This document shows, in pieces, positions 1-56,659 of a stretch of 56,659 bases of DNA. The notes under the pieces were generated by a model. That model ran no database searches and was not told the DNA's origin. It saw only the letters and a list, made by a program, of their open reading frames with translations. The DNA is from Synergistaceae bacterium (lineage in GTDB: Bacteria > Synergistota > Synergistia > Synergistales > Aminobacteriaceae), in contig JAFSKV010000022.1 of assembly GCA_017448795.1 (NCBI GenBank), forward strand, positions 1-56,659, in the 5' to 3' direction. Each line of letters starts with the position of its first letter. Position 1 is the first letter of the stretch. The position numbers were made by a program, and so were the translations under genes.

Positions 1-2
1 AC

Positions 3-1489
3 GTTCAGGGCATGGGCATAAAGTCGCTGGAAGGAATAGGATACCTGACGGCCATAAAAGAGCTCAACTGTCGCGACAACAGCATAGAGACCCTCGACCT
101 TCACGGGCTGACGGAGCTTGAGATTATGAGGTGCGGCAACAGCAGCGTCCAGAGCCTCGACTTGTCCGGGTGCGCTGCCCTCAAGGAGATTCACTGCCAG
201 GAAAACGGAATGACCTTCCTCGGCATCACGGGGTGCAACGCGCTGGAATACCTCAACGCACGGGATAACGCCCTAACCGGGACGATTGACCTTCACGGAA
301 TGGCGACGCTCAGGAGGGTCAATGTCAGGCTGAACCAGCTTGCGAGCCTTGACGTTCACGGATGCGCGGCATTGACGGAGCTTTACGGAGGGACAACCAG
401 CTTCGGGAGCTCAACATCACCGGGTGCGACGCTCTGGAGATTCTCCAATGCGGTACTGAGGCATCATCAGGGGCTGACCACACCAACCACATAGCGACGC
501 TTGACCTTTCCGGCAAAAGCAGCCTCAAAGAGTTAATCTGCAAGCGCAACGGACTCACTGCCTTAGACCTCTCGGACTGCGCCGCCCTCGTGAGCGTGGA
601 CTGCAACAGGAATCAGCTGGCTTCCCTGAACGTAACAGGCTGTACCGCGCTGGAGTATCTTGTGTGCGGGAGCAACGACATAAAGAGCCTCGACGTTACG
701 CGCAACACGGCCTTGACTCACCTTGAGTGCTATTCATGCAGGCTTGAGGAGCTTGATGTGTCGCAGAATACGGAGCTTGAGTACTTGGACTGCGGAGGAA
801 TCTGGTACAACCCGGCAAGCACCTACAACACGCTCACAAGCCTTGACCTTGCGAACAACACGAAGCTGAAGACGCTAATATGCGACCGGAACAAGCTTAC
901 GGCACTTGACCTGAGCAGCCTTCCCCTTCTCGAAAGGCTGGAATGTTACAGCAACGACATCACCGCCCTCGACCTCAGATTAGGCGCGTCCGGCATCATG
1001 TCCGAAATCCCCAAGCTCACAGTCCGCTACTCACCCGGCAGCATGCCCTACCACACCGACATGAAGGACTACACAGGCGACAGCTTCACCAGTATCACCA
1101 GCCTCACAGCCTGCACGTCAGACGGCGGCGAAATCCTCACGTCATTCATGACTGACGGCACGGCGAGTTTCGAGAAGCTCCCGGTGAAAGTCGTCTACAC
1201 GTATGACACCGGCTACACTGGCTCGGCGGATATTTCGGCGGACATCAAGATTGCCCTCGTCCCTGACCCGGATAACTTCTTCTCGCCGCTTACGGTTTCG
1301 GTTGATGTCGTCTCGCGTGAAGTTGTTGTATCGCCGGAAATCCGCTACGTCTACATAGTCTCGCCAGACCCAAGCCATGACGTACGAGGCACAGGCGGCT
1401 CAAGCGGAGGATGCAACGCACTATCAGGCGCATTCATTCTCGCGGGCGTTCTCGGACTGACAGGACTCGCTGTCTCAAGGAAGCACTAG
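3..1489 (+). pseudogene. Leucine-rich-repeat surface protein with Synergist-CTERM tail, frameshifted, 5' end off window
   Basis: The reading frame is already open at the window edge, so the N-terminus lies outside. The protein is a run of roughly 21-residue leucine-rich repeats of the type L..L.C..N.L..LDL.... An N-terminal piece (frame of position 12, to 494) and a C-terminal piece (frame of 362, to 1489) carry continuous repeat homology, but the frame switches near positions 385-400, as expected for one missing base. After the repeats comes a beta-rich region and then a C-terminal GSSGGCN motif, a hydrophobic helix and the basic end SRKH. This is the Synergist-CTERM pattern, so a secreted, envelope-anchored protein is inferred. 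The shift could be a real mutation, phase variation or an assembly error. The ligand is unknown. Confidence 0.8.
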
Positions 1490-1500
1490 CACACACAAAA

Positions 1501-1535
1501 TCCCCCAGTCGCAAAAACGGCCGGGGGACTCTTTT
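1501..1535. terminator. Bidirectional intrinsic terminator between convergent genes
   Basis: An 11-bp stem with one mismatch (1501-1511 with 1518-1528) encloses a CAAAAA loop. It is followed by CTCTTTT on the plus strand and by TTTT on the minus strand. It serves the LRR gene and the nitronate monooxygenase gene. Confidence 0.75.
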
Positions 1536-1543
1536 CCTGCTGA

Positions 1544-2605
1544 CTACCCGAACAGTTCCGCGATTATGTCCGCGACCTTCTCAACCTTGTTGACCTTAAC
1601 CACGTTCGACCCACAGAAGAACAGCCCGGTCTCCCAGTTCCCGACCTGAGCGTCAACCAATGCCGCCGCAATGCAGAATGTCTCCTTCGTCTTACGGTAG
1701 CGGCAATGACTCAGGCAGTTGGCGAAACACGGCTTGCTCTCGACTTCACCCTCAAGATACTTCGCGACAAACGGATTCTTGATGGCGCGTCCCGGAAGTC
1801 CCGCAGGGCTGTGTATCAGCACAACGTCCTCTTCCTTCGCGTCAATATACGCCTGCTTGAACCTATCCGACGCGTCGCCCTCAACTGTACACGCAAAACG
1901 AGTCCCCATCTGCACCCCCGACGCTCCAAGCGCGAATACCCGCTCAATGTCCGACCTGTCCCAGATTCCCCCGGCGGCTATCACGGGAATATCGCTCCTC
2001 ATCTCGTCCCGGACATACCTCACAACTTCAGGCAGCGCGTTTTCGAGCCTCAATGCCGGGTCAAATACCTGCTCAATCGTCATCGCCCCAAGATGCCCCC
2101 CGGCAGTAGCAGGCTCCTCCACAACAAACGCGTCCGGGACTCGGTGATACTTCTTCTCCCAGTGGCGCGTGATGAGGCTGGCGGCTTTTGCTGACGACAC
2201 TATAGGCACTAGCGCGACATCAGGAAAATCTTTCGTGTAGTCCGGCAGTCTGAGAGGCAGTCCCGCGCCCGATATGATGATGTGCGCTCCTCCTTCCGCT
2301 GACGAACGTACCTGCCTGTCGTAGTCGGTCAAAGCTACCATGCAGTTCACCGCGACAATTCCGTCAGGCCCGGCGATTGATTTTGCCTTCGCTATGGCTT
2401 CCTTTATGACGATCTCGTTCACGTCAAAGTAGTTGTGCTTCTCTATCTGGAACAGCGGCGAGTCATGCGCTAGTCCTACGCTCGCTATTGTCCCTATTCC
2501 TCCGTTCCTGGCAACATGGCCGGCTAGGTTCGGGCCGGATATGTCGACTCCCATTCCTCCCTGTATGAGAGGGTAACGGGGCTGGTACTTCCCTATTCGC
2601 AACAC
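1544..2605 (-). CDS. Nitronate monooxygenase family (2-nitropropane dioxygenase-like) flavoprotein
   Basis: This is a TIM-barrel FMN enzyme family that oxidises nitronates; FabK-type enoyl-ACP reductases are relatives. Visible motifs are the N-terminal PLIQGGMG, VNCMVAL, VEEPATAGGHLG, VIAAGGIWD and GASGVQMGTRF (flavin phosphate binding). A Cys-rich C-terminal stretch (CFANCLSHC) is common in anaerobe members. I chose GTG at 2605 because AAGGAG lies six bases upstream; TTG at 2602 is the alternative, and an in-frame ATG 36 bases further upstream has no better site. It is monocistronic, converging on the LRR gene. The substrate is not determined; FabK-like activity cannot be excluded. Confidence 0.85.
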   Translation of the reverse strand: MLRIGKYQPRYPLIQGGMGVDISGPNLAGHVARNGGIGTIASVGLAHDSPLFQIEKHNYFDVNEIVIKEAIAKAKSIAGPDGIVAVNCMVALTDYDRQVRSSAEGGAHIIISGAGLPLRLPDYTKDFPDVALVPIVSSAKAASLITRHWEKKYHRVPDAFVVEEPATAGGHLGAMTIEQVFDPALRLENALPEVVRYVRDEMRSDIPVIAAGGIWDRSDIERVFALGASGVQMGTRFACTVEGDASDRFKQAYIDAKEEDVVLIHSPAGLPGRAIKNPFVAKYLEGEVESKPCFANCLSHCRYRKTKETFCIAAALVDAQVGNWETGLFFCGSNVVKVNKVEKVADIIAELFG

Positions 2606-2686
2606 TAATTGCTCCTTCCTTAGTCTGTGATGGATGCGCAAAGTATATCATGCCGATTCTGAATCCTAATGAGTGATTGAGCCTGT

Positions 2687-4051
2687 TTACACGCGCTTGA
2701 GCCTCACAGTGAAACACGTACCTTCACCCTTCTTGCTGACGGCTGAAATTTTCCCGCCGTGTGCCTCAACTGTAGCCTTCACGATTGCCAGGCCGACTCC
2801 GCTTCCTCCTGTTACGCGGGTACGGGACTCATCAGCCCGCCAGAAACGCTCGAATATATTGGGCAGGTCTTCCGCCGAGATTCCGATTCCAGTGTCAGCA
2901 ACCTCAATCACAGCGTCCTCACCGTCAGCATACAGCCTCAGCCACACATTCCCCTCCGCGTCAGTGTAGCGCAGAGCATTCGATAGCAGGTTGTCGATGA
3001 CGTGCCGGAACTGCTCCCGGTCAACATCACACGTTACAGCCTCAAGCTCGGCGTTAAGCGTGATTCCTGACTTGGCGAAAACGGGGGAAAAACTCTCCGC
3101 GACATACTCAAGAAACTTCTTCATGTCGGTAGCCTCAATGTTAAGCCTCAATGTCTCGCCCTCAATCCGCGACAAGGCATCAACATTCCCGATGAGGTCA
3201 GCGAGTCTCTTCATCTCGTTCACGCAGAGTGTGAGACGTTCGGGAGTCGGCTCAAGAATCCCGTCAGCAATAGCCTCAATCTGTGTGCGTGTTACCGTGA
3301 GGGGAGTCCGCAGCTCGTGGGCAACGTCAACCATAAGCCTCCGCCTCAGTCTCTCCTGCCCCGCAAGCGACCGCCCCAAATCCTCAACTCCCCGTGTCAG
3401 CGCGTCAAGCTCACGAATCCCAACAGGCCGGGCTTCTTCGTGAACGTCATAATCCCCCCGCGCAATATCCTTAGTCCTCTCAATCGCAAGTATCACAGGA
3501 CGGCTCAGTCTCCCGGCAACAACATAACCCGCACCGCATGCGCACAATATCATCAACAACGCGCCCGCAAGCGTGTAGTTCATGAGGTAAGTGATGAATG
3601 AGGCCTCATAGCGTCCTGTAGGTATCCTGCGCTCAATCTCAAGTCTGCCTTTATTCCTGGCGAGGATGATAGTCATGTGTTCTGTTTCGGATTCGGGGGG
3701 CTGGGCTTCTGGCTGGGAATTGTGATTCCTGCGCGTCATAGGCATGGGGCGGAGCGTGTAGACTTCCCGGCCGTCAGCGTCAATGAGGGCGATTATCATT
3801 CCTGCCCACTGGGGAGCGGGGCGCAATATGTCCATGACACGGCGGCGTTTCCAGACTCCTCCTTCCTCGTCATAGAGATTCGCAAGAGACTCGCCCAAGT
3901 TCTCAAGGTCAGCCTGCCTTCTCTGTATCTGGTAATTCCTGAAGGCCTCGACGCTCATCTTCACGCACAGGAAAGGCACGACAATTCCCGACACAACCGC
4001 AAGTATCACGTAGAGAATCAGGAAATGCGAACGCAGCGACTTACTTCTCAT
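2687..4051 (-). CDS. Sensor histidine kinase (HAMP, HisKA, HATPase_c)
   Basis: This is a membrane kinase of about 454 residues that should phosphorylate the adjacent OmpR-type regulator. A transmembrane helix near residues 10-32 is followed by an extracytoplasmic sensor region with a charged, Pro-rich linker, a second helix near 155-178 and a HAMP segment. The H-box (DVAHELRTPLTV), N-box (NLLSNALRY), G1 (VADTGIGIS), F-box (FERFWRAD) and G2 (GGSGVGLAIVK) are all intact. The ATG at 4051 overlaps the end of the regulator gene, which indicates translational coupling. The genes divergent from the pair encode small secreted proteins, which suggests an envelope signal. The stimulus is unknown. Confidence 0.92.
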   Translation of the reverse strand: MRSKSLRSHFLILYVILAVVSGIVVPFLCVKMSVEAFRNYQIQRRQADLENLGESLANLYDEEGGVWKRRRVMDILRPAPQWAGMIIALIDADGREVYTLRPMPMTRRNHNSQPEAQPPESETEHMTIILARNKGRLEIERRIPTGRYEASFITYLMNYTLAGALLMILCACGAGYVVAGRLSRPVILAIERTKDIARGDYDVHEEARPVGIRELDALTRGVEDLGRSLAGQERLRRRLMVDVAHELRTPLTVTRTQIEAIADGILEPTPERLTLCVNEMKRLADLIGNVDALSRIEGETLRLNIEATDMKKFLEYVAESFSPVFAKSGITLNAELEAVTCDVDREQFRHVIDNLLSNALRYTDAEGNVWLRLYADGEDAVIEVADTGIGISAEDLPNIFERFWRADESRTRVTGGSGVGLAIVKATVEAHGGKISAVSKKGEGTCFTVRLKRV

Positions 4052-4724
4052 CGTCAAACCTGTAGCCGAATCCGTAAACTGTTTTTATCCATCCGTTTTC
4101 GTGGCCGGGTTCTGCGAGCTTCTTGCGCAGGTTCTTTATGTACGTGTCAATCGTCCTGTCGAAGCCGTCATAGTCGTCCCCCAGCGCCGAGCGTATGATT
4201 TCGTCCCTTGACCACGTGCGTATAGGGCGTGATACGAGGGTCGAGAAGATGAGGAACTCGCTTTTTGTTACGGGAATGGGCTTGCCGTCCTTGCGTATTT
4301 CGACTCTCTCCGGGTCAATCTCAATTCTTCCGTCAGCACAGAACCCGGAAGCTATGTTGTCCCTTGTTGCGGCAGGACGTAACTGCGCGCGGATTCTCGC
4401 CATCAATACACGGGGGCTGAAAGGTTTTGCCACGTAGTCATTCGCGCCTGAATCTAGCCCGTAAACGACATCAGACTCTCCGGTTTTGGCCGTCAGCATT
4501 ATGATTGGGACTTGGGATTTCTCGCGGATACGGCGGCATACTTCCTCGCCTGACAATTTCGGGAGCATGAGATCGAGAATGACGAGGGAAATATCTTCAT
4601 GGCCGAAAATTTCGAGGGCAGTCAGACCGTCAGCAGCTGTTACAGTGTCGTAGCCCTCACGTTTTGCGTACGCGCTCACAACTTCTGCTATTGGTGCTTC
4701 GTCCTCAACGATAAGAATCTTCAC
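4041..4724 (-). CDS. OmpR/PhoB-family response regulator
   Basis: An N-terminal receiver domain (KILIVEDE acidic pocket, phosphoacceptor Asp in VILDLMLPKLSG, Lys in VAKPFSP) is joined to a C-terminal winged helix (RTWSRDEII, DRTIDTYIKNLRKKL, KTVYGFGYRF). I chose the GTG at 4724 rather than the upstream ATG at 4754, because AAAGGAG lies 11 bases before it and the protein then begins directly with the first receiver strand. It is the first gene of a two-gene operon with the kinase. The 99-bp gap to the divergent secreted-protein genes is the obvious place for its operator; no direct repeat was identified with confidence. Confidence 0.93.
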   Translation of the reverse strand: MKILIVEDEAPIAEVVSAYAKREGYDTVTAADGLTALEIFGHEDISLVILDLMLPKLSGEEVCRRIREKSQVPIIMLTAKTGESDVVYGLDSGANDYVAKPFSPRVLMARIRAQLRPAATRDNIASGFCADGRIEIDPERVEIRKDGKPIPVTKSEFLIFSTLVSRPIRTWSRDEIIRSALGDDYDGFDRTIDTYIKNLRKKLAEPGHENGWIKTVYGFGYRFDDEK

Positions 4725-4823
4725 GGTGAAAATTTCTCCTTTCACAAAAATCACAGATTGGATTCATGCCTCATTCACATTCCGGGATTATTCTATCAGC
4801 GTTGAAACAAGGAGGTAATCACA

Positions 4824-5225
4824 ATGACAAAGAGAACGAAATTTGCAGCAGCATTGATGATAATAACAGCAGGAAGCGCGTTGACAATAGCAGGCACAGC
4901 AGGAGCAGAGGAAGTAGAAGCGTCGAGGTATCATCCCGGACACACGCCCCCGCCTCACGAATGGAGAGAACCCCCGCATGACAGATGGGACAGAGGACCG
5001 GGAGGCCCAGGAGGACACATGCCGCCGCCGGATTGGGACAGAGGACCGGGAGGACCGGGAGGACCGGGAAGACGACTGCCCCCGCCCGACGTAAGACCCG
5101 GAGGACCGGGAAGACGACTGCCCCCGCCCGACGTAAGACCCGGAGGACCGGGAAGACGACTGCCGCCGCCTGACAGAGGACCGGGAGGACCCGGAGGACA
5201 CATGCCCCCGCCCCCGCCGCGCTAA
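4824..5225 (+). CDS. Small secreted Pro/Gly/Arg-rich repeat protein
   Basis: A 133-residue protein with a signal peptide (MTKRTKF, hydrophobic core, cleavage near AGA-EE). The mature part is low complexity: repeats of RGPGGPGG, HMPPPDWD and a 14-residue unit RRLPPPDVRPGGPG. Two copies of that unit are exact at DNA level (5070-5111 and 5112-5153), with a third partial copy. AGGAGG lies eight bases before the ATG. It is the first of three co-directional genes for small secreted basic/proline-rich proteins, divergent from the two-component system. No enzymatic domain is seen. A disordered envelope polymer or polyanion/metal-interacting role is only conjecture. Confidence 0.75.
   Translation: MTKRTKFAAALMIITAGSALTIAGTAGAEEVEASRYHPGHTPPPHEWREPPHDRWDRGPGGPGGHMPPPDWDRGPGGPGGPGRRLPPPDVRPGGPGRRLPPPDVRPGGPGRRLPPPDRGPGGPGGHMPPPPPR
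5070..5173 (+). repeat. 42-bp tandem repeat inside the Pro/Gly-rich gene
   Basis: Two perfect 42-bp units (5070-5111, 5112-5153) are followed by a diverged partial third unit. The unit length is a multiple of three, so copy-number changes would keep the reading frame. Confidence 0.8.
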
Positions 5226-5264
5226 GAGAGAATGACACACAGACAGAAAGGAGACATAAATACC

Positions 5265-5594
5265 ATGAAGAAAGCATTGACAGCAGGACTGGTGTTAGCA
5301 GGAGTACTCGCAGTAACAGGGTCAGCGTTCGCCGCAAAAAAGCCGGCTCCTGAGCCAGAACCGAAGCCTAGAATGCAAATAGTCGCGGACAAGGTAGACG
5401 AGATAGAGCGCAGAAGCGGCAAGAAGCCCGCACTGCCCCCCGCGCAGCGCCCGCCAGTGATTAGCAGGGACAGAAGGCCGACAACATCCCCCAGCCCACA
5501 ACGCCCGCCCATGAGCAGAGACACGAGACCGCCTATGCCCCCGCGTTCAGGAGACAGAAGGCCGCAGGATTTCGGCAGGGTACAGCCCAGATAA
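5265..5594 (+). CDS. Small secreted Pro/Arg-rich protein
   Basis: A 109-residue protein starting at the ATG preceded by AAAGGAG; an upstream in-frame ATG at 5232 lacks a ribosome binding site. It has a signal peptide (MKKALTAGLVLAG, cleavage after AFA), then a KPAPEPEPKP linker, a short helical segment (MQIVADKVDEIERRSGKK) and repeated Pro/Arg motifs such as RPPMSRD and RPPMPPR. It is the second gene of the secreted trio and sits close to its neighbours, so it is probably co-transcribed. I recognise no named family. Confidence 0.75.
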   Translation: MKKALTAGLVLAGVLAVTGSAFAAKKPAPEPEPKPRMQIVADKVDEIERRSGKKPALPPAQRPPVISRDRRPTTSPSPQRPPMSRDTRPPMPPRSGDRRPQDFGRVQPR

Positions 5595-5627
5595 CAGCCA
5601 GATAACAATTAAGGAGGATATACAGTA

Positions 5628-6158
5628 ATGAAGAAAGTATTAGCAGCAGCAGTAGCAGTGTGTGTGATTTGCCTTGCAGGGTCAGCATTGGCCTATCAGG
5701 GAGAACAGATGAGGCATCAGCCCCGCGGTATGCAGCCCCAGAATTTCAGGAGCATCCCGGACTTCAGAGGCCCGGCCCCGCATAACGTTTCAGGCGACAT
5801 GAGAGGCCCTCACGGAGATTTCCGGCCTCAGTTTGACGGAAGGCAGTGCAGGTTTGACGGAAGGCGCAGAGGCCCGATGTTCACTCCCGACATGCCCCAG
5901 GAAATCCGCGCAAAGGCAACGGAACTCGCGAAGCTCAGGGTTGATCTTGACGAGGCAATGACGGCCCGCCCGCTGAACAAGGAGAAGGCTCTTGAGGTTT
6001 TCGCGAAGATACAGAAGGCTGAACAGGAGATTGACGCGTGGAGGTTCGCACAGAGGCTTGAACGTATCGAGGCCTGGCAGAAACAGAACGAGCTGAACAG
6101 GACAGTACCGCCTGCACCGCCTGCCCCCGTACCAGCACCTGAAGCCCCGGCGGAATAA
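5628..6158 (+). CDS. Periplasmic CpxP/Spy/ZraP-like protein (probable)
   Basis: A 176-residue secreted protein with a signal peptide cleaved near ALA-YQ. A Pro/Arg/Gly-rich N-terminal region precedes a charged helical segment (about residues 85-145: EIRAKATELAKLRVDLDEAM ... RPLNKEKALEVFAKI). This resembles the helical hairpin of Spy/CpxP/ZraP envelope-stress chaperones. A Pro/Ala tail ends the protein. AAGGAGG lies ten bases upstream of the start. Its position opposite a sensor kinase/regulator pair matches known cpxRA-cpxP and zraSR-zraP arrangements, so feedback on the kinase is plausible. Family membership rests on pattern and context, not on an alignment. Confidence 0.65.
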   Translation: MKKVLAAAVAVCVICLAGSALAYQGEQMRHQPRGMQPQNFRSIPDFRGPAPHNVSGDMRGPHGDFRPQFDGRQCRFDGRRRGPMFTPDMPQEIRAKATELAKLRVDLDEAMTARPLNKEKALEVFAKIQKAEQEIDAWRFAQRLERIEAWQKQNELNRTVPPAPPAPVPAPEAPAE

Positions 6159-6190
6159 CAAGGCATTCACGCATCACGGACATAAAGAAA

Positions 6191-6226
6191 ACCCCCGGTC
6201 TGAGAGAAGGCCGGGGGAATTTTTTG
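6191..6226. terminator. Bidirectional intrinsic terminator
   Basis: The stem CCCCCGG/CCGGGGG (6192-6198 with 6211-6217) is followed by AATTTTTT on the plus strand and by TTTTCT on the minus strand. It separates the secreted-protein operon from the convergent subtilase. Confidence 0.85.
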
Positions 6227-6235
6227 CGTAATCAT

Positions 6236-7873
6236 TCAGCGGCTCTTTTTCTTCCCTGCATTTGACGCAATGACTACGGCGGAAATAATCATCATGGCCG
6301 TATAGCCTCCGTTACAGCCCGACGATGACCCGCTCCCGTGAGTCCCCTTGTCGAGAATGTCATACGCCGCTTTCACATCAAGAAGCCCCGTCCTGCTAAC
6401 ACGCCCCGCACCGTCAAGCTGCCTGTAAGGACCGTACAGCTCCTCAGCCTCGCGGGTAACCCTCACAATCTCAATATCACGCGAAGCAGGCGGAGTAATC
6501 CCTGACTCTATATTCTCGTCTATTTCCCTTGTCTTACGTGCCACATACCATTTCACGAACCCCGCGTAAGGATACACGAGCGGATTCTTGTCCTTGTCCG
6601 CCCCCTCAAGCAGTGCCGCCTTGATCTGTCCGGGTGTCGCGTCAGGGTATGCCGACATGAGGAGAGCCGCCGCCCCCGTAACATGAGGTGCCGCCATCGA
6701 AGTCCCGCTTAATGTCGCGTACATTTCCTGGTCGCCGTCAATCTCAATAGGTGAGTAAGTGCTGAGAATGCTTTGTCCGGGAGCCGCTATGTCCACCTTG
6801 TCGCCCCAGTTCGTGAAGAACGCCGCAGTGTCATCCGAAGCAGTAGCCCCGACTACAATAAGGTTGTTCAGCCCGGTGAACGCCGCGGGGTAATGGTACG
6901 TCCCGGTCTTGAAGCTGGCGCGTTCAGGGTCGTCAAACAGCGCGGGTGCCCCGGTCTCAACACCTGAGTTTCCCGCCGCGACAACAATCAGCGTCCTGTT
7001 GAGCTGGTCGAGTGCCTGGTAGGCCATGTAGTAGGCATCATCCTGCATCTCCGAGGGAGTCTGAGGGAGCGCAGAGCCGAGCGAGAAGTTCAGGGCGGCG
7101 AGCCTCATGTTGGGATTCTTCCGCAGGAGTCCGGCAACATAATTCAGCCCGCGTATCTCGTAGCTTATGGTCTCGAAGGCGTTCTCAACATCGAACACTC
7201 TCACGGGTATTATCCTGACGTTCCAGTTCACCCCCGCGACTCCGATTCCGTTGTTGCCTACAGCCCCGATTGTCCCGGCAACGTGAGTCCCATGCCCCTG
7301 AAAATCAGCGTCCCAGCTCCCGAATGTCAGGTCATAATCACCGCTTACTGTCTGAGTGTTGTAGCCGTATTCCTCCGCAATGTTGCCGACTAGGTCAGGG
7401 TGCTTGTAGACTCCCGTGTCAACAACACACGCGTAAATGTATTCAGTCCCGGTGGTCTTGTCCCACACGTCGGGGGCGTTGATGGCCTTCAGTCCCCAGC
7501 ATAAATCCGCGCTTGGGTCATTGGGGAGTCTTGATGCGCTGAATGATTGTCGTTGAGCGTAGTAGTTGGGGGAGGCCGTGATTACGTCGGGACGTGCCTT
7601 GAGGGATGCTATGAGTTCTTCGGTTGACTTTGCTGACGAACGGACAAGGACAATCAATTTCCCCTGTATCTCTGACAACGCCTCGTAGGACTCAGCGACA
7701 CTTGCGCCGATTTCCCCGACAGACTCAGCGACGCTCACACTTGCCGCTGACATGCCCACGCCTTCAGGAACACGGAACACAGCGAGTGCTTCACCCTCAG
7801 CGAAAATATCACACATGGCCGGGGAACATATCCCGGTCAGCAACAACAGCAACGCGAAAACTTTTGACTTCAT
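6236..7873 (-). CDS. S8 subtilisin-like serine protease with Synergist-CTERM anchor
   Basis: A 545-residue secreted protease. A signal peptide (about 1-21) is followed by an I9-like propeptide region (to about 105) and the peptidase domain with Asp in CVVDTGVYKHPDL, His in GHGTHVAGTIGA and Ser in LSGTSMAAPHVTGAAA. The oxyanion Asn lies in VVAAGNSG. The C-terminus is GSGSSSGCNGG, then a hydrophobic helix and KKKSR, i.e. the Synergist-CTERM sorting pattern. AGGAGG is well placed before the ATG. It is likely exported and anchored in the envelope, degrading proteins or processing surface proteins. It is apparently monocistronic. Confidence 0.93.
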   Translation of the reverse strand: MKSKVFALLLLLTGICSPAMCDIFAEGEALAVFRVPEGVGMSAASVSVAESVGEIGASVAESYEALSEIQGKLIVLVRSSAKSTEELIASLKARPDVITASPNYYAQRQSFSASRLPNDPSADLCWGLKAINAPDVWDKTTGTEYIYACVVDTGVYKHPDLVGNIAEEYGYNTQTVSGDYDLTFGSWDADFQGHGTHVAGTIGAVGNNGIGVAGVNWNVRIIPVRVFDVENAFETISYEIRGLNYVAGLLRKNPNMRLAALNFSLGSALPQTPSEMQDDAYYMAYQALDQLNRTLIVVAAGNSGVETGAPALFDDPERASFKTGTYHYPAAFTGLNNLIVVGATASDDTAAFFTNWGDKVDIAAPGQSILSTYSPIEIDGDQEMYATLSGTSMAAPHVTGAAALLMSAYPDATPGQIKAALLEGADKDKNPLVYPYAGFVKWYVARKTREIDENIESGITPPASRDIEIVRVTREAEELYGPYRQLDGAGRVSRTGLLDVKAAYDILDKGTHGSGSSSGCNGGYTAMMIISAVVIASNAGKKKSR

Positions 7874-7885
7874 GAAGAGTTCCTC

Positions 7886-9244
7886 CTATCTTAACGCTTC
7901 TATCTTCTTGTCCCAGCCGGAACGCCATATGTGAACCGTCATCAGCGTAGCGCAGACGATCCAGCCGAGAGGGTAGCCGATTGCGATGAAGTACACTGAC
8001 TCTGTCAGCCGCGAGATGATGAACAGGTATACCTGCCTGAACACGACAAACGACATCAGCATTATCACCATCGGACTGCGCGAGTCTCCCACGCCCCTCA
8101 ATGCCCCCGCCTGAATCTGGGCTGTTGAGTTCACCGGGTCAAAGAGGCTGTTTAGGCGGATGAACAGAACCGCGAAAGTGAGGACTGCCGCGTCTTGGTT
8201 GAAGAGTCCGGCAATGTAAGGCGCGAAAATGTACAGGCATGTGATGATACAGGCTGATATGCTCCAAGATATGCACAGCCCCTGAAGGAGACCTTTGCGG
8301 ATTCTGTCGGGCTTGCGTGCTCCTGCGTTCTGTCCCACAAAGGTTGTAACAGCCATTGCCATACTCTGGGTCGGGAGTATCACGAAAGCGTCAACACGGG
8401 CGTAAATCCCCCAGCCTGCCGTTGATGCCGCCCCGTAAGCGTTGATGTAGGCCTGGACGAATACGTTGGAGAATGACGTTACGGCCATCTGCAACCCCGC
8501 CGGGAAACCCACAGCGATAATCCGCCGCAGAATCCCGATGTCTATCCTCATCTCGCGCCACCTCAGGCTGTGCACCTCTTGGCTCGTGAACAGAAGCCAG
8601 AAGATTATTGCCCCCGATACAAACTGGGCTATTATCGTGGCATAAGCTACCCCCGCGACTCCCGACTCGAACCGCACCACGAACAGCAGATCGAGGAATA
8701 TGTTGAGGATTGAGGCGAGTATGAGGAAGTAGAGAGGACGCTTAGAGTCGCCGACAGCCCGGAGTATCGCGCTGCCCATGTTGTAGAGCATAGTCCCTCC
8801 CAGTCCCAGCGAGAATATCTGCAGGTACACTACAGCCTCGCGGAAGACTGATTCGGGGGTGTTCATCATGCGGAGGAGTCCGGGCGTGGAGAAGTAGCCT
8901 ATGGCTGAGATGACGGCGGCCATGATTACGGCGGAGACTACTGCGGTGTGTGTGGCTTTGCGGAGGCTGGGGATGTCCTTCGCGCCGAAGTACTGCGAGA
9001 TGATGACGCTTGCGCCCATCGTGAGGCCGATGAACAGCCCGATTAGCGTTATGACGATTGGGATTGTGGATGTTACTGCTCCGAGAGCGTCAGCACCGAC
9101 GAAATTCCCGACAACGATGCTGTCGACGGTGTTGTAGAGCTGCTGGAATATGTTGCCGATGAACAGAGGGAACGCGAAGCTGACCAGGTGCTTCCAGATT
9201 GTCCCGTCTGTCATGTCTTTCACTGTTGAGATTCTGTCAGGCAA
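7886..9244 (-). CDS. MATE-family multidrug/sodium antiporter
   Basis: A twelve-helix exporter of 452 residues. The two homologous halves are visible, beginning VSFAFPLFIGNIFQQLYN and VGFPAGLQMAVTSFSN. Family-typical sequence includes DSIVVGNFVGADALGAV and MGASVIISQYFGAK. I chose TTG at 9244 because AGGGGGT lies six bases upstream and the protein then starts just before the MTDGTIWKHL helix. The longer frame back to 9583 runs through the divergent DUF262 promoter area and would add an unrelated soluble extension. The substrate is unknown (cationic drugs or organic compounds in characterised members). Confidence 0.9.
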   Translation of the reverse strand: MPDRISTVKDMTDGTIWKHLVSFAFPLFIGNIFQQLYNTVDSIVVGNFVGADALGAVTSTIPIVITLIGLFIGLTMGASVIISQYFGAKDIPSLRKATHTAVVSAVIMAAVISAIGYFSTPGLLRMMNTPESVFREAVVYLQIFSLGLGGTMLYNMGSAILRAVGDSKRPLYFLILASILNIFLDLLFVVRFESGVAGVAYATIIAQFVSGAIIFWLLFTSQEVHSLRWREMRIDIGILRRIIAVGFPAGLQMAVTSFSNVFVQAYINAYGAASTAGWGIYARVDAFVILPTQSMAMAVTTFVGQNAGARKPDRIRKGLLQGLCISWSISACIITCLYIFAPYIAGLFNQDAAVLTFAVLFIRLNSLFDPVNSTAQIQAGALRGVGDSRSPMVIMLMSFVVFRQVYLFIISRLTESVYFIAIGYPLGWIVCATLMTVHIWRSGWDKKIEALR

Positions 9245-9356
9245 GATTGTTACCCCCTTTGGATGGGAATGATTGTAGGGTATGAGCGTGGGAGGGTCAA
9301 ATCGGCGTTGGACATGATAGAATGTGCAATCCCCAAAAATTACGGAGGCTGCAGCG

Positions 9357-10626
9357 TTGGCGAACCTAGAGGCAAAAACTGTGCGTGAAGTCATAACGAA
9401 GATGGCCGATGAGGAAATTGTTTTGCCTGTCATCCAGAGGCGTTTAGTCTGGGCTGAAGAAAAGATGCTGCTGCTCGACTCGCTGTTCCTGCAAAACTCA
9501 TTCGGCTCTGTTGTGTGTGTCGAGGAACATTCCGGGACAGAGCCGCTGTTTTCGTGCAGGCCGTTCACACGCGGCGGAAGCACTACAGATTTCAGCCGTC
9601 CTGATAAAATTGCGAGGACGAGAATGTTTGTGATTGACGGTCAGCAGAGGCTACAAAGTTTCTACATGGGACTGTTAGGAACACTCAACGGAAAATCACT
9701 GTACTATGACTTGTTCAGCGATTACAGCGAGAATGAATACAATTTTGCGTTCGGGACTTCAGCCGATGATCTCCCCTCGGTGAACAAAGACCCGTCGGCA
9801 ATAAATGAGTATTTGTGGTATCAGGCATCGTTGCTGTTCACTATGCTGACCCGGAACTCCAATCCTCAAATCATAACCGAAAATATCATAGCAGAAACAG
9901 GAATTGCCGATTCCGTGAAAACAAAGCACGTAGAGGAGAACGTCAGGAATTTCTACAACAGAATATTTGTCGACAACAGCATAGGAATATCAAAAGTTTC
10001 TGCGCGTGTGTCCAGCGACAAAATCAAGGACAGGGAAAGGATCACCGAGCTTTTCCGAAGGCTGAACAACGGCGGAACAAGGCTGACAAACTATGATTTA
10101 GTCTACTCATCCTTAAGCGGCATTAACGATGATATGGACAGTTTCTTTGACACCCTTGAGACCCGCTACTCATCAATAGGGATGAACAGGCGCGCAATCA
10201 TAAGGCTACTGTATGTCCTGACCTACCAGCCCACAAAGAACGAGGACAGCATGAGCCAAGATGGCTTCAGCTTTCACTGCTCAACCGTGCTTTCAGTTAC
10301 CGCTGCGGATGGCGGGCAAACAGTACAGGGATGACATAATTCACCCGCGCAGCCTTCTTGAACGGGCAGGCATAGACCAGAGCAGGATAAACAGCATAGG
10401 CAACTTGCAGTTTCTTGACCCGGACGCTAACAGGAAACGCAAAAGAGCAAAAGAGTTCGGCGACTGGCTGAAATCAGAAATATGTGAGGAAAATCCATAT
10501 TACACGTACTACTTGAAGAAGCACTTGATCCCGAAGGATTCTTCATTGTGGCATGTGCGCAAGTTCGATGAGTTCCTCCGCGCAAGACTCAGGATAATAG
10601 CATACAAAATCAAATCCGAACTCTAA
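9357..10626 (+). pseudogene. DUF262 (GmrS/ParB-like) protein, frameshifted
   Basis: The N-terminal part carries the DUF262 signature (VLPVIQRRLVW, FVIDGQQRLQSF, RRLNNGGTRL). The C-terminal part has the family-like IIHPRSLLERAGID...NSIGNLQFLD block. The two parts are in different frames (to 10334, and from 10261). The short stretch between about 10258 and 10315 reads best in the third frame, suggesting two small indels. The start is TTG at 9357, eight bases after GGAGG. DUF262 proteins include GmrSD-type restriction enzymes against modified phage DNA and other predicted defence nucleases; no partner gene is adjacent. It is probably inactive unless the shifts are assembly errors. The middle may also be shortened compared with typical 550-600 residue members. 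Confidence 0.75.
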
Positions 10627-10635
10627 CAGTGAACA

Positions 10636-10662
10636 GCCGGGACAACTCCCAATCATCCCGGC
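10636..10662. terminator. Hairpin between convergent genes, weak terminator
   Basis: A perfect 7-bp stem GCCGGGA/TCCCGGC with a 13-base loop lies between the DUF262 and citC stops. There is no clear T-run on either strand, so termination efficiency is uncertain. Confidence 0.4.
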
Positions 10663-10671
10663 ATCCCCTCG

Positions 10672-11718
10672 CTAGTAGTGAATCACATTCTCCGTCCCCC
10701 GTATCCTCGCTATCACACCTTCAGCCTCGTCACTCGCGAAATACTCATACGTCGTCTCAGGCACAAGCCCCCGTATATCCTCAAGCCTTCCTTCCTTGAT
10801 GGCCTGCCTGACGTCTGACGCGCTGATGACCTTCCCGCCCTCCGTCTTTCTTGGGACAATCACGCACCTTATCCCATGCTCCGGGAGCTTCTCCGACATT
10901 ATCCGGTTGTATATCCCCGTAACGAGACTCTTGGGTTCCTCGCCAACATAACGCGCGTTGACACCCAAAGCACCCGCTATCTTCACGAACACTTCAAGGT
11001 CTAAATTCGCGTGGCTCTCGATGACTGCCTCGTCATCCTTCTGGAAGTAGCTGGGGAACGTCGCCGAGCTTATGATGTACGGCCCTGTGTCATGGTACAC
11101 AATGTTGCTGAGATGAGCTGTCCCGGCCATGACAAGACGCTTCCGAACGTCAAACGGAACAAGTGATGCATCCTCGCTCACAATGAACAGGTGAAGCACG
11201 TCATTCTCACCCGCGGCCTTCTCCACCAAATACTGATGCCCCAGCGTGAAAGGGTTGGCGTTCAGGACAAGAGCCGCTACATTTTCGCCCCCGCGTTTTG
11301 TTGCCGACAGCTCCGCAAGATAGTCCGCAAATCCTGTTCTCCTGTTCTCCATGAAGACAACCTGATTGTCTATGCGCACAATCTCGTAGAAGCCCAAGTC
11401 CCCGAAGAATTTTGCCGAACTGCATTTTGTGTACAGGAACAAGTGATTGACTCCCCGCTCATACTCATGCTGAACTAGGTGTGAGACAACCTCATTCATG
11501 AGTCCCTCGCCCTGGTGCCTGTGGCTGACGGCCATGCAGCGGAGAGTGTTCCCGAAGCAGCTCCCGGTAGCAACAATGTTGTAGTCGTCATCATACAGCG
11601 CACACGTGTAATCTAGGTTCTTGTCGCGCCTTATCCCCTCGTCCTGCAAAAGATGCTCAACCTGCGCATTGCCTCTCTTATCTGACGGGTATACCTTCGA
11701 GACTGTGTAATCTGACAT
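10672..11718 (-). CDS. citC: [Citrate (pro-3S)-lyase] ligase
   Basis: Acetylates (activates) the phosphoribosyl-dephospho-CoA arm of citrate lyase using ATP and acetate. The 348-residue protein has an N-terminal GNAT-like half (CMAVSHRHQGEGLMNEVVSHL) and a C-terminal nucleotidyltransferase domain (VLNANPFTLGHQYLVEKAA with the HxGH-like GHQY, VIVPRKTEGGKVISASDVR with the ISAS motif). Length and order fit CitC. The ATG is preceded by AGGGGGA. No citD, citE, citF, citX or citG gene is present in the window, so the lyase must be encoded elsewhere or the gene is an orphan. Confidence 0.92.
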   Translation of the reverse strand: MSDYTVSKVYPSDKRGNAQVEHLLQDEGIRRDKNLDYTCALYDDDYNIVATGSCFGNTLRCMAVSHRHQGEGLMNEVVSHLVQHEYERGVNHLFLYTKCSSAKFFGDLGFYEIVRIDNQVVFMENRRTGFADYLAELSATKRGGENVAALVLNANPFTLGHQYLVEKAAGENDVLHLFIVSEDASLVPFDVRKRLVMAGTAHLSNIVYHDTGPYIISSATFPSYFQKDDEAVIESHANLDLEVFVKIAGALGVNARYVGEEPKSLVTGIYNRIMSEKLPEHGIRCVIVPRKTEGGKVISASDVRQAIKEGRLEDIRGLVPETTYEYFASDEAEGVIARIRGTENVIHY

Positions 11719-11744
11719 TCTCGTTCCCCCTGTGAAATTTTGGA

Positions 11745-11774
11745 TTGTGAAAATTTTACACTATGTGCTATAAT
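11745..11774 (+). promoter_or_regulatory. Sigma-70-type promoter of tRNA-Ser
   Basis: TTGTGA (11745-11750), an 18-base spacer and a perfect TATAAT (11769-11774) lie 15 bases upstream of the tRNA. Confidence 0.65.
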
Positions 11775-11789
11775 TCCGCCTGTTTTCAC

Positions 11790-11874
11790 GGAGAATTGGC
11801 CGAGCGGTCGATGGCGGTTGACTTGAAATCAATTGAGGTGCAAGCCTCCGGGGGTTCGAATCCTCCATTCTCCG
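11790..11874 (+). tRNA. tRNA-Ser(UGA)
   Basis: An 85-base class II tRNA. Acceptor arms GGAGAAT/ATTCTCC, a D-loop with GGCCGAGCGG, anticodon loop CTTGAAA (anticodon TGA), a long variable arm (GAGGTGCAAGCCTC) and a GGTTCGAATCC T-arm are all visible. The discriminator is G. CCA is not encoded (CTA follows), so it must be added post-transcriptionally. Confidence 0.96.
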
Positions 11875-11941
11875 CTACGTAATGGGAAGTCCTGTACCAA
11901 GTGTGCAGGGCTTTTCTGTATATCAGGGGGGAAAATCTCAC

Positions 11942-12739
11942 ATGGACAAACTAACTTCACTTCAGGAATATTTAGCCTCACTCGGAAGTGCCGCCGTCGC
12001 GTTCTCAGGGGGAGTCGACAGCACTTTACTTCTCAGAATCGCGCATGACGTTCTCGCGGACAAGGCAATAGCCGTAACAGTCTCAGCGTCATTCACAGCA
12101 GGAAGGGAGACGGAAGAGGCCGAAAATTTTTGTCGGCAGAATCACATCACCCACATCACACTTCACGTAGACATGGCCGAAATACCCGGCTTCACTGCAA
12201 ACCCTCCCGACCGCTGTTATCACTGCAAGCGCGCCCTCTTCACCCGAATTTTTGGGGCGGCAAGTGAGCTGGGCATCCCTCACGTTCTCGACGGCTCAAA
12301 TCTCGACGACACGGGCGACTACAGGCCGGGCATGAAGGCACTATCTGAGCTGGGAGTTATCAGCCCCTTGCGTGAATGCGGCCTAACCAAGCAGGATGTC
12401 CGGGAAATTTCGCGGGAATTAGGCCTGTCGACGTGGGACAAGCCTTCGTTCGCGTGCCTCGCGTCAAGGTTCGTTTACGGTGAGGAGATTACGCCGGAAA
12501 AATTGAGAATGGTTGAGCGGGCTGAAGAGCTGTTGCTGTCGATGGGCTTCCGTCAGATGAGAGTCAGAGTTCACGGTGATGTTGCGAGGATTGAGCTTCT
12601 CCCGGAAGATTTTTCCCGGATTATGGCTGACGATGTAAGGAGGGCTGTGTATGACGCGCTGAAGGGATACGGTTTCGGGTATGTTGCGCTGGACTTGAGG
12701 GGCTACAGGACGGGAAGCATGAATGAAGCCTTGCTGTGA
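11942..12739 (+). CDS. larE: LarE-type ATP-dependent sacrificial sulfur transferase
   Basis: A PP-loop ATPase of 265 residues. The motif AFSGGVDSTLL binds ATP. C in PPDRCYHCKRALF is the candidate sulfur donor region, and PSFACLASRFVYGEEIT is family-typical. LarE converts an active-site Cys to dehydroalanine to thiolate the nickel-pincer cofactor of lactate racemase. Related NAD synthase/ExsB-like ATPases are the alternative. AGGGGGG lies ten bases before the ATG at 11942; the frame is open further upstream toward the tRNA but without a ribosome binding site there. larA, larB and larC are not in the window, so its partners must lie elsewhere. Confidence 0.85.
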   Translation: MDKLTSLQEYLASLGSAAVAFSGGVDSTLLLRIAHDVLADKAIAVTVSASFTAGRETEEAENFCRQNHITHITLHVDMAEIPGFTANPPDRCYHCKRALFTRIFGAASELGIPHVLDGSNLDDTGDYRPGMKALSELGVISPLRECGLTKQDVREISRELGLSTWDKPSFACLASRFVYGEEITPEKLRMVERAEELLLSMGFRQMRVRVHGDVARIELLPEDFSRIMADDVRRAVYDALKGYGFGYVALDLRGYRTGSMNEALL

Positions 12740-13055
12740 TAGAATACACGTTAAAGAATATTCCCCGTAATTCCGAAAAATATTGCGAATGACAAGCCGG
12801 GAGTGTGTTGTTTCCACTGTCATACATGCTCCTGATACACCCTGAGCAGGAGGCATAGGGGGGCAGGAGTTCACTGGTACAATATTTGCCCATCATAAAA
12901 TCAAGGAGGTGGACGCGGAGAACGAACATTTGCGCAATTCGGCAGGGGATTCGTCAAGATTTCCCCCATCAGAAAAATGCAACATGCAGGAAATATCTCA
13001 TCTATCCCAATCACAAAAACACACAAGGGAAGAAAGGACAAGGAGGTTTGTTCAC
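12740..13055 (+). other. 316-bp intergenic leader before the giant surface-protein gene
   Basis: No coding gene is supported. A candidate -10 TACAAT lies near 12876 without a convincing -35. An AAGGAGGTG at 12903-12911 is not followed by a suitably spaced start. A GGGG/CCCC hairpin is possible near 12944-12966. The real ribosome binding site (AAGGAGG) is at 13040-13046. The long 5' leader could be regulatory, but I recognise no riboswitch. Confidence 0.4.
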
Positions 13056-16000
13056 ATGAGAAAACGCATATTGTGCATTGGCGTGCTGTCGGCTCTGCTT
13101 GTGGGTATGCTGTCGGCTTCGGCTTGGGCTACAGACTACTACAGGCTGAACACTATTACAGCACCTGCCACTATCACAGCACCAAGATATACTGATGAGT
13201 ATGACATCGGTACTATCAAGCTCTCCGCTGATTACAGCTATCAAAGTGCTACAAGTCTTCCGTCAGGGTACAACACGGCGAATAAAATCACGTACGCTCT
13301 CAGCTTCAACCCTGAATCTATGGTAGCCACTGGCAAAACATTGACCAAACCAAGTGATACAAGCATAGCCAAGAAAAATGATAAGGTAGCTGTTAATCTT
13401 GTTGGCAAAGTTGTAGCATCAGGAACAGTAACCATAACCGCGACTCAGAAGCCAAGTACGGTTAATGCGACTTCCGGGCCTGAAATCACCAAGACGGCTA
13501 CAATCAAGATCACCATTCCCGAAAAAACCGCCCCGGTAGTCTCAGGCGACCCCACAATCTACTCGGTCTACTCCTACGACAAGGCTCTTGTTACCACCAA
13601 CGGCCTGAACGTCGTCAATCTCGGCAACTACCCTGAGAGCATCGACATTGACCTTGGCGGGGAGAAAAAATCGTTCTACGACGGGAAAACGGGAACAGTC
13701 TCGAAATACGGCATAACGGCCACACTTGACGCGTACACGAAGGGCAAAGACAGGAAAATCACCCTGTCAGGCACTCCCACTGAGCCGGTCGACAGCTTCA
13801 AGCTGACCATAGTAGCCCAGAACAAGAAGGCAAACGGCAAGTACAACAAGCTCACGAAGAGCTACACGCTGTCAATCTTCAAGCCCGCCCCAGTTGTGTC
13901 AAACGATACTCAGGCAGACCAACCGAGCATAGCTTCAAGGGACTACGTGGTCGGCCTCCCGCTTGCGGCCGGAAATTTTGCCCAGAAGAATTACACGAAC
14001 ATCGTCAACTTCGGCAACTATCCTGAGAGCATCGATGTAACGTTTGGCGTGGATTCCAGCGGCAAGCCCCAGACAATCCAGGCTTACGACGGGACATCGA
14101 AGACGATCACCTACAACGGCATAACCGCCACAATTGATGCCTACAACAAGAATAACAGGAAAATAACGCTGTCAGGAACGCCGACTGCCCCCGCTGACAA
14201 GGTCGACCTGAAAATCACGGTCAAGAGCAGGAAAGCAGGCGGAAAGTGGAACACGCTCAACAAGAACTATGTCCTGAAGCTCTACAAGCACGAGCCTGTG
14301 TTCTCAGGTGATGTGGGGATAATTCCGCTCGGAACAATCGCAACCGCGCAGCCGAAAACGAACAACAAGGACTTCACGTTTACTCTTGGCTACTACCCTG
14401 AGTCGATTGACATCACGATGGGAAACAAGACTGTAACCGCAGGCCTTGCAGCACTGTCCGCAACCGCTCTCGAAAACGGCATCACAGTGGCGGCAACATT
14501 ACTGACCAACACAAACGGAGTAGCCGCTCCCAAAGCGACAAGGGATGTTACCATTGCAGGCACGCCCACAGCGGCGACAGACGGGACTGACATAGTCGTT
14601 ACGGTCAAGAGCAGGGCGGCAGGCGGCAAAATCGCGTCTGTGTCAAAGACGTTCACGCTCTACGTCAAGGCGAAGCCAGTAGCCGACAAGACAGGCACAA
14701 CGGTCAACTTCACTGCCAACGGAGCAGCCTACGGTAATGCCGCTCTTCCTAAGAACTTAGGCGAGAAAATCAGGCTTGTACACACGGGAGCAAACGCGGA
14801 AAAAGCACTTGACACTACTGCTTTGACCACTGCGACGGCAAGCAAGCCAATCATTGAGCAGGACAGGCCTCTTATCAAGGCTCAGACAGACGTTCTCAAG
14901 TTCAACCTGACAGGAGCGACTCTTCCCGTAACAATCACTGCTACAGGCCTCCCCAAGGGGCTTGAAATCAGCCAAGACGCGGGGCTCGACGCATCCAAGA
15001 ACGCCAGCGGTGTCGGAACAGCGACGGCATACATCAGGGGCACTCCTCAGGAGTCGGGCTCATTCGACATCAAGCTCATACTGACGAACGACCTCTCCAA
15101 GGTCCAGAGCGTCGACAAGGACGGAAAGGCTACATCTGTTGCGGCTGACATAGCAGGCTGGAAACTGTCTTCTACGACTATCAGCTATGACTACAAGCTG
15201 GAAGTCATCCCCGCCCCCTCGTTCGACATCAAGAAGCTCCCCGACCTGACATGGAGCCAGGACTACAGCCTGACCTCAAAGGACATCAAGGCCACCGGGG
15301 CAGTAGCGTCAACCGGGCGCACACTCCGCTTCACACTCAGCAACACCAAGAAAGTGAAAGAGGGCAGCGCATGGAAGGATCAGACAGTGCTTCCTCCCGC
15401 CGTGCTGAAGGTTGACCGCCTCACCGGGAAGATCACGGGCAAGCTGACATCCATGGACTATGACACTCCCGCAGTGTTCAGCTTCGACGCGAAGGCAAAA
15501 CTTGAGAAGAGCGTAATTATCACAGTCAGCAACGACCTCCGCGCTGTGTCGAGGGAAGTCTCGATTGACATTCTCGCGGTCGCGCCTGATTTCGCGGACA
15601 AGGGCAACATCCAGAAGAACCTGAACGCCCTCAAGCTCAAGTACAGCGATGATGTGAGCTTCAAGATCTCGGCGACCAAGGTGCCCGGCACAATCTCGTG
15701 GGACATCGACAGCTCCAAGCTCCCCGCGGGCCTGAAAGTCCTCATCTCCGGCGAGAAAGCGGACGCTACGGGCAAGAAGGCAGACTCAGGCACAGCAGAA
15801 ACCGTGTCCAAGACCTACATCACCCTCAAGGGCAAGCCTAAAGTCGCGCTCAAGAACTACAGGCTTCCCATAAAGATGGGCAACGCTGTCGGAAGCGTGG
15901 ACCTGTCGCTTGTCTTTAACGTAGGGGACGGCGGCTCGCTCACAGTCATAGGCAGGAAGATGGCAAGGGGCGAAAAGGCACTCCACACGTACAAGGTAGA

Positions 16001-19000
16001 CAAAAGCGGGAACGCCAGCGGAAGAGCGGTGAAACTTGAGCTGACCAGCAGGGACACAGACAGGGTGCGCGGAACTGACATAGTCAGCACGGACCTTGAC
16101 AACTACTTCTGGGTTGAGCCAGGGCCGATCAAGTGGTCGATAAGCGGGCAGCCCTCTGGCGTGAGGATTGTAACCGACTCCTCGCTTGAGTCCTTTGACA
16201 CGCTTGCCCACATCGAAGGCGAACTCAAGAGCGCGACAAAGCGCGACAAGGAGACGGGCAAGACGTGGTACACAGTTACGGCGAAGAACACTGTAACCAA
16301 CACGGTAAAGGAGTTCTCGACGGATCTCACGGTCTTTGCTGACCCGCAGATAACCACAAAGACACTTGCGCCGCTGACGACAGACAAGAATTACAGCGGG
16401 ACGATTGTGGGCTCAGGCGGTGAATCCGCTGACCTCTCATGGACGATAACAGTCGTTACATCAGGCGACGTGAACGACACAAGGTCTCCCAACAACAGGA
16501 CGGCCAAACCTGCATCGCTTCCTTCACCGAAGGGCAACAAGGCGATAACGCAGGCAACGTACACCTCCCCTGTGTCAGGCGCGACTTCAACGCTTACCTT
16601 CAAGAGGGACGCGAAGACGGGGAACATCCTCATCACAGGAAGCCTCGACGCTATGCCCTCGACGGACGTGAACCTTGACACCGTCAGGGTATGGGTAAGG
16701 CTGTCGAATGACTACACAGGAGTCGCCGTGAGCAGGGATATAGCCCTCCTCGTGAAGGGAATCGCCCCGAAGATCACTACGAACCAGGCGGACGCGACAA
16801 AGAACGCCGACTTCGAGATAGGGACAGCGGGCAGCTTCCCGGTCGCAGCAACAGGAACGAAGCCCATAGTTTTCGGCGCGTACATCGACACGGCAGCGGC
16901 CAAGACGTACTTCGGGCTTGACGGCAAGACCAGCATCGACCTGTGCTTCCCTACTGGCAGCGCACCCGACAATTACCCCGACGGACTAGGCCTCAGGTTC
17001 AACTCGAATGACGCAAGGCTCGAATACACGACCGACGGCAAGCTCGCCCTGAGCCAGCTTCCGATAACGTTCGCGGCGAGGAACGCGGCGGTGAAGAAGC
17101 CAGTAACGAGATCCCTCAAGGTCAACATCAAGGGCAGAGGGGTCAAGATCTATGAGGACAATGACGAGGGGACTACTGTTGTCTCGCCTGACATCACGAT
17201 ATTCGGCGTTGCGGGTACGGAGGGGGATCCGTTCATCAAGCTCATAGTCAGCGGGGACGGCCCGTTCTCCTACACGCTGTCGCCGAAAGATCTCGACAAC
17301 AAGGGCAACCAAATAGTGAAGAACGGCCTCTCCATCACGTCAGAGGATGAGGATGGCAAAAAGGTCTTCAAGATTTCGGGAACTCCGACGGCTGGCCAGG
17401 AGACAAAGACACCGTTCGCCATCACGGTCGTGAACCCTTCAACAAAGGCGAAGGCCTCCGCGAAGATAACCATTGTGGGCGCGCTTCCTCCTGAGATCAA
17501 CGTGAAGAAGGACAAGGACGGGACAGAGCAGCCGTTCGAGAAGGTCGTCGAAATCGGAAAGACCCTCAGCCTCAAGCTCTCCACGAAGAAGGGTTCAAAG
17601 CGCGCTGTCGTGAAGAACACCGCCAAGACAACGCAGGTGAGCGTGTGGAAGTGGGACACGAAGGACATCGGATATGCGCCTATCAGGTGGCTGATTGACG
17701 ACGAAGCGGGCGATCCGTACAAGACTGCCGCGGATCTTGTCGCGCTGGGCCTCTCGTTCGACTCTGAGACAGGCACGTTCAAGGGTACTCCCAAGATGGT
17801 AACCTCAGCGGACGATACGGATGCCAAGTACAAGTACGAGCCTTACACGTTCTCCGTCAAGGCGAGCAACGACGCGGGCATCACCGAGGGCGTGGATGTC
17901 ATCATCGGCGTAAAGGGAGCGAAGCCGAGAATCACAACGAAGCTCATTGTGTTCAACAAGGGCGACGCGGACAACTCTGACCCGTTCTTCATCAGCAGCC
18001 CGGACAAGATGCTCAAGACCAACATACTCTCAGACGACACGACAGCCAACGTGCGCTGGGCGTGGGGGAGCGGTGCTGATCCGAGTGCTGTGGGGCTTGA
18101 CGATGAAATCAAGGGCGTTGGCATCAGCGACAACTTCGGCAACTACGGGCTTCTGGCGAACTCCGGGATAGCGGCCGCCGACGCGACAAAGGGCAAGTCC
18201 CTGAAGGTTTCGGCCGACAACATGGGAACAGTAGTAACGTCCAACATCAGGATCGGCATCAACGACGCAAAGCCGGAAATCCAGGGCGAGGCGACACTCG
18301 ACGCTACAGTGACAAGCGAAATTCAGAGGCTTCCGGTAACCTACACCATCAAGACAGAAAGCACGATGGCGACAGGCGACACGAAGCTGAAGTGGACGCT
18401 CTCCAAGAAGCCCACAGGAGGCATCATATCCGCGACAATCAAGGCGGCGACTGACGGGAAGAGCGCGACGGTGACCTACACAGTCCCGAAGAACGCGCTT
18501 GTATCCACAGACGAGGCCAAGACTGACACGGTTCAGGTCGTGGTAACGAACACCTACACGAAGGAATACGGCTCGTTTGACGTGAAGATAACCATCAATC
18601 CGCCGTCTACAGCTCTTCCTGCCGCGAAAGATGCTCTTCCTGAAGACAGGCTTGACGCTGACGACGAGGCACTTTCTGATGACCTTGAAGCCGAGGAAGG
18701 CGCGGTAACATACGGCGGCGCGAGGACGATAGAAGCCCTCACGGCGGATCAGCGCAGGGTTCTTGCTGAGGGCGGCTACATCATAGCGGCTATACTTCCT
18801 GAAATCAGGGCGGAAGAGTCAGGGCAGTATGACCTTGAGGCAGTGTCCCTTGACGAGGCCGCGCCGGAAGGTTACGAGCTCGTTTGGTTCGCGTTCCCTG
18901 TTGATGTCGAAAGCTCGGACGATGACCTTATCGCTGAGTTCTACGACGAGGCAGGAGCTGAAGTGTTCGCTGTTCCTGAAGGCAGAGTCGTTGTCCCGTC

Positions 19001-19202
19001 CCCGTGGCTCGAAGCTGAGATAACCTACGCGCCTGTGATAGCGGTCAAAGCACCCGCTGCAGGAGATGCTAAGGACTCACTAGAGAACGCGGAGGAAGGC
19101 GACACGGTAACAGAAAAGGCACTTGAGGAAGCCGGGGAGAAACCTGCGGATGAGGATGAAGCCCCTGTGATTGAGCTCACAGCGGAGGACAAATCAGAGT
19201 AG
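13056..19202 (+). CDS. Giant secreted Ig-like repeat surface protein
   Basis: A 2048-residue exported protein. The start is the ATG after AAGGAGG; the frame is open 147 bases further upstream, but that part lacks a signal sequence. A signal peptide (MRKRILCIGVLSALLVG, cleavage near AWA) is followed by a Ser/Thr/Lys-rich region. Three tandem modules near residues 186-280, 318-410 and 443-545 each contain NYPESID, an ITLSGTPT-like motif and a final Y.L...K strand. Later segments repeat the putative-Ig (He_PIG) pattern in which a GTP motif follows a loop (RGTPQESG, SGTPTAGQE, KGTPKM). The C-terminal 170 residues are acidic. No Synergist-CTERM or membrane helix ends the protein, so it may be secreted or held non-covalently. 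An adhesin or surface-layer-like role is an inference. Confidence 0.8.
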   Translation: MRKRILCIGVLSALLVGMLSASAWATDYYRLNTITAPATITAPRYTDEYDIGTIKLSADYSYQSATSLPSGYNTANKITYALSFNPESMVATGKTLTKPSDTSIAKKNDKVAVNLVGKVVASGTVTITATQKPSTVNATSGPEITKTATIKITIPEKTAPVVSGDPTIYSVYSYDKALVTTNGLNVVNLGNYPESIDIDLGGEKKSFYDGKTGTVSKYGITATLDAYTKGKDRKITLSGTPTEPVDSFKLTIVAQNKKANGKYNKLTKSYTLSIFKPAPVVSNDTQADQPSIASRDYVVGLPLAAGNFAQKNYTNIVNFGNYPESIDVTFGVDSSGKPQTIQAYDGTSKTITYNGITATIDAYNKNNRKITLSGTPTAPADKVDLKITVKSRKAGGKWNTLNKNYVLKLYKHEPVFSGDVGIIPLGTIATAQPKTNNKDFTFTLGYYPESIDITMGNKTVTAGLAALSATALENGITVAATLLTNTNGVAAPKATRDVTIAGTPTAATDGTDIVVTVKSRAAGGKIASVSKTFTLYVKAKPVADKTGTTVNFTANGAAYGNAALPKNLGEKIRLVHTGANAEKALDTTALTTATASKPIIEQDRPLIKAQTDVLKFNLTGATLPVTITATGLPKGLEISQDAGLDASKNASGVGTATAYIRGTPQESGSFDIKLILTNDLSKVQSVDKDGKATSVAADIAGWKLSSTTISYDYKLEVIPAPSFDIKKLPDLTWSQDYSLTSKDIKATGAVASTGRTLRFTLSNTKKVKEGSAWKDQTVLPPAVLKVDRLTGKITGKLTSMDYDTPAVFSFDAKAKLEKSVIITVSNDLRAVSREVSIDILAVAPDFADKGNIQKNLNALKLKYSDDVSFKISATKVPGTISWDIDSSKLPAGLKVLISGEKADATGKKADSGTAETVSKTYITLKGKPKVALKNYRLPIKMGNAVGSVDLSLVFNVGDGGSLTVIGRKMARGEKALHTYKVDKSGNASGRAVKLELTSRDTDRVRGTDIVSTDLDNYFWVEPGPIKWSISGQPSGVRIVTDSSLESFDTLAHIEGELKSATKRDKETGKTWYTVTAKNTVTNTVKEFSTDLTVFADPQITTKTLAPLTTDKNYSGTIVGSGGESADLSWTITVVTSGDVNDTRSPNNRTAKPASLPSPKGNKAITQATYTSPVSGATSTLTFKRDAKTGNILITGSLDAMPSTDVNLDTVRVWVRLSNDYTGVAVSRDIALLVKGIAPKITTNQADATKNADFEIGTAGSFPVAATGTKPIVFGAYIDTAAAKTYFGLDGKTSIDLCFPTGSAPDNYPDGLGLRFNSNDARLEYTTDGKLALSQLPITFAARNAAVKKPVTRSLKVNIKGRGVKIYEDNDEGTTVVSPDITIFGVAGTEGDPFIKLIVSGDGPFSYTLSPKDLDNKGNQIVKNGLSITSEDEDGKKVFKISGTPTAGQETKTPFAITVVNPSTKAKASAKITIVGALPPEINVKKDKDGTEQPFEKVVEIGKTLSLKLSTKKGSKRAVVKNTAKTTQVSVWKWDTKDIGYAPIRWLIDDEAGDPYKTAADLVALGLSFDSETGTFKGTPKMVTSADDTDAKYKYEPYTFSVKASNDAGITEGVDVIIGVKGAKPRITTKLIVFNKGDADNSDPFFISSPDKMLKTNILSDDTTANVRWAWGSGADPSAVGLDDEIKGVGISDNFGNYGLLANSGIAAADATKGKSLKVSADNMGTVVTSNIRIGINDAKPEIQGEATLDATVTSEIQRLPVTYTIKTESTMATGDTKLKWTLSKKPTGGIISATIKAATDGKSATVTYTVPKNALVSTDEAKTDTVQVVVTNTYTKEYGSFDVKITINPPSTALPAAKDALPEDRLDADDEALSDDLEAEEGAVTYGGARTIEALTADQRRVLAEGGYIIAAILPEIRAEESGQYDLEAVSLDEAAPEGYELVWFAFPVDVESSDDDLIAEFYDEAGAEVFAVPEGRVVVPSPWLEAEITYAPVIAVKAPAAGDAKDSLENAEEGDTVTEKALEEAGEKPADEDEAPVIELTAEDKSE
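13610..14680 (+). repeat. Three tandem about 100-130-residue modules encoded in the giant surface protein
   Basis: Modules starting near 13610, 14003 and 14383 share NYPESID / YYPESID, an IT(A/L)-rich strand, (L/I)(S/A)GTPT and a terminal strand such as YTLSIFK, YVLKLYK or FTLYVK. They are diverged at DNA level, so this is an old duplication. Confidence 0.75.
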
Positions 19203-19244
19203 CAGGCATCTTCAAGGCGAGGCAAGAATCAAGTCAATAACAAG

Positions 19245-19282
19245 CACCCTGTCAGGAGAAAATCCCGGCAGGGTGTTTTCTT
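19245..19282 (+). terminator. Intrinsic terminator of the giant surface-protein gene
   Basis: CACCCTG (19245-19251) pairs with CAGGGTG (19269-19275), followed by TTTTCTTTT. Confidence 0.85.
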
Positions 19283-19286
19283 TTGC

Positions 19287-19315
19287 TTGACATTTGCGCG
19301 CTTATGTGTGATTAT
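19287..19315 (+). promoter_or_regulatory. Promoter of the attenuator-controlled DHQS-like gene
   Basis: A perfect -35 TTGACA (19287-19292), a 17-base spacer and GATTAT (19310-19315, four of six matches) with an upstream TG, as in extended -10 elements. It starts immediately after the preceding terminator and would give a transcript beginning near 19322 that contains the leader peptide. Confidence 0.6.
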
Positions 19316-19355
19316 TCTTACAGTTCCAAATTTTGAGCGGAGACAATTTATCACA

Positions 19356-19451
19356 GTGAACAAGAACATACTTACATCAGCAAATTATTTCTGGTTTAGC
19401 TTCGGCTTCTGGTATCGTTTCCAGAGGCTTGCACTGATTCGGCTGACGTAA
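19356..19451 (+). CDS. Aromatic-rich leader peptide (attenuation peptide)
   Basis: A 31-codon GTG-initiated frame ending in TAA. Residues 11-22 read YFWFSFGFWYRF: nine of twelve are Phe, Trp or Tyr, which is the hallmark of amino-acid-sensing leader peptides such as pheL and trpL. A GGAG lies 13 bases upstream. The coding region overlaps an 8-bp hairpin (19405-19412 with 19421-19428) and the first half of an antiterminator (19433-19442). It is too short for a functional protein. Ribosome stalling on aromatic codons would control the downstream terminator. The start codon is inferred; the frame and the stop position are directly visible. Confidence 0.8.
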   Translation: MNKNILTSANYFWFSFGFWYRFQRLALIRLT

Positions 19452-19526
19452 GGGACAAACCAAACGCAACAATACACGGAGAACACACGCCTTCCGAATC
19501 GGTCAAAGGATTTGGGGGGCGTTTTT
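19405..19526 (+). promoter_or_regulatory. Transcription attenuator: pause hairpin, antiterminator and terminator
   Basis: Three mutually consistent RNA elements. (1) A perfect 8-bp hairpin 19405-19412/19421-19428 lies over the Phe-Trp-Tyr codons. (2) An antiterminator pairs 19433-19442 with 19494-19503 (10 bp, one G-U). (3) A 14-bp intrinsic terminator pairs 19487-19500 with 19509-19522, followed by five T. Elements 2 and 3 share 19494-19500 and so exclude each other. A ribosome stalled at the aromatic codons leaves 19433-19442 free, favouring read-through. A ribosome reaching the stop at 19449 covers it, favouring termination. Confidence 0.8.
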
Positions 19527-19552
19527 CTATGCAGGAAGGAATGAGCTTAGAC

Positions 19553-20614
19553 ATGCCCGCAAACGTAAAGGCTAATGACGGTTACAGCATAAGGATACGC
19601 AGGGGAGTGATAGAGCGTCTCGGTGTTGAGATACTGAGGCTGGCTGATGAGGATTACGCTGAGATACTTATTGTAACGGACGAGAAAGTTTCAGGTCTCT
19701 ATCTCCAGAAGGCGATAACGGGTTTCCAGGAATGCCCCAAGCCTGACGGAATGAAGGTGAGGGTCTGCGAACTCATCATAGACTCGCACGAGGGCGCAAA
19801 AAATTTCCACACTATGGCCGGTCTTCTTGATGAGATGGCGGGGCTTGGCTTGTCCGGGAAATGCATAGTAACCGCTGTAGGGGGCGGGGTTGTCTGCGAG
19901 ACGGCCGGGTTTGCCGCCGGGTGTTACATGGGGGGCGTGAGGCTTGTGCTTGTTCCTACGACTTTGGCGGGGATGATTGAGGCTTCTGCGTGGGGGAGCG
20001 CGTTTCTCAACCTGAGTTCAGGGAAGAATCTTGCGGGGCTTTCCTGTCATCCGTCGCTTGTTCTCTGTGATACTGACTGTCTCAGGACGCTTCCGGCGGA
20101 AGAATACAAGTCCGGGATAGCTGAGGCCTTGAAGACGGCGGTGATGTCGGGCGGTGAACTCTTCAGGATATTTGAACGCGGTGATGTGCAGGCCGGCATA
20201 GAGCGGATAATTGAGAGCTGTGTGAAATACAGGGCAGGGCTGACTCCGGCCATGAGGACGAAATGTCTGGGCTATGCTCTGGGAAATGCAATCGAGACCA
20301 TGAGCGGCTACGGGATTCATCACGGGCTGACATTGTCTCAGGGTATAGGGATAACGGCCCGTGCTTCGGCGAAAATGGGCTGGTGCAGCGAGGAAACGTC
20401 AGCAAGAATCCTTGACGCTCTCACGAGGAACGGCCTGCCCTCGGAGTGCAGGAAATTTACGGCGGGGGAAATATCTCAGGCTTTGCTGAACGGGCGGAAA
20501 ATCTCAGGCGGCAGCTTTGAGCTTGTTGTTCCGGCGGAAATCGGACGGTGTGTTGTCCGGAACATCAGCGCGGGGGAGCTTGAAGGAGTGATTTCTGCGG
20601 GCATGGGGGCATGA
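19553..20614 (+). CDS. 3-dehydroquinate synthase family protein, active site degenerate
   Basis: A homologue of AroB (DAHP to 3-dehydroquinate, shikimate pathway) with the family scaffold: AVGGGVVCETAGFAAGCYMGG, LVPTTLAGMIEAS, SGKNLAGL, LPAEEYKSGIAEALK. The usual GGKTGVN is WGSAFLN, so the catalytic Lys is Ser. The LGHTxGHAIE block is LGYALGNAIE, so a metal-ligand His and a catalytic His are Tyr and Asn. The later His is kept (IHHG) but HGE is HGL. The start could be ATG 19529, 19541 or 19553; I chose 19553, 12 bases after AGGAAGGA and beyond the terminator. Regulation by an aromatic-rich attenuator links it to aromatic amino-acid metabolism. Its actual reaction is uncertain. Confidence 0.75.
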   Translation: MPANVKANDGYSIRIRRGVIERLGVEILRLADEDYAEILIVTDEKVSGLYLQKAITGFQECPKPDGMKVRVCELIIDSHEGAKNFHTMAGLLDEMAGLGLSGKCIVTAVGGGVVCETAGFAAGCYMGGVRLVLVPTTLAGMIEASAWGSAFLNLSSGKNLAGLSCHPSLVLCDTDCLRTLPAEEYKSGIAEALKTAVMSGGELFRIFERGDVQAGIERIIESCVKYRAGLTPAMRTKCLGYALGNAIETMSGYGIHHGLTLSQGIGITARASAKMGWCSEETSARILDALTRNGLPSECRKFTAGEISQALLNGRKISGGSFELVVPAEIGRCVVRNISAGELEGVISAGMGA

Positions 20615-20688
20615 AATTTCGGGGGCATGGGCGCGGGAAATGTAATATAATATCACCATCAGCTATAACAATTCAGGAGGTGCCAGGA

Positions 20689-21219
20689 ATGGACATTCGT
20701 TTTGTACAGCGCGGATGCGAAATCGATGACAGGCTCAAGGATTACATGGAGAAGAAAATATCCAAGCTGGAAAAGTTCTTCCGCCGTATCATGGGCTGTC
20801 AGATTGTAGTATCCCATCACAAGGGCAGCTTCAACGTCGAGACAACGGCCAATGCAAACGGTGTAATTCTCAGGGCAGAAGAGGACGCTCCAGAACCGCG
20901 CAAGGCTTTTGACCAGTCATTGAAGAACTTGGAGCGCAGGATCAAGAAGTACAATTCCTACCTCAAGGACAGGGCCCAGCTCGGAGCAGAGGAGGATTTC
21001 ACGTTCAGCGTTGAGGAGTCTGAAGCCGGTTCGGATACCCCGGAAATAGACAAGGTCAAGAAGGTGGAAGTTCACCCTATGGAGGCCTCCGAAGCGGTCA
21101 TGCAGATGGAGCTTGTAGGACATGCGTTCTTCGTGTTCCAGAATGCCGCGTCAGGTGAGATTAACGTTGTCTATAAGCGCGGAGAGAACAGCTACGGACT
21201 CATTGAACCCGTGAGGTAA
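20689..21219 (+). CDS. hpf: Long-form ribosome hibernation promoting factor
   Basis: A 176-residue protein. The N-terminal S30AE/YfiA domain (about 1-100: MDIRFVQRGCEIDDRLKDYM, KISKLEKFF, VVSHHKGSFNVE, ALDQ-like FDQSLKNLERRIKKYNSYL) binds the 30S decoding region. A linker leads to the C-terminal dimerisation domain (VHPMEASEAVMQMELVGHAFFVFQN, INVVYKRGENSYGLIEP). Long HPF makes 100S ribosome dimers in stationary phase. AGGAGG lies eight bases upstream of the ATG at 20689. A TATAAT-like sequence near 20650 suggests its own promoter, although read-through from the upstream gene is possible. Confidence 0.95.
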   Translation: MDIRFVQRGCEIDDRLKDYMEKKISKLEKFFRRIMGCQIVVSHHKGSFNVETTANANGVILRAEEDAPEPRKAFDQSLKNLERRIKKYNSYLKDRAQLGAEEDFTFSVEESEAGSDTPEIDKVKKVEVHPMEASEAVMQMELVGHAFFVFQNAASGEINVVYKRGENSYGLIEPVR

Positions 21220-21233
21220 CAGGGAAGATTACT

Positions 21234-21263
21234 GCCCCCCGGTGTCATGGCCGGGGGATTTTT
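21234..21263 (+). terminator. Intrinsic terminator of hpf
   Basis: CCCCCGG/CCGGGGG stem (about 21235-21241 with 21251-21257) followed by ATTTTTA. It abuts the convergent bioA stop. Confidence 0.85.
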
Positions 21264-21264
21264 A

Positions 21265-22464
21265 TTACCGCTGAAACCAGCCCTTCATCACACGCAGGAT
21301 GCTCACTAAGTCTCCCTCAGAGATGACATAAGGCGGCATAGTGTATATGTACTTCAAGAAAGGACGGCTGAAGACTCCCCTGTCGTACGCGAAATCCTGA
21401 AATCCCCGCGTAACTTCCGGGTTCCCGCACTCAATGCACACACAGCCCCCGATAATCCTCACTTCCCTTACTCCGCGCGCCGTGAAATCCCCCAAATAGT
21501 CCCGCGATATTTCTTCGATTCTCTTCACCCTCGCAAGGTAGTTGTCCCGCTCGAAAATTTCTATCGACTTCAGGGCAGCAGTACAGGCAAGAGCATTCCC
21601 CATGAACGTAGGCCCGTGCATGAAGGCGTGATTTTGGTCATCGTCATAGAAGCCCGCAAAGACTCTCCCGTTTGCTACTGTTACAGCATGGCCGATATAG
21701 CCCCCGGTTAATGCCTTGCCGAGAATCAGAATGTCAGGCTGTACCAAGTCGGCAGCAAAACGATTCCCAGTCCTCCCGAATCCTGTAGCAACCTCATCAA
21801 ATACCAGCAGCACCCCGTACTTGTCGCACAGTTCCCGCGCGCGTCTCAGGAAGTCCAAGCCGTAAATCCTCATTCCACCCGCGCACTGTAAAAGCGGCTC
21901 AACTATCATGCAGTTCAGCCTTCCGCCGTAATCCCTGAATGCTCCATCCAGGTCTGCTATGTTCGTGGGAATGTGGATGATGCTGGTGTTCTTGCCGCAA
22001 GCCTTCAGGATGAAGTGATAGTCCTCATCGTCGCCGGCCTCCATCGCCCTGAACGTGTCGCCGTGATAAGAATGCTCAAGTGATAGTGTCATCGTCCGCT
22101 GAGTCTCGCCCCTGTTCACGAAATATTGCAGTGCCATCTTCAGCGCGACTTCAACAGCAACGCTCCCGGAGTCAGAGAAGAAACAGTGATTGAGACCGCC
22201 TGGAAGAATAGTGCCGAGTTTCTCCGCGAGCCTTTCCGCCGGGTCATGAGTCAGCCCGCCTAACATGATGTGCGAAAATCTCCGAACCTGCGAGATTATG
22301 GCCTCGTTCATTTCCGGGTGATTGTAGCCGTGAATCGCGCTCCACCATGACGACACAGAGTCGATGAGCTTCCTGCCGTTCGTGTACAGGCAGACACCCT
22401 CAGCCCCCGTTATCTTGTACGGAGACTTCATGCCCTTCATCTGCGTGTATGGATACCAGATCAT
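21265..22464 (-). CDS. bioA: Adenosylmethionine-8-amino-7-oxononanoate aminotransferase
   Basis: A PLP enzyme making 7,8-diaminononanoate from 7-keto-8-aminopelargonate with S-adenosylmethionine as amino donor. The 399-residue sequence shows WYPYTQMK, DSVSSWWSAIHGYNHPEMN, SDSGSVAVEVALKMALQY, EHSYHGDTFRAM, VFDEVATGFGRTG and the PLP-Lys motif ILGKALTGGYIGHA. AAGG lies six bases before the ATG. It is the last gene of the biotin operon. It is now separated from bioD by the TnpB element, so its transcription must pass through or start within the insertion. Confidence 0.95.
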   Translation of the reverse strand: MIWYPYTQMKGMKSPYKITGAEGVCLYTNGRKLIDSVSSWWSAIHGYNHPEMNEAIISQVRRFSHIMLGGLTHDPAERLAEKLGTILPGGLNHCFFSDSGSVAVEVALKMALQYFVNRGETQRTMTLSLEHSYHGDTFRAMEAGDDEDYHFILKACGKNTSIIHIPTNIADLDGAFRDYGGRLNCMIVEPLLQCAGGMRIYGLDFLRRARELCDKYGVLLVFDEVATGFGRTGNRFAADLVQPDILILGKALTGGYIGHAVTVANGRVFAGFYDDDQNHAFMHGPTFMGNALACTAALKSIEIFERDNYLARVKRIEEISRDYLGDFTARGVREVRIIGGCVCIECGNPEVTRGFQDFAYDRGVFSRPFLKYIYTMPPYVISEGDLVSILRVMKGWFQR

Positions 22465-22509
22465 ATTATGCCTTTACAGAAGACTTATAAAAAGTTATCA
22501 GCTTTTACG

Positions 22510-22650
22510 CTTCATTCATCATTCAACGCGTCCGCTTTTGCGATGGTCTGCTACTCACGTTTGGTATGACGCTCCAGAGGCTTTGCTACGTAGTGCGCGT
22601 AGCTTTTCCCGACTAACGTATCGGTACATACCAATAATTCCTTGTCAGTG
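22510..22650 (-). ncRNA. Candidate omega-RNA / structured right end of the TnpB element
   Basis: Directly 3' of the tnpB stop on the same strand the non-coding DNA is strongly structured. TTGGTATG (minus strand of 22627-22634) pairs perfectly with CATACCAA (22561-22568), enclosing an inner hairpin GCTACG/CGTAGC (22585-22603). Omega-RNAs of IS200/IS605 TnpB overlap or follow the tnpB 3' end and terminate at the element's right end, with the guide taken from flanking DNA. Exact ends cannot be set from one copy. Confidence 0.45.
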
Positions 22651-23622
22651 GCTGATTATTGATTTCCCGTAATGATACAAATTCATGCTGGCGTTCATAT
22701 CCCGGTCTATTACAGCTCCGCAGTGTTCACAGCGATATATTCTGTCTGACAGCTTCAGACCATTCTTGTGTCCACATACTGAACATGTTTTGCTTGATGC
22801 GTAAAATCTGCCTGCTGTGATAAATCTGATGCCGTTCCAGTAGCATTTATACCGCATTATCCTGATGAACTCCGCTAATTTCTGCTCCTGCACAGCCCGC
22901 GCCAGATGCTTGTTCTTCATCATTCCTGATACATTCAAATCTTCCATGACAATAAAACTTGGTTTCCGCTTCACTATCTCGGTCGTTACTTGATGAATGT
23001 AGTTCGTCCTGATGTCCGTCAGTCGGTGCGTTACTCGTAAAAGCTGCTTCTCACTTTTTACAATGTTGCGTGTCTTCTGGTAACTTCCTCCTTTCTTGTT
23101 CTTCTCGTATTTCCGTGAGATTCTGCGCTGCAACCTGCGCTGTTTCTTCTTCAGCCGTCTCACCCGGCTCGTCTTGTTGATGTTCCTGTAGACATAGCCG
23201 TTGCTACATATCGCCAAATCTTTCACACCTAAGTCAATCCCGATGCCGTCATTACTGCCTGCCACAGACTCTGGGTCTGACATCTCAATTCCTACAGTAG
23301 GTTTGCTACGCTTCCGGCTCTTGTATCTAGAATGCCCGGCTAATCCGCTGAAGAATTTACGGTAGGCATCTACGTCCTTGATTGCCTGCTTGCACACGTT
23401 ATTGCTGATTGTATAAAGCCACTGATTATCCGGCTCATTCTTGTACTTCGTGAAACGTCTGCGAAGCTCATAATCGCTGATGATTTTTTCGCCCGCTTCA
23501 TAGTTTTTATTTTCCTGCTCCAAAGCCCAGTTATACGCAAATCTAGCAGTCCCGGCGAACTGAAATAACCGTGCATTCTGATAATTATTCGGGATTAACA
23601 TCACCCGCAATGTCTTTAGCAC
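22645..23622 (-). mobile_element. tnpB: IS200/IS605-family TnpB (RNA-guided nuclease ancestor), internally shortened
   Basis: A 325-residue open frame. The helix-turn-helix-like N-terminus (YNQ-type QNARLFQFAGTARFAYNWAL), a RuvC nuclease with Asp in GIDLGVKDLAI, Glu in FIVMEDLNVSGM and Asp in DRDMNASMN, and the zinc finger CSVCG...CEHCG are all present. The first RuvC Asp is near residue 130 instead of the usual 180-200. The segment between HSRYKSRKRSKP and EMSDPESV lacks about 60 residues that normally form the wedge/beta-barrel region, so guide-RNA or TAM recognition may be lost. No TnpA is present. The GTG start overlaps the bioD stop by seven bases, with GGGGAGG just upstream. Confidence 0.85.
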
Positions 23623-24272
23623 TTCCTCCCCTCACTGACGCAGGCAATCACGCGAAGCCCCGTCATACGCTCGCAGACCCTCATGTTGTCCTCGTGAAGA
23701 ATGCTGCCGGGCCGGAAGCGGTTGAAGATTAGCCCCGTCAGATTCATTCCCCTTGCCCTCATGTATGACACCGTGAGGCCTACAGCGTTAATCGTCCCAA
23801 GCCCCGCGTCAGCCACAAGAACACACCCGAAATCCCGCGCCCTCACAAAGTCCTCAAGCCAGATTTCCCGCTCACCGTCAAGCCTTATCGGGCATAATAT
23901 CCCGCCTGAACCCTCCATGATTACGCGGTCATATCTTGCTGACAGGGAGTCGAATCCCGCAAGAACTGCCTCAAAGTCGACAGGGTTACCCTCAATCCGC
24001 GAGGCAAGGTGCGGGGAATATGCCGCCTCGTAGACGTACGGACACATCTCACTCAATGGCTGTGTTGTGCCTGATACTTCCTTGACGCGGAGGGCATCGC
24101 CGGGAATGAGGCTGCCGTTAATGTCCCGGATATTTCCGCTCATGGCCGCCTTGAAGTAAGCCGCGTTTACTCCCGAACGCAGAAGCTCCTTCAGCATGAG
24201 GCCGGCGACGTAAGTTTTCCCTACGTCAGTGCCAGTGCCGACGATGAAAATATTTCTGCCCTCAATCGTCAT
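23616..24272 (-). CDS. bioD: Dethiobiotin synthetase
   Basis: ATP-dependent carboxylation and ring closure of diaminononanoate to dethiobiotin. The 218-residue protein starts at the ATG overlapping the bioB 3' end. Motifs are the P-loop FIVGTGTDVGKTYVAG, the family Lys region YFKAAMSG, MEGSGGILCPI and VADAGLGTINAVGLTV. The C-terminus is abrupt (VIACVSEGRKC), and the tnpB start overlaps the stop. The last few residues may therefore come from the insertion rather than from the original gene; the catalytic core is intact. It is the third gene of bioYBDA. Confidence 0.93.
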   Translation of the reverse strand: MTIEGRNIFIVGTGTDVGKTYVAGLMLKELLRSGVNAAYFKAAMSGNIRDINGSLIPGDALRVKEVSGTTQPLSEMCPYVYEAAYSPHLASRIEGNPVDFEAVLAGFDSLSARYDRVIMEGSGGILCPIRLDGEREIWLEDFVRARDFGCVLVADAGLGTINAVGLTVSYMRARGMNLTGLIFNRFRPGSILHEDNMRVCERMTGLRVIACVSEGRKC

Positions 24273-25233
24273 AGCGTCCTGCCCTGAATCCCAGCTCGTC
24301 AAAAAGTTTCATGTCCCTCTCAACGCTGAAGCCCTGAGTCGTCAGCATGTTCCCTGAGATTGAAGCATTAGCCCCCGACTCGAAGCACCCCCGCCCCATG
24401 TCAGCAAGAAGCCCGCGCCCTCCCGCAAGCCTGATGAACGCATCCGGCAGAATGAACCTGTAGACCGCAATAATCCTCCTCAGTTCGTCCACCCCGAGAA
24501 CCTGACGCAGCGCAAGCGGTGTACCGGGTATAGGGTTGAGCATGTTGACCGGGACATTCTTCACGCCTAACTCGCGCAGGGATATGGCCATGTCTACCCT
24601 GTCTTCAACGCTCTCACCAATCCCCATAATCCCCCCGCTGCAAACGGGAAGCCCGGCTTTCTGCGCTGACTTTATCGCCCTTACCTTGTCCGCGAATTTG
24701 TGAGTCGTGCAGACTTCCGGGAAAAATCTCTCTGAGGTCTCCAGGTTGTTGTGGACTCTCGCTGCCCCGGCGGCCTTGAGCTTCCGGTATTGTTCCTCCG
24801 TGAGAAGTCCCAGCGAAACGCACACAGATATTCCCGTCTCATCCTTGATTTCCCTGACGGCCTCACAGACTCTCTCTATTTCCTCGTCCGAAAGATTCCT
24901 GCCTGACGTTACTATGCCGTAATGAGCGACCCCAAGCGATGAGTCATGCCTTGCCTTCCGTGTGAGTTCGTCGGGTGAAAGCAGGGGGTAAGTCTCAGCG
25001 TTGGTGCTGTGTCGTGCTGACTGTGCGCAGAATTTGCAGTCCTCCGGGCATCGTCCGCTTTTGCCGTTGATGATTGTGCATACGTCGAACTTGTCGGAGC
25101 AGAAGTGTTTGCGAATCTCGTCAGCCTTCGTGCATATTTCCTCCAGGGGTTCACGGTACAGGGTCATTGCCTCGTCCTTCGTGATTATGCCCCCGGCCAT
25201 GACCTTCGAGGCCAGAATTTCAGCGTAATTCAT
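24262..25233 (-). CDS. bioB: Biotin synthase (radical SAM)
   Basis: Inserts sulfur into dethiobiotin using two SAM-derived radicals and a [2Fe-2S] cluster. The 323-residue protein has the radical-SAM motif CPEDCKFCAQS (CxxxCxxC), followed by YGIVTSGRNLS, VHNNLETSERFFP, CSGGIMGIGES and NPIPGTPL. The ATG at 25233 forms an ATGA overlap with the bioY stop; the longer frame upstream is the bioY region read out of frame. AAGGAG lies 14 bases upstream. It overlaps bioD by 11 bases, so the genes are tightly coupled. Confidence 0.96.
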   Translation of the reverse strand: MNYAEILASKVMAGGIITKDEAMTLYREPLEEICTKADEIRKHFCSDKFDVCTIINGKSGRCPEDCKFCAQSARHSTNAETYPLLSPDELTRKARHDSSLGVAHYGIVTSGRNLSDEEIERVCEAVREIKDETGISVCVSLGLLTEEQYRKLKAAGAARVHNNLETSERFFPEVCTTHKFADKVRAIKSAQKAGLPVCSGGIMGIGESVEDRVDMAISLRELGVKNVPVNMLNPIPGTPLALRQVLGVDELRRIIAVYRFILPDAFIRLAGGRGLLADMGRGCFESGANASISGNMLTTQGFSVERDMKLFDELGFRAGRYDD

Positions 25234-25790
25234 GCGTTGCAGTGTCTCTCCTTGATGACGGGGTTTAGGATTTTCGCGAACATCGCACCAGACAAACACA
25301 GCGCAATATCTCCCGGCACTGCCAGAATGAAGCAGTACAGGAACAGCGGCCACAATCCCACAGGAGTCCCAAGATAGAACCTGCTCATGAGCGCGTAATA
25401 TGCCATCCCGATTGTGTAGACGACGAGAAGCCCGGCGAAATTTGCGGCAGCAAGCCTCCTGTAGCTTGGACTGTCTGACTTGCACGCGATTTTCCCGGTA
25501 ACGTAAGCTCCCAGCGCAAAGCCCGGCATGTACCCGAAGCTAGGCTGCAGGACGTAGCTTATTCCCCCACCGTTCGCGAAAACCGGGACTCCTAGAAGCC
25601 CGGTGATGATGTAGATTGCGACCGAGACAGCCCCATATTCCGCGCCGAGAAGTAGCCCGGCCAATGACGTGAAGAGAAACTGAAGCGTGAAAGGCACAAC
25701 GGGTACAGGTATCTTGATGAACGCGCCCGCCGTGATTAGTGCCGCGAACATTGAGCATAGTACAAGCGACTTGATTCGGTTGATCCGCAA
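25230..25790 (-). CDS. bioY: Biotin transporter substrate-binding (S) component BioY
   Basis: The biotin-specific S component of an ECF transporter, or a solitary biotin importer. About 187 residues with six predicted helices; typical sequence is IKIPVPVVPFTLQFLFTSLAGLLLG, GLLGVPVFANGGG and PSFGYMPGFALGAYVTGK. I place the start at TTG 25790, because the ATG at 25823 lies only bases after the promoter's -10 and could hardly be in the transcript with a ribosome binding site. Upstream GGGG is a weak Shine-Dalgarno sequence. It heads the biotin operon under the promoter/BirA-like site described separately. EcfA/EcfT are not in the window. Confidence 0.93.
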   Translation of the reverse strand: MRINRIKSLVLCSMFAALITAGAFIKIPVPVVPFTLQFLFTSLAGLLLGAEYGAVSVAIYIITGLLGVPVFANGGGISYVLQPSFGYMPGFALGAYVTGKIACKSDSPSYRRLAAANFAGLLVVYTIGMAYYALMSRFYLGTPVGLWPLFLYCFILAVPGDIALCLSGAMFAKILNPVIKERHCNA

Positions 25791-25821
25791 AAATATTACC
25801 CCGTTCAGAAATTTTCGGCAC

Positions 25822-25851
25822 ATTATAGTGAACGGGGCGCAAGATTGTCAA
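25822..25851 (-). promoter_or_regulatory. Consensus sigma-70 promoter of bioYBDA
   Basis: On the minus strand a perfect TTGACA (25846-25851) and a perfect TATAAT (25822-25827) are separated by 18 bases. It points into bioY. Confidence 0.85.
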
Positions 25852-25878
25852 TTTATAGCTGGGATTTATGGTTTACAA
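25845..25878. promoter_or_regulatory. BirA-like biotin operator
   Basis: On the plus strand TTGTCAATT (25845-25853), 16 bases, then GGTTTACAA (25870-25878). The known BirA operator is TTGTAAACC-N16-GGTTTACAA in E. coli: the right half is exact, the left half matches five or six of nine positions, and the spacing is identical. It overlaps the -35 box, so biotinyl-AMP-bound BirA would block transcription. It also overlaps the stop codon of the upstream thioesterase gene. Confidence 0.65.
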
Positions 25879-26292
25879 TTGTGTGAGAAATTCACTCAGC
25901 CAGTCATGAAGAGCGTTGCCCCCACGCAGCAATTTACCGTCAGATGATGTGAAGGCGTGCTTTGTGTACCCCTCGGCGGCGACTCTCCCGGTGTCAGCAT
26001 GAAGTACCCTGCACGTGAACTCAACGCTAACTTTTGTGAGCTTGGTTACTGTCGTCTCTATGATGATTTCGTCCTCGTAGCACAGCGGCGACTTGTAGCG
26101 GCAATGAGCCTCGACAACCGGCAGTAATATTCCCTCAGCCTCCCACAAGGCAAAACTCTTACCGTTTGCCCGGCAGAAGTCAGAGCGTCCCATCTCGAAC
26201 CAGCTGAGATAGTTGGGATGATAGGCCACGCCCATTTTGTCAGTCTCGCCGTAACGCACACGGGTACGGGTGATCTGTTTCCTGTCTGACAT
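25873..26292 (-). CDS. Acyl-CoA thioesterase, YbgC/4-hydroxybenzoyl-CoA family (hotdog fold)
   Basis: A 139-residue single hotdog domain. The N-terminal motif RVRYGETDKMGVAYHPNYLSWFE contains the catalytic-type Asp and the Y-H-x-N-Y-x-x-W-F-E signature. It hydrolyses an acyl-CoA thioester in the cytoplasm; the acyl substrate cannot be told from sequence. GGGAGG lies before the ATG. It is located upstream of the biotin promoter and ends inside the BirA-like operator. Read-through into bioY is possible, but a separate promoter follows. Confidence 0.9.
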   Translation of the reverse strand: MSDRKQITRTRVRYGETDKMGVAYHPNYLSWFEMGRSDFCRANGKSFALWEAEGILLPVVEAHCRYKSPLCYEDEIIIETTVTKLTKVSVEFTCRVLHADTGRVAAEGYTKHAFTSSDGKLLRGGNALHDWLSEFLTQL

Positions 26293-26325
26293 GATGATAC
26301 CTCCCTGAAATTTTGCGGCTAAATG

Positions 26326-26353
26326 TTACCACACAAAGGGCGCATGATATAAT
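26326..26353 (+). promoter_or_regulatory. Promoter of the amino-acid-binding protein gene
   Basis: TATAAT (26348-26353) is preceded at 16 bases by TTACCA (four of six -35 matches). It lies 42 bases before the start codon. Confidence 0.45.
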
Positions 26354-26394
26354 TCCGTCAATCTCACACAAACAAAGGAGTTGTATTTTTCACC

Positions 26395-27525
26395 ATGCGC
26401 AAATTTTTGGCGGCATTAATGCTCGTGTTGATGCTCTGTGTTGCTGCGTCTGCTGACGAGGACACAATCAAGGTTGGCGTGTTCAACTGCCTCACGGGTC
26501 AGAACGCTTTCGGAGGACAGCTTGAGCTTGAGGGCACCCAGTTAGCTCATCAGCTTTTCCCGGAAATTCTCGGACGCAAGGTTGAGCTTGTGATCGTCGA
26601 CAACAAGTCGGACAAGGTCGAGGCCGCGAACGCTGTAACCCGCCTCATCGAGAACGACAAAGTCAACGCCATCATCGGCACATACGGCTCATCCCTCGCT
26701 ATGGCCGGCGGAGAAGTCGCGGAGAAAGCCGGAGTCCCCGTAATCGGCACGTCATGCACCAACCCCCTCGTTACGGACGGCAAAAAGTTCTACTTCCGCG
26801 TGTGCTTCATTGACCCGTTCCAGGGAGCGGGCGCGGCAACATACGCATTCCGCAATCTCGGACTCAAGAAGGCGGCTACCCTCGTCGACATGGCCAATGA
26901 TTACAGCGTGGGACTCGGCAAATTCTTCCGGGACAGCTACAAGAAGATGGGTGGCGAAATCGTTGCGTCTCTCTTCTACCAGTCAGGCGACACGGATTTT
27001 ACCGCACAGCTCACGGCACTGATTGACGCGAAACCCGACATCGTATTTCTCCCGGCGTATTTTGCTGAGGGTGCAATCGTCCTCAAGCAGGCAAAGGAAC
27101 TCGGGGCGACATTCCGCTTCATCGGCGCGGACGCTATGGACAACCCCGAAATCGTAACGCTAGGCGGCGACGCTGTGGAGGGCTTCCTTCACACAACGTT
27201 TGCTTATGACCCGTCAATGCCTGAGATGAACGACGTGGCAAAGGCCTTCACTGAGGAATGGAACAAGATTCACCCCGACAAAGCCCCCAACGTCAACTGC
27301 GCGCTTGGCTATGACTGCTACATCATGCTGAAGGACGCAATAGAGAGGGCAGGAAGCGCAGACCCCGCGAAAATCCGGGACGCTCTGGAGACGGTGAAGG
27401 ACCTTCCGACTGTTACAGGCATGACGACAATCAACGCAACCCATGACGCGGAAAAGGACATGGGGATTGTCGAGATCAAGGACGGCAAGAAGACGTTTAT
27501 CGGAATCGTGAAGCCTGAAGTCTAG
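26395..27525 (+). CDS. Branched-chain amino-acid-type ABC substrate-binding protein
   Basis: A 376-residue periplasmic binding protein of the LivJ/LivK family (Peripla_BP_6). A signal peptide (about 1-20, cleavage near ASA-DE) precedes IKVGVFNCLTGQNAFGGQLELEG, NAIIGTYGSSLAMAGGEVAEKAGVPVIG, a hinge and the second lobe. There is no lipobox Cys after the signal, unlike many Gram-positive homologues, which fits a diderm cell. AAAGGAG lies 14 bases upstream. No livH, livM, livG or livF gene follows; a terminator ends the unit, so the permease is elsewhere or this is a stand-alone sensor. Ligand identity (Leu, Ile, Val or other) is not determined. Confidence 0.9.
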   Translation: MRKFLAALMLVLMLCVAASADEDTIKVGVFNCLTGQNAFGGQLELEGTQLAHQLFPEILGRKVELVIVDNKSDKVEAANAVTRLIENDKVNAIIGTYGSSLAMAGGEVAEKAGVPVIGTSCTNPLVTDGKKFYFRVCFIDPFQGAGAATYAFRNLGLKKAATLVDMANDYSVGLGKFFRDSYKKMGGEIVASLFYQSGDTDFTAQLTALIDAKPDIVFLPAYFAEGAIVLKQAKELGATFRFIGADAMDNPEIVTLGGDAVEGFLHTTFAYDPSMPEMNDVAKAFTEEWNKIHPDKAPNVNCALGYDCYIMLKDAIERAGSADPAKIRDALETVKDLPTVTGMTTINATHDAEKDMGIVEIKDGKKTFIGIVKPEV

Positions 27526-27539
27526 GGCTGGTGAAGATT

Positions 27540-27579
27540 TGACGGGGCTGGGAAAAAATCCCGGCTCTGTTTTTTTTTG
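27540..27579 (+). terminator. Intrinsic terminator after the binding-protein gene
   Basis: An approximately 11-bp stem (CGGGGCTGGGA with TCCCGGCTCTG, including G-U pairs) with an A-rich loop, then TTTTTTTTT. Confidence 0.85.
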
Positions 27580-27603
27580 CGGTGAGACTGACAGAGTAGT
27601 CTA

Positions 27604-27640
27604 CAAAAAACCGGGACTCTCCACAAAGGAATCCCGGCTT
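27604..27640 (-). terminator. Intrinsic terminator of tRNA-Pro
   Basis: On the minus strand GCCGGGA and TCCCGG pair around a 15-base loop, followed by TTTTTT. It starts about ten bases past the tRNA 3' end. Confidence 0.8.
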
Positions 27641-27646
27641 TCTGTC

Positions 27647-27725
<79 letters not shown>

Positions 27726-27785
27726 TGAATCACAGCTGGCATTCTACCACGCGCAAATTATTCCGTCAAACCTGCCCTGCCGGGG

Positions 27786-29023
27786 TCAAACCTTCAGCTC
27801 CTCGCCCTCAGTCGCCGCAACAACAGCGCACACCGCCGTATCACCAGCGACATTCAGGCACGTCCTAGCCGCGTCAAGTATCACGTCAATTCCAGCGACA
27901 AGAGCAATGCCCTCAATCGGAAGCCCGACGCTCGTCAATACCATCGTCAGCATTATCAGACCCGCCCCAGGAACCCCGGCAGTCCCAACTGACGCAAGAG
28001 TCGCAGTAACCACGATACCGATCTGCATCTGCAGCGTCAGCGGAATGTTGAACGCCTAAGCCACGAACAGCGCGCACACTCCCTGATATAACGCCGTGCC
28101 GTCCATGTTGATTGTTGCGCCCAGTGGCAGAACGAACGAGCTTACCCCCTCAGACACGCCTAGATTGTCCTGAACGTTCGCCATTGTTACCGGCAGAGAC
28201 CCTGAACTTGAGCGCGTAACGAACGCTGTAATGCAGGCCTCCTGTACACCCTTGAAGTACCACGCTGGAGAACGGCGGCAGAAGAACACTATCATTCCTG
28301 AGTACACTATGAGAGCGTGGATGAGGCAGCCAATGTAGACAGCAATAATGACTTTCGCGAAGGGTGCTAGGATTGCCAGCCCAAATTTCGCGGCGGTCCC
28401 GGCTATCAGGGCGAACACCCCGTAAGGCGCGAACCCCATCACCATGTGCGTAACAGAGTACATGACCTCGGCGACATTCTAGAAGAAGTCTGATACTTTC
28501 TTCCCCTTTTCGCCCGCAAGTATGCACGCTACCCCGAAGAAAAGCGCGAACACGATAATCTGGAGCATGTTGGCGTTCACCATTGAGGCGACCGGGTTTG
28601 TCGGGAAGATGTCGAGTATCACGTCAAGAAGGGGCTTCGCTTCCCGCGCTGAGGCCTGAAGGTCTCCGGGAATGTTCATGCCCGCCCCCGCCTGGAAGAT
28701 GTTACCGCAGGCAAGACCGATGATGATTGCCACAGCCGTTGTGATGAGGTACAGCGCGAGGGTCTTCACGCCGATTCTTCCGAGCTTCTTCACGTCGCCT
28801 ACTGACGCGGCCCCGGCCACTAATGACGCGAACACCAGCGGGACAATCAGCATCATCAACAGACGCAGGAAGATTTTTCCGACAAGGTCAACGAACGGCA
28901 TAATGTAGCCGCTGAGGACTGGCGAGGTTGGGACTACCGGGCCGATTGCGAACCCGAATATTATTCCCAGAAAGAAGCCGATTGAGATTTTCCAGAGAAG
29001 GGAGAGACGCTTTTTTCCGCCAT
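27786..29023 (-). pseudogene. Dicarboxylate/amino-acid:cation symporter (DAACS), broken by two ambers and a frameshift
   Basis: Three consecutive pieces in one reading frame cover a GltP/DctA-type symporter. They include PFVDLVGKIFLRLLMMLIVPLVFASLV, the hairpin region with TRSSSGSLPVTM and the substrate-site motif GATINMDGTALYQGV. In-frame TAG codons interrupt it at about 28478-28480 and 28057-28059. The second replaces a residue usually Gln or similar (ALFVA-stop-AFNIP). At the N-terminus the well-placed ATG at 29023 (AAGGAG ten bases upstream) is out of frame with the body; a seventh A in the A6 tract at 29011-29016 would restore MAEKKRLSLLWKISIG. TAG ends other intact genes here, so it is a true stop. 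Confidence 0.85.
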
Positions 29024-29067
29024 GAGAGACTCACTCCTTGAATGCAAAATTTTCACACAATTATAGC

Positions 29068-31707
29068 CTATCTTGACCCTGAACAGCCCGGCCCGGTGAT
29101 TATGCTCGTGCCTTCTGACTTGGGGATGACGTTGATTTTCGTGGGGATGCGCTCGCTTATGCCTGAGATGTGGGAGATTATGCCGATCATTCTTCCGTCG
29201 CGTCGGATTTCGCCGAGTGCCTCAAGGGCGGAGCTTAGTGCGTCGTCATCAAGTGAGCCGAATCCCTCATCAATGAAGAGAGAGTCTACTTGGGCTTTGC
29301 TTCCTGAGATCTGGGAGAGTCCCAACGCTAAGGCAAGGCTGATGATGAATCTTTCGCCGCCTGAAAGATTGTCGGTTGGGCGGATTTCGTTGGCTTGGTC
29401 GTGGTCTATTACGCTGAGGCCTAATGTTTTGTTCTCGTCCCGCGTCTGAATGAGGGTGTAACGTCCGCTGATTTTCGCAAGCTGAACGTTCGCAAGCTGT
29501 ACCAGCATCCGCAGGGTTATGGTCTGCGCGAAGCTCCCGAATTTCCCGCCGCCAACCGAGCCTAGTTCCTTGTCGAACGCCGACCAGTCATCATATTTCT
29601 TCTGGAGTCGGCTCACCTCAGCCCTGAGAATTTCCGCGTCAGATGCCAGCTTCTTTCTTGCGGCCTGCGCTGTCTCAAGCCCCCCTAACCTGCCGTGAAG
29701 GTTCGCTGACTCCCGCTTCTTCTCACCGAGCTTCATATTAGCCTCGTCTAGTGTCATATCCGTTACAGCCTTTGCCTCCTCGTCCGCAAGCTGAGCCGCT
29801 ATGTTGTCCGCCAAAGCCTGAAGTCTGGCCGTCTCGTTGTCGTAACGCCGGGCCCTCTCCTGAAGTTCCGCGATAACGCCGGGTGCAAGCAGTGAGTCAG
29901 CAAAACTCTTTTCGTCAGCAAACCCCTTCACCTCAAGCTCACGAATGAATGCCTCCTCCGTTTCCTGAAGGTCAGTCTCAGCGGACTCAAGCGCGGAATT
30001 TTCCTCATCAAGTGATTTCCTCATGGCCTCCGTTCTGCTGGCTATGCCGCGGGCTTCATTCTTCAGCGTCGTTACGGCCTCGCTAAGCCTGACTGTTTCA
30101 GCCTGCCAGCTGTCAATCCGGGAGGTGATTTCCCCGCAGGTTTTAGCCCCCACAATTCCGAGCGGCTCTATCATCTCTACGACTGCCGACCGTATTTCAA
30201 GCCTCCTCTCCTCGCAGTCAGCAATACCCTTCCTGCAAGCATCAAGTTTCATGCTGCAGTCATTCTTCATGTTCTGCGCGTCCTGTAACTTTTTGCGGGC
30301 TGTGTTCTCGTTCGTCCGGGCAGTCCTCAGCTCCTCATCAAACCTGAAATCCCCGCCGGAATTTTCTCCCTTCACCCTGTGCAGCCCCTCAGCGTCAACC
30401 ACACCCCCGCACAACGGGCAGATGTCCCCCGGCTTCAGCTTCAGCCTCTCACCGTCAAGCACAGCAGACACCCTCATATCTAGCAGCCTGCTGACTCTGT
30501 CCTGCGCATTGTCGTATTCTTTTTGCGCCGATGACAGCAGGGAGTCTGCCCGCGTGAGCTCGCCTTCAAGCTGTGTCCTCTGCTTTTCGAGTTCTGCCTT
30601 CTGCTTGTAGGTATCCTCCGAGGCTTTGATCTGCTGCCTGATTTTCGTGCGGATTGTGTCGGGGGTCTCACCTTCAGGAATCCCGGCGGTAATCTTCCTG
30701 AACCTCTCTTCTGCCTCCGGGAGTTCTGCTGACTCTATCTGCGACAATCTGGACGCATCGTCCTCAATTTTTGCCTGCAAGTTGTCCCTGCGTTCCTTGA
30801 GTTTGTTGCGCTGGTCTCGTTTCCCGGCAAGCTCCGTGTGAATGTGCCGAATCTCGCCCGCCCTCAGTCCTGCATCAAGCCTCGCACGTTCAGGGGAAAA
30901 TTTCTCGTTCAGACTCCTTTGCGCCTCAATGTCTGACCGTATGGCCGTGAGCTGACTCTTCAAGTTGCCGACCCTCGACAGCCACAACACCGCCTCCTGC
31001 AGCCGGGACTGTTCCCCCTCAAGTGCTGACAGCCTGCCGCGTACATCGGAGATTTCCCGCGAGATTTCCTCATCTGTCCCGAAAGTATCACGGGGAATCA
31101 TGTCCGCAAGCCGGGATTTTGCCGCGTTCAGCTCATTTCCTGCCGTCTTCGCGTGGTTTGCTATGCTCGTTGAGATCTTGCTGTATATCTCAGTGCCTGT
31201 GAGGAGTTCGAGAATCTTAGACCTGTCTGTTGCGTTGCCCTTGAGGAAAGAGTCAAAGCTCCCCTGCGCGAGCAATACCGACTGCGTGAACTGCGCGAAA
31301 TTCAGCCCGGTAACACTCTCAACCATCAGGACAGTATCACGCTGCTTGGACGAATCTGTGAGGGGTCTGCCGTTCAGCTTGATTGTGTGAGCGGTCTCAA
31401 TTTTCCCGGCCGTCCTTGTCATTGACCATTCGCACGTGTAATTTTTCCCGCCTGCCTCAAAGTCAACCTTTGCCCGGCATTCATCGGTGTGCTTGGACAT
31501 GATTTCGTCCTTCTGCCTCGTGCTGAGACGGGGAGTCCTGCCGTAGAGCGCGAGACATACAGCGTCAAATATCGTGGTCTTGCCTGCACCCGTTGGGCCT
31601 GTTACCGCAAATATCCCGTCCGACGTATAAGCCTTGTCGTTGAAGTCTATGTGCCATTCCCCGCGTAGTGAGTTGAGATTCGAAAAGTGTATGCTGAGTA
31701 TCTTCAT
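29068..31707 (-). CDS. sbcC: Exonuclease subunit SbcC (Rad50-like SMC ATPase)
   Basis: The ATPase partner of SbcD that processes hairpins and DNA ends. The 879-residue protein has an N-terminal Walker A (TGPTGAGKTTIFDAVCLALYG), a long coiled coil with the zinc hook CPLCGG near its centre, the ABC signature NLSGGERF and Walker B SLFIDEGFGSLDD. It is shorter than the E. coli protein (about 1050) through a shorter coiled coil. The ATG is placed one base after the sbcD stop; the longer frame upstream is the 3' end of sbcD read in another frame. Confidence 0.95.
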   Translation of the reverse strand: MKILSIHFSNLNSLRGEWHIDFNDKAYTSDGIFAVTGPTGAGKTTIFDAVCLALYGRTPRLSTRQKDEIMSKHTDECRAKVDFEAGGKNYTCEWSMTRTAGKIETAHTIKLNGRPLTDSSKQRDTVLMVESVTGLNFAQFTQSVLLAQGSFDSFLKGNATDRSKILELLTGTEIYSKISTSIANHAKTAGNELNAAKSRLADMIPRDTFGTDEEISREISDVRGRLSALEGEQSRLQEAVLWLSRVGNLKSQLTAIRSDIEAQRSLNEKFSPERARLDAGLRAGEIRHIHTELAGKRDQRNKLKERRDNLQAKIEDDASRLSQIESAELPEAEERFRKITAGIPEGETPDTIRTKIRQQIKASEDTYKQKAELEKQRTQLEGELTRADSLLSSAQKEYDNAQDRVSRLLDMRVSAVLDGERLKLKPGDICPLCGGVVDAEGLHRVKGENSGGDFRFDEELRTARTNENTARKKLQDAQNMKNDCSMKLDACRKGIADCEERRLEIRSAVVEMIEPLGIVGAKTCGEITSRIDSWQAETVRLSEAVTTLKNEARGIASRTEAMRKSLDEENSALESAETDLQETEEAFIRELEVKGFADEKSFADSLLAPGVIAELQERARRYDNETARLQALADNIAAQLADEEAKAVTDMTLDEANMKLGEKKRESANLHGRLGGLETAQAARKKLASDAEILRAEVSRLQKKYDDWSAFDKELGSVGGGKFGSFAQTITLRMLVQLANVQLAKISGRYTLIQTRDENKTLGLSVIDHDQANEIRPTDNLSGGERFIISLALALGLSQISGSKAQVDSLFIDEGFGSLDDDALSSALEALGEIRRDGRMIGIISHISGISERIPTKINVIPKSEGTSIITGPGCSGSR

Positions 31708-31708
31708 G

Positions 31709-32920
31709 TCAGTAATCAATCTCCATTTCCCTGAGTATTTCCTTGTACAGCTCAACAAAGATTTCACGGTCAGCAGTCGGAATGTCCTTCTCCTCAAAAT
31801 AAAGTTCCAGCATCTCACGCGGCTTCATGTCCTTAATCGTTATGACTGACCCGGGCTTGTTCCCTCCGCCGTAACTCTCATACTCACGCTCATTCCTCAC
31901 GCTCAGAACCTCGACAAGACTCCCCTCCGTAATATCCGCGAGCCTCCCTGCAAGGTCTCCCGGCGATTCAGCCCCGGTGTACGTAACTTCCGCCCACACT
32001 GACACATTCCGCCCGGCAAGCTCCCTCAGTTCACGCTCAATCCCGGCCATGTCCCCGGAGACTCTCGCCATCTCCCGCCACACTGGAACACGAATCTCAG
32101 TAACGCCCGCGAAATTTCGCCCGGCAAAATCAACAACGCTCACGGTCTTTTGCGTCCCCCATTCCCCGAACGTCAGGGCAATCGGCGACCCGCTGTAACG
32201 CACATTATCCCGCCCGACCTTCTGCGGTGAATGAAGATGACCCAGCGCGACATACGCCGCATCATCCGGGAAAATGTCAGCACCAACCTTTATGGCCGTC
32301 CCAAGATACAATGACCGTTCGCCCTCGCTGTCATTGGTCTTCCCCGCGTCAAGGAACAAATGCCCCGCCGCCACAATAGGAATGTCCATGTCCCCGCGCA
32401 GTTCCCTCGCCTTCACGAAAACTTCAGCGTAATGACTCATGATGCCCGTCTTGATTTCACGCTCAATGTCAGCGAATGAAGCCTCAGATTTCCCCGTCCT
32501 CACATCGTAGTCATGAAGGAACGGCACAGCGCACACTATCATTCCCGGCCTGCCTTGCTTGTCATTGAGTAGGATTGCCTCATCGGAACATGCCCGGCCT
32601 ATGACGTGGACACTGCATCGCTCCATTAACCCGGCGGGAGCGTCGATGAAGGGGGCTGAGTCGTGGTTTCCTGCTGTGATTATGATGTTGGGGCAGGTTT
32701 TCCCGGCTACGCGGCTCAAGAATGAGTAGTACATTTCCTGCGACTCTACCGGGGGATTGCTCGTATTGAAGATGTCGCCTGACACTATGAGGGCATCGGG
32801 CTTCTGTTTAGCTATGACTCCTTCAAGCCATGTCAGGAATTTACGGAACTCGTCCGCGCGGTCATGATCCTTGAGCTTCCGGCCTAAGTGCCAGTCTGAC
32901 GTGTGAAGTATACGCAACAT
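31709..32920 (-). CDS. sbcD: Exonuclease subunit SbcD (Mre11-like)
   Basis: A manganese-dependent nuclease acting with SbcC. The 403-residue protein has the metallophosphoesterase motifs HTSDWHLGR, VSGDIFNTSNP, TAGNHDSAPF, AAGHLF and LGHLHSPQ in the canonical order, followed by the C-terminal capping domain. I chose the ATG at 32920, five bases after AAGGAG; an in-frame GTG two codons earlier overlaps that ribosome binding site. It is the first gene of the two-gene sbcDC operon. Confidence 0.95.
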   Translation of the reverse strand: MLRILHTSDWHLGRKLKDHDRADEFRKFLTWLEGVIAKQKPDALIVSGDIFNTSNPPVESQEMYYSFLSRVAGKTCPNIIITAGNHDSAPFIDAPAGLMERCSVHVIGRACSDEAILLNDKQGRPGMIVCAVPFLHDYDVRTGKSEASFADIEREIKTGIMSHYAEVFVKARELRGDMDIPIVAAGHLFLDAGKTNDSEGERSLYLGTAIKVGADIFPDDAAYVALGHLHSPQKVGRDNVRYSGSPIALTFGEWGTQKTVSVVDFAGRNFAGVTEIRVPVWREMARVSGDMAGIERELRELAGRNVSVWAEVTYTGAESPGDLAGRLADITEGSLVEVLSVRNEREYESYGGGNKPGSVITIKDMKPREMLELYFEEKDIPTADREIFVELYKEILREMEIDY

Positions 32921-32975
32921 TCTCACTCCTTAATTTGGGATGCCGATAATGTTACATTAACAGTGAAAATTTTGC

Positions 32976-33003
32976 TTGATTTGCCGTGTGATTTTGGTAC
33001 AAT
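32976..33003 (+). promoter_or_regulatory. Promoter of the small membrane-peptide gene
   Basis: TTGATT (32976-32981), a 16-base spacer and TACAAT (32998-33003), 38 bases upstream of the start codon and divergent from sbcD. Confidence 0.5.
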
Positions 33004-33041
33004 TTACGCATTCCAGTTTGAACCAGAAAGGATTGTTCGTC

Positions 33042-33203
33042 ATGAAAAGGACTTCATACGATCATGACGCGCACATGAGGACAAAAACAGCCGCCAGTGT
33101 TTCCGAATCCGACTATGCACGCGCCATGAAAACATACAAGATTTTCGCCCACGTCTCCGGCATCGTCATTACTGCCGCCTACGTCATAGCACAGTTGCTT
33201 TAG
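33042..33203 (+). CDS. 53-residue predicted membrane peptide
   Basis: Starts at the ATG with AAAGGA nine bases upstream. The N-terminal half is charged and His/Lys-rich (MKRTSYDHDAHMRTKTA). The C-terminal half is a single hydrophobic helix (IFAHVSGIVITAAYVIAQLL) that ends at the stop. It has its own candidate promoter and lies 256 bases upstream of purL. No family is recognised. Possibly a small inner-membrane regulatory peptide; no functional claim is made. Confidence 0.6.
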   Translation: MKRTSYDHDAHMRTKTAASVSESDYARAMKTYKIFAHVSGIVITAAYVIAQLL

Positions 33204-33459
33204 TGCCTGAAACAGGGAGAGTTTCTCATTCGTCCGCTATACGTTTTCGGCGTTTGTCCGGGAATGTTTGAGTCTTGCCGGAATTGCGTAATGCGTCCCG
33301 GTATTTTTCGTTGCACAAATCAGTAACAAGCCCTCCAATATTCCAGCGGTTCACAAGCCCTTCCGTTCACTCAGACATAATTCCCACCTTTCTGACATAT
33401 TCCGTTTACTGCCCTCATGTTAAACTTAACGCGCAAAAATTCCATATGGAGGTAAAGAC

Positions 33460-36400
33460 TTGGTACACAGAATTTACACAGAGCGCAGAGACTCCCGCAG
33501 CCCGGAAGCCTCCTCATTGCTTGCCGAAATACGAGGCCTCAAAGGCTGCAAGGGCATCACAGATTTACGCGTCCTTAACCGTTACGATGTTCAGGGCCTG
33601 ACTGACTCACAGCTTGCCGGATGCAGGGACTCGATTTTCGCCGAGCCATTCACAGACAACGTGCTAACCTCGCTTCCTGATGCTGATTACACGCTGGCTG
33701 TCGAATACTTGCCCGGCCAGTATGACCAGAGAGCCGACTCCGCCGAACAATGCGCCGGGTTATTGCTCGGTTTCAGGCCGTTTGTGAGGACAGCAAGAGT
33801 ATATCTGTTTTACGGTGAAGGACTCGACTTCATGGCAATAAAGAAACACCTCATCAACCCGGTAGAAGCAAGAGAAGCAACGCTTGATGAGTATGAATCA
33901 CTTGAGGCCGATTACCCCGCGCCCGATGACGTGAAAATTGTTGATGATGTCATGTCGCTTGAGGGCCTCGCCATGAGCCGGGAAGATCTCGCCTGCGTGA
34001 AGGAATATTTTGACGCTGAGGGACGCAAGCCGACTCGCGCGGAGATTAAGGTACTCGACACTTACTGGTCAGACCATTGCAGGCACACCACGTTCACGAC
34101 CCATATTGACGGCGCGGAAATTCAGGATGACGCGGTGAGGGATGCTTACGGGTCATACATGGCCATGCGTAAGGAGCTGGGTTATGACTCATCACGTCCC
34201 GTTACTCTGATGGACATTGCCACGACAGGCGCGAAATATCTCCGGGCAAAAGGTCTCCTTCCTTCTCTTGTCGACAGCGAGGAGAACAACGCCTGCACTG
34301 TCAGAATTGATGTTGACGGTGAGTCTTGGCTGTTACTGTTCAAGAACGAGACCCACAATCACCCGACAGAAATCGAGCCTTTTGGGGGTGCGGCAACATG
34401 CATAGGCGGGGCAATCCGGGATCCTCTTTCAGGGCGGGCGTATGTCTACCAGGCCATGAGGATAACGGGAGCGGCTGACCCGTTCACCCCCACGATTCCC
34501 GGCAAGCTTCCACAGCGCGCAATCATCACGAAGGCAGCACAGGGCTACAGCTCATACGGCAACCAGATAGGACTACCTACCGGGATTGTCCGGGAAATAT
34601 ATCACGAGGGCTACAGGGCAAAACGTCTCGAAGTCGGGGCGGTCATCGCGGCAGTCCGTGAGTCCAGCGTCATCCGTGAACGTCCTCAGCCGGGAGATGT
34701 CGTGCTGCTGCTCGGAGGCAGGACAGGAAGGGACGGTATAGGCGGGGCAACAGGCTCATCCGTCTCACACACAGCCTCATCACTCGACACATGCGGGGCA
34801 GAAGTCCAGAAGGGCAACGCTCCAGAAGAACGCAAGTTACAGCGTCTGTTCCGCAATCCTGAGTTTACCCGGCTGGTGAAACGCTGCAACGATTTCGGGG
34901 CGGGCGGTGTCAGCGTGGCTGTTGGTGAGCTTGCTGACGGTCTGGACATTAACCTTGACGCTGTACCCCTGAAATATGCCGGGCTTGACGGTACAGAAAT
35001 CGCGGTGAGCGAGTCGCAGGAACGCATGGCCGTTGTTGTTGCCCCTGAGAACACCGGGAGGGTGAAGGAGCTTGCCTTGAGTGAGGACGTTGAAGCTGCC
35101 GTGATTGCCACTGTGAATGACTCAGCCCGTATGCGCATGACGTGGCGGGGGCGCGAAATAGTCAACATATCCCGCTCGTTCATCAACACAAACGGAGCTT
35201 CCCGCAAAATCTCGGTGAAGGTGCGTCCCAGTCAGCAAAAAGAATCCCGGTCAGCAAAATTCCCTGAGTGCCTTGCCAATCTCAACGAATGCTCAGGGCG
35301 CGGACTCAGTGAGAGGTTCGACTCGACAGTAGGCGGCCACACCGTATTGATGCCTTTCGGGGGGAAGTACCAGAAGACTCCCGTGATGGCCATGTGCGCG
35401 GAAATCCCGGCGGAACATGAGACCGATGTATGCTCGCTGATGTCGTGGGGCTTTGACCCGGAATTGTCGGAACGTTCTCCGTTTGACGGGGGATATACGG
35501 CGGTGCTTGAGGCGTTGTGCAGGAACGTTGCGGCGGGCGGGACTCTCTCTCGTTGCTGGCTGACGTTGCAGGAGTACTTCGGGAAACCTGAGACTGACCC
35601 GGAACGCTGGGGGCTTCCTTTTGGGGCACTGCTCGGTGCGCTGAAGGCTCAGACGGATTACGGTGTTGCGGCAATCGGAGGCAAGGACTCAATGAGCGGG
35701 ACTTTCACGGGGGCTGACGGCACGAGGCTTGATGTTCCTCCTACTCTGATTGCGTTTGCTGTGTCTGTTGCTGACGTGAAGCGGGCAATCTCCCCTGAGT
35801 TCAAGCGGGCGGAGTCGCGTGTGATTCTCCTTGAGCCTGAGCACGACGGCCGGGGGCTTCCTGCTGCTGAGTCTATGAGGAAGGTACTTGCTGACCTTGA
35901 GGCCATGAACGGGCGCGGTGAGGTGCTTGCGTGTTCGCTTGTGTCAGGGAATCTTGAGGCAGAAATCTTCCGTATGTGTATAGGCAACGGACTCGGCTTC
36001 ACTTTCACCTGGAAATCTGAGGCAGGACGCGGGAGCTTCATCGCTGAGGTTGCGGACAACGCAGAGACATCTTACCCTGTAATCGGCCGTGTGAGCAATG
36101 AGCCTGTGATTGTTCTTGCTGACGGTGGGAGGGTCGCGCTGTCTGACGCTGAGGCAATATATGACGCTCCAATGTCCGGGATATTCCCCACGTCAACAAA
36201 AGAGCCTCAAGAAATCCCAACCATCACCGTGAAGTCCGGGCTGAAATCAGCCGTCTACACTCACAGCCCCGTAGCCTCGCCGCGGTTCCTGATTCCCGTT
36301 TTCGCCGGGACTAACTGCGAGTACGAGACAGCAAGAGCCATAACACGCGCAGGAGGGAAGGCAGAAGTCTTCGTTGTGCGCTCACTGACACCCGCACTCA

Positions 36401-37086
36401 TGAAGGAGTCAGCCGACAAATTCGCCCAAGCCCTCAGAGAGTCCCAAGCTCTCGTGATACCGGGAGGATTCTCAAACGGTGATGAGCCTGACGGTTCCGG
36501 GAAATTCATCGCGATATTCTTACGGAGTCCGGCTGTCCGTGAGGCTCTGGAAGATCTGCTTGACGTTAGGGGCGGACTTGCCTGCGGAATATGCAACGGC
36601 TTTCAGGCTCTCATCAAGACAGGGTTATTGCCTCATGGCCGCTTCGTGAACCCCGGCGGGCTGTCTGCAACTCTCACGTTCAACAGGATAGGCCGGCATC
36701 AGTCCCGGATAATCCGCTCGGTAGTCGTCAGCAACAATTCTCCGTGGATGAAGTTCACCCGGCCCGGCGAGGTCTACTCAATCCCGATTTCACACGGCGA
36801 GGGAAGATTCATGTGCAGTGAGGACGAATTTTCGCGGCTCATGGAAAACGGGCAGATAGCCGGGCAGTACTGTGATTTTGACGGGAAGCCCTCAATGCTC
36901 ACGGAACACAACCCCTCCGGCTCACTTTATGCTGTAGAATGTGTAACATCCCCTGACGGAAGAATACTCGGAAGAATGGGGCATGTTGAGCGCACAGGGA
37001 GCAGTCTTTACCGCAATGTGCCGGGAATTTTTGCCGGACGCATGAAGTTCTTTGAGGCTGCCTGCTGTTATTTCACGAAATCATAA
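33460..37086 (+). CDS. purL: Phosphoribosylformylglycinamidine synthase, fused PurL-PurQ
   Basis: Converts FGAR, Gln and ATP to FGAM in de novo purine synthesis. One polypeptide of 1208 residues carries the PurL synthase halves (KVLDTYWSDHCRHTTF, NETHNHPTEIEPFGGAATCIGGAIRD, NDFGAGGVSVAVGEL, GGKDSMSG) and, from about residue 950, the class I glutaminase domain with Cys in ACGICNGFQALIK and His/Glu in SHGEGRF. The N-terminus is the short anaerobe type. TTG at 33460 is seven bases after GGAGG. The preceding 256-bp gap shows no recognisable purine riboswitch. Confidence 0.95.
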   Translation: MVHRIYTERRDSRSPEASSLLAEIRGLKGCKGITDLRVLNRYDVQGLTDSQLAGCRDSIFAEPFTDNVLTSLPDADYTLAVEYLPGQYDQRADSAEQCAGLLLGFRPFVRTARVYLFYGEGLDFMAIKKHLINPVEAREATLDEYESLEADYPAPDDVKIVDDVMSLEGLAMSREDLACVKEYFDAEGRKPTRAEIKVLDTYWSDHCRHTTFTTHIDGAEIQDDAVRDAYGSYMAMRKELGYDSSRPVTLMDIATTGAKYLRAKGLLPSLVDSEENNACTVRIDVDGESWLLLFKNETHNHPTEIEPFGGAATCIGGAIRDPLSGRAYVYQAMRITGAADPFTPTIPGKLPQRAIITKAAQGYSSYGNQIGLPTGIVREIYHEGYRAKRLEVGAVIAAVRESSVIRERPQPGDVVLLLGGRTGRDGIGGATGSSVSHTASSLDTCGAEVQKGNAPEERKLQRLFRNPEFTRLVKRCNDFGAGGVSVAVGELADGLDINLDAVPLKYAGLDGTEIAVSESQERMAVVVAPENTGRVKELALSEDVEAAVIATVNDSARMRMTWRGREIVNISRSFINTNGASRKISVKVRPSQQKESRSAKFPECLANLNECSGRGLSERFDSTVGGHTVLMPFGGKYQKTPVMAMCAEIPAEHETDVCSLMSWGFDPELSERSPFDGGYTAVLEALCRNVAAGGTLSRCWLTLQEYFGKPETDPERWGLPFGALLGALKAQTDYGVAAIGGKDSMSGTFTGADGTRLDVPPTLIAFAVSVADVKRAISPEFKRAESRVILLEPEHDGRGLPAAESMRKVLADLEAMNGRGEVLACSLVSGNLEAEIFRMCIGNGLGFTFTWKSEAGRGSFIAEVADNAETSYPVIGRVSNEPVIVLADGGRVALSDAEAIYDAPMSGIFPTSTKEPQEIPTITVKSGLKSAVYTHSPVASPRFLIPVFAGTNCEYETARAITRAGGKAEVFVVRSLTPALMKESADKFAQALRESQALVIPGGFSNGDEPDGSGKFIAIFLRSPAVREALEDLLDVRGGLACGICNGFQALIKTGLLPHGRFVNPGGLSATLTFNRIGRHQSRIIRSVVVSNNSPWMKFTRPGEVYSIPISHGEGRFMCSEDEFSRLMENGQIAGQYCDFDGKPSMLTEHNPSGSLYAVECVTSPDGRILGRMGHVERTGSSLYRNVPGIFAGRMKFFEAACCYFTKS

Positions 37087-37107
37087 TAAGCAAGGAGATG
37101 CATATAG

Positions 37108-40100
37108 TTGAACAGGAAAGTTATTGAGCAGTATCTTGGCCGAAATGTCGAGATTATGTTGATGCCTGACGCTCACAAGGTATCAGGTGTTATTCTCAGG
37201 TGTGAGGATGACCTTTTCGCGCTTGGGAGTGAGACGGGCGAGGCGATTTACGTTTACCCTATGGTGTGGGGGATAACTCCGCTGGCCGGAGAAGCTGTCA
37301 TTCCTTCCGCGCCTGTTTCTGTTTCCGCCCCGGTTCCTGCCGCCCATGCCGCAGCCCCTGAGCCTGAGCCTGAGCCTGAGCTGTCATTCACCGATGAGCT
37401 TGAAGAATGCTATGACGACCTTGACGCGAAATCTGACAGCTACATCCTCAGCACTGATTATGTCCGCAAGTTCAGGAAAGACAGGCAGGACAAAGTACAG
37501 ACTGCCCTCGACAGCATACTGACGAAATACGGCTATGCGGTAAAAGTCCAGGAAGACCGGCCGTATTCCATGAGGATGAGGCAGATATTAGACGAGGCTA
37601 AGAATTTGTGGCGTTCCAATCAGACAAACGTAGCGGCCTCAGAAATTTACGGTTTTGTGCTTTACCTTATGGGGGAAAATGCCAGGAGCGTGAAAATCTA
37701 CATGGGCATTCACGATTTCCGGGCGGCCTTCACAGCGTCAACATCAGCCGCTTCAAGGATGCTGGCCGCCGCCTGCCTGATAGTTAGCGAGCCCTTGACC
37801 CCCCGGAATTTTTCCGTCCTCCTGAAACTTGAACCGCCTCAGGTCAGCGCGCTCCTGAAATGGATTCTCGAAAGCGCGGTGCTGAAACACGATTACCCGG
37901 AGGATTACCGGGAACTTTGCTTCAAGTACTCGTGTTCTGTAGCGTGGAAAATCCTAGGCTATAATCCCGGCTCTTTCCCGGAGAAACGCGCCCTTCATTC
38001 TCAGGCGAATATTGACGCTCTCAAGGCATGGCTGGAGTCAAGGCCTTCTGACACGAAGATTATCGATGACGCTCTGAAGCTCTCGGACAAGGCGAACATG
38101 TCAGCACACACAGAGCCGGAAAGATTCCGCAGCATTGACTGGACAACCCAGCGTTTCGAGGGCGATTTTGAATACTTCAACCCCAACAGGGACAAGCTGT
38201 ACGGTTTCATCAAGTGTCCGATCCTCAAGAAATATAATGTCCCGCTGAGGTCAGAAGGCTCTGTTTTCGTTCATCTGAATCAGGTTGAAGACCGTGTGCT
38301 GAGGCGCAAGATTCTCACGTGCGGGAAAATGAAGCCGATGATACGGGTAACATTCAGGCTCGGCAACAACGTCGAGGGCCCTGCTGCGTATGACGTTCAG
38401 GAAAAGAATGATAGCACTGTCGGCACGTTTTCTGTTGACATGATGTCGGCATTGTCGGAGGAAGGAGAGATAGAATTTTTCATGCGCTACAACGATCCTC
38501 CTTTCGGCAAAGTCCGCGCCAAGAACGGCACTCTCTACACATTCAACGAGAAGAACATCATTGACCCCGCGCTTGCTGTGTTCCTTGAGGTTGAGCCGTC
38601 AGCAGAAGGCCACCCTGTGAGATTCACCAAGAGCATGAACGACAGCGGCAAGATTCAGATTCAGAACGTGGAGTCGTCAGTTCCTTTCCCTGAAGAGAAA
38701 CTCAAGGCATGGGAAAATTCCGGGATGATACGGAAGGCTCAGGAACGTATGAATTTGTATCACCCGTCAGCAAAAGGAGAGGCTGATTCAATCCCTGACA
38801 TTCCCGAAGACATAAGCCCGGAAATCACAGCCCTTATAGAACGCGGCTATGTCCCCCTTGAGCCTTATACTCCTGAGACGAAAGGCCACAACGGCGCGGA
38901 GAAATCACAGGAAGAAACGCAGCCAAAGAAAGCCTATGCTCCTGAGACATTCCGGGAGCTTCCGAAATTCCTCCAGGACAGAATATTAGCCGTCAAGACC
39001 GCCGGGAATTACAGCACACAGTATCTCACTGACACGTATTACGCCAAGGGGCATTTCCGCGAGGTCAGGGCGGATTATCTCGCTATGGTGGGACGCTTCA
39101 ACAATGATGATGTTACCCTATCAAACTCGGAGCGCGCGCGGATGTGCTTTCTTATGGCCCGGTACGTGTACAATTTCTTCATGCTCGCAGACGAGAACGA
39201 CCGCAGGCAGTACCCGGCATCAGAAGAGGACAATATACGCATCATGGCCTACAAGGGGCTTGAGTACCTGATTTATTCCCAGCTTGACGGGGCGGGCAGG
39301 AGCGAAGGGAATTATGACACAGCCCGGCGTTACTGCCTCCTTAAGCTGGCAGGGGAGATACAGGAAACCCGCCGCATCGGTGAGAACAACGAGTGGCTCA
39401 GGATATACATCTATTCGTACTTCGTGAACGGCCTGCGCTTTCACAGCTCTTCCGGGAAATGGACATCTCAGAGCGTCTCACTTTCAGGATGCAGCCTGCT
39501 TGAGTTCAACGACTTCGGGAAATTCTTTGAGGGTCTGCTGACACTTGCTTACGTTACGGGTGATGAGCTTGTTGCTCCGACATTGAGGGGGCTTCTTCAC
39601 AGCCCGGAATATTCGGGTGCGCTCCTGTCGAAACTTGGGCTTAATGCCGGGATTTTCGCGCTTGGGAATGCTGATGATGAAGTCCGCTCGTCATTCCAGA
39701 AGGCTCTGTCAGGCTACAATGAGCGCAGGGACTCTCTGATTCTTGACGCTGAAGTGAAGCTGTCGCCGGAATTTCTCAGAATACTGAGCGTGCAGAAGAT
39801 GATAGTCCGCCTCATGAAGGAAGAACTCATGAAGATACTTGGCGCGACATCGGAAAACTTTGACGACGCTTTGAAGCGGGCAAATCCCATCCTTGCATCT
39901 GAGGAATATGCGGGTTCTCTCGAAAAGACAAAGCGCAAGTACAACCCTGACGCCGGGCTTCTCGATGTCCTGCCGATAAACGTACTTGGAGCTGTGATGC
40001 GCCAGTACTGGAACGAGTGCTTCGGGGCGCATTTCGGGGGGAAGCCTTACGCCTCATACTGGAAGGACAGGTTCGCCAAACTGCAATGGGTGAGAGACCC

Positions 40101-40200
40101 TGTGTTTCACGCTCACCCGGAGTACATCAAGGACGAGGACATAGAGGAAGTCAAAGCCGTCTGCGCTGAGATAACTGAATGCCTCAGCGGAAAGAAATAA
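37108..40200 (+). CDS. Large uncharacterised protein with Sm-like, cold-shock-like and HEPN-like segments
   Basis: A 1030-residue cytoplasmic protein without signal or membrane helix, from TTG seven bases after AAGGAG... (21 bases beyond purL). Residues 1-57 resemble an Sm/SH3-like barrel (GRNVEIMLMPDAHKVSGVIL). An acidic Pro-Glu linker follows (75-92). Residues about 348-435 look like a cold-shock domain: GDFEYFNPNRDKLYGFI, SVFVHLNQV, VTFRLGNN and GPAAYDV align with the GxVxWFN...GFGFI...DVFVH...V.F....GP.A..V pattern. The last about 80 residues contain WVRDPVFHAHPE, i.e. an R-x4-H motif as in HEPN RNases. The rest is helical. An RNA-related role is an inference; I know no characterised homologue. 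Confidence 0.75.
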   Translation: MNRKVIEQYLGRNVEIMLMPDAHKVSGVILRCEDDLFALGSETGEAIYVYPMVWGITPLAGEAVIPSAPVSVSAPVPAAHAAAPEPEPEPELSFTDELEECYDDLDAKSDSYILSTDYVRKFRKDRQDKVQTALDSILTKYGYAVKVQEDRPYSMRMRQILDEAKNLWRSNQTNVAASEIYGFVLYLMGENARSVKIYMGIHDFRAAFTASTSAASRMLAAACLIVSEPLTPRNFSVLLKLEPPQVSALLKWILESAVLKHDYPEDYRELCFKYSCSVAWKILGYNPGSFPEKRALHSQANIDALKAWLESRPSDTKIIDDALKLSDKANMSAHTEPERFRSIDWTTQRFEGDFEYFNPNRDKLYGFIKCPILKKYNVPLRSEGSVFVHLNQVEDRVLRRKILTCGKMKPMIRVTFRLGNNVEGPAAYDVQEKNDSTVGTFSVDMMSALSEEGEIEFFMRYNDPPFGKVRAKNGTLYTFNEKNIIDPALAVFLEVEPSAEGHPVRFTKSMNDSGKIQIQNVESSVPFPEEKLKAWENSGMIRKAQERMNLYHPSAKGEADSIPDIPEDISPEITALIERGYVPLEPYTPETKGHNGAEKSQEETQPKKAYAPETFRELPKFLQDRILAVKTAGNYSTQYLTDTYYAKGHFREVRADYLAMVGRFNNDDVTLSNSERARMCFLMARYVYNFFMLADENDRRQYPASEEDNIRIMAYKGLEYLIYSQLDGAGRSEGNYDTARRYCLLKLAGEIQETRRIGENNEWLRIYIYSYFVNGLRFHSSSGKWTSQSVSLSGCSLLEFNDFGKFFEGLLTLAYVTGDELVAPTLRGLLHSPEYSGALLSKLGLNAGIFALGNADDEVRSSFQKALSGYNERRDSLILDAEVKLSPEFLRILSVQKMIVRLMKEELMKILGATSENFDDALKRANPILASEEYAGSLEKTKRKYNPDAGLLDVLPINVLGAVMRQYWNECFGAHFGGKPYASYWKDRFAKLQWVRDPVFHAHPEYIKDEDIEEVKAVCAEITECLSGKK

Positions 40201-40213
40201 ATTCAGGAAAGTA

Positions 40214-40247
40214 TCCCGGTCGTTTCATGAGGCCGGGAATTTTTTTG
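40214..40247 (+). terminator. Intrinsic terminator of the purL/large-protein unit
   Basis: TCCCGG and CCGGGA pair around a 14-base loop, followed by ATTTTTTT. It is convergent with the permease gene. Confidence 0.85.
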
Positions 40248-40251
40248 CCGC

Positions 40252-41160
40252 CTAAAGAATCAAGTCAACAATAAGACCGTTCACCAGCGAAAACAGAATC
40301 ACGAACGCCAAATATCCCGCGAACTTCCAGCTAGGAAGAACGATTTTCAGCGCGCCCAAGTTCGTTATCTTTGTCGCCGGACCCGTTATCATGAATGCGC
40401 TCGCGCTGGCCATGCTCATACCGTCAGCAAGCCACATCTGCAGCAATGGGATTGTCCCGCCCCCGCACGCATACAGAGGCACTCCTATTGTCGCGGCCAT
40501 GAGGACACCAAATCCGTTTTTCCGCCCGAAAAGACGCGCAAAAGACTCCGCAGGAACGTAGCGCATGAATAACGCAGTCAGCAAAATTCCCGCAAGAAAC
40601 CACGGGCCTGTTGCTCTCACGTTGCGGCCGAAATTCTTTGCGTAACGCACAAGCATATTGGGAGCTGTATCACGGTCAGAGGCCTCATAGAATCCTGAGA
40701 AGCTGAAGAATTTTCTCCCTGTCATTTTCCCGAAAAGATTCACCGCAAGCCCCGCTGAAATTCCGCACATGAAGCACGAGACTATACGGACTGTGAGGGC
40801 TGTTGTGCCTAGTGCAGAGCTGTAGACGATAAGCTGAGGGTTGAGGAGGATTGATGCCGTCATGAAGGATGCCAGCCAGTCCTCGCGCATTCCCTTTTCG
40901 CTGAAAGAGGCGGCAATAGGAATCGTCCCGTACATGCACAAGGGCGACGCTATGCCGAGTATACATGCCGGAACGATCCCGAAGAGGCTCCATCTTCTCC
41001 CGCTCATGGACGAGAAGAGTGAATGAATCTTCTTCTTGCCGAAAACTGAGACGAACGAGCCTATTGCCATTCCAGCCAGCCAGTAAGCATAAATCTGCTC
41101 AAGCTGGAGGGTGAAATAGTACCAGAGGTAAACGAACTCCCTGCGCAGGATGCTAGTCAA
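40252..41160 (-). CDS. ArsP/UPF0718-type permease
   Basis: A 302-residue integral membrane protein with about eight helices. Family features are GIASPLCMYGTIPIAASF near the start of the first half and PLYACGGGTIPLLQMWLADGMS in the second, containing the Cys-Gly-Gly-Gly motif and paired Cys-containing loops of PF03773 permeases. Some members export methylated arsenicals or other metalloids; the substrate here is unknown. TTG 41160 overlaps the stop of the upstream DUF362 gene (ATTGACTAG), which indicates translational coupling and a shared process. Confidence 0.85.
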   Translation of the reverse strand: MTSILRREFVYLWYYFTLQLEQIYAYWLAGMAIGSFVSVFGKKKIHSLFSSMSGRRWSLFGIVPACILGIASPLCMYGTIPIAASFSEKGMREDWLASFMTASILLNPQLIVYSSALGTTALTVRIVSCFMCGISAGLAVNLFGKMTGRKFFSFSGFYEASDRDTAPNMLVRYAKNFGRNVRATGPWFLAGILLTALFMRYVPAESFARLFGRKNGFGVLMAATIGVPLYACGGGTIPLLQMWLADGMSMASASAFMITGPATKITNLGALKIVLPSWKFAGYLAFVILFSLVNGLIVDLIL

Positions 41161-42106
41161 TGCTCACGAAGTCGTATGCGCGTGAACCGAGTCCGATTTC
41201 AGCGGCGTGTTCAAGGGTGTGGATGCCGTGCTGGGACTCCATGCGCTTGATGAGTGATGCTCCGTCCGGGGCTTTGTAGACGAGATCAACACAAGCCTGG
41301 TCGAGCGCAACAGGGTCAAGTGAGCCTAGAATGCCTATGTCGTGCATGTCAGGGGCTGCCGGGTTGCCATCACAATCACAGTCAACCGAAAGATGATTCA
41401 TTACGCTGATGTACATTATTCTCTTCCCTCCGCCGAGCGAATCAGAAACAGCCTTTGCCGCTTCAGCCATTGACTCAAGGAACTCGTCCTGATTTTTTGC
41501 TATCTGGTTGTCGTACCATATAGAGCCGGATTCCCTTGTGCCTGCCGTGTGAATGATGACTTTTCCGCGTGATGAGGCTATTCCGATGGAGATGTTCTTT
41601 ATCGCGCCGCCGAAGCCTCCCATTGCGTGACCCTTGAAGTGTGAGAGCACCAGCACAAAGTCATAGTTCGGGAAATGCGAGCCGACCGCGTCAAACTTGA
41701 GGTGCTTTATCCCTGTGCCTGTTACGGGTAATTCAACGTCGCCTTCTTCGTCCATGATGTCAACCTTTGCGATTGCGTTGAAGCCGTGATCCTCGATGAC
41801 TTGGCGGTGAAGGGCTGTGCTTGCGCGTGAACCGCCGTATGCTGTGTTGCACTCGACGATTGTGCCGTTTACTTTGCGGACGAGCTCGCCGATTAACGCG
41901 GGTGAAAGGTAGTGAGTGTTCCCGGCCTCGCCTGTGCTGAGTTTCACGGCTACTTTGCCAGTTGCTTCGCGCCCCAGTTTCTCATATATTGCCATGAGTC
42001 CGGCGGGTGATATGTCCTTCGTGAAGAATACTGCCGGGGCGGAGAATGCTGACGATGTGAAAGAAAGAACGAGCATTGCTGTGAGGATAAGTGTGATGCG
42101 CTTCAT
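41153..42106 (-). CDS. Exported DUF362 protein
   Basis: A 317-residue protein with a signal peptide (cleavage near AFS-AP) and a DUF362 core: KVAVKLSTGEAGNTHYL, VECNTAYGGSR, VLSHFKGHAMGGFGGAIKNISIGIAS and HLSVDCDCDGNPAAPDMHDIGILGS. Many DUF362 proteins carry a ferredoxin domain; here only the Cys pair in the DCDCDG loop is visible and the ferredoxin repeat is absent. AGGAGG precedes the ATG. It is co-transcribed with the overlapping permease gene. The function is unknown; an extracytoplasmic metal or redox role linked to the permease is speculative. Confidence 0.85.
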   Translation of the reverse strand: MKRITLILTAMLVLSFTSSAFSAPAVFFTKDISPAGLMAIYEKLGREATGKVAVKLSTGEAGNTHYLSPALIGELVRKVNGTIVECNTAYGGSRASTALHRQVIEDHGFNAIAKVDIMDEEGDVELPVTGTGIKHLKFDAVGSHFPNYDFVLVLSHFKGHAMGGFGGAIKNISIGIASSRGKVIIHTAGTRESGSIWYDNQIAKNQDEFLESMAEAAKAVSDSLGGGKRIMYISVMNHLSVDCDCDGNPAAPDMHDIGILGSLDPVALDQACVDLVYKAPDGASLIKRMESQHGIHTLEHAAEIGLGSRAYDFVSID

Positions 42107-42186
42107 TGCTTTCTGCCTCCTGTTTTTATGATTGGGATGTGAGTCAGATTAGACGCTGAAGCGCGGTTTACGTCAAGGGCGGTAAA

Positions 42187-42993
42187 TCAGAAATTGTGAT
42201 CCACGTGTCTGCCCAGAAATTTTGCCGCAAGGAACGCAGTTATTTTCTGAGGCCAGTTTATTTTGCGCGTGTATATGTACGGGACTTCGGCCATGTCATC
42301 CGGCTGAATTTTCCCGGCCTTAACCTGCCAGTCAAGCCAAACGTCTAGCAGCCTCTCACTGACAGCCCCGACAAATCTTTTCTGGAACTGGTTCATCCCG
42401 CTCCTGTCAATCCTTCCTTCAACCCCCTCAAGAATCGGGAAGAGCCACGCGCAATATTCATCCGCAAGCGTCTTAGGCATGATGAACATGTTGAACAGAT
42501 GCGCCCAAGTCCTCCCCATGACATTATCGAAACAGGGCAGGTATTCCGGGCATTTTCCGGCTATGACTTCGCGGGCAGCGTCAAGATGGGAGCCGTCAAG
42601 AGTGTGTGAATAGTGGCTGTATATCGTCTCAATGTAATACTTTCTCCGCCGCGGGAGGATTATTCTGTGTCCTGCAAGAAGCCTTTTCACGTCATCGCTC
42701 GTAAGAACGTCATCAAGTGAAGCTGTCCCTAACTTAGCCTTCATTGCTAGGAAGCGCGAGTAATGAACGAGGCCTATATAGCCGCAGGTGAGATTCTTCC
42801 ACGCCCAATAAAGCCCGGTCATCTCGGAGTACATGAAATTCTTTGCGCTTATGTTGCCGCCTGTATTGTCTGGCGTGAAACCGATGGGCTGTTTTCCTTC
42901 CGCGCCGACTTGGACGGGGAGATATACAGGGTCGGACGGGACGGGACATTTCTTGTGGCAGGCTATGAGTATCTTTATGTCCGTGTTGTTCAC
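42187..42993 (-). CDS. DUF4422 glycosyltransferase-like protein
   Basis: A 268-residue protein. The N-terminus (IKILIACHKK...LPVQVGA), DNTGGNISAKNFMYSEMTGLYWAWKNL, YIGLVHYSRFL and FNMFIMPKTLADEYCAWLFPIL match the DUF4422 family found in capsule and O-antigen clusters, proposed to be glycosyltransferases. The GTG start has AAAGGAG nine bases upstream, and a TATAAT box lies at 43021-43026 on the minus strand. No other polysaccharide genes adjoin except the LCP protein upstream, so it is probably an isolated modification enzyme. Confidence 0.85.
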   Translation of the reverse strand: MNNTDIKILIACHKKCPVPSDPVYLPVQVGAEGKQPIGFTPDNTGGNISAKNFMYSEMTGLYWAWKNLTCGYIGLVHYSRFLAMKAKLGTASLDDVLTSDDVKRLLAGHRIILPRRRKYYIETIYSHYSHTLDGSHLDAAREVIAGKCPEYLPCFDNVMGRTWAHLFNMFIMPKTLADEYCAWLFPILEGVEGRIDRSGMNQFQKRFVGAVSERLLDVWLDWQVKAGKIQPDDMAEVPYIYTRKINWPQKITAFLAAKFLGRHVDHNF

Positions 42994-43061
42994 TGTGAGA
43001 GTCTCCTTTCTTCGGGCAAAATTATACCCCGCACCATTTCAGCACGGGGCAGAGTTTCCTG

Positions 43062-44453
43062 TTACGAGTTGAGCGGCTCAAGCCTCCTGAAAAGTTCTTC
43101 CTTGTCATGGCCGAGTATCAGTGTGAGCGAGGCGGCTCTCTTGTCTGGCTGAATGAGCCTCTCGTTCTTTATACCGCAGAGTTCAGCCAGTGCCATAGCT
43201 CCTTGTCTCCCTGAGTCGTCATCACTTGGCGGGTAAATTATGCTTGATGCCCTGTAGTCGTAATGCCTTGCGTTGCCCGTGTAAGGCACTTCGATTCCGA
43301 TTCGCTGGAAGATTTGGGCGGCTCTTTTGCCGATTCCCTTCTCGCCGTCGCCGTTGAGGATGCGTATACTTAGTATCTGGTCGCGGAGTTCTGCTATCTT
43401 CTCGCTGTCAAAACCTGACATGTTGACGGGCTCAGGTGTCAGGTCAAGCTCAACAGCCCCGCCGTCATCAGCCTCTGTGTTATCAGCAGGAGGAAGCATC
43501 GCCGCAAGCTGCGCGGAAAAAGCCTTGTTGTCCAGAATCCAGTAGCTTATATTCTTGCTTGAACCTGTGCGGCCGGGTGCCATGAACATTTTTATCCTGT
43601 CGGTTGAAATCGAGTTTGTGAACTGCACCAGCTTCAACGCCTCAAGGGGGGCAAGATCCGTGTCAATAGAGTCGTAAAGCTCCGTAACAATCGCGGGAAT
43701 CCTGGGCAGTATCGCCGGAGTCTTTATCTTCTTCATCATGATGTCGATGAATTTCTGCTGACGCTTGACCCTCCCGATGTCGCCTAGGGGGTCATGCCTG
43801 AATCTCACGTAGCCCAAAGCTGTTTTGCCGTCCATGTGCTGCTGGCCCGCGGGAATGTTGATGAATAATTTTCCCGAATAGTCGTTGTAGTGAAGCCGCT
43901 TCTCAACGTAGATGTCAATTCCGCCAAGTATGTCGACGATACGCGGGAAGCTCTTGTAGTTTATCTTGACGAAATAATCAACAGGCATCCCCGTCAAATT
44001 CACGAGAGTCTCGCGGAGAAGGTTAATCCCCCCGTAAACATAGGCGTGATTGATCTTGTCCCAGCCGCGCCCGGGAATGTAGACGCGTGAGTCTCTTGGG
44101 ATTGAGGCAATGCGGAGTCCCTTGTTGGCAGCGTCGAATATGGCGAGGGCTATTGCGTCAGTCCTTGAGCCTCCTTCAACGTTATCCAGCCCGACAATGA
44201 GGACGTTGACGGTGCTTCTTGCTACGGCTTCGGGCTTCTCTGCTTCTCCTACGGCAAGCTCTCCGGCGGCCGGCGCAGCAGAATCAGGTGAAGCCTGCAT
44301 AATCTGCGGAGGAAGCGCGGGTTTTGCCTGCACGCTCAGGGGAACAGGAAGCGGGTTCGGGTCATTCAGCAGCTCCATGAGCCTTAACGCCGCCCCCCCT
44401 ACAGCTGAGGCCGTAACCATGAATATAATTCCCAATATCTTCAGCATTCTCAT
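43062..44453 (-). CDS. LytR-CpsA-Psr (LCP) family protein with LytR_C domain
   Basis: A membrane-anchored phosphotransferase family that attaches glycopolymers to peptidoglycan. An N-terminal helix (about 3-28) is followed by a Pro/Ala linker, then the LCP domain with VLIVGLDNVEGGSRTDAI, the Arg residues in IPRDSRVYIPGRG, KINHAYVYGG and VRFRHDPLGDIGRVKRQQ, and a C-terminal LytR_C domain (ILNGDGEKGIGKRAAQIFQ). The ATG at 44453 has AGAGG eight bases upstream; a GTG 15 bases earlier lies inside that ribosome binding site. It overlaps the nadD 3' end and is co-transcribed with obg-nadD. In a diderm its acceptor polymer is unclear. Confidence 0.92.
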   Translation of the reverse strand: MRMLKILGIIFMVTASAVGGAALRLMELLNDPNPLPVPLSVQAKPALPPQIMQASPDSAAPAAGELAVGEAEKPEAVARSTVNVLIVGLDNVEGGSRTDAIALAIFDAANKGLRIASIPRDSRVYIPGRGWDKINHAYVYGGINLLRETLVNLTGMPVDYFVKINYKSFPRIVDILGGIDIYVEKRLHYNDYSGKLFINIPAGQQHMDGKTALGYVRFRHDPLGDIGRVKRQQKFIDIMMKKIKTPAILPRIPAIVTELYDSIDTDLAPLEALKLVQFTNSISTDRIKMFMAPGRTGSSKNISYWILDNKAFSAQLAAMLPPADNTEADDGGAVELDLTPEPVNMSGFDSEKIAELRDQILSIRILNGDGEKGIGKRAAQIFQRIGIEVPYTGNARHYDYRASSIIYPPSDDDSGRQGAMALAELCGIKNERLIQPDKRAASLTLILGHDKEELFRRLEPLNS

Positions 44454-44464
44454 TAAATCACCTC

Positions 44465-45061
44465 TCACAAATTTTTGTACAGATTGTTGGACGCAATATA
44501 TATCTCGACAAGATGAGGCACCAGAAATCTTATGCCCTTTCCGTCTCTCACGCGCTCACGGATTACTGTGCTTGAGACTGCGAACTGTGGAATCTCTATA
44601 TATTTTAGCTTATCACGGACAAATTCCGGCAAGGTTTCTATTCCGCTGACAGGGTAGCCCGGCCTTCTTGCCGTAACAAGCGTGCAAAGCTCCGGGATTC
44701 TCTCGTACTCAAACCATGACGTGATAGACAGCATAGCATCAAGCCCCGTGATGAAGTACAGGTCTTCCGGCTTAATCCCCGTGTCAAGAAACGCCCTCAA
44801 AGTGTCAACCGTGTGAGTCTCTTCCTCCCGGTCAATCTCAATCCGTGAGACCGAGTACTCAAGGACTCCAGCCGTCGCAAGAAGAGTCATCGCGTACCTG
44901 TCTTCAGCGGGGGTAATTCTGCGCTGGTGCTTGTGGGGAGGGTCTCCAGTCGGCACAAAGATTAGGCGGTCAATTCCCAGATTTATCCGGGCTTCCTCAG
45001 CCGCCAGAAGATGCCCGTAGTGTATCGGGTCAAAAGTCCCGCCCATTATTCCTGTCTTCAT
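44465..45061 (-). CDS. nadD: Nicotinate-nucleotide adenylyltransferase
   Basis: Makes nicotinic acid adenine dinucleotide in NAD synthesis. The 198-residue protein has the nucleotidyltransferase motif GIMGGTFDPIHYGHLLAAEEA (GTFDPxHxGH), FVPTGDPPHK and the C-terminal ISSTxIR-like VSSTVIRERV. It starts three bases after the obg stop, with GGCAGG overlapping the obg end, and is followed by the LCP gene. obg-nadD adjacency is common in bacteria. Confidence 0.96.
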   Translation of the reverse strand: MKTGIMGGTFDPIHYGHLLAAEEARINLGIDRLIFVPTGDPPHKHQRRITPAEDRYAMTLLATAGVLEYSVSRIEIDREEETHTVDTLRAFLDTGIKPEDLYFITGLDAMLSITSWFEYERIPELCTLVTARRPGYPVSGIETLPEFVRDKLKYIEIPQFAVSSTVIRERVRDGKGIRFLVPHLVEIYIASNNLYKNL

Positions 45062-45064
45062 GGC

Positions 45065-46357
45065 CTAACCTGCCGTGCCGGGCTCAAAGTCAAATTCGGC
45101 CTCGCCTATGTACACCTTGTCGCCTTCCCTCGCGCCAGCGGCCTCTAATGCCTCCTCAACGCTGAGAGCCTTAAGCAGCCCGGCGAATTTCTGGAGCGCG
45201 TCCTCATGCTCGAAGTTGATTCTTGCTACTGACTTCTCGAAGTTGGCGTGCTCGACCCTGAAGCTGCCGTCTGACTGCCGGATGATTTTCACGGGCTCGC
45301 GTGACGGCCTTGCTTTCCGGGCGGGAAGCTCGATTACCGGGAGGGCTGAAACTTGCGGTGTTGTTGCGGGAGTCTTGCGGACTAGGTCAGCTATTGCCCT
45401 GATGAGTTCGGGAATGTTTGTGCCGAATAGCGCGCTCACGGCCATGTAGGGGAGCGACAATCTTTCTGCTTCTTCCCTGAGTGCCTGGGAGTTGGAGTCA
45501 GTGCCGGGGACATCAATCTTGTTGCCGATGATGATTCCGGGACGTGTGTCGAGGCCTGCTCCGTATTCGTGGAACTCTGTCATGAGTGCGCGGAATGTTG
45601 CGACCGGGTCGGGCTGTGATAGGTCGATAACGTGGAGGATTATGCGTGTGCGCTCAACGTGTCTCAGGAACTGCAAGCCGAGTCCCTTCCCCTCGTGAGC
45701 TCCCTCAATGAGTCCCGGAAGGTCAGCAATCACAACTTGAGCGTCATCAACTGCCAGGACTCCGAGATTGGGCGTGAGTGTGGTGAAGGGGTAGCCTGCT
45801 ACTTTGGGCTTTGCTCCGCTGATGGCTGACAGGATGCTTGACTTGCCTGCGTTCGGGAAACCAGCGAGTCCAACGTCAGCAATCAATTTCAGCTCAAGCG
45901 ATAATGCCCGTTCCTCGCCCGGGTCTCCTTTCTCCGCGAATTTCGGGGCGCGTCTTGAGGATGATGCGAAGTGAGAATTTCCCCGGCCTCCTTTTCCGCC
46001 GTGGGCCGCGATGAATCTTTGTCCCGGTTCTGTGAGGTCAGCGAGGATTTCCGGGCTTCCAGTCTCACGGATGAGAGTCCCGCACGGCACGTGAATTGTG
46101 AGGTCGTCGCCGTCCTTGCCTGAGCGCAAAGCCCCGCCTCCATGTCCTGCGTGTCCTGCCTGAAAGCGCCTGTCATACTCGAAGTCAGCAAGAGTAACAA
46201 TTCCGCCTACAGCCTCGATTACGACATCGCCCCCTTTGCCTCCGTCGCCGCCGTCCGGGCCGCCTTTTGGGACGAACTTTTCACGCCTGAAGCTCAATGC
46301 TCCGTTGCCGCCTCGTCCTGCCTTAACGTAAATTTCTGCTGTGTCTGTGAATTTCAT
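45065..46357 (-). CDS. obg: Obg/CgtA GTPase
   Basis: A ribosome-associated GTPase in 50S assembly and stress control, 430 residues. The Gly-rich Obg fold (1-158: GGNGALSFRREKFVPKGGPDGGDGGKGGD) is followed by the G domain with G1 GFPNAGKSS, G3 DLPGL and G4 GNKID, and a C-terminal OCT domain (from about 345: RVEHANFEKSVARINFEHEDAL). It is third in rplU-rpmA-obg. A terminator hairpin lies in the 54-bp rpmA-obg gap, and no clear Shine-Dalgarno sequence precedes the ATG, so expression is probably set lower than that of the ribosomal proteins. Confidence 0.97.
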   Translation of the reverse strand: MKFTDTAEIYVKAGRGGNGALSFRREKFVPKGGPDGGDGGKGGDVVIEAVGGIVTLADFEYDRRFQAGHAGHGGGALRSGKDGDDLTIHVPCGTLIRETGSPEILADLTEPGQRFIAAHGGKGGRGNSHFASSSRRAPKFAEKGDPGEERALSLELKLIADVGLAGFPNAGKSSILSAISGAKPKVAGYPFTTLTPNLGVLAVDDAQVVIADLPGLIEGAHEGKGLGLQFLRHVERTRIILHVIDLSQPDPVATFRALMTEFHEYGAGLDTRPGIIIGNKIDVPGTDSNSQALREEAERLSLPYMAVSALFGTNIPELIRAIADLVRKTPATTPQVSALPVIELPARKARPSREPVKIIRQSDGSFRVEHANFEKSVARINFEHEDALQKFAGLLKALSVEEALEAAGAREGDKVYIGEAEFDFEPGTAG

Positions 46358-46367
46358 TGTTGACGGT

Positions 46368-46394
46368 AAAAAAATTGCCCCATATTTCAGGGGC
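46368..46394 (-). terminator. Intrinsic terminator between rpmA and obg
   Basis: On the minus strand GCCCC and GGGGC pair around TGAAATAT, then AATTTTTTT. Positioned within an operon, it should act as a partial terminator. Confidence 0.75.
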
Positions 46395-46411
46395 TTGCGT
46401 GATTTCTGGGT

Positions 46412-46669
46412 TTATGCCTGAGCGGGCTGAACTGATACGTACTTCCTGCCCATCTTCTTGTGGTAGCTGACCTTTCCGGGTACGAGGGCAAAGAGCGTGA
46501 AGTCCCTTCCGAGTCCCACGTGCCTGCCGGGGTGAACCTGTGTTCCGCACTGACGTACGAGAATGCTTCCGGCTGTTACGTCCTGGCCTGCGTAAACTTT
46601 TATCCCTCTGTACTTGGGCTGACTGTCGCGGCCGTTGGTTGAACTTCCTTGACCTTTCTTGTGTGCCAT
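46412..46669 (-). CDS. rpmA: 50S ribosomal protein L27
   Basis: An 85-residue protein beginning [24 protein letters not shown], with the C-terminal block [18 protein letters not shown]. There is no N-terminal presequence of the Firmicutes type that needs cleavage by Prp, and no prp gene lies between rplU and rpmA (16-bp gap). AAGGAGG precedes the ATG. It is part of the 50S subunit near the peptidyl-transferase centre. Confidence 0.98.
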
Positions 46670-46685
46670 GAGTGAATTTCCTCCT

Positions 46686-47000
46686 TTATGCCTCTATGCT
46701 GCGGATGACTACTTCCGTGAAGTACTGGCGGTGTCCGCGCATCTTGCGGATGTTCTTCTTGCTCTTGTACTTGAAGACTAGTACTTTGTCGGCGCGTGCC
46801 TGCTTGATGATCTCGGCTGTTACTCTTGCGCCCGTGATGTAGGGATTGCCGAATCTTGCCTCCGTGTCATTGCCCCCGACTGCAAGAACCTTGTCGAAGA
46901 TTATCTCTGTGCTTGTCTCACCGGGGAGCTTCTCGACCCTGAACTTGTCGCCGACACTTGCGCGGTATTGCTTTCCGCCTGTCTCGATTACTGCGTACAT
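46686..47000 (-). CDS. rplU: 50S ribosomal protein L21
   Basis: A 104-residue protein with [25 protein letters not shown], then [26 protein letters not shown]. It is the first gene of the rplU-rpmA-obg-nadD-LCP unit. AAGGAGG lies 12 bases before the ATG. A TATAAT box sits 76 bases upstream. Confidence 0.98.
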
Positions 47001-47075
47001 GTGTGAATATATCCTCCTTACGCTGACATGAGGCCATGTAAAATGTTAATGCCTGAGTCATGCGAGATGTGAGAG

Positions 47076-47081
47076 ATTATA
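47076..47081 (-). promoter_or_regulatory. -10 box upstream of rplU
   Basis: A perfect TATAAT on the minus strand (preceded by GC), 76 bases before the rplU ATG. The -35 region is weak (GCTGTA at 17 bases). Confidence 0.45.
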
Positions 47082-47097
47082 GCATACCGCCACGCTG

Positions 47098-47376
47098 TTA
47101 CAGCACGTCCCCGTATTCCCCGCTGCCTTCCATCACCCTCACCGCGTACGAGCATACCGGGACAATCCTCACGTGTCTTGAGCGGGCTTCATCTATGACC
47201 TTCTCCACGAGATGCCTAGCAATTCCGCGTCCTCCGTATTCCGGGCGGACTCCTGTGTGTGTTATCGTCCACGTCCCGGATGACACAGAGAAATCGCACT
47301 CCCCTATCTGCTTCTCACCGTCATATGCCGCGCTTCTGTTTGCGTTTTCCTCGAAGATAATCGTTATGTCCTGCAT
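47098..47376 (-). CDS. Small GNAT-like acetyltransferase (YjdJ/PF14542 type)
   Basis: A 92-residue protein. The acetyl-CoA loop motif is VRPEYGGRGIARHLVEKVIDEARSR and the C-terminal PVCSYAV is typical of this minimal GCN5-related family. I chose the ATG at 47376 because GGGAGG lies four bases upstream; the frame upstream reads through without a ribosome binding site. The substrate is unknown. It follows the cstA-HMA pair on the same strand. Confidence 0.85.
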   Translation of the reverse strand: MQDITIIFEENANRSAAYDGEKQIGECDFSVSSGTWTITHTGVRPEYGGRGIARHLVEKVIDEARSRHVRIVPVCSYAVRVMEGSGEYGDVL

Positions 47377-47453
47377 GTTTCCTCCCAAGTCAACAAAAAG
47401 AGACAGCCCCGGCATATTAACGCCAAGACTGCCCACCGCATAATTCCGATTTC

Positions 47454-47669
47454 TTACGCCGCTTCTATCTTGCTGACCTCGTAGCCAGCCTCTTCAATGA
47501 CTTCCTTTATCAGGGAGTCTTCAACGTCTCTTGACAGAGTGATTACCGCCGTGTTTGTCTCAAGGCTCACTTCCGCCGACTCAACCGCCTTGAGGCGTTC
47601 AAGGGCTTCTTTGACGTGCTTCACGCAGTTCTGGCAGCCCATTCCTTCAACGTGTACGATTTTCTTCAT
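47454..47669 (-). CDS. Heavy-metal-associated (HMA) domain protein, CopZ-like
   Basis: A 71-residue single HMA domain (beta-alpha-beta-beta-alpha-beta) with the metal site GMGCQNCVKHV (CxxC). Such proteins chaperone Cu(I) or related metals. The ATG lies two bases past the cstA stop, so the pair is translationally coupled, although no copper ATPase is adjacent. It could instead be a helper of the CstA transporter; that is unproven. Confidence 0.9.
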   Translation of the reverse strand: MKKIVHVEGMGCQNCVKHVKEALERLKAVESAEVSLETNTAVITLSRDVEDSLIKEVIEEAGYEVSKIEAA

Positions 47670-47671
47670 GG

Positions 47672-49189
47672 TTACGCCTTCTTTGACTCAGGGGAATATA
47701 CCCTCATCCAGTAAATCACGAAGAACAGCACAGCGACTCCGATTCCGATTCCGTAAGCAAGATTTCTCTCAAGCATCAGGTAGCACTCAGGGGCGATGCA
47801 GAAGTATGTTACGCTGACCGCAGACATGAACGTTGCCGGGATTGCCGCGATGAAGCCCTTTCCTGCCCCGACGCTGCGGCAAAGGTAAACTGCCCCCGCC
47901 CACAACGCTATCATTGCGAGTGTCTGGTTTGACCACGAGAAGTAACGCCACACGATTCCGTAATCCAGGAACGAAATAGCATAGCCCGCCGCAAGTAACG
48001 GAACAGCAAGAAGGAGTCTCGGCATCATACCCTTCTGGTCAATCTTGAACCAGTCAGCAAGAGTCAGCCTCGCGCTCCTGAACGCCGTATCACCTGACGT
48101 AATCGGGCAGGCCACAACGCCGAGAAGTGCCAGAATGCTCCCTATAGGCCCAAGTAGTCCTACTGAGATTTGATAGACGCTCGTTGAGTTTCCTCCGCCG
48201 ACTGCAAGAAGTCCAGCCGTAGAGAAGCCGCCGCCTGTCTCATTGTAGAACGCAATTCCTGCCGAAGCCCAAATCAGCGCGATGATGCCCTCAGCCACCA
48301 TTGCCCCGTAGAACACGAAGCGACCCTGACGCTCGGACGTTAAGCATCTTGCCATCATAGGGGACTGTGTAGCGTGGAAGCCCGAAATCGCCCCGCAGGC
48401 CACCGTGATGAACATAAGCGGCCATATAGGCATCGAGTCAGCCTTGGGGTGCATGTTGTAGAGTCCCTCCCACAGCTCAATCATCGGCTTCGTTCCCTGA
48501 ATGTGGTTGTAGACCGTCATACCGCCGATTCCGATTGCCATGAAGATCAGGCACAGCCCGAAAACGGGATATATCTTGCCGATTACCTTGTCGATTGGGA
48601 GCAGTGTTGCGAGGAAGTAGTAGATGAGGATTACGACCGTGAGAATCTTTGTCCATTCCCCCGCGCTGTAGCCCATGAACGTAGCAGGAGCTCCGCCAGC
48701 CGCGCCGACAGCCCCGCTTGTTCCCTGAGTCACCATGAGCGCAAGCAAGCCCGCCGGGCCGACCATGAAGACGACTCCGACCATGACCAGAAGCACGACG
48801 CTGAACAGCCTCATGACCTGAAGCATGAAGCCGCCGAGATATTTCCCGGTGATTTCGCTCACGCTCGCGCCGTCATTCCTGATTGAGAGCATCCCAACGA
48901 GGTAATCATGGACAGCACCCGCGAAGATTGTCCCGAAGACTATCCACAAGTAGACCTGCGGCCCCCAGATTGCCCCCGTCAACGCCCCGAATATCGGCCC
49001 AAGCCCCGCAATGTTCAGGAGCTGGATGAGGAATGCACGCCCCGCAGAAATCGGAACGAAGTCCACGCCGTCCGGGTGCTCAACGCAGGGTGTCTTCCTG
49101 TCGTCCGGGCCGAATACGCTGTTGACGATCGTGCCGTAAATCATGTAGCCCAGTATGAGCAGCACAAGTCCGCCAAGAAATGAATACAT
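47672..49189 (-). CDS. cstA: Carbon starvation protein CstA-type peptide/pyruvate transporter
   Basis: A 505-residue membrane protein. The CstA core motifs are NIAGLGPIFGALTGAIWGPQVYLWI, FAGAVHDYLVGMLSIRNDGASVSEI, SGFHATQSPMMARCL, PITSGDTAFRSARLTLADWF and YFSWSNQTLAMIALW, with about 14 helices. E. coli CstA and BtsT take up peptides and pyruvate respectively. It is shorter than E. coli CstA (about 700) but normal for anaerobe members. It has a good ribosome binding site (AAGGGAG) and leads the cstA-HMA unit. Confidence 0.93.
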   Translation of the reverse strand: MYSFLGGLVLLILGYMIYGTIVNSVFGPDDRKTPCVEHPDGVDFVPISAGRAFLIQLLNIAGLGPIFGALTGAIWGPQVYLWIVFGTIFAGAVHDYLVGMLSIRNDGASVSEITGKYLGGFMLQVMRLFSVVLLVMVGVVFMVGPAGLLALMVTQGTSGAVGAAGGAPATFMGYSAGEWTKILTVVILIYYFLATLLPIDKVIGKIYPVFGLCLIFMAIGIGGMTVYNHIQGTKPMIELWEGLYNMHPKADSMPIWPLMFITVACGAISGFHATQSPMMARCLTSERQGRFVFYGAMVAEGIIALIWASAGIAFYNETGGGFSTAGLLAVGGGNSTSVYQISVGLLGPIGSILALLGVVACPITSGDTAFRSARLTLADWFKIDQKGMMPRLLLAVPLLAAGYAISFLDYGIVWRYFSWSNQTLAMIALWAGAVYLCRSVGAGKGFIAAIPATFMSAVSVTYFCIAPECYLMLERNLAYGIGIGVAVLFFVIYWMRVYSPESKKA

Positions 49190-49289
49190 GAAAGTTTTTC
49201 TCCCTTCTTAAAGTGTGGTAGGATATGGAAAATTTTAGCCCATTCACGAATATAATCAAGCATTCACATTCGAAGGAGGTACATTTGTC

Positions 49290-49994
49290 ATGTCCGCACG
49301 TCCGCAAAAGACCTTAGGCGTTCTCGGAGGAATGGGGCCCGCCGCCTGCGCCGAATTTCTCCGCATACTAGCCCGCGACTGCCCCGCAGAAAACGACTCC
49401 CAGCATCCCCGCATCATCATGCTGTCCGACCCCGACACCCCCGACAGAAGCGACGGACTCATGGGTATAGGCCCTGACCCCCTCCCGGTCATCCGCAAGA
49501 ATTTGTTGAAGCTCGCGGAATGGGGGGCTGACATCCTCGCCGTCCCATGCAACACAGCGCACTACTTCATCGACCGCTTCAGGGACGAGCTGCCAGTGCC
49601 ATTGATTCACATCGTCGAGGCCACCGTTGAGGCCGCAAAAGAATTGTCGGCGGGAAACTGCTCGTGGCTTCTAGCTACTGACGGGACGCAGAAGAGCATG
49701 ATTTACCCTGCCTGCGCTGAGAAGATGAGCTACCATTTCCTCAAGCCCTCCCGTGAGCAGCAGGAGAGAGTCCAGCTCTGCGTGAGGCGGGTCAAGGCCG
49801 GCGACATGGCCGAGGCCGGTGAATTGATGCGTGAAGTTGTCGGGGAGCTGTGGCGGGAGCGTGATGTTCCTGTTACGATGGGCTGCACGGAATTGCCGCT
49901 GGCGTACGATGCTTCAGGGCTTCCGCGTGAAAGGCAGGTGTCAAGCCTCCAGGCCCTGAGCGACGCGTGCATACGTGTGCTTTACGGGGGCTGA
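49290..49994 (+). CDS. Aspartate/glutamate racemase family protein
   Basis: A cofactor-independent racemase fold of 234 residues. The N-terminal LGVLGGMGPAACAEFLRIL, the first catalytic Cys in AVPCNTAHYF and the second in TMGCTELPLAY are intact, as expected of the aspartate racemase (RacX/YgeA-like) group. It may supply a D-amino acid or racemise another substrate. AAGGAGG lies upstream and TATAAT is near 49250. It is divergent from cstA. Confidence 0.92.
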   Translation: MSARPQKTLGVLGGMGPAACAEFLRILARDCPAENDSQHPRIIMLSDPDTPDRSDGLMGIGPDPLPVIRKNLLKLAEWGADILAVPCNTAHYFIDRFRDELPVPLIHIVEATVEAAKELSAGNCSWLLATDGTQKSMIYPACAEKMSYHFLKPSREQQERVQLCVRRVKAGDMAEAGELMREVVGELWRERDVPVTMGCTELPLAYDASGLPRERQVSSLQALSDACIRVLYGG

Positions 49995-50042
49995 ATGCTA
50001 TAATCAGCCGGAAATCTCACACGAAAGGATCTGATTCATCAC

Positions 50043-51209
50043 ATGCCGTACGAAGAGGAACAAGAGCTGTCACTGCTAGACATATTCCGCATTATATGGG
50101 GGAGGAAATGGCTGATATTCTTCCTGACGTTCGTTTTCGGGGCGGGGGCCACAATTTACGCCTTCACAGCCCCCTTCATATACCGGGCTGAATGCAGGGT
50201 GCTTCCTCCCGGCACTGGGGGCGGAGGACTCGCCTCACAGCTCGGAGGACTTGCCAGCTTCATGGGGCTTGGAACTGCCTCGACGGCTTCAAGAGGGCAG
50301 ACAATGCTAGGCATACTTCAGGGCGACTCTGTGGTTGACGTGATAATAGACAAGTTCAACCTAATGGAGGAACTGAGCATAGATATACGTCTGAGGGCTA
50401 GGGATGCTGTTCTTGCGAAACTTGAGGCTACAGAGGACACAAAGAGCGGGATTATCAGCGTGGCTTACCAGGACAAAGACCCCCAGAGAGCCGCCGACAT
50501 CGCAAACGCTTTCGTTGAACAGCTGCAGATAAAGATGCGTGAAATGTCGTTCCTTGACGCTCAGGAAAAACGCACGTTCTTCGAGAACCAGCTCGTTCAG
50601 GCACAGCAGCAGCTTGCGGACGCGGAAAATGCGATGATGCGCTACCAGCAGAACAGCGGAGTCCTTGCCCTAGGTTCACAGACAGCCTCACTTCTCGGCT
50701 CAATCGCAGGCCTGAGAAACCAGATAGCCGCAAAGAACGTTGAAATCTCCTCCCTGTCAAGTTATGCCCGTGAAGACAACCCCCGCCTTAAACTCGCAAG
50801 ATCACAGCTTGAGGCCATGACTAAGGAGCTTCACCGCCTCGAGGAAGAGCAGAGACGCACAGAGAGACGGCCTGGACGCGTCATGTCAGGCGACATACTT
50901 TCGTCGCTGGGAAATGTCCCTGAGCTCAACGTCGAGTACATGCGCTACGAGCGTGATCTGAGATTCGCGAACGTGAAGTATGACACAATGCTCCGCCAGT
51001 ATGAGAACGCAAAGCTCTCTGAGGCAAGCGACCTGTCAACCCTCCAAGTAATCGACCCCGCCACGCCCCCGGACTGGAAGTTCAAGCCCAAGCGCGCGCA
51101 GATTATGGTTATCGGGACAATGATAGGCTTCTGCATCGGAGTGTTCTGGGCCTTCCTGTCAGCACACATAAGATCCCTCAAGGAGGGGCAGGAGTATTAC
51201 GACGAATAA
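50043..51209 (+). CDS. Wzz/GumC-like polysaccharide chain-length/export regulator
   Basis: A 388-residue inner-membrane protein. The N-terminal helix (about 23-43: KWLIFFLTFVFGAGATIYAF) and C-terminal helix (about 355-375) flank a periplasmic region with a Gly-rich stretch and a coiled coil (about 165-275). A Pro-rich motif (DPATPPDWKFKPKR) lies before the second helix, as in the PCP family. There is no C-terminal tyrosine kinase domain. AAAGGA precedes the start; a TATAAT box lies at about 50000. No biosynthesis genes follow; a terminator does. Confidence 0.9.
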   Translation: MPYEEEQELSLLDIFRIIWGRKWLIFFLTFVFGAGATIYAFTAPFIYRAECRVLPPGTGGGGLASQLGGLASFMGLGTASTASRGQTMLGILQGDSVVDVIIDKFNLMEELSIDIRLRARDAVLAKLEATEDTKSGIISVAYQDKDPQRAADIANAFVEQLQIKMREMSFLDAQEKRTFFENQLVQAQQQLADAENAMMRYQQNSGVLALGSQTASLLGSIAGLRNQIAAKNVEISSLSSYAREDNPRLKLARSQLEAMTKELHRLEEEQRRTERRPGRVMSGDILSSLGNVPELNVEYMRYERDLRFANVKYDTMLRQYENAKLSEASDLSTLQVIDPATPPDWKFKPKRAQIMVIGTMIGFCIGVFWAFLSAHIRSLKEGQEYYDE

Positions 51210-51234
51210 AAGCGTTCCTGCCGGAATAAAGGCG

Positions 51235-51270
51235 TTCCTCCCTGTCAGAAAACGGCGGGGAGGAATTTTT
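51235..51270 (+). terminator. Intrinsic terminator after the Wzz-like gene
   Basis: TTCCTCCC pairs with GGGGAGGAA around a 14-base loop, then TTTTT. It converges on the yifB stop. Confidence 0.8.
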
Positions 51271-51276
51271 ATGCTT

Positions 51277-52782
51277 TCACTTGTCCTGATTGTTGCGGAA
51301 CATCAGCGCGCCTGCAACATGCTTCTTGTTCAGCTTCTCATCTCCTGCGAGGTCAGCTATTGTGCGTGCGACTTTAAGCACCCTGCTTATTCCGCGCCCG
51401 GAAAGATTGAGCTTGCCTGCCATTGATGCAAGATATGACCGTGTTTCGTCGTCAAGAGTGAGGCATCGTCTGACGAGTTTTTCCGGGATTTCGGCGTTGC
51501 AGGAGTAACCGTATTCCTTCCAGCGTTCAATCTGAATGTTTCTTGCCGCTATGACACGTTTACGTATTGACGCGCTGGGTTCTGAGGGTAGTCCCTTTGC
51601 TCCTATGGATAATAATTCCTGCGGTGTCAGTCTTGGTACTGTAAGCTGAAGGTCTATCCTGTCCATGATCGGCCCGGAGAGTTTGCGCTTGTAGCGTTCG
51701 ATTTCGTAGGATGAACATTTGCAGGGTGTTACAGGGTCGCCCAAGTAGCCGCACGCGCAGGGGTTGGCCGCGAGCACCAGCAGGACGCGTGAAGGGTATG
51801 TTACTGAGCCTGAAGCCCGGCTGACGTGAATCACTCCGTCCTCGATCGGCGCGCGGAGACTCTCTGTCAAGTCCCGGCGGAACTCTGTGTACTCGTCGAG
51901 GAACAAGACTCCCCTGTGAGCAAGTGAGACTTCCCCCGGCCTCAGGTCAAAGCCTCCTCCGCATATTGACACGGTGCTTGCTGTGAAATGCACTGTCCTG
52001 AACGGGCGTTCCCTTCCTGCCTTAGTCTCAAGCCCTAATGTGCTTCGTACAAGGAGAGTCTCAACAAGCTCGTCATCCGTCAGAGGCGGAAGAATCCCGG
52101 CAATTGCCTTCGCTATCATGGTCTTTCCGCTTCCGGGTGAACCGACAAGCAACAAGTTATGATGCCCGGCGGCGGCGATTTCTGCGGCCCTTTTTGCCTG
52201 GGCCTGCCCCTTTATGTCGGCGAAATCAGGCTCGGCGCTCACAGGAAGATCCGGGACATACGCGGGCGGCAATGGCCTCGGTGTCTCCTCACCCGTCAGC
52301 ATCATGACCAGCTCGGCGAGATTGTCCGCGCAGTATGCCTCAACTCCTTGGACTAATGCGACTTCCTCAGCGTTCCCGGCCGGAATGTAGAGAGGGATTC
52401 CCATCTTCCGGGCAAGAAACGCGGCAGGTACAGCACCCCTCACGCGCCTTAATCTCCCGTCAAGAGCAAGCTCCCCCATGTAGAGAGCCTTCGGGCATTC
52501 CTTCAGCGCGCCCATGGCCTGAATCATCCCAAGCGCAATAGGAAGGTCAAGCAGCGCGCCTTCTTTTGGGATGTCAGCAGGTGCAAGGTTGACGGCGATT
52601 TTACCCTTGAGAGTGAGGCCGAGAGAACGCAGAGCCGCCCTGACTCTTTCACGCGACTCACGAACGGCAACGTCGGGCATTCCCACAATTGAGACCGCGA
52701 AAAGCCCCCCCGTAATCACAACCTCGACTTCAACCGGAAGGGCTTCCATTCCCCGCAATGTTACGCCGGGAATACCGCTCAT
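51277..52782 (-). CDS. YifB/ComM-family Mg-chelatase-like AAA+ ATPase
   Basis: A ring helicase family (ComM drives branch migration in natural transformation). The 501-residue protein has an N-terminal Lon-S16-like ChlI domain ([22 protein letters not shown]), the AAA+ core with Walker [15 protein letters not shown], Walker [12 protein letters not shown] and a Cys-containing loop ([19 protein letters not shown]), and the C-terminal Mg-chelatase lid. I chose the ATG at 52782, which overlaps the dedA stop as ATGA and has AGGA upstream; 22 extra codons upstream are dedA sequence in another frame. Confidence 0.94.
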
Positions 52783-53390
52783 GATTTCCTGCGCCGCCTC
52801 AATATGAGCATGTACCCCCCCGCAATTATCACTGCCACGGCGACACATGCCAGCGTGATTATGTGGAGATATTCCTTCAGCATGTCTTGATGTTCACCGA
52901 GAAGGTAGCCCGCGAACGTAAGCACTATCACCCATGCCCCCGCCCCTATTGTGGTGAAGAGCGTGAACGTCCACAGGTTCATCCTTGCGATTCCTGCCGG
53001 GAGTGAGATGTACTGACGGATGACGGGGAGGAGTCTTCCTACTAGTGTGCTGACGTGGCCATGACGCTTGAAGAAGTCATCCGCTTTGCTAACGGACTCG
53101 GCTGACACGAAGAAATATTTTCCGTACTTCAGCAGGAAGGGGCGGCCAAGTTTCACGGCTATCCAGTAGTTGAACAGCGCGCCCAGTATGCTCCCGGCGA
53201 TTCCTGACAGCAGGACGAGAACGAGGGACATTTCACCCTTCCACGCAAGATAGCCGGCGGGAGGCATGACCACTTCGCTTGGGAACGGGAAGAACGAGGA
53301 CTCAAGGAACATCAGCGAGATTATCCCTGTGTAGCCCATCCGGCCGATTGTGTCGACGAGCCATTGTGTGAGCGCGCTGATTATGTGCAT
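52779..53390 (-). CDS. DedA-family membrane protein
   Basis: A 203-residue protein. The DedA/VTT signature [22 protein letters not shown], then [52 protein letters not shown], and C-terminal helices. Family members flip polyprenyl-phosphate or phosphatidylethanolamine and support envelope homeostasis. The ATG overlaps the glpX stop (TAATG), and it in turn overlaps yifB, so glpX-dedA-yifB is one operon. Confidence 0.94.
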
Positions 53391-54412
53391 TACAGTCCGA
53401 GCTCCTCTTTCACTGACGGGTCATAGGCTATGTTTCCGCCCATCTCCTCAAGTTTCTTCTGTGAGTGCGTCGCCGATATGAAGCGGATTGTCCCGGAACT
53501 GCTCCTCATGCACAGCGAGTTCGTCTCAATATGCGCCCCGTGATAGTGGACACCCCTCAGCAAATCACCGTCAGACCCGCCGGCTGCCGCGAAGAAGACG
53601 TTGTTGCTCTTCACAAGGTCGTCAATCGTCAGCACTGTATCACGCGTGAGTCCGCGCTCCTTCGCCCTGGCCTCGTCGTCCTCGTTCCTGAAGTAGGGCT
53701 GGCACTGCATGTTAGCGTCAAGGCACTTCATCGCGCAGGCTGTGATTACGGCTTCGGGACTCCCGCCGATGCCAAGCAGGATGTCGGCTGTCTCATGGCC
53801 TGGGAGGCTGGTCATCAGAGCGCCCGCAACGTCCCCGTCTCCTATGAGCCTGACTCTCGCGCCCATTGCCCGGACCTTCTGGAGGATTTCGGCGTTACGA
53901 GGACGGTCAAGCATGACAACGGTCGTCTCCTCAATCTTCTTGCCTTTAGCCTTCGCGACGATTCTCACGTTGAACTCAACGGGTGCTTGAATGTCAATGT
54001 AGCCTGCTGCTTCCGGGCCTGTAACAATCTTGTTGAGGTAGAAGAGATTATCAGGGCTGAACATTGTGCCTCTCGGAGCGGCGGCGATGACGCTTATTGC
54101 TCCGTCCTGCCCCTGAGCCATTAGCCTTGTGCCGTCAATCGGGTCAACAGCTATGTCGACTTCCGGGCCCTCGCCTGTCCCTACTTCCTCGCCGTTGAAG
54201 AGCATGGGAGCTTCGTCCTTCTCCCCTTCGCCGATTACGACAACGCCCTTCATGTGGACTCCGTGAAGAACGTACCTCATAGCCTCGACTGCGGCCCGGT
54301 CAACCTCGTTCTTGTCGCCGAGCCCGAACCAGCGCCCCGATGCCATTACGGCGGCTTCCGCTGACCTGACGAGCTCCATAGCAAGATTCTTGTCCTGTGC
54401 GAACAATGCCAT
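53390..54412 (-). CDS. glpX: Class II fructose-1,6-bisphosphatase
   Basis: A gluconeogenic phosphatase of 340 residues. Motifs are [18 protein letters not shown], the metal-binding [33 protein letters not shown] and [16 protein letters not shown], matching GlpX. It has a strong ribosome binding site (AAGGGGG) and is the first gene of glpX-dedA-yifB. In an amino-acid-fermenting organism it provides the gluconeogenic step. Confidence 0.96.
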
Positions 54413-54519
54413 GATGAATTTACCCCCTTGAGATTTTGTGTGTGAGTGTGAATTGTGATGAGTGAATTATATCGTATAGCGCGGGAAAAACACAGGCGGT
54501 GAGGCTTGACGCGGGCAGA

Positions 54520-54551
54520 AAAATACCCCCGATGCCTTCACACCGGGGGCA
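54520..54551 (-). terminator. Intrinsic terminator after the twin peptide genes
   Basis: On the minus strand CCCCCGG and CGGGGG pair around a loop of about 12 bases, followed by TATTTTT. It lies 18 bases past the second peptide stop and before the glpX promoter region. Confidence 0.8.
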
Positions 54552-54568
54552 GTGTGGAATCCTGAAGC

Positions 54569-54706
54569 CTAGTAGAACGACGATACGCTTGGCGCGCCTG
54601 AGCCTGTTATCGCTGGCATCCTCGTTTCGCTGGCCGTGATGATGTCCGCGTCCGTGAAGCTGATGATTTCCGCTGAGGGTGCTTCGTACTTCTCTTTGAC
54701 TGTCAT
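54569..54706 (-). CDS. 45-residue peptide of the FTDADIITAS pair (downstream copy)
   Basis: Starts MTVKEKYEAPSAEIISF, continues TDADIITASETRMPAIT and ends GAPSVSSFY. AGGAGG lies nine bases before the ATG. It shares with its upstream neighbour the pattern Y..P.A..I.FTDADIITAS and a following TR-(M/L)-PAI. There is no signal peptide, helix anchor or Cys. Short peptides ending in a D-(I/V)-I-T-x-S motif plus a variable tail occur in many gut anaerobes without known function; a ribosomally made, processed peptide is one possibility. Confidence 0.7.
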   Translation of the reverse strand: MTVKEKYEAPSAEIISFTDADIITASETRMPAITGSGAPSVSSFY

Positions 54707-54728
54707 GCTGCTTGTCCTCCTGCCTGCG

Positions 54729-54869
54729 CTAGATTGCCGGAAGCCTTGTGTCGTTTTCGGCTGACGATGTCGTTGTGTGTCCTGCTCCGTCGCTGGCTGT
54801 GATGATGTCAGCGTCGGTGAAGCGTATCACGTAAGCGTCGGGTGAAACGTACTCTGTCTTTGCGCTCAT
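54729..54869 (-). CDS. 46-residue peptide of the FTDADIITAS pair (upstream copy)
   Basis: Starts MSAKTEYVSPDAYVIRF, then TDADIITASDGAGHTTT, ending SSAENDTRLPAI. AAAGGAG lies nine bases upstream of the ATG at 54869; the frame continues upstream but without a ribosome binding site. It lies 46 bases after the LRR gene and 22 bases before the second copy, all on the minus strand, so the three are likely co-transcribed. The conserved first half looks like a recognition or leader segment and the Ser/Thr-rich second half like a variable region. Confidence 0.7.
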   Translation of the reverse strand: MSAKTEYVSPDAYVIRFTDADIITASDGAGHTTTSSAENDTRLPAI

Positions 54870-54915
54870 GCGTGGGTCTCCTTTCGTGTTTTGTGGGGTT
54901 GCTGATATTGTAGCA

Positions 54916-56659
54916 CTATTCCTGCCCGTCAACGGGAGTGCCTCTGTATTTCATCGTGGCGGCGTAATACTTGTAGAGTGCAATCACCGCCCGCTTGAGG
55001 TCATCGGTAACAGTGTCAGACTTCATGACTCCGTCCGCGTAGGAGAGAGCCGAGACTTTGACGGGGAACTCGCCTTTGCTTGTCTTCACGCTGATGGTGT
55101 ATGTCTTGCCGAGCTTGTGGGCGGAAATCCCGGCGATGCTTACGGAGTACTCTCCTGTTGACGGGTTATAGGCGGCCATGTCAGTTTTGCCGTCATACTC
55201 TCCCTCGTCGTCAGTGATGTAGGCTTGGACAGTCCCGGCCTCAGAATCCGGGCTCAGGTAGACGTTAAGTGTAGTCTCAGAGTCGAGCTCAAGGTCATAC
55301 TGCAAGCCTGTGATTCCCGCGTTAATGCCTGCTGACTTGTCCCTGCTGAGTGCGTAACTGGTGAGCTTCGCGGCTATGTCTGAGCTGTCGGAGGCGATGT
55401 TCTCGTCCGCGCAGTCCATGCTTGAGTGTTTCACGCCGTATTCCCAGCTGTTGAAGTCAGCGAGAGGAATCTGCACATAGTGGCCGTAATCCTTGATGGC
55501 GTTTGCGAGGGCGACAAGGTTCGGAGATTTTGCTTGCAGGTCAGTGCTTGCGACGATGGTATCGAGGTAATCCTTGACGGTGAACTCCTGGACGCTCGCG
55601 AGGCTGTAGTCCCCACTGTAGACGTACACGGCCTGAATCTCGTCTGCCATCTGCACGGAGCTGGTGTAGCTGGTGAAGCGGTATGTGTCGTTGCTGAGGA
55701 TGTCGCTGCTGTCTAGGTTGCTGAACATTTCGGGGGTGCCTTCCTTGCCGTTGACGGTGAAGGTAACGTAGCTTCCTGCGGTGTTTGTGGACTGTGGGAC
55801 GGTGAGGAGGAAGTCGAGTCCGAGCTGTCCGCTGAGGACTAGGGAGTGCTTGCCGAATGAGGGGAAGCCGTCCTGTGCGCAGTGAGTGATTTGGACGGCT
55901 GGGTCGGCATTGACGGAGGAGGGCGGGCTTGGGCAGTCGCGGATGTCGAGGGCGGTGATCTGGTTGCCCCCGCAGTTCAGGGACGCAAGGGCAGTATTGT
56001 TGCTCAGGTCAAGCTCCGTAAGCTGGTTATCGGAGCAGTTGAGAGCCGTCAAAGCCGTGTTCTCGCTCAAGTCAAGCTCCGTAAGCTGGTTGCCGGAGCA
56101 GTTGAGAGCCGTCAGAGCCGTGAAATGCTCAATCCCCTTCAGGCTGGAAATGCCTTGTCCGCTGACATTGATATTAGTTGCCGCCGTAATTTCTGAGGCG
56201 ATAAGATAGCCGTCATTATCCGTGTCGAAATTCCCGCTGACATACGCCAGGAATTTTTCATCCGGGAAAACTGCCGCGTTAACCTCAATGACTGCTGACA
56301 AGCCGGAAATTGTTACGTCCATATTTGTGCCGCGGCCGGTCGCGTAATAGTAGGTTACTGTCGCCGGGAGCACCGAGAACTGCGCCGTTCCGTCCGAGTA
56401 GTCCGCTGAGATTTCCGCGCCGCTTGAGTCTTTTGCCTCGACATCGGAAATATTCGGGAGATTGTTCAGCTTATAGGGGTATGACGCATCAGCCGTGTAG
56501 ATTATGCTGGAGCCTGAAACTTCCTGCCATTTGCATTCAAGAGTTGTCAAAGCGGTGTTGTTGCTCAGGTCAAGTGCGGTCAGCTGGTTATCGTAGCAGC
56601 GCAGTTGAGTCAAAGCGGTATTCTTGCTCACATCAAGCTCCGTAAGCCGGTTGTTGTGG
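54916..56659 (-). CDS. Leucine-rich-repeat surface protein, 5' end off window
   Basis: The frame is open to the window edge; at least 580 residues are visible. Two groups of LRRs (ENTALTALNCSDNQLTELDL type, 21-22 residue period) flank a segment with an EF-hand/dockerin-like loop (FPDEKFLAYVSGNFDTDNDG followed by YLIASEI) and the junction VSGQGISSLKGIEHF that starts the second LRR block. A beta-rich C-terminal region follows (about 300 residues), ending DGQE without a Synergist-CTERM. It is probably exported, but the signal peptide would be outside the window. It is followed by the twin peptide genes. Confidence 0.85.
   Translation of the reverse strand, partial: HNNRLTELDVSKNTALTQLRCYDNQLTALDLSNNTALTTLECKWQEVSGSSIIYTADASYPYKLNNLPNISDVEAKDSSGAEISADYSDGTAQFSVLPATVTYYYATGRGTNMDVTISGLSAVIEVNAAVFPDEKFLAYVSGNFDTDNDGYLIASEITAATNINVSGQGISSLKGIEHFTALTALNCSGNQLTELDLSENTALTALNCSDNQLTELDLSNNTALASLNCGGNQITALDIRDCPSPPSSVNADPAVQITHCAQDGFPSFGKHSLVLSGQLGLDFLLTVPQSTNTAGSYVTFTVNGKEGTPEMFSNLDSSDILSNDTYRFTSYTSSVQMADEIQAVYVYSGDYSLASVQEFTVKDYLDTIVASTDLQAKSPNLVALANAIKDYGHYVQIPLADFNSWEYGVKHSSMDCADENIASDSSDIAAKLTSYALSRDKSAGINAGITGLQYDLELDSETTLNVYLSPDSEAGTVQAYITDDEGEYDGKTDMAAYNPSTGEYSVSIAGISAHKLGKTYTISVKTSKGEFPVKVSALSYADGVMKSDTVTDDLKRAVIALYKYYAATMKYRGTPVDGQE
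55965..56115 (-). repeat. Near-identical 63-bp LRR-coding repeats
   Basis: Consecutive units encoding L-T-A-L-N-C-S-(G/D)-N-Q-L-T-E-L-D-L-S are nearly identical at DNA level, which indicates recent unit duplication and scope for recombination-driven length change. Confidence 0.7.

Follow-up and report, generated by a model that had tools for sequence, protein, structure and literature searches.

What does an amino acid attenuator control in a genome that appears to have lost synthesis of the amino acids it senses? This question is raised by a leader region in a 56,659-nucleotide stretch of DNA from a gut bacterium of the Synergistaceae (the window), which had been described on its letters alone as an aromatic transcription attenuator ahead of a shikimate-pathway homologue. 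We consider it likely that this attenuator, reading the charging of Phe, Tyr and Trp tRNA, has outlived the pathway and controls a degenerate 3-dehydroquinate synthase homologue (AroB*) and, probably by read-through, the ribosome hibernation gene hpf.

The leader region (19287-19552) was analyzed by sequence reading, simple scans and folding, and all elements of an attenuator were found. The promoter, 31-codon leader, codon hairpin, antiterminator and 14-bp terminator with T-run lay where the preliminary description had placed them; the 1:2 protector helix was added here, as was the adjacency of hpf. The elements are as follows.

19287-19315, forward strand: promoter, TTGACA, a 17-bp spacer with TG at its end, and GATTAT (scan; kept in relatives)
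19339-19342, forward strand: GGAG, probable ribosome-binding site of the leader (sequence; conserved in most relatives)
19356-19451, forward strand: leader peptide open reading frame, GTG start, 31 codons, VNKNILTSANYFWFSFGFWYRFQRLALIRLT and stop (sequence; frame kept in relatives)
19371-19381, forward strand: strand 1 of the protector (1:2) helix, CTTACATCAGC (MFE fold; paired changes)
19404-19429, forward strand: hairpin over the aromatic codons, 19404-19412 with 19421-19429 (folding)
19433-19442, forward strand: antiterminator strand 2 in the window register, ACTGATTCGG (folding, alignment)
19442-19452, forward strand: strand 2 partner of the protector helix, GCTGACGTAAG (MFE fold; paired changes)
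19494-19503, forward strand: antiterminator strand 3 in the window register, CCGAATCGGT (alignment, paired changes)
19487-19522, forward strand: intrinsic terminator, 14 bp, followed by the T-run 19522-19526 (scan, folding, paired changes)

Codons 11-22 of the leader, the control codons, read YFWFSFGFWYRF, which bears out the nine aromatic codons among twelve consecutive ones reported before. The run is not a product of chance, since it is the only stretch with at least nine aromatics in 12 codons in the six frames of the window and no such stretch occurred in 40 Markov-simulated windows. The control codons separate the two strands of the protector helix, the second of which contains the leader stop (19449-19451). 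The terminator folded with a z-score of -5.9, and none of 200 shuffles folded equally well. A caveat for the leader start is the long spacing of 13 nt between GGAG and GTG. Shine-Dalgarno-like sequences were located 12-14 nt before the start codons of both the leader (19339-19356) and aroB* (19533-19553), with similar spacing in relatives.

In Rfam 15, whose families include attenuator leaders, T-boxes and riboswitches, no covariance model matched the region at its gathering score. A covariance-model search of the window genome for further copies of the attenuator returned none that was convincing, the next best hit (E 0.009) having no aromatic leader. The sequence ATACACGGAGAAC (19470-19485), between antiterminator and terminator, was conserved in many relatives in the alignment. 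Directly upstream of the leader, positions 12909-19202 (forward strand) encode a repeat-rich, probably exported protein of 2097 aa, and a related protein was present at 12 of 29 loci.

The region upstream of the orthologous gene was readable in 30 congeneric genomes; each of them showed the same architecture there, and these relatives back the earlier view of the genome as Synergistota-like. In all 30 the aromatic leader was in frame and 27-35 codons long, and the promoter TTGAC[A/T]-17 bp-TGn[A/G]AT[T/C/G]AT was kept in 29. All 28 leaders compared within the genus had codons for Phe, Tyr and Trp, so the mixed composition first noticed in the window holds for the genus; in the peptide alignment the three residues interchange at many positions, while one Trp is invariant.

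Covariation was analyzed across the orthologous upstream regions, where the aromatic run and the helices were kept and compensatory changes were present. In the 28-sequence alignment, 93.7% of the antiterminator cells were paired and 12 cells had changed on both sides, at 4 of the 10 pairs; none of 500 shuffles, which as controls ignore relatedness, equaled this, and no slid register came close. For the terminator (mean z -6.0 across 28 genomes), 98.8% were paired, with 16 cells showing two-sided changes, at 4 of 12 pairs. The protector helix alone was 87% paired with two-sided changes at 5 of 12 pairs, and jointly with the codon hairpin 89.4% paired with 17 such cells. Slid registers of terminator and protector helix likewise scored far lower. 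The codon hairpin was 93% paired in this alignment, yet showed no two-sided change.

The antiterminator was part of the MFE fold in nearly every sequence. Its register in the relatives, CTTTGGCTGA/TCAGTCAAAG, is equivalent to 19437-19446/19499-19508; that of the window is shifted by about 4-5 nt, pairs perfectly and carries matching changes on both sides. In two genomes (G051 and G053), CTTTG in strand 2 has become ATTCG alongside a change of CAAAG to CGAAT in strand 3. Protector, antiterminator and terminator are thus three mutually exclusive helices, each supported by paired changes.

With a leader reading frame carrying control codons, exclusive helices, a stop in strand 2 and a terminator before the gene, the element can be assigned with high confidence to the ribosome-mediated transcription attenuators of the classical type. 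A stop within strand 2 and control codons between strands 1 and 2 are also the layout of the classical attenuation model (PMC1183508). The trp/phe logic proposed at the outset is backed by the conserved leader and by the paired changes in exclusive helices. By analogy with trp, phe and his attenuators, the signal would be a shortage of charged Phe, Tyr or Trp tRNA. When aromatics are plentiful, the ribosome at the leader stop would mask strand 2, strand 3 would pair with strand 4, and transcription would terminate near 19526. When any of the three is short, a ribosome stalled on codons 11-22 would cover strand 1, leaving strand 2 to pair with strand 3, and transcription would read on. An untranslated leader would form the 1:2 helix, again leading to termination. 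Control over the biosynthesis of the sensed amino acid, which is usual for such attenuators and not essential, was not found here.

Sensing of several amino acids by one attenuator is known from ilvGMEDA. The preliminary description overstated its case in calling mixed sensing unusual: as summarized in PMC11802643, the aroR leader of Corynebacterium glutamicum carries Phe-Tyr-Phe before the shikimate (aroF) operon (Neshat et al. 2014). That leader shares its mixed aromatic codons with the window, but it controls a functional DAHP synthase, belongs to an unrelated organism and has no Trp codons reported in the summary. The uORFC-13-1 motif of Acholeplasma (PMC8632094) likewise contains one or more Phe codons and is predicted to act as a uORF attenuator on the common aromatic pathway, although it stands before aroF, in another phylum, and uses Phe only. 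The E. coli pheA, trp and pheST attenuators (named in PMC11802643) have the same short leader with control codons, three exclusive helices and a terminator before the gene; the window differs from them in combining three aromatics in one leader, in a target that is not a biosynthetic enzyme, and in the absence of the pathway. The attenuator as such belongs to a well-known kind, and there are precedents for leaders of mixed aromatic composition (PMC11802643, PMC8632094).

The first gene behind the terminator is the following.

19553-20614, forward strand: AroB*, a degenerate 3-dehydroquinate synthase homologue (Pfam, catalytic residues, selection, tree, fold)

Translation most likely starts at 19553, where MPANVK is conserved, with AGGAAGGA upstream, and less likely at the ATGs at 19529 and 19541; the terminator therefore leaves the aroB* ribosome-binding site exposed. 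AroB* shares with 3-dehydroquinate synthase (AroB, DHQS) its descent, its fold and both the N- and C-terminal Pfam domains (DHQ_synthase and DHQS_C). The predicted structure (pLDDT 89) had only DHQS among its best PDB matches, at TM 0.85-0.90. It differs from AroB in lacking the surrounding pathway, in missing the equivalog cut-off of TIGR01357 (188.6 against 305, where the operon AroB of a relative, L103, scored 339.5), and in its active site. Relative to the invariant residues of 15 canonical AroB homologues, the equivalents of the GGK Lys and of both GHTxGHA His were replaced in 27 of 27 full-length members; we take this Lys to be catalytic and these His to be metal-binding or catalytic in AroB. 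Loss of the active site is accordingly predicted with high confidence. In the tree, the AroB* clade was monophyletic (100/100) on a long stem beside operon AroBs of Synergistaceae. Its dN/dS of 0.06-0.12 indicates strong purifying selection, and its members share new, clade-specific conserved positions. Because of these two features, we read AroB* as either a pseudoenzyme or an enzyme whose chemistry has changed, rather than as a decaying gene. A non-DHQS use of the retained fold, under selection, appears most likely, any specific role being assignable with low confidence only. No pseudo-DHQS in such a setting was found in the literature searched, which covered few subscription journals.

The pathway was searched for in 43 genomes of the genus. 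Chorismate synthase (aroC) was detected in 4 of these drafts, 30 of which are at least 90% complete, and in 14 of 14 control genomes. EPSP synthase (aroA) was present in the same 4 and missing from the other 39, the window genome (98% complete) included. The window genome also had no DAHP synthase of type I, the type searched for. Type II dehydroquinase was absent. From these gene contents, loss of the aromatic pathway in the genus is deduced with high confidence, and the shikimate-pathway link drawn in the preliminary description is not supported for a degenerate AroB in such a genome.

Two candidate remnants of the pathway were rejected. A DAHP-synthase-like (PF00793) match occurred in nearly every genome, and the only one in the window genome was KdsA, 3-deoxy-8-phosphooctulonate synthase. 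Homologues of aroE and aroD also occur in the genus; in the window genome they lie in a transporter-containing, catabolic-looking cluster (L165). There, on the reverse strand (675-6181), their neighbors are transporter genes and an ORF resembling a sugar isomerase, a grouping that may serve shikimate or quinate breakdown.

The origin of the switch was traced with a covariance model. Hits at E<1e-10 were obtained in 32 genomes of the genus, namely the full set of 30 AroB* genomes whose upstream region is readable and two congeners without AroB* (G072 and G078), where the attenuator precedes tyrA-aroA-aroC-pheA. The attenuator is kept at both loci (L101 in G072, L100 in G078), and L101 additionally has an aroK-like ORF. 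Neither AroB nor a clear DAHP synthase was found in these two genomes, which are possibly users of external shikimate. The element also heads aroF-tyrA-aroB operons in other genera. Aromatic leaders were seen before aroF in seven of them (g8, g11, g29, g35, g36, g39 and g55) and in G171 (g52); they are mostly Phe/Tyr leaders, with Trp in 5 of 16 versus 28 of 28 in the genus of the window. Since similar leaders stand ahead of intact aroF-tyrA-aroB operons elsewhere in the phylum, the switch probably arose as the attenuator in an aromatic operon spread across the phylum (aroF-tyrA-aroB-aroA and further genes) and was kept after pathway loss. No attenuation of this kind in Synergistota was found in the literature, few subscription journals being covered.

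AroB* is followed by a second gene with a possible promoter of its own.

20646-20651, forward strand: TATAAT, probably belonging to a separate promoter for hpf and located shortly past the aroB* stop (conserved in aroB*-hpf intergenic regions)
20689-21219, forward strand: hpf, long ribosome hibernation promoting factor (PF02482 and PF16321; TIGR00741 over cut-off)

The hpf product has both the S30AE and the C-terminal domain, as in long HPF, and differs from it in its position behind an amino acid attenuator. In 30 of 31 genomes (29 of 30 loci plus G075) the gene came directly after aroB* and in the same orientation, the exception being G064, where aroB* lies apart from hpf (L219). The flanks of the pair vary, the largest upstream cluster comprising 12 of 29 loci and the largest downstream cluster 9. 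Outside the AroB* clade, hpf was not adjacent to aroB where looked for. No terminator was visible between the two genes. Given the TATAAT and this absence of a terminator, two promoters probably serve hpf: its own and, by way of read-through, the attenuated one. The attenuator would then control AroB*, and aromatic starvation would also raise hpf transcription on top of its own promoter; for hpf such control is suggested with moderate confidence. No published case of an HPF under transcription attenuation was found, in a search covering few subscription journals.

An insert of about 260 bp between aroB* and hpf in G068 contains a RAGATH-18 RNA (L011, 1242-1307, reverse strand) and is too short to hold a TnpB gene as well; in G085 (L004), the aroB*-hpf gap has a comparably sized insert, which had no Rfam match. 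Elsewhere in the window, a TnpB-family gene (NF040570; 22645-23622, reverse strand) is followed after about 65 nt by a RAGATH-18 RNA (22515-22580, reverse strand), positioned as expected of a TnpB guide RNA, and the pair sits within a biotin gene cluster (bioA, bioD, bioB and bioY-like ORFs).

A bolder form of this reading, to which we give somewhat less than an even chance, is that the orphaned attenuator was rewired, so that aromatic starvation directly turns on HPF together with a neofunctionalized, non-catalytic protein of DHQS fold. A substantial though smaller chance is given to an attenuator acting on AroB* alone, in a new aromatic-starvation function, with hpf adjacent by history and served only by its own promoter. 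AroB* is conserved on its own account, and the attenuator may matter little for hpf because the latter has its own conserved -10; genus members without AroB* have a promoter-like sequence before hpf as well, with other upstream neighbors and no attenuator. However, the adjacency has persisted in all but one genome despite shuffled flanks, and the lack of a visible terminator also argues against it.

That attenuator and aroB* are decaying remnants of the lost operon would fit the missing pathway, the C-terminal truncation of AroB* in G052 and G080, and the roughly ten genus genomes without AroB*, most of which also have no attenuator. This is improbable and already disfavored by the selection estimates: dN/dS is low, new positions have become conserved, all three helices show paired changes within the AroB* clade, and the promoter is retained almost throughout. 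Very improbable, too, is a terminated leader RNA or leader peptide selected for action in trans, for which the strong conservation of leader and helices and the precedent of rnTrpL/peTrpL in Sinorhizobium (PMC7298713) might speak, but the peptide outside its aromatics varies freely (pN/pS about 0.5-1.5) and AroB* is itself conserved downstream. Least probable of all is ordinary feedback by a general aromatic attenuator on a working shikimate-pathway gene, to which the Pfam domains, the DHQS fold and the same switch before true aro operons in relatives would point, but which is opposed by the replaced catalytic residues, the missed TIGR01357 cut-off and the absence of aroA, aroC and type I DAHP synthase described above.

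What is new is the setting preferred here, in which a sensor survives the loss of its pathway and precedes a conserved protein stripped of its catalytic residues, with a ribosome hibernation gene next in line. The standard teaching is that an amino acid attenuator gives feedback on synthesis of the amino acid it senses; across this genus, the sensor has probably outlasted that synthesis, and an aroB annotation in such genomes does not equal aromatic prototrophy. If read-through into hpf is real, ribosome storage would be coupled to how well particular tRNAs are charged, directly and with no protein in between, and the locus would exemplify regulatory exaptation following the loss of genes.
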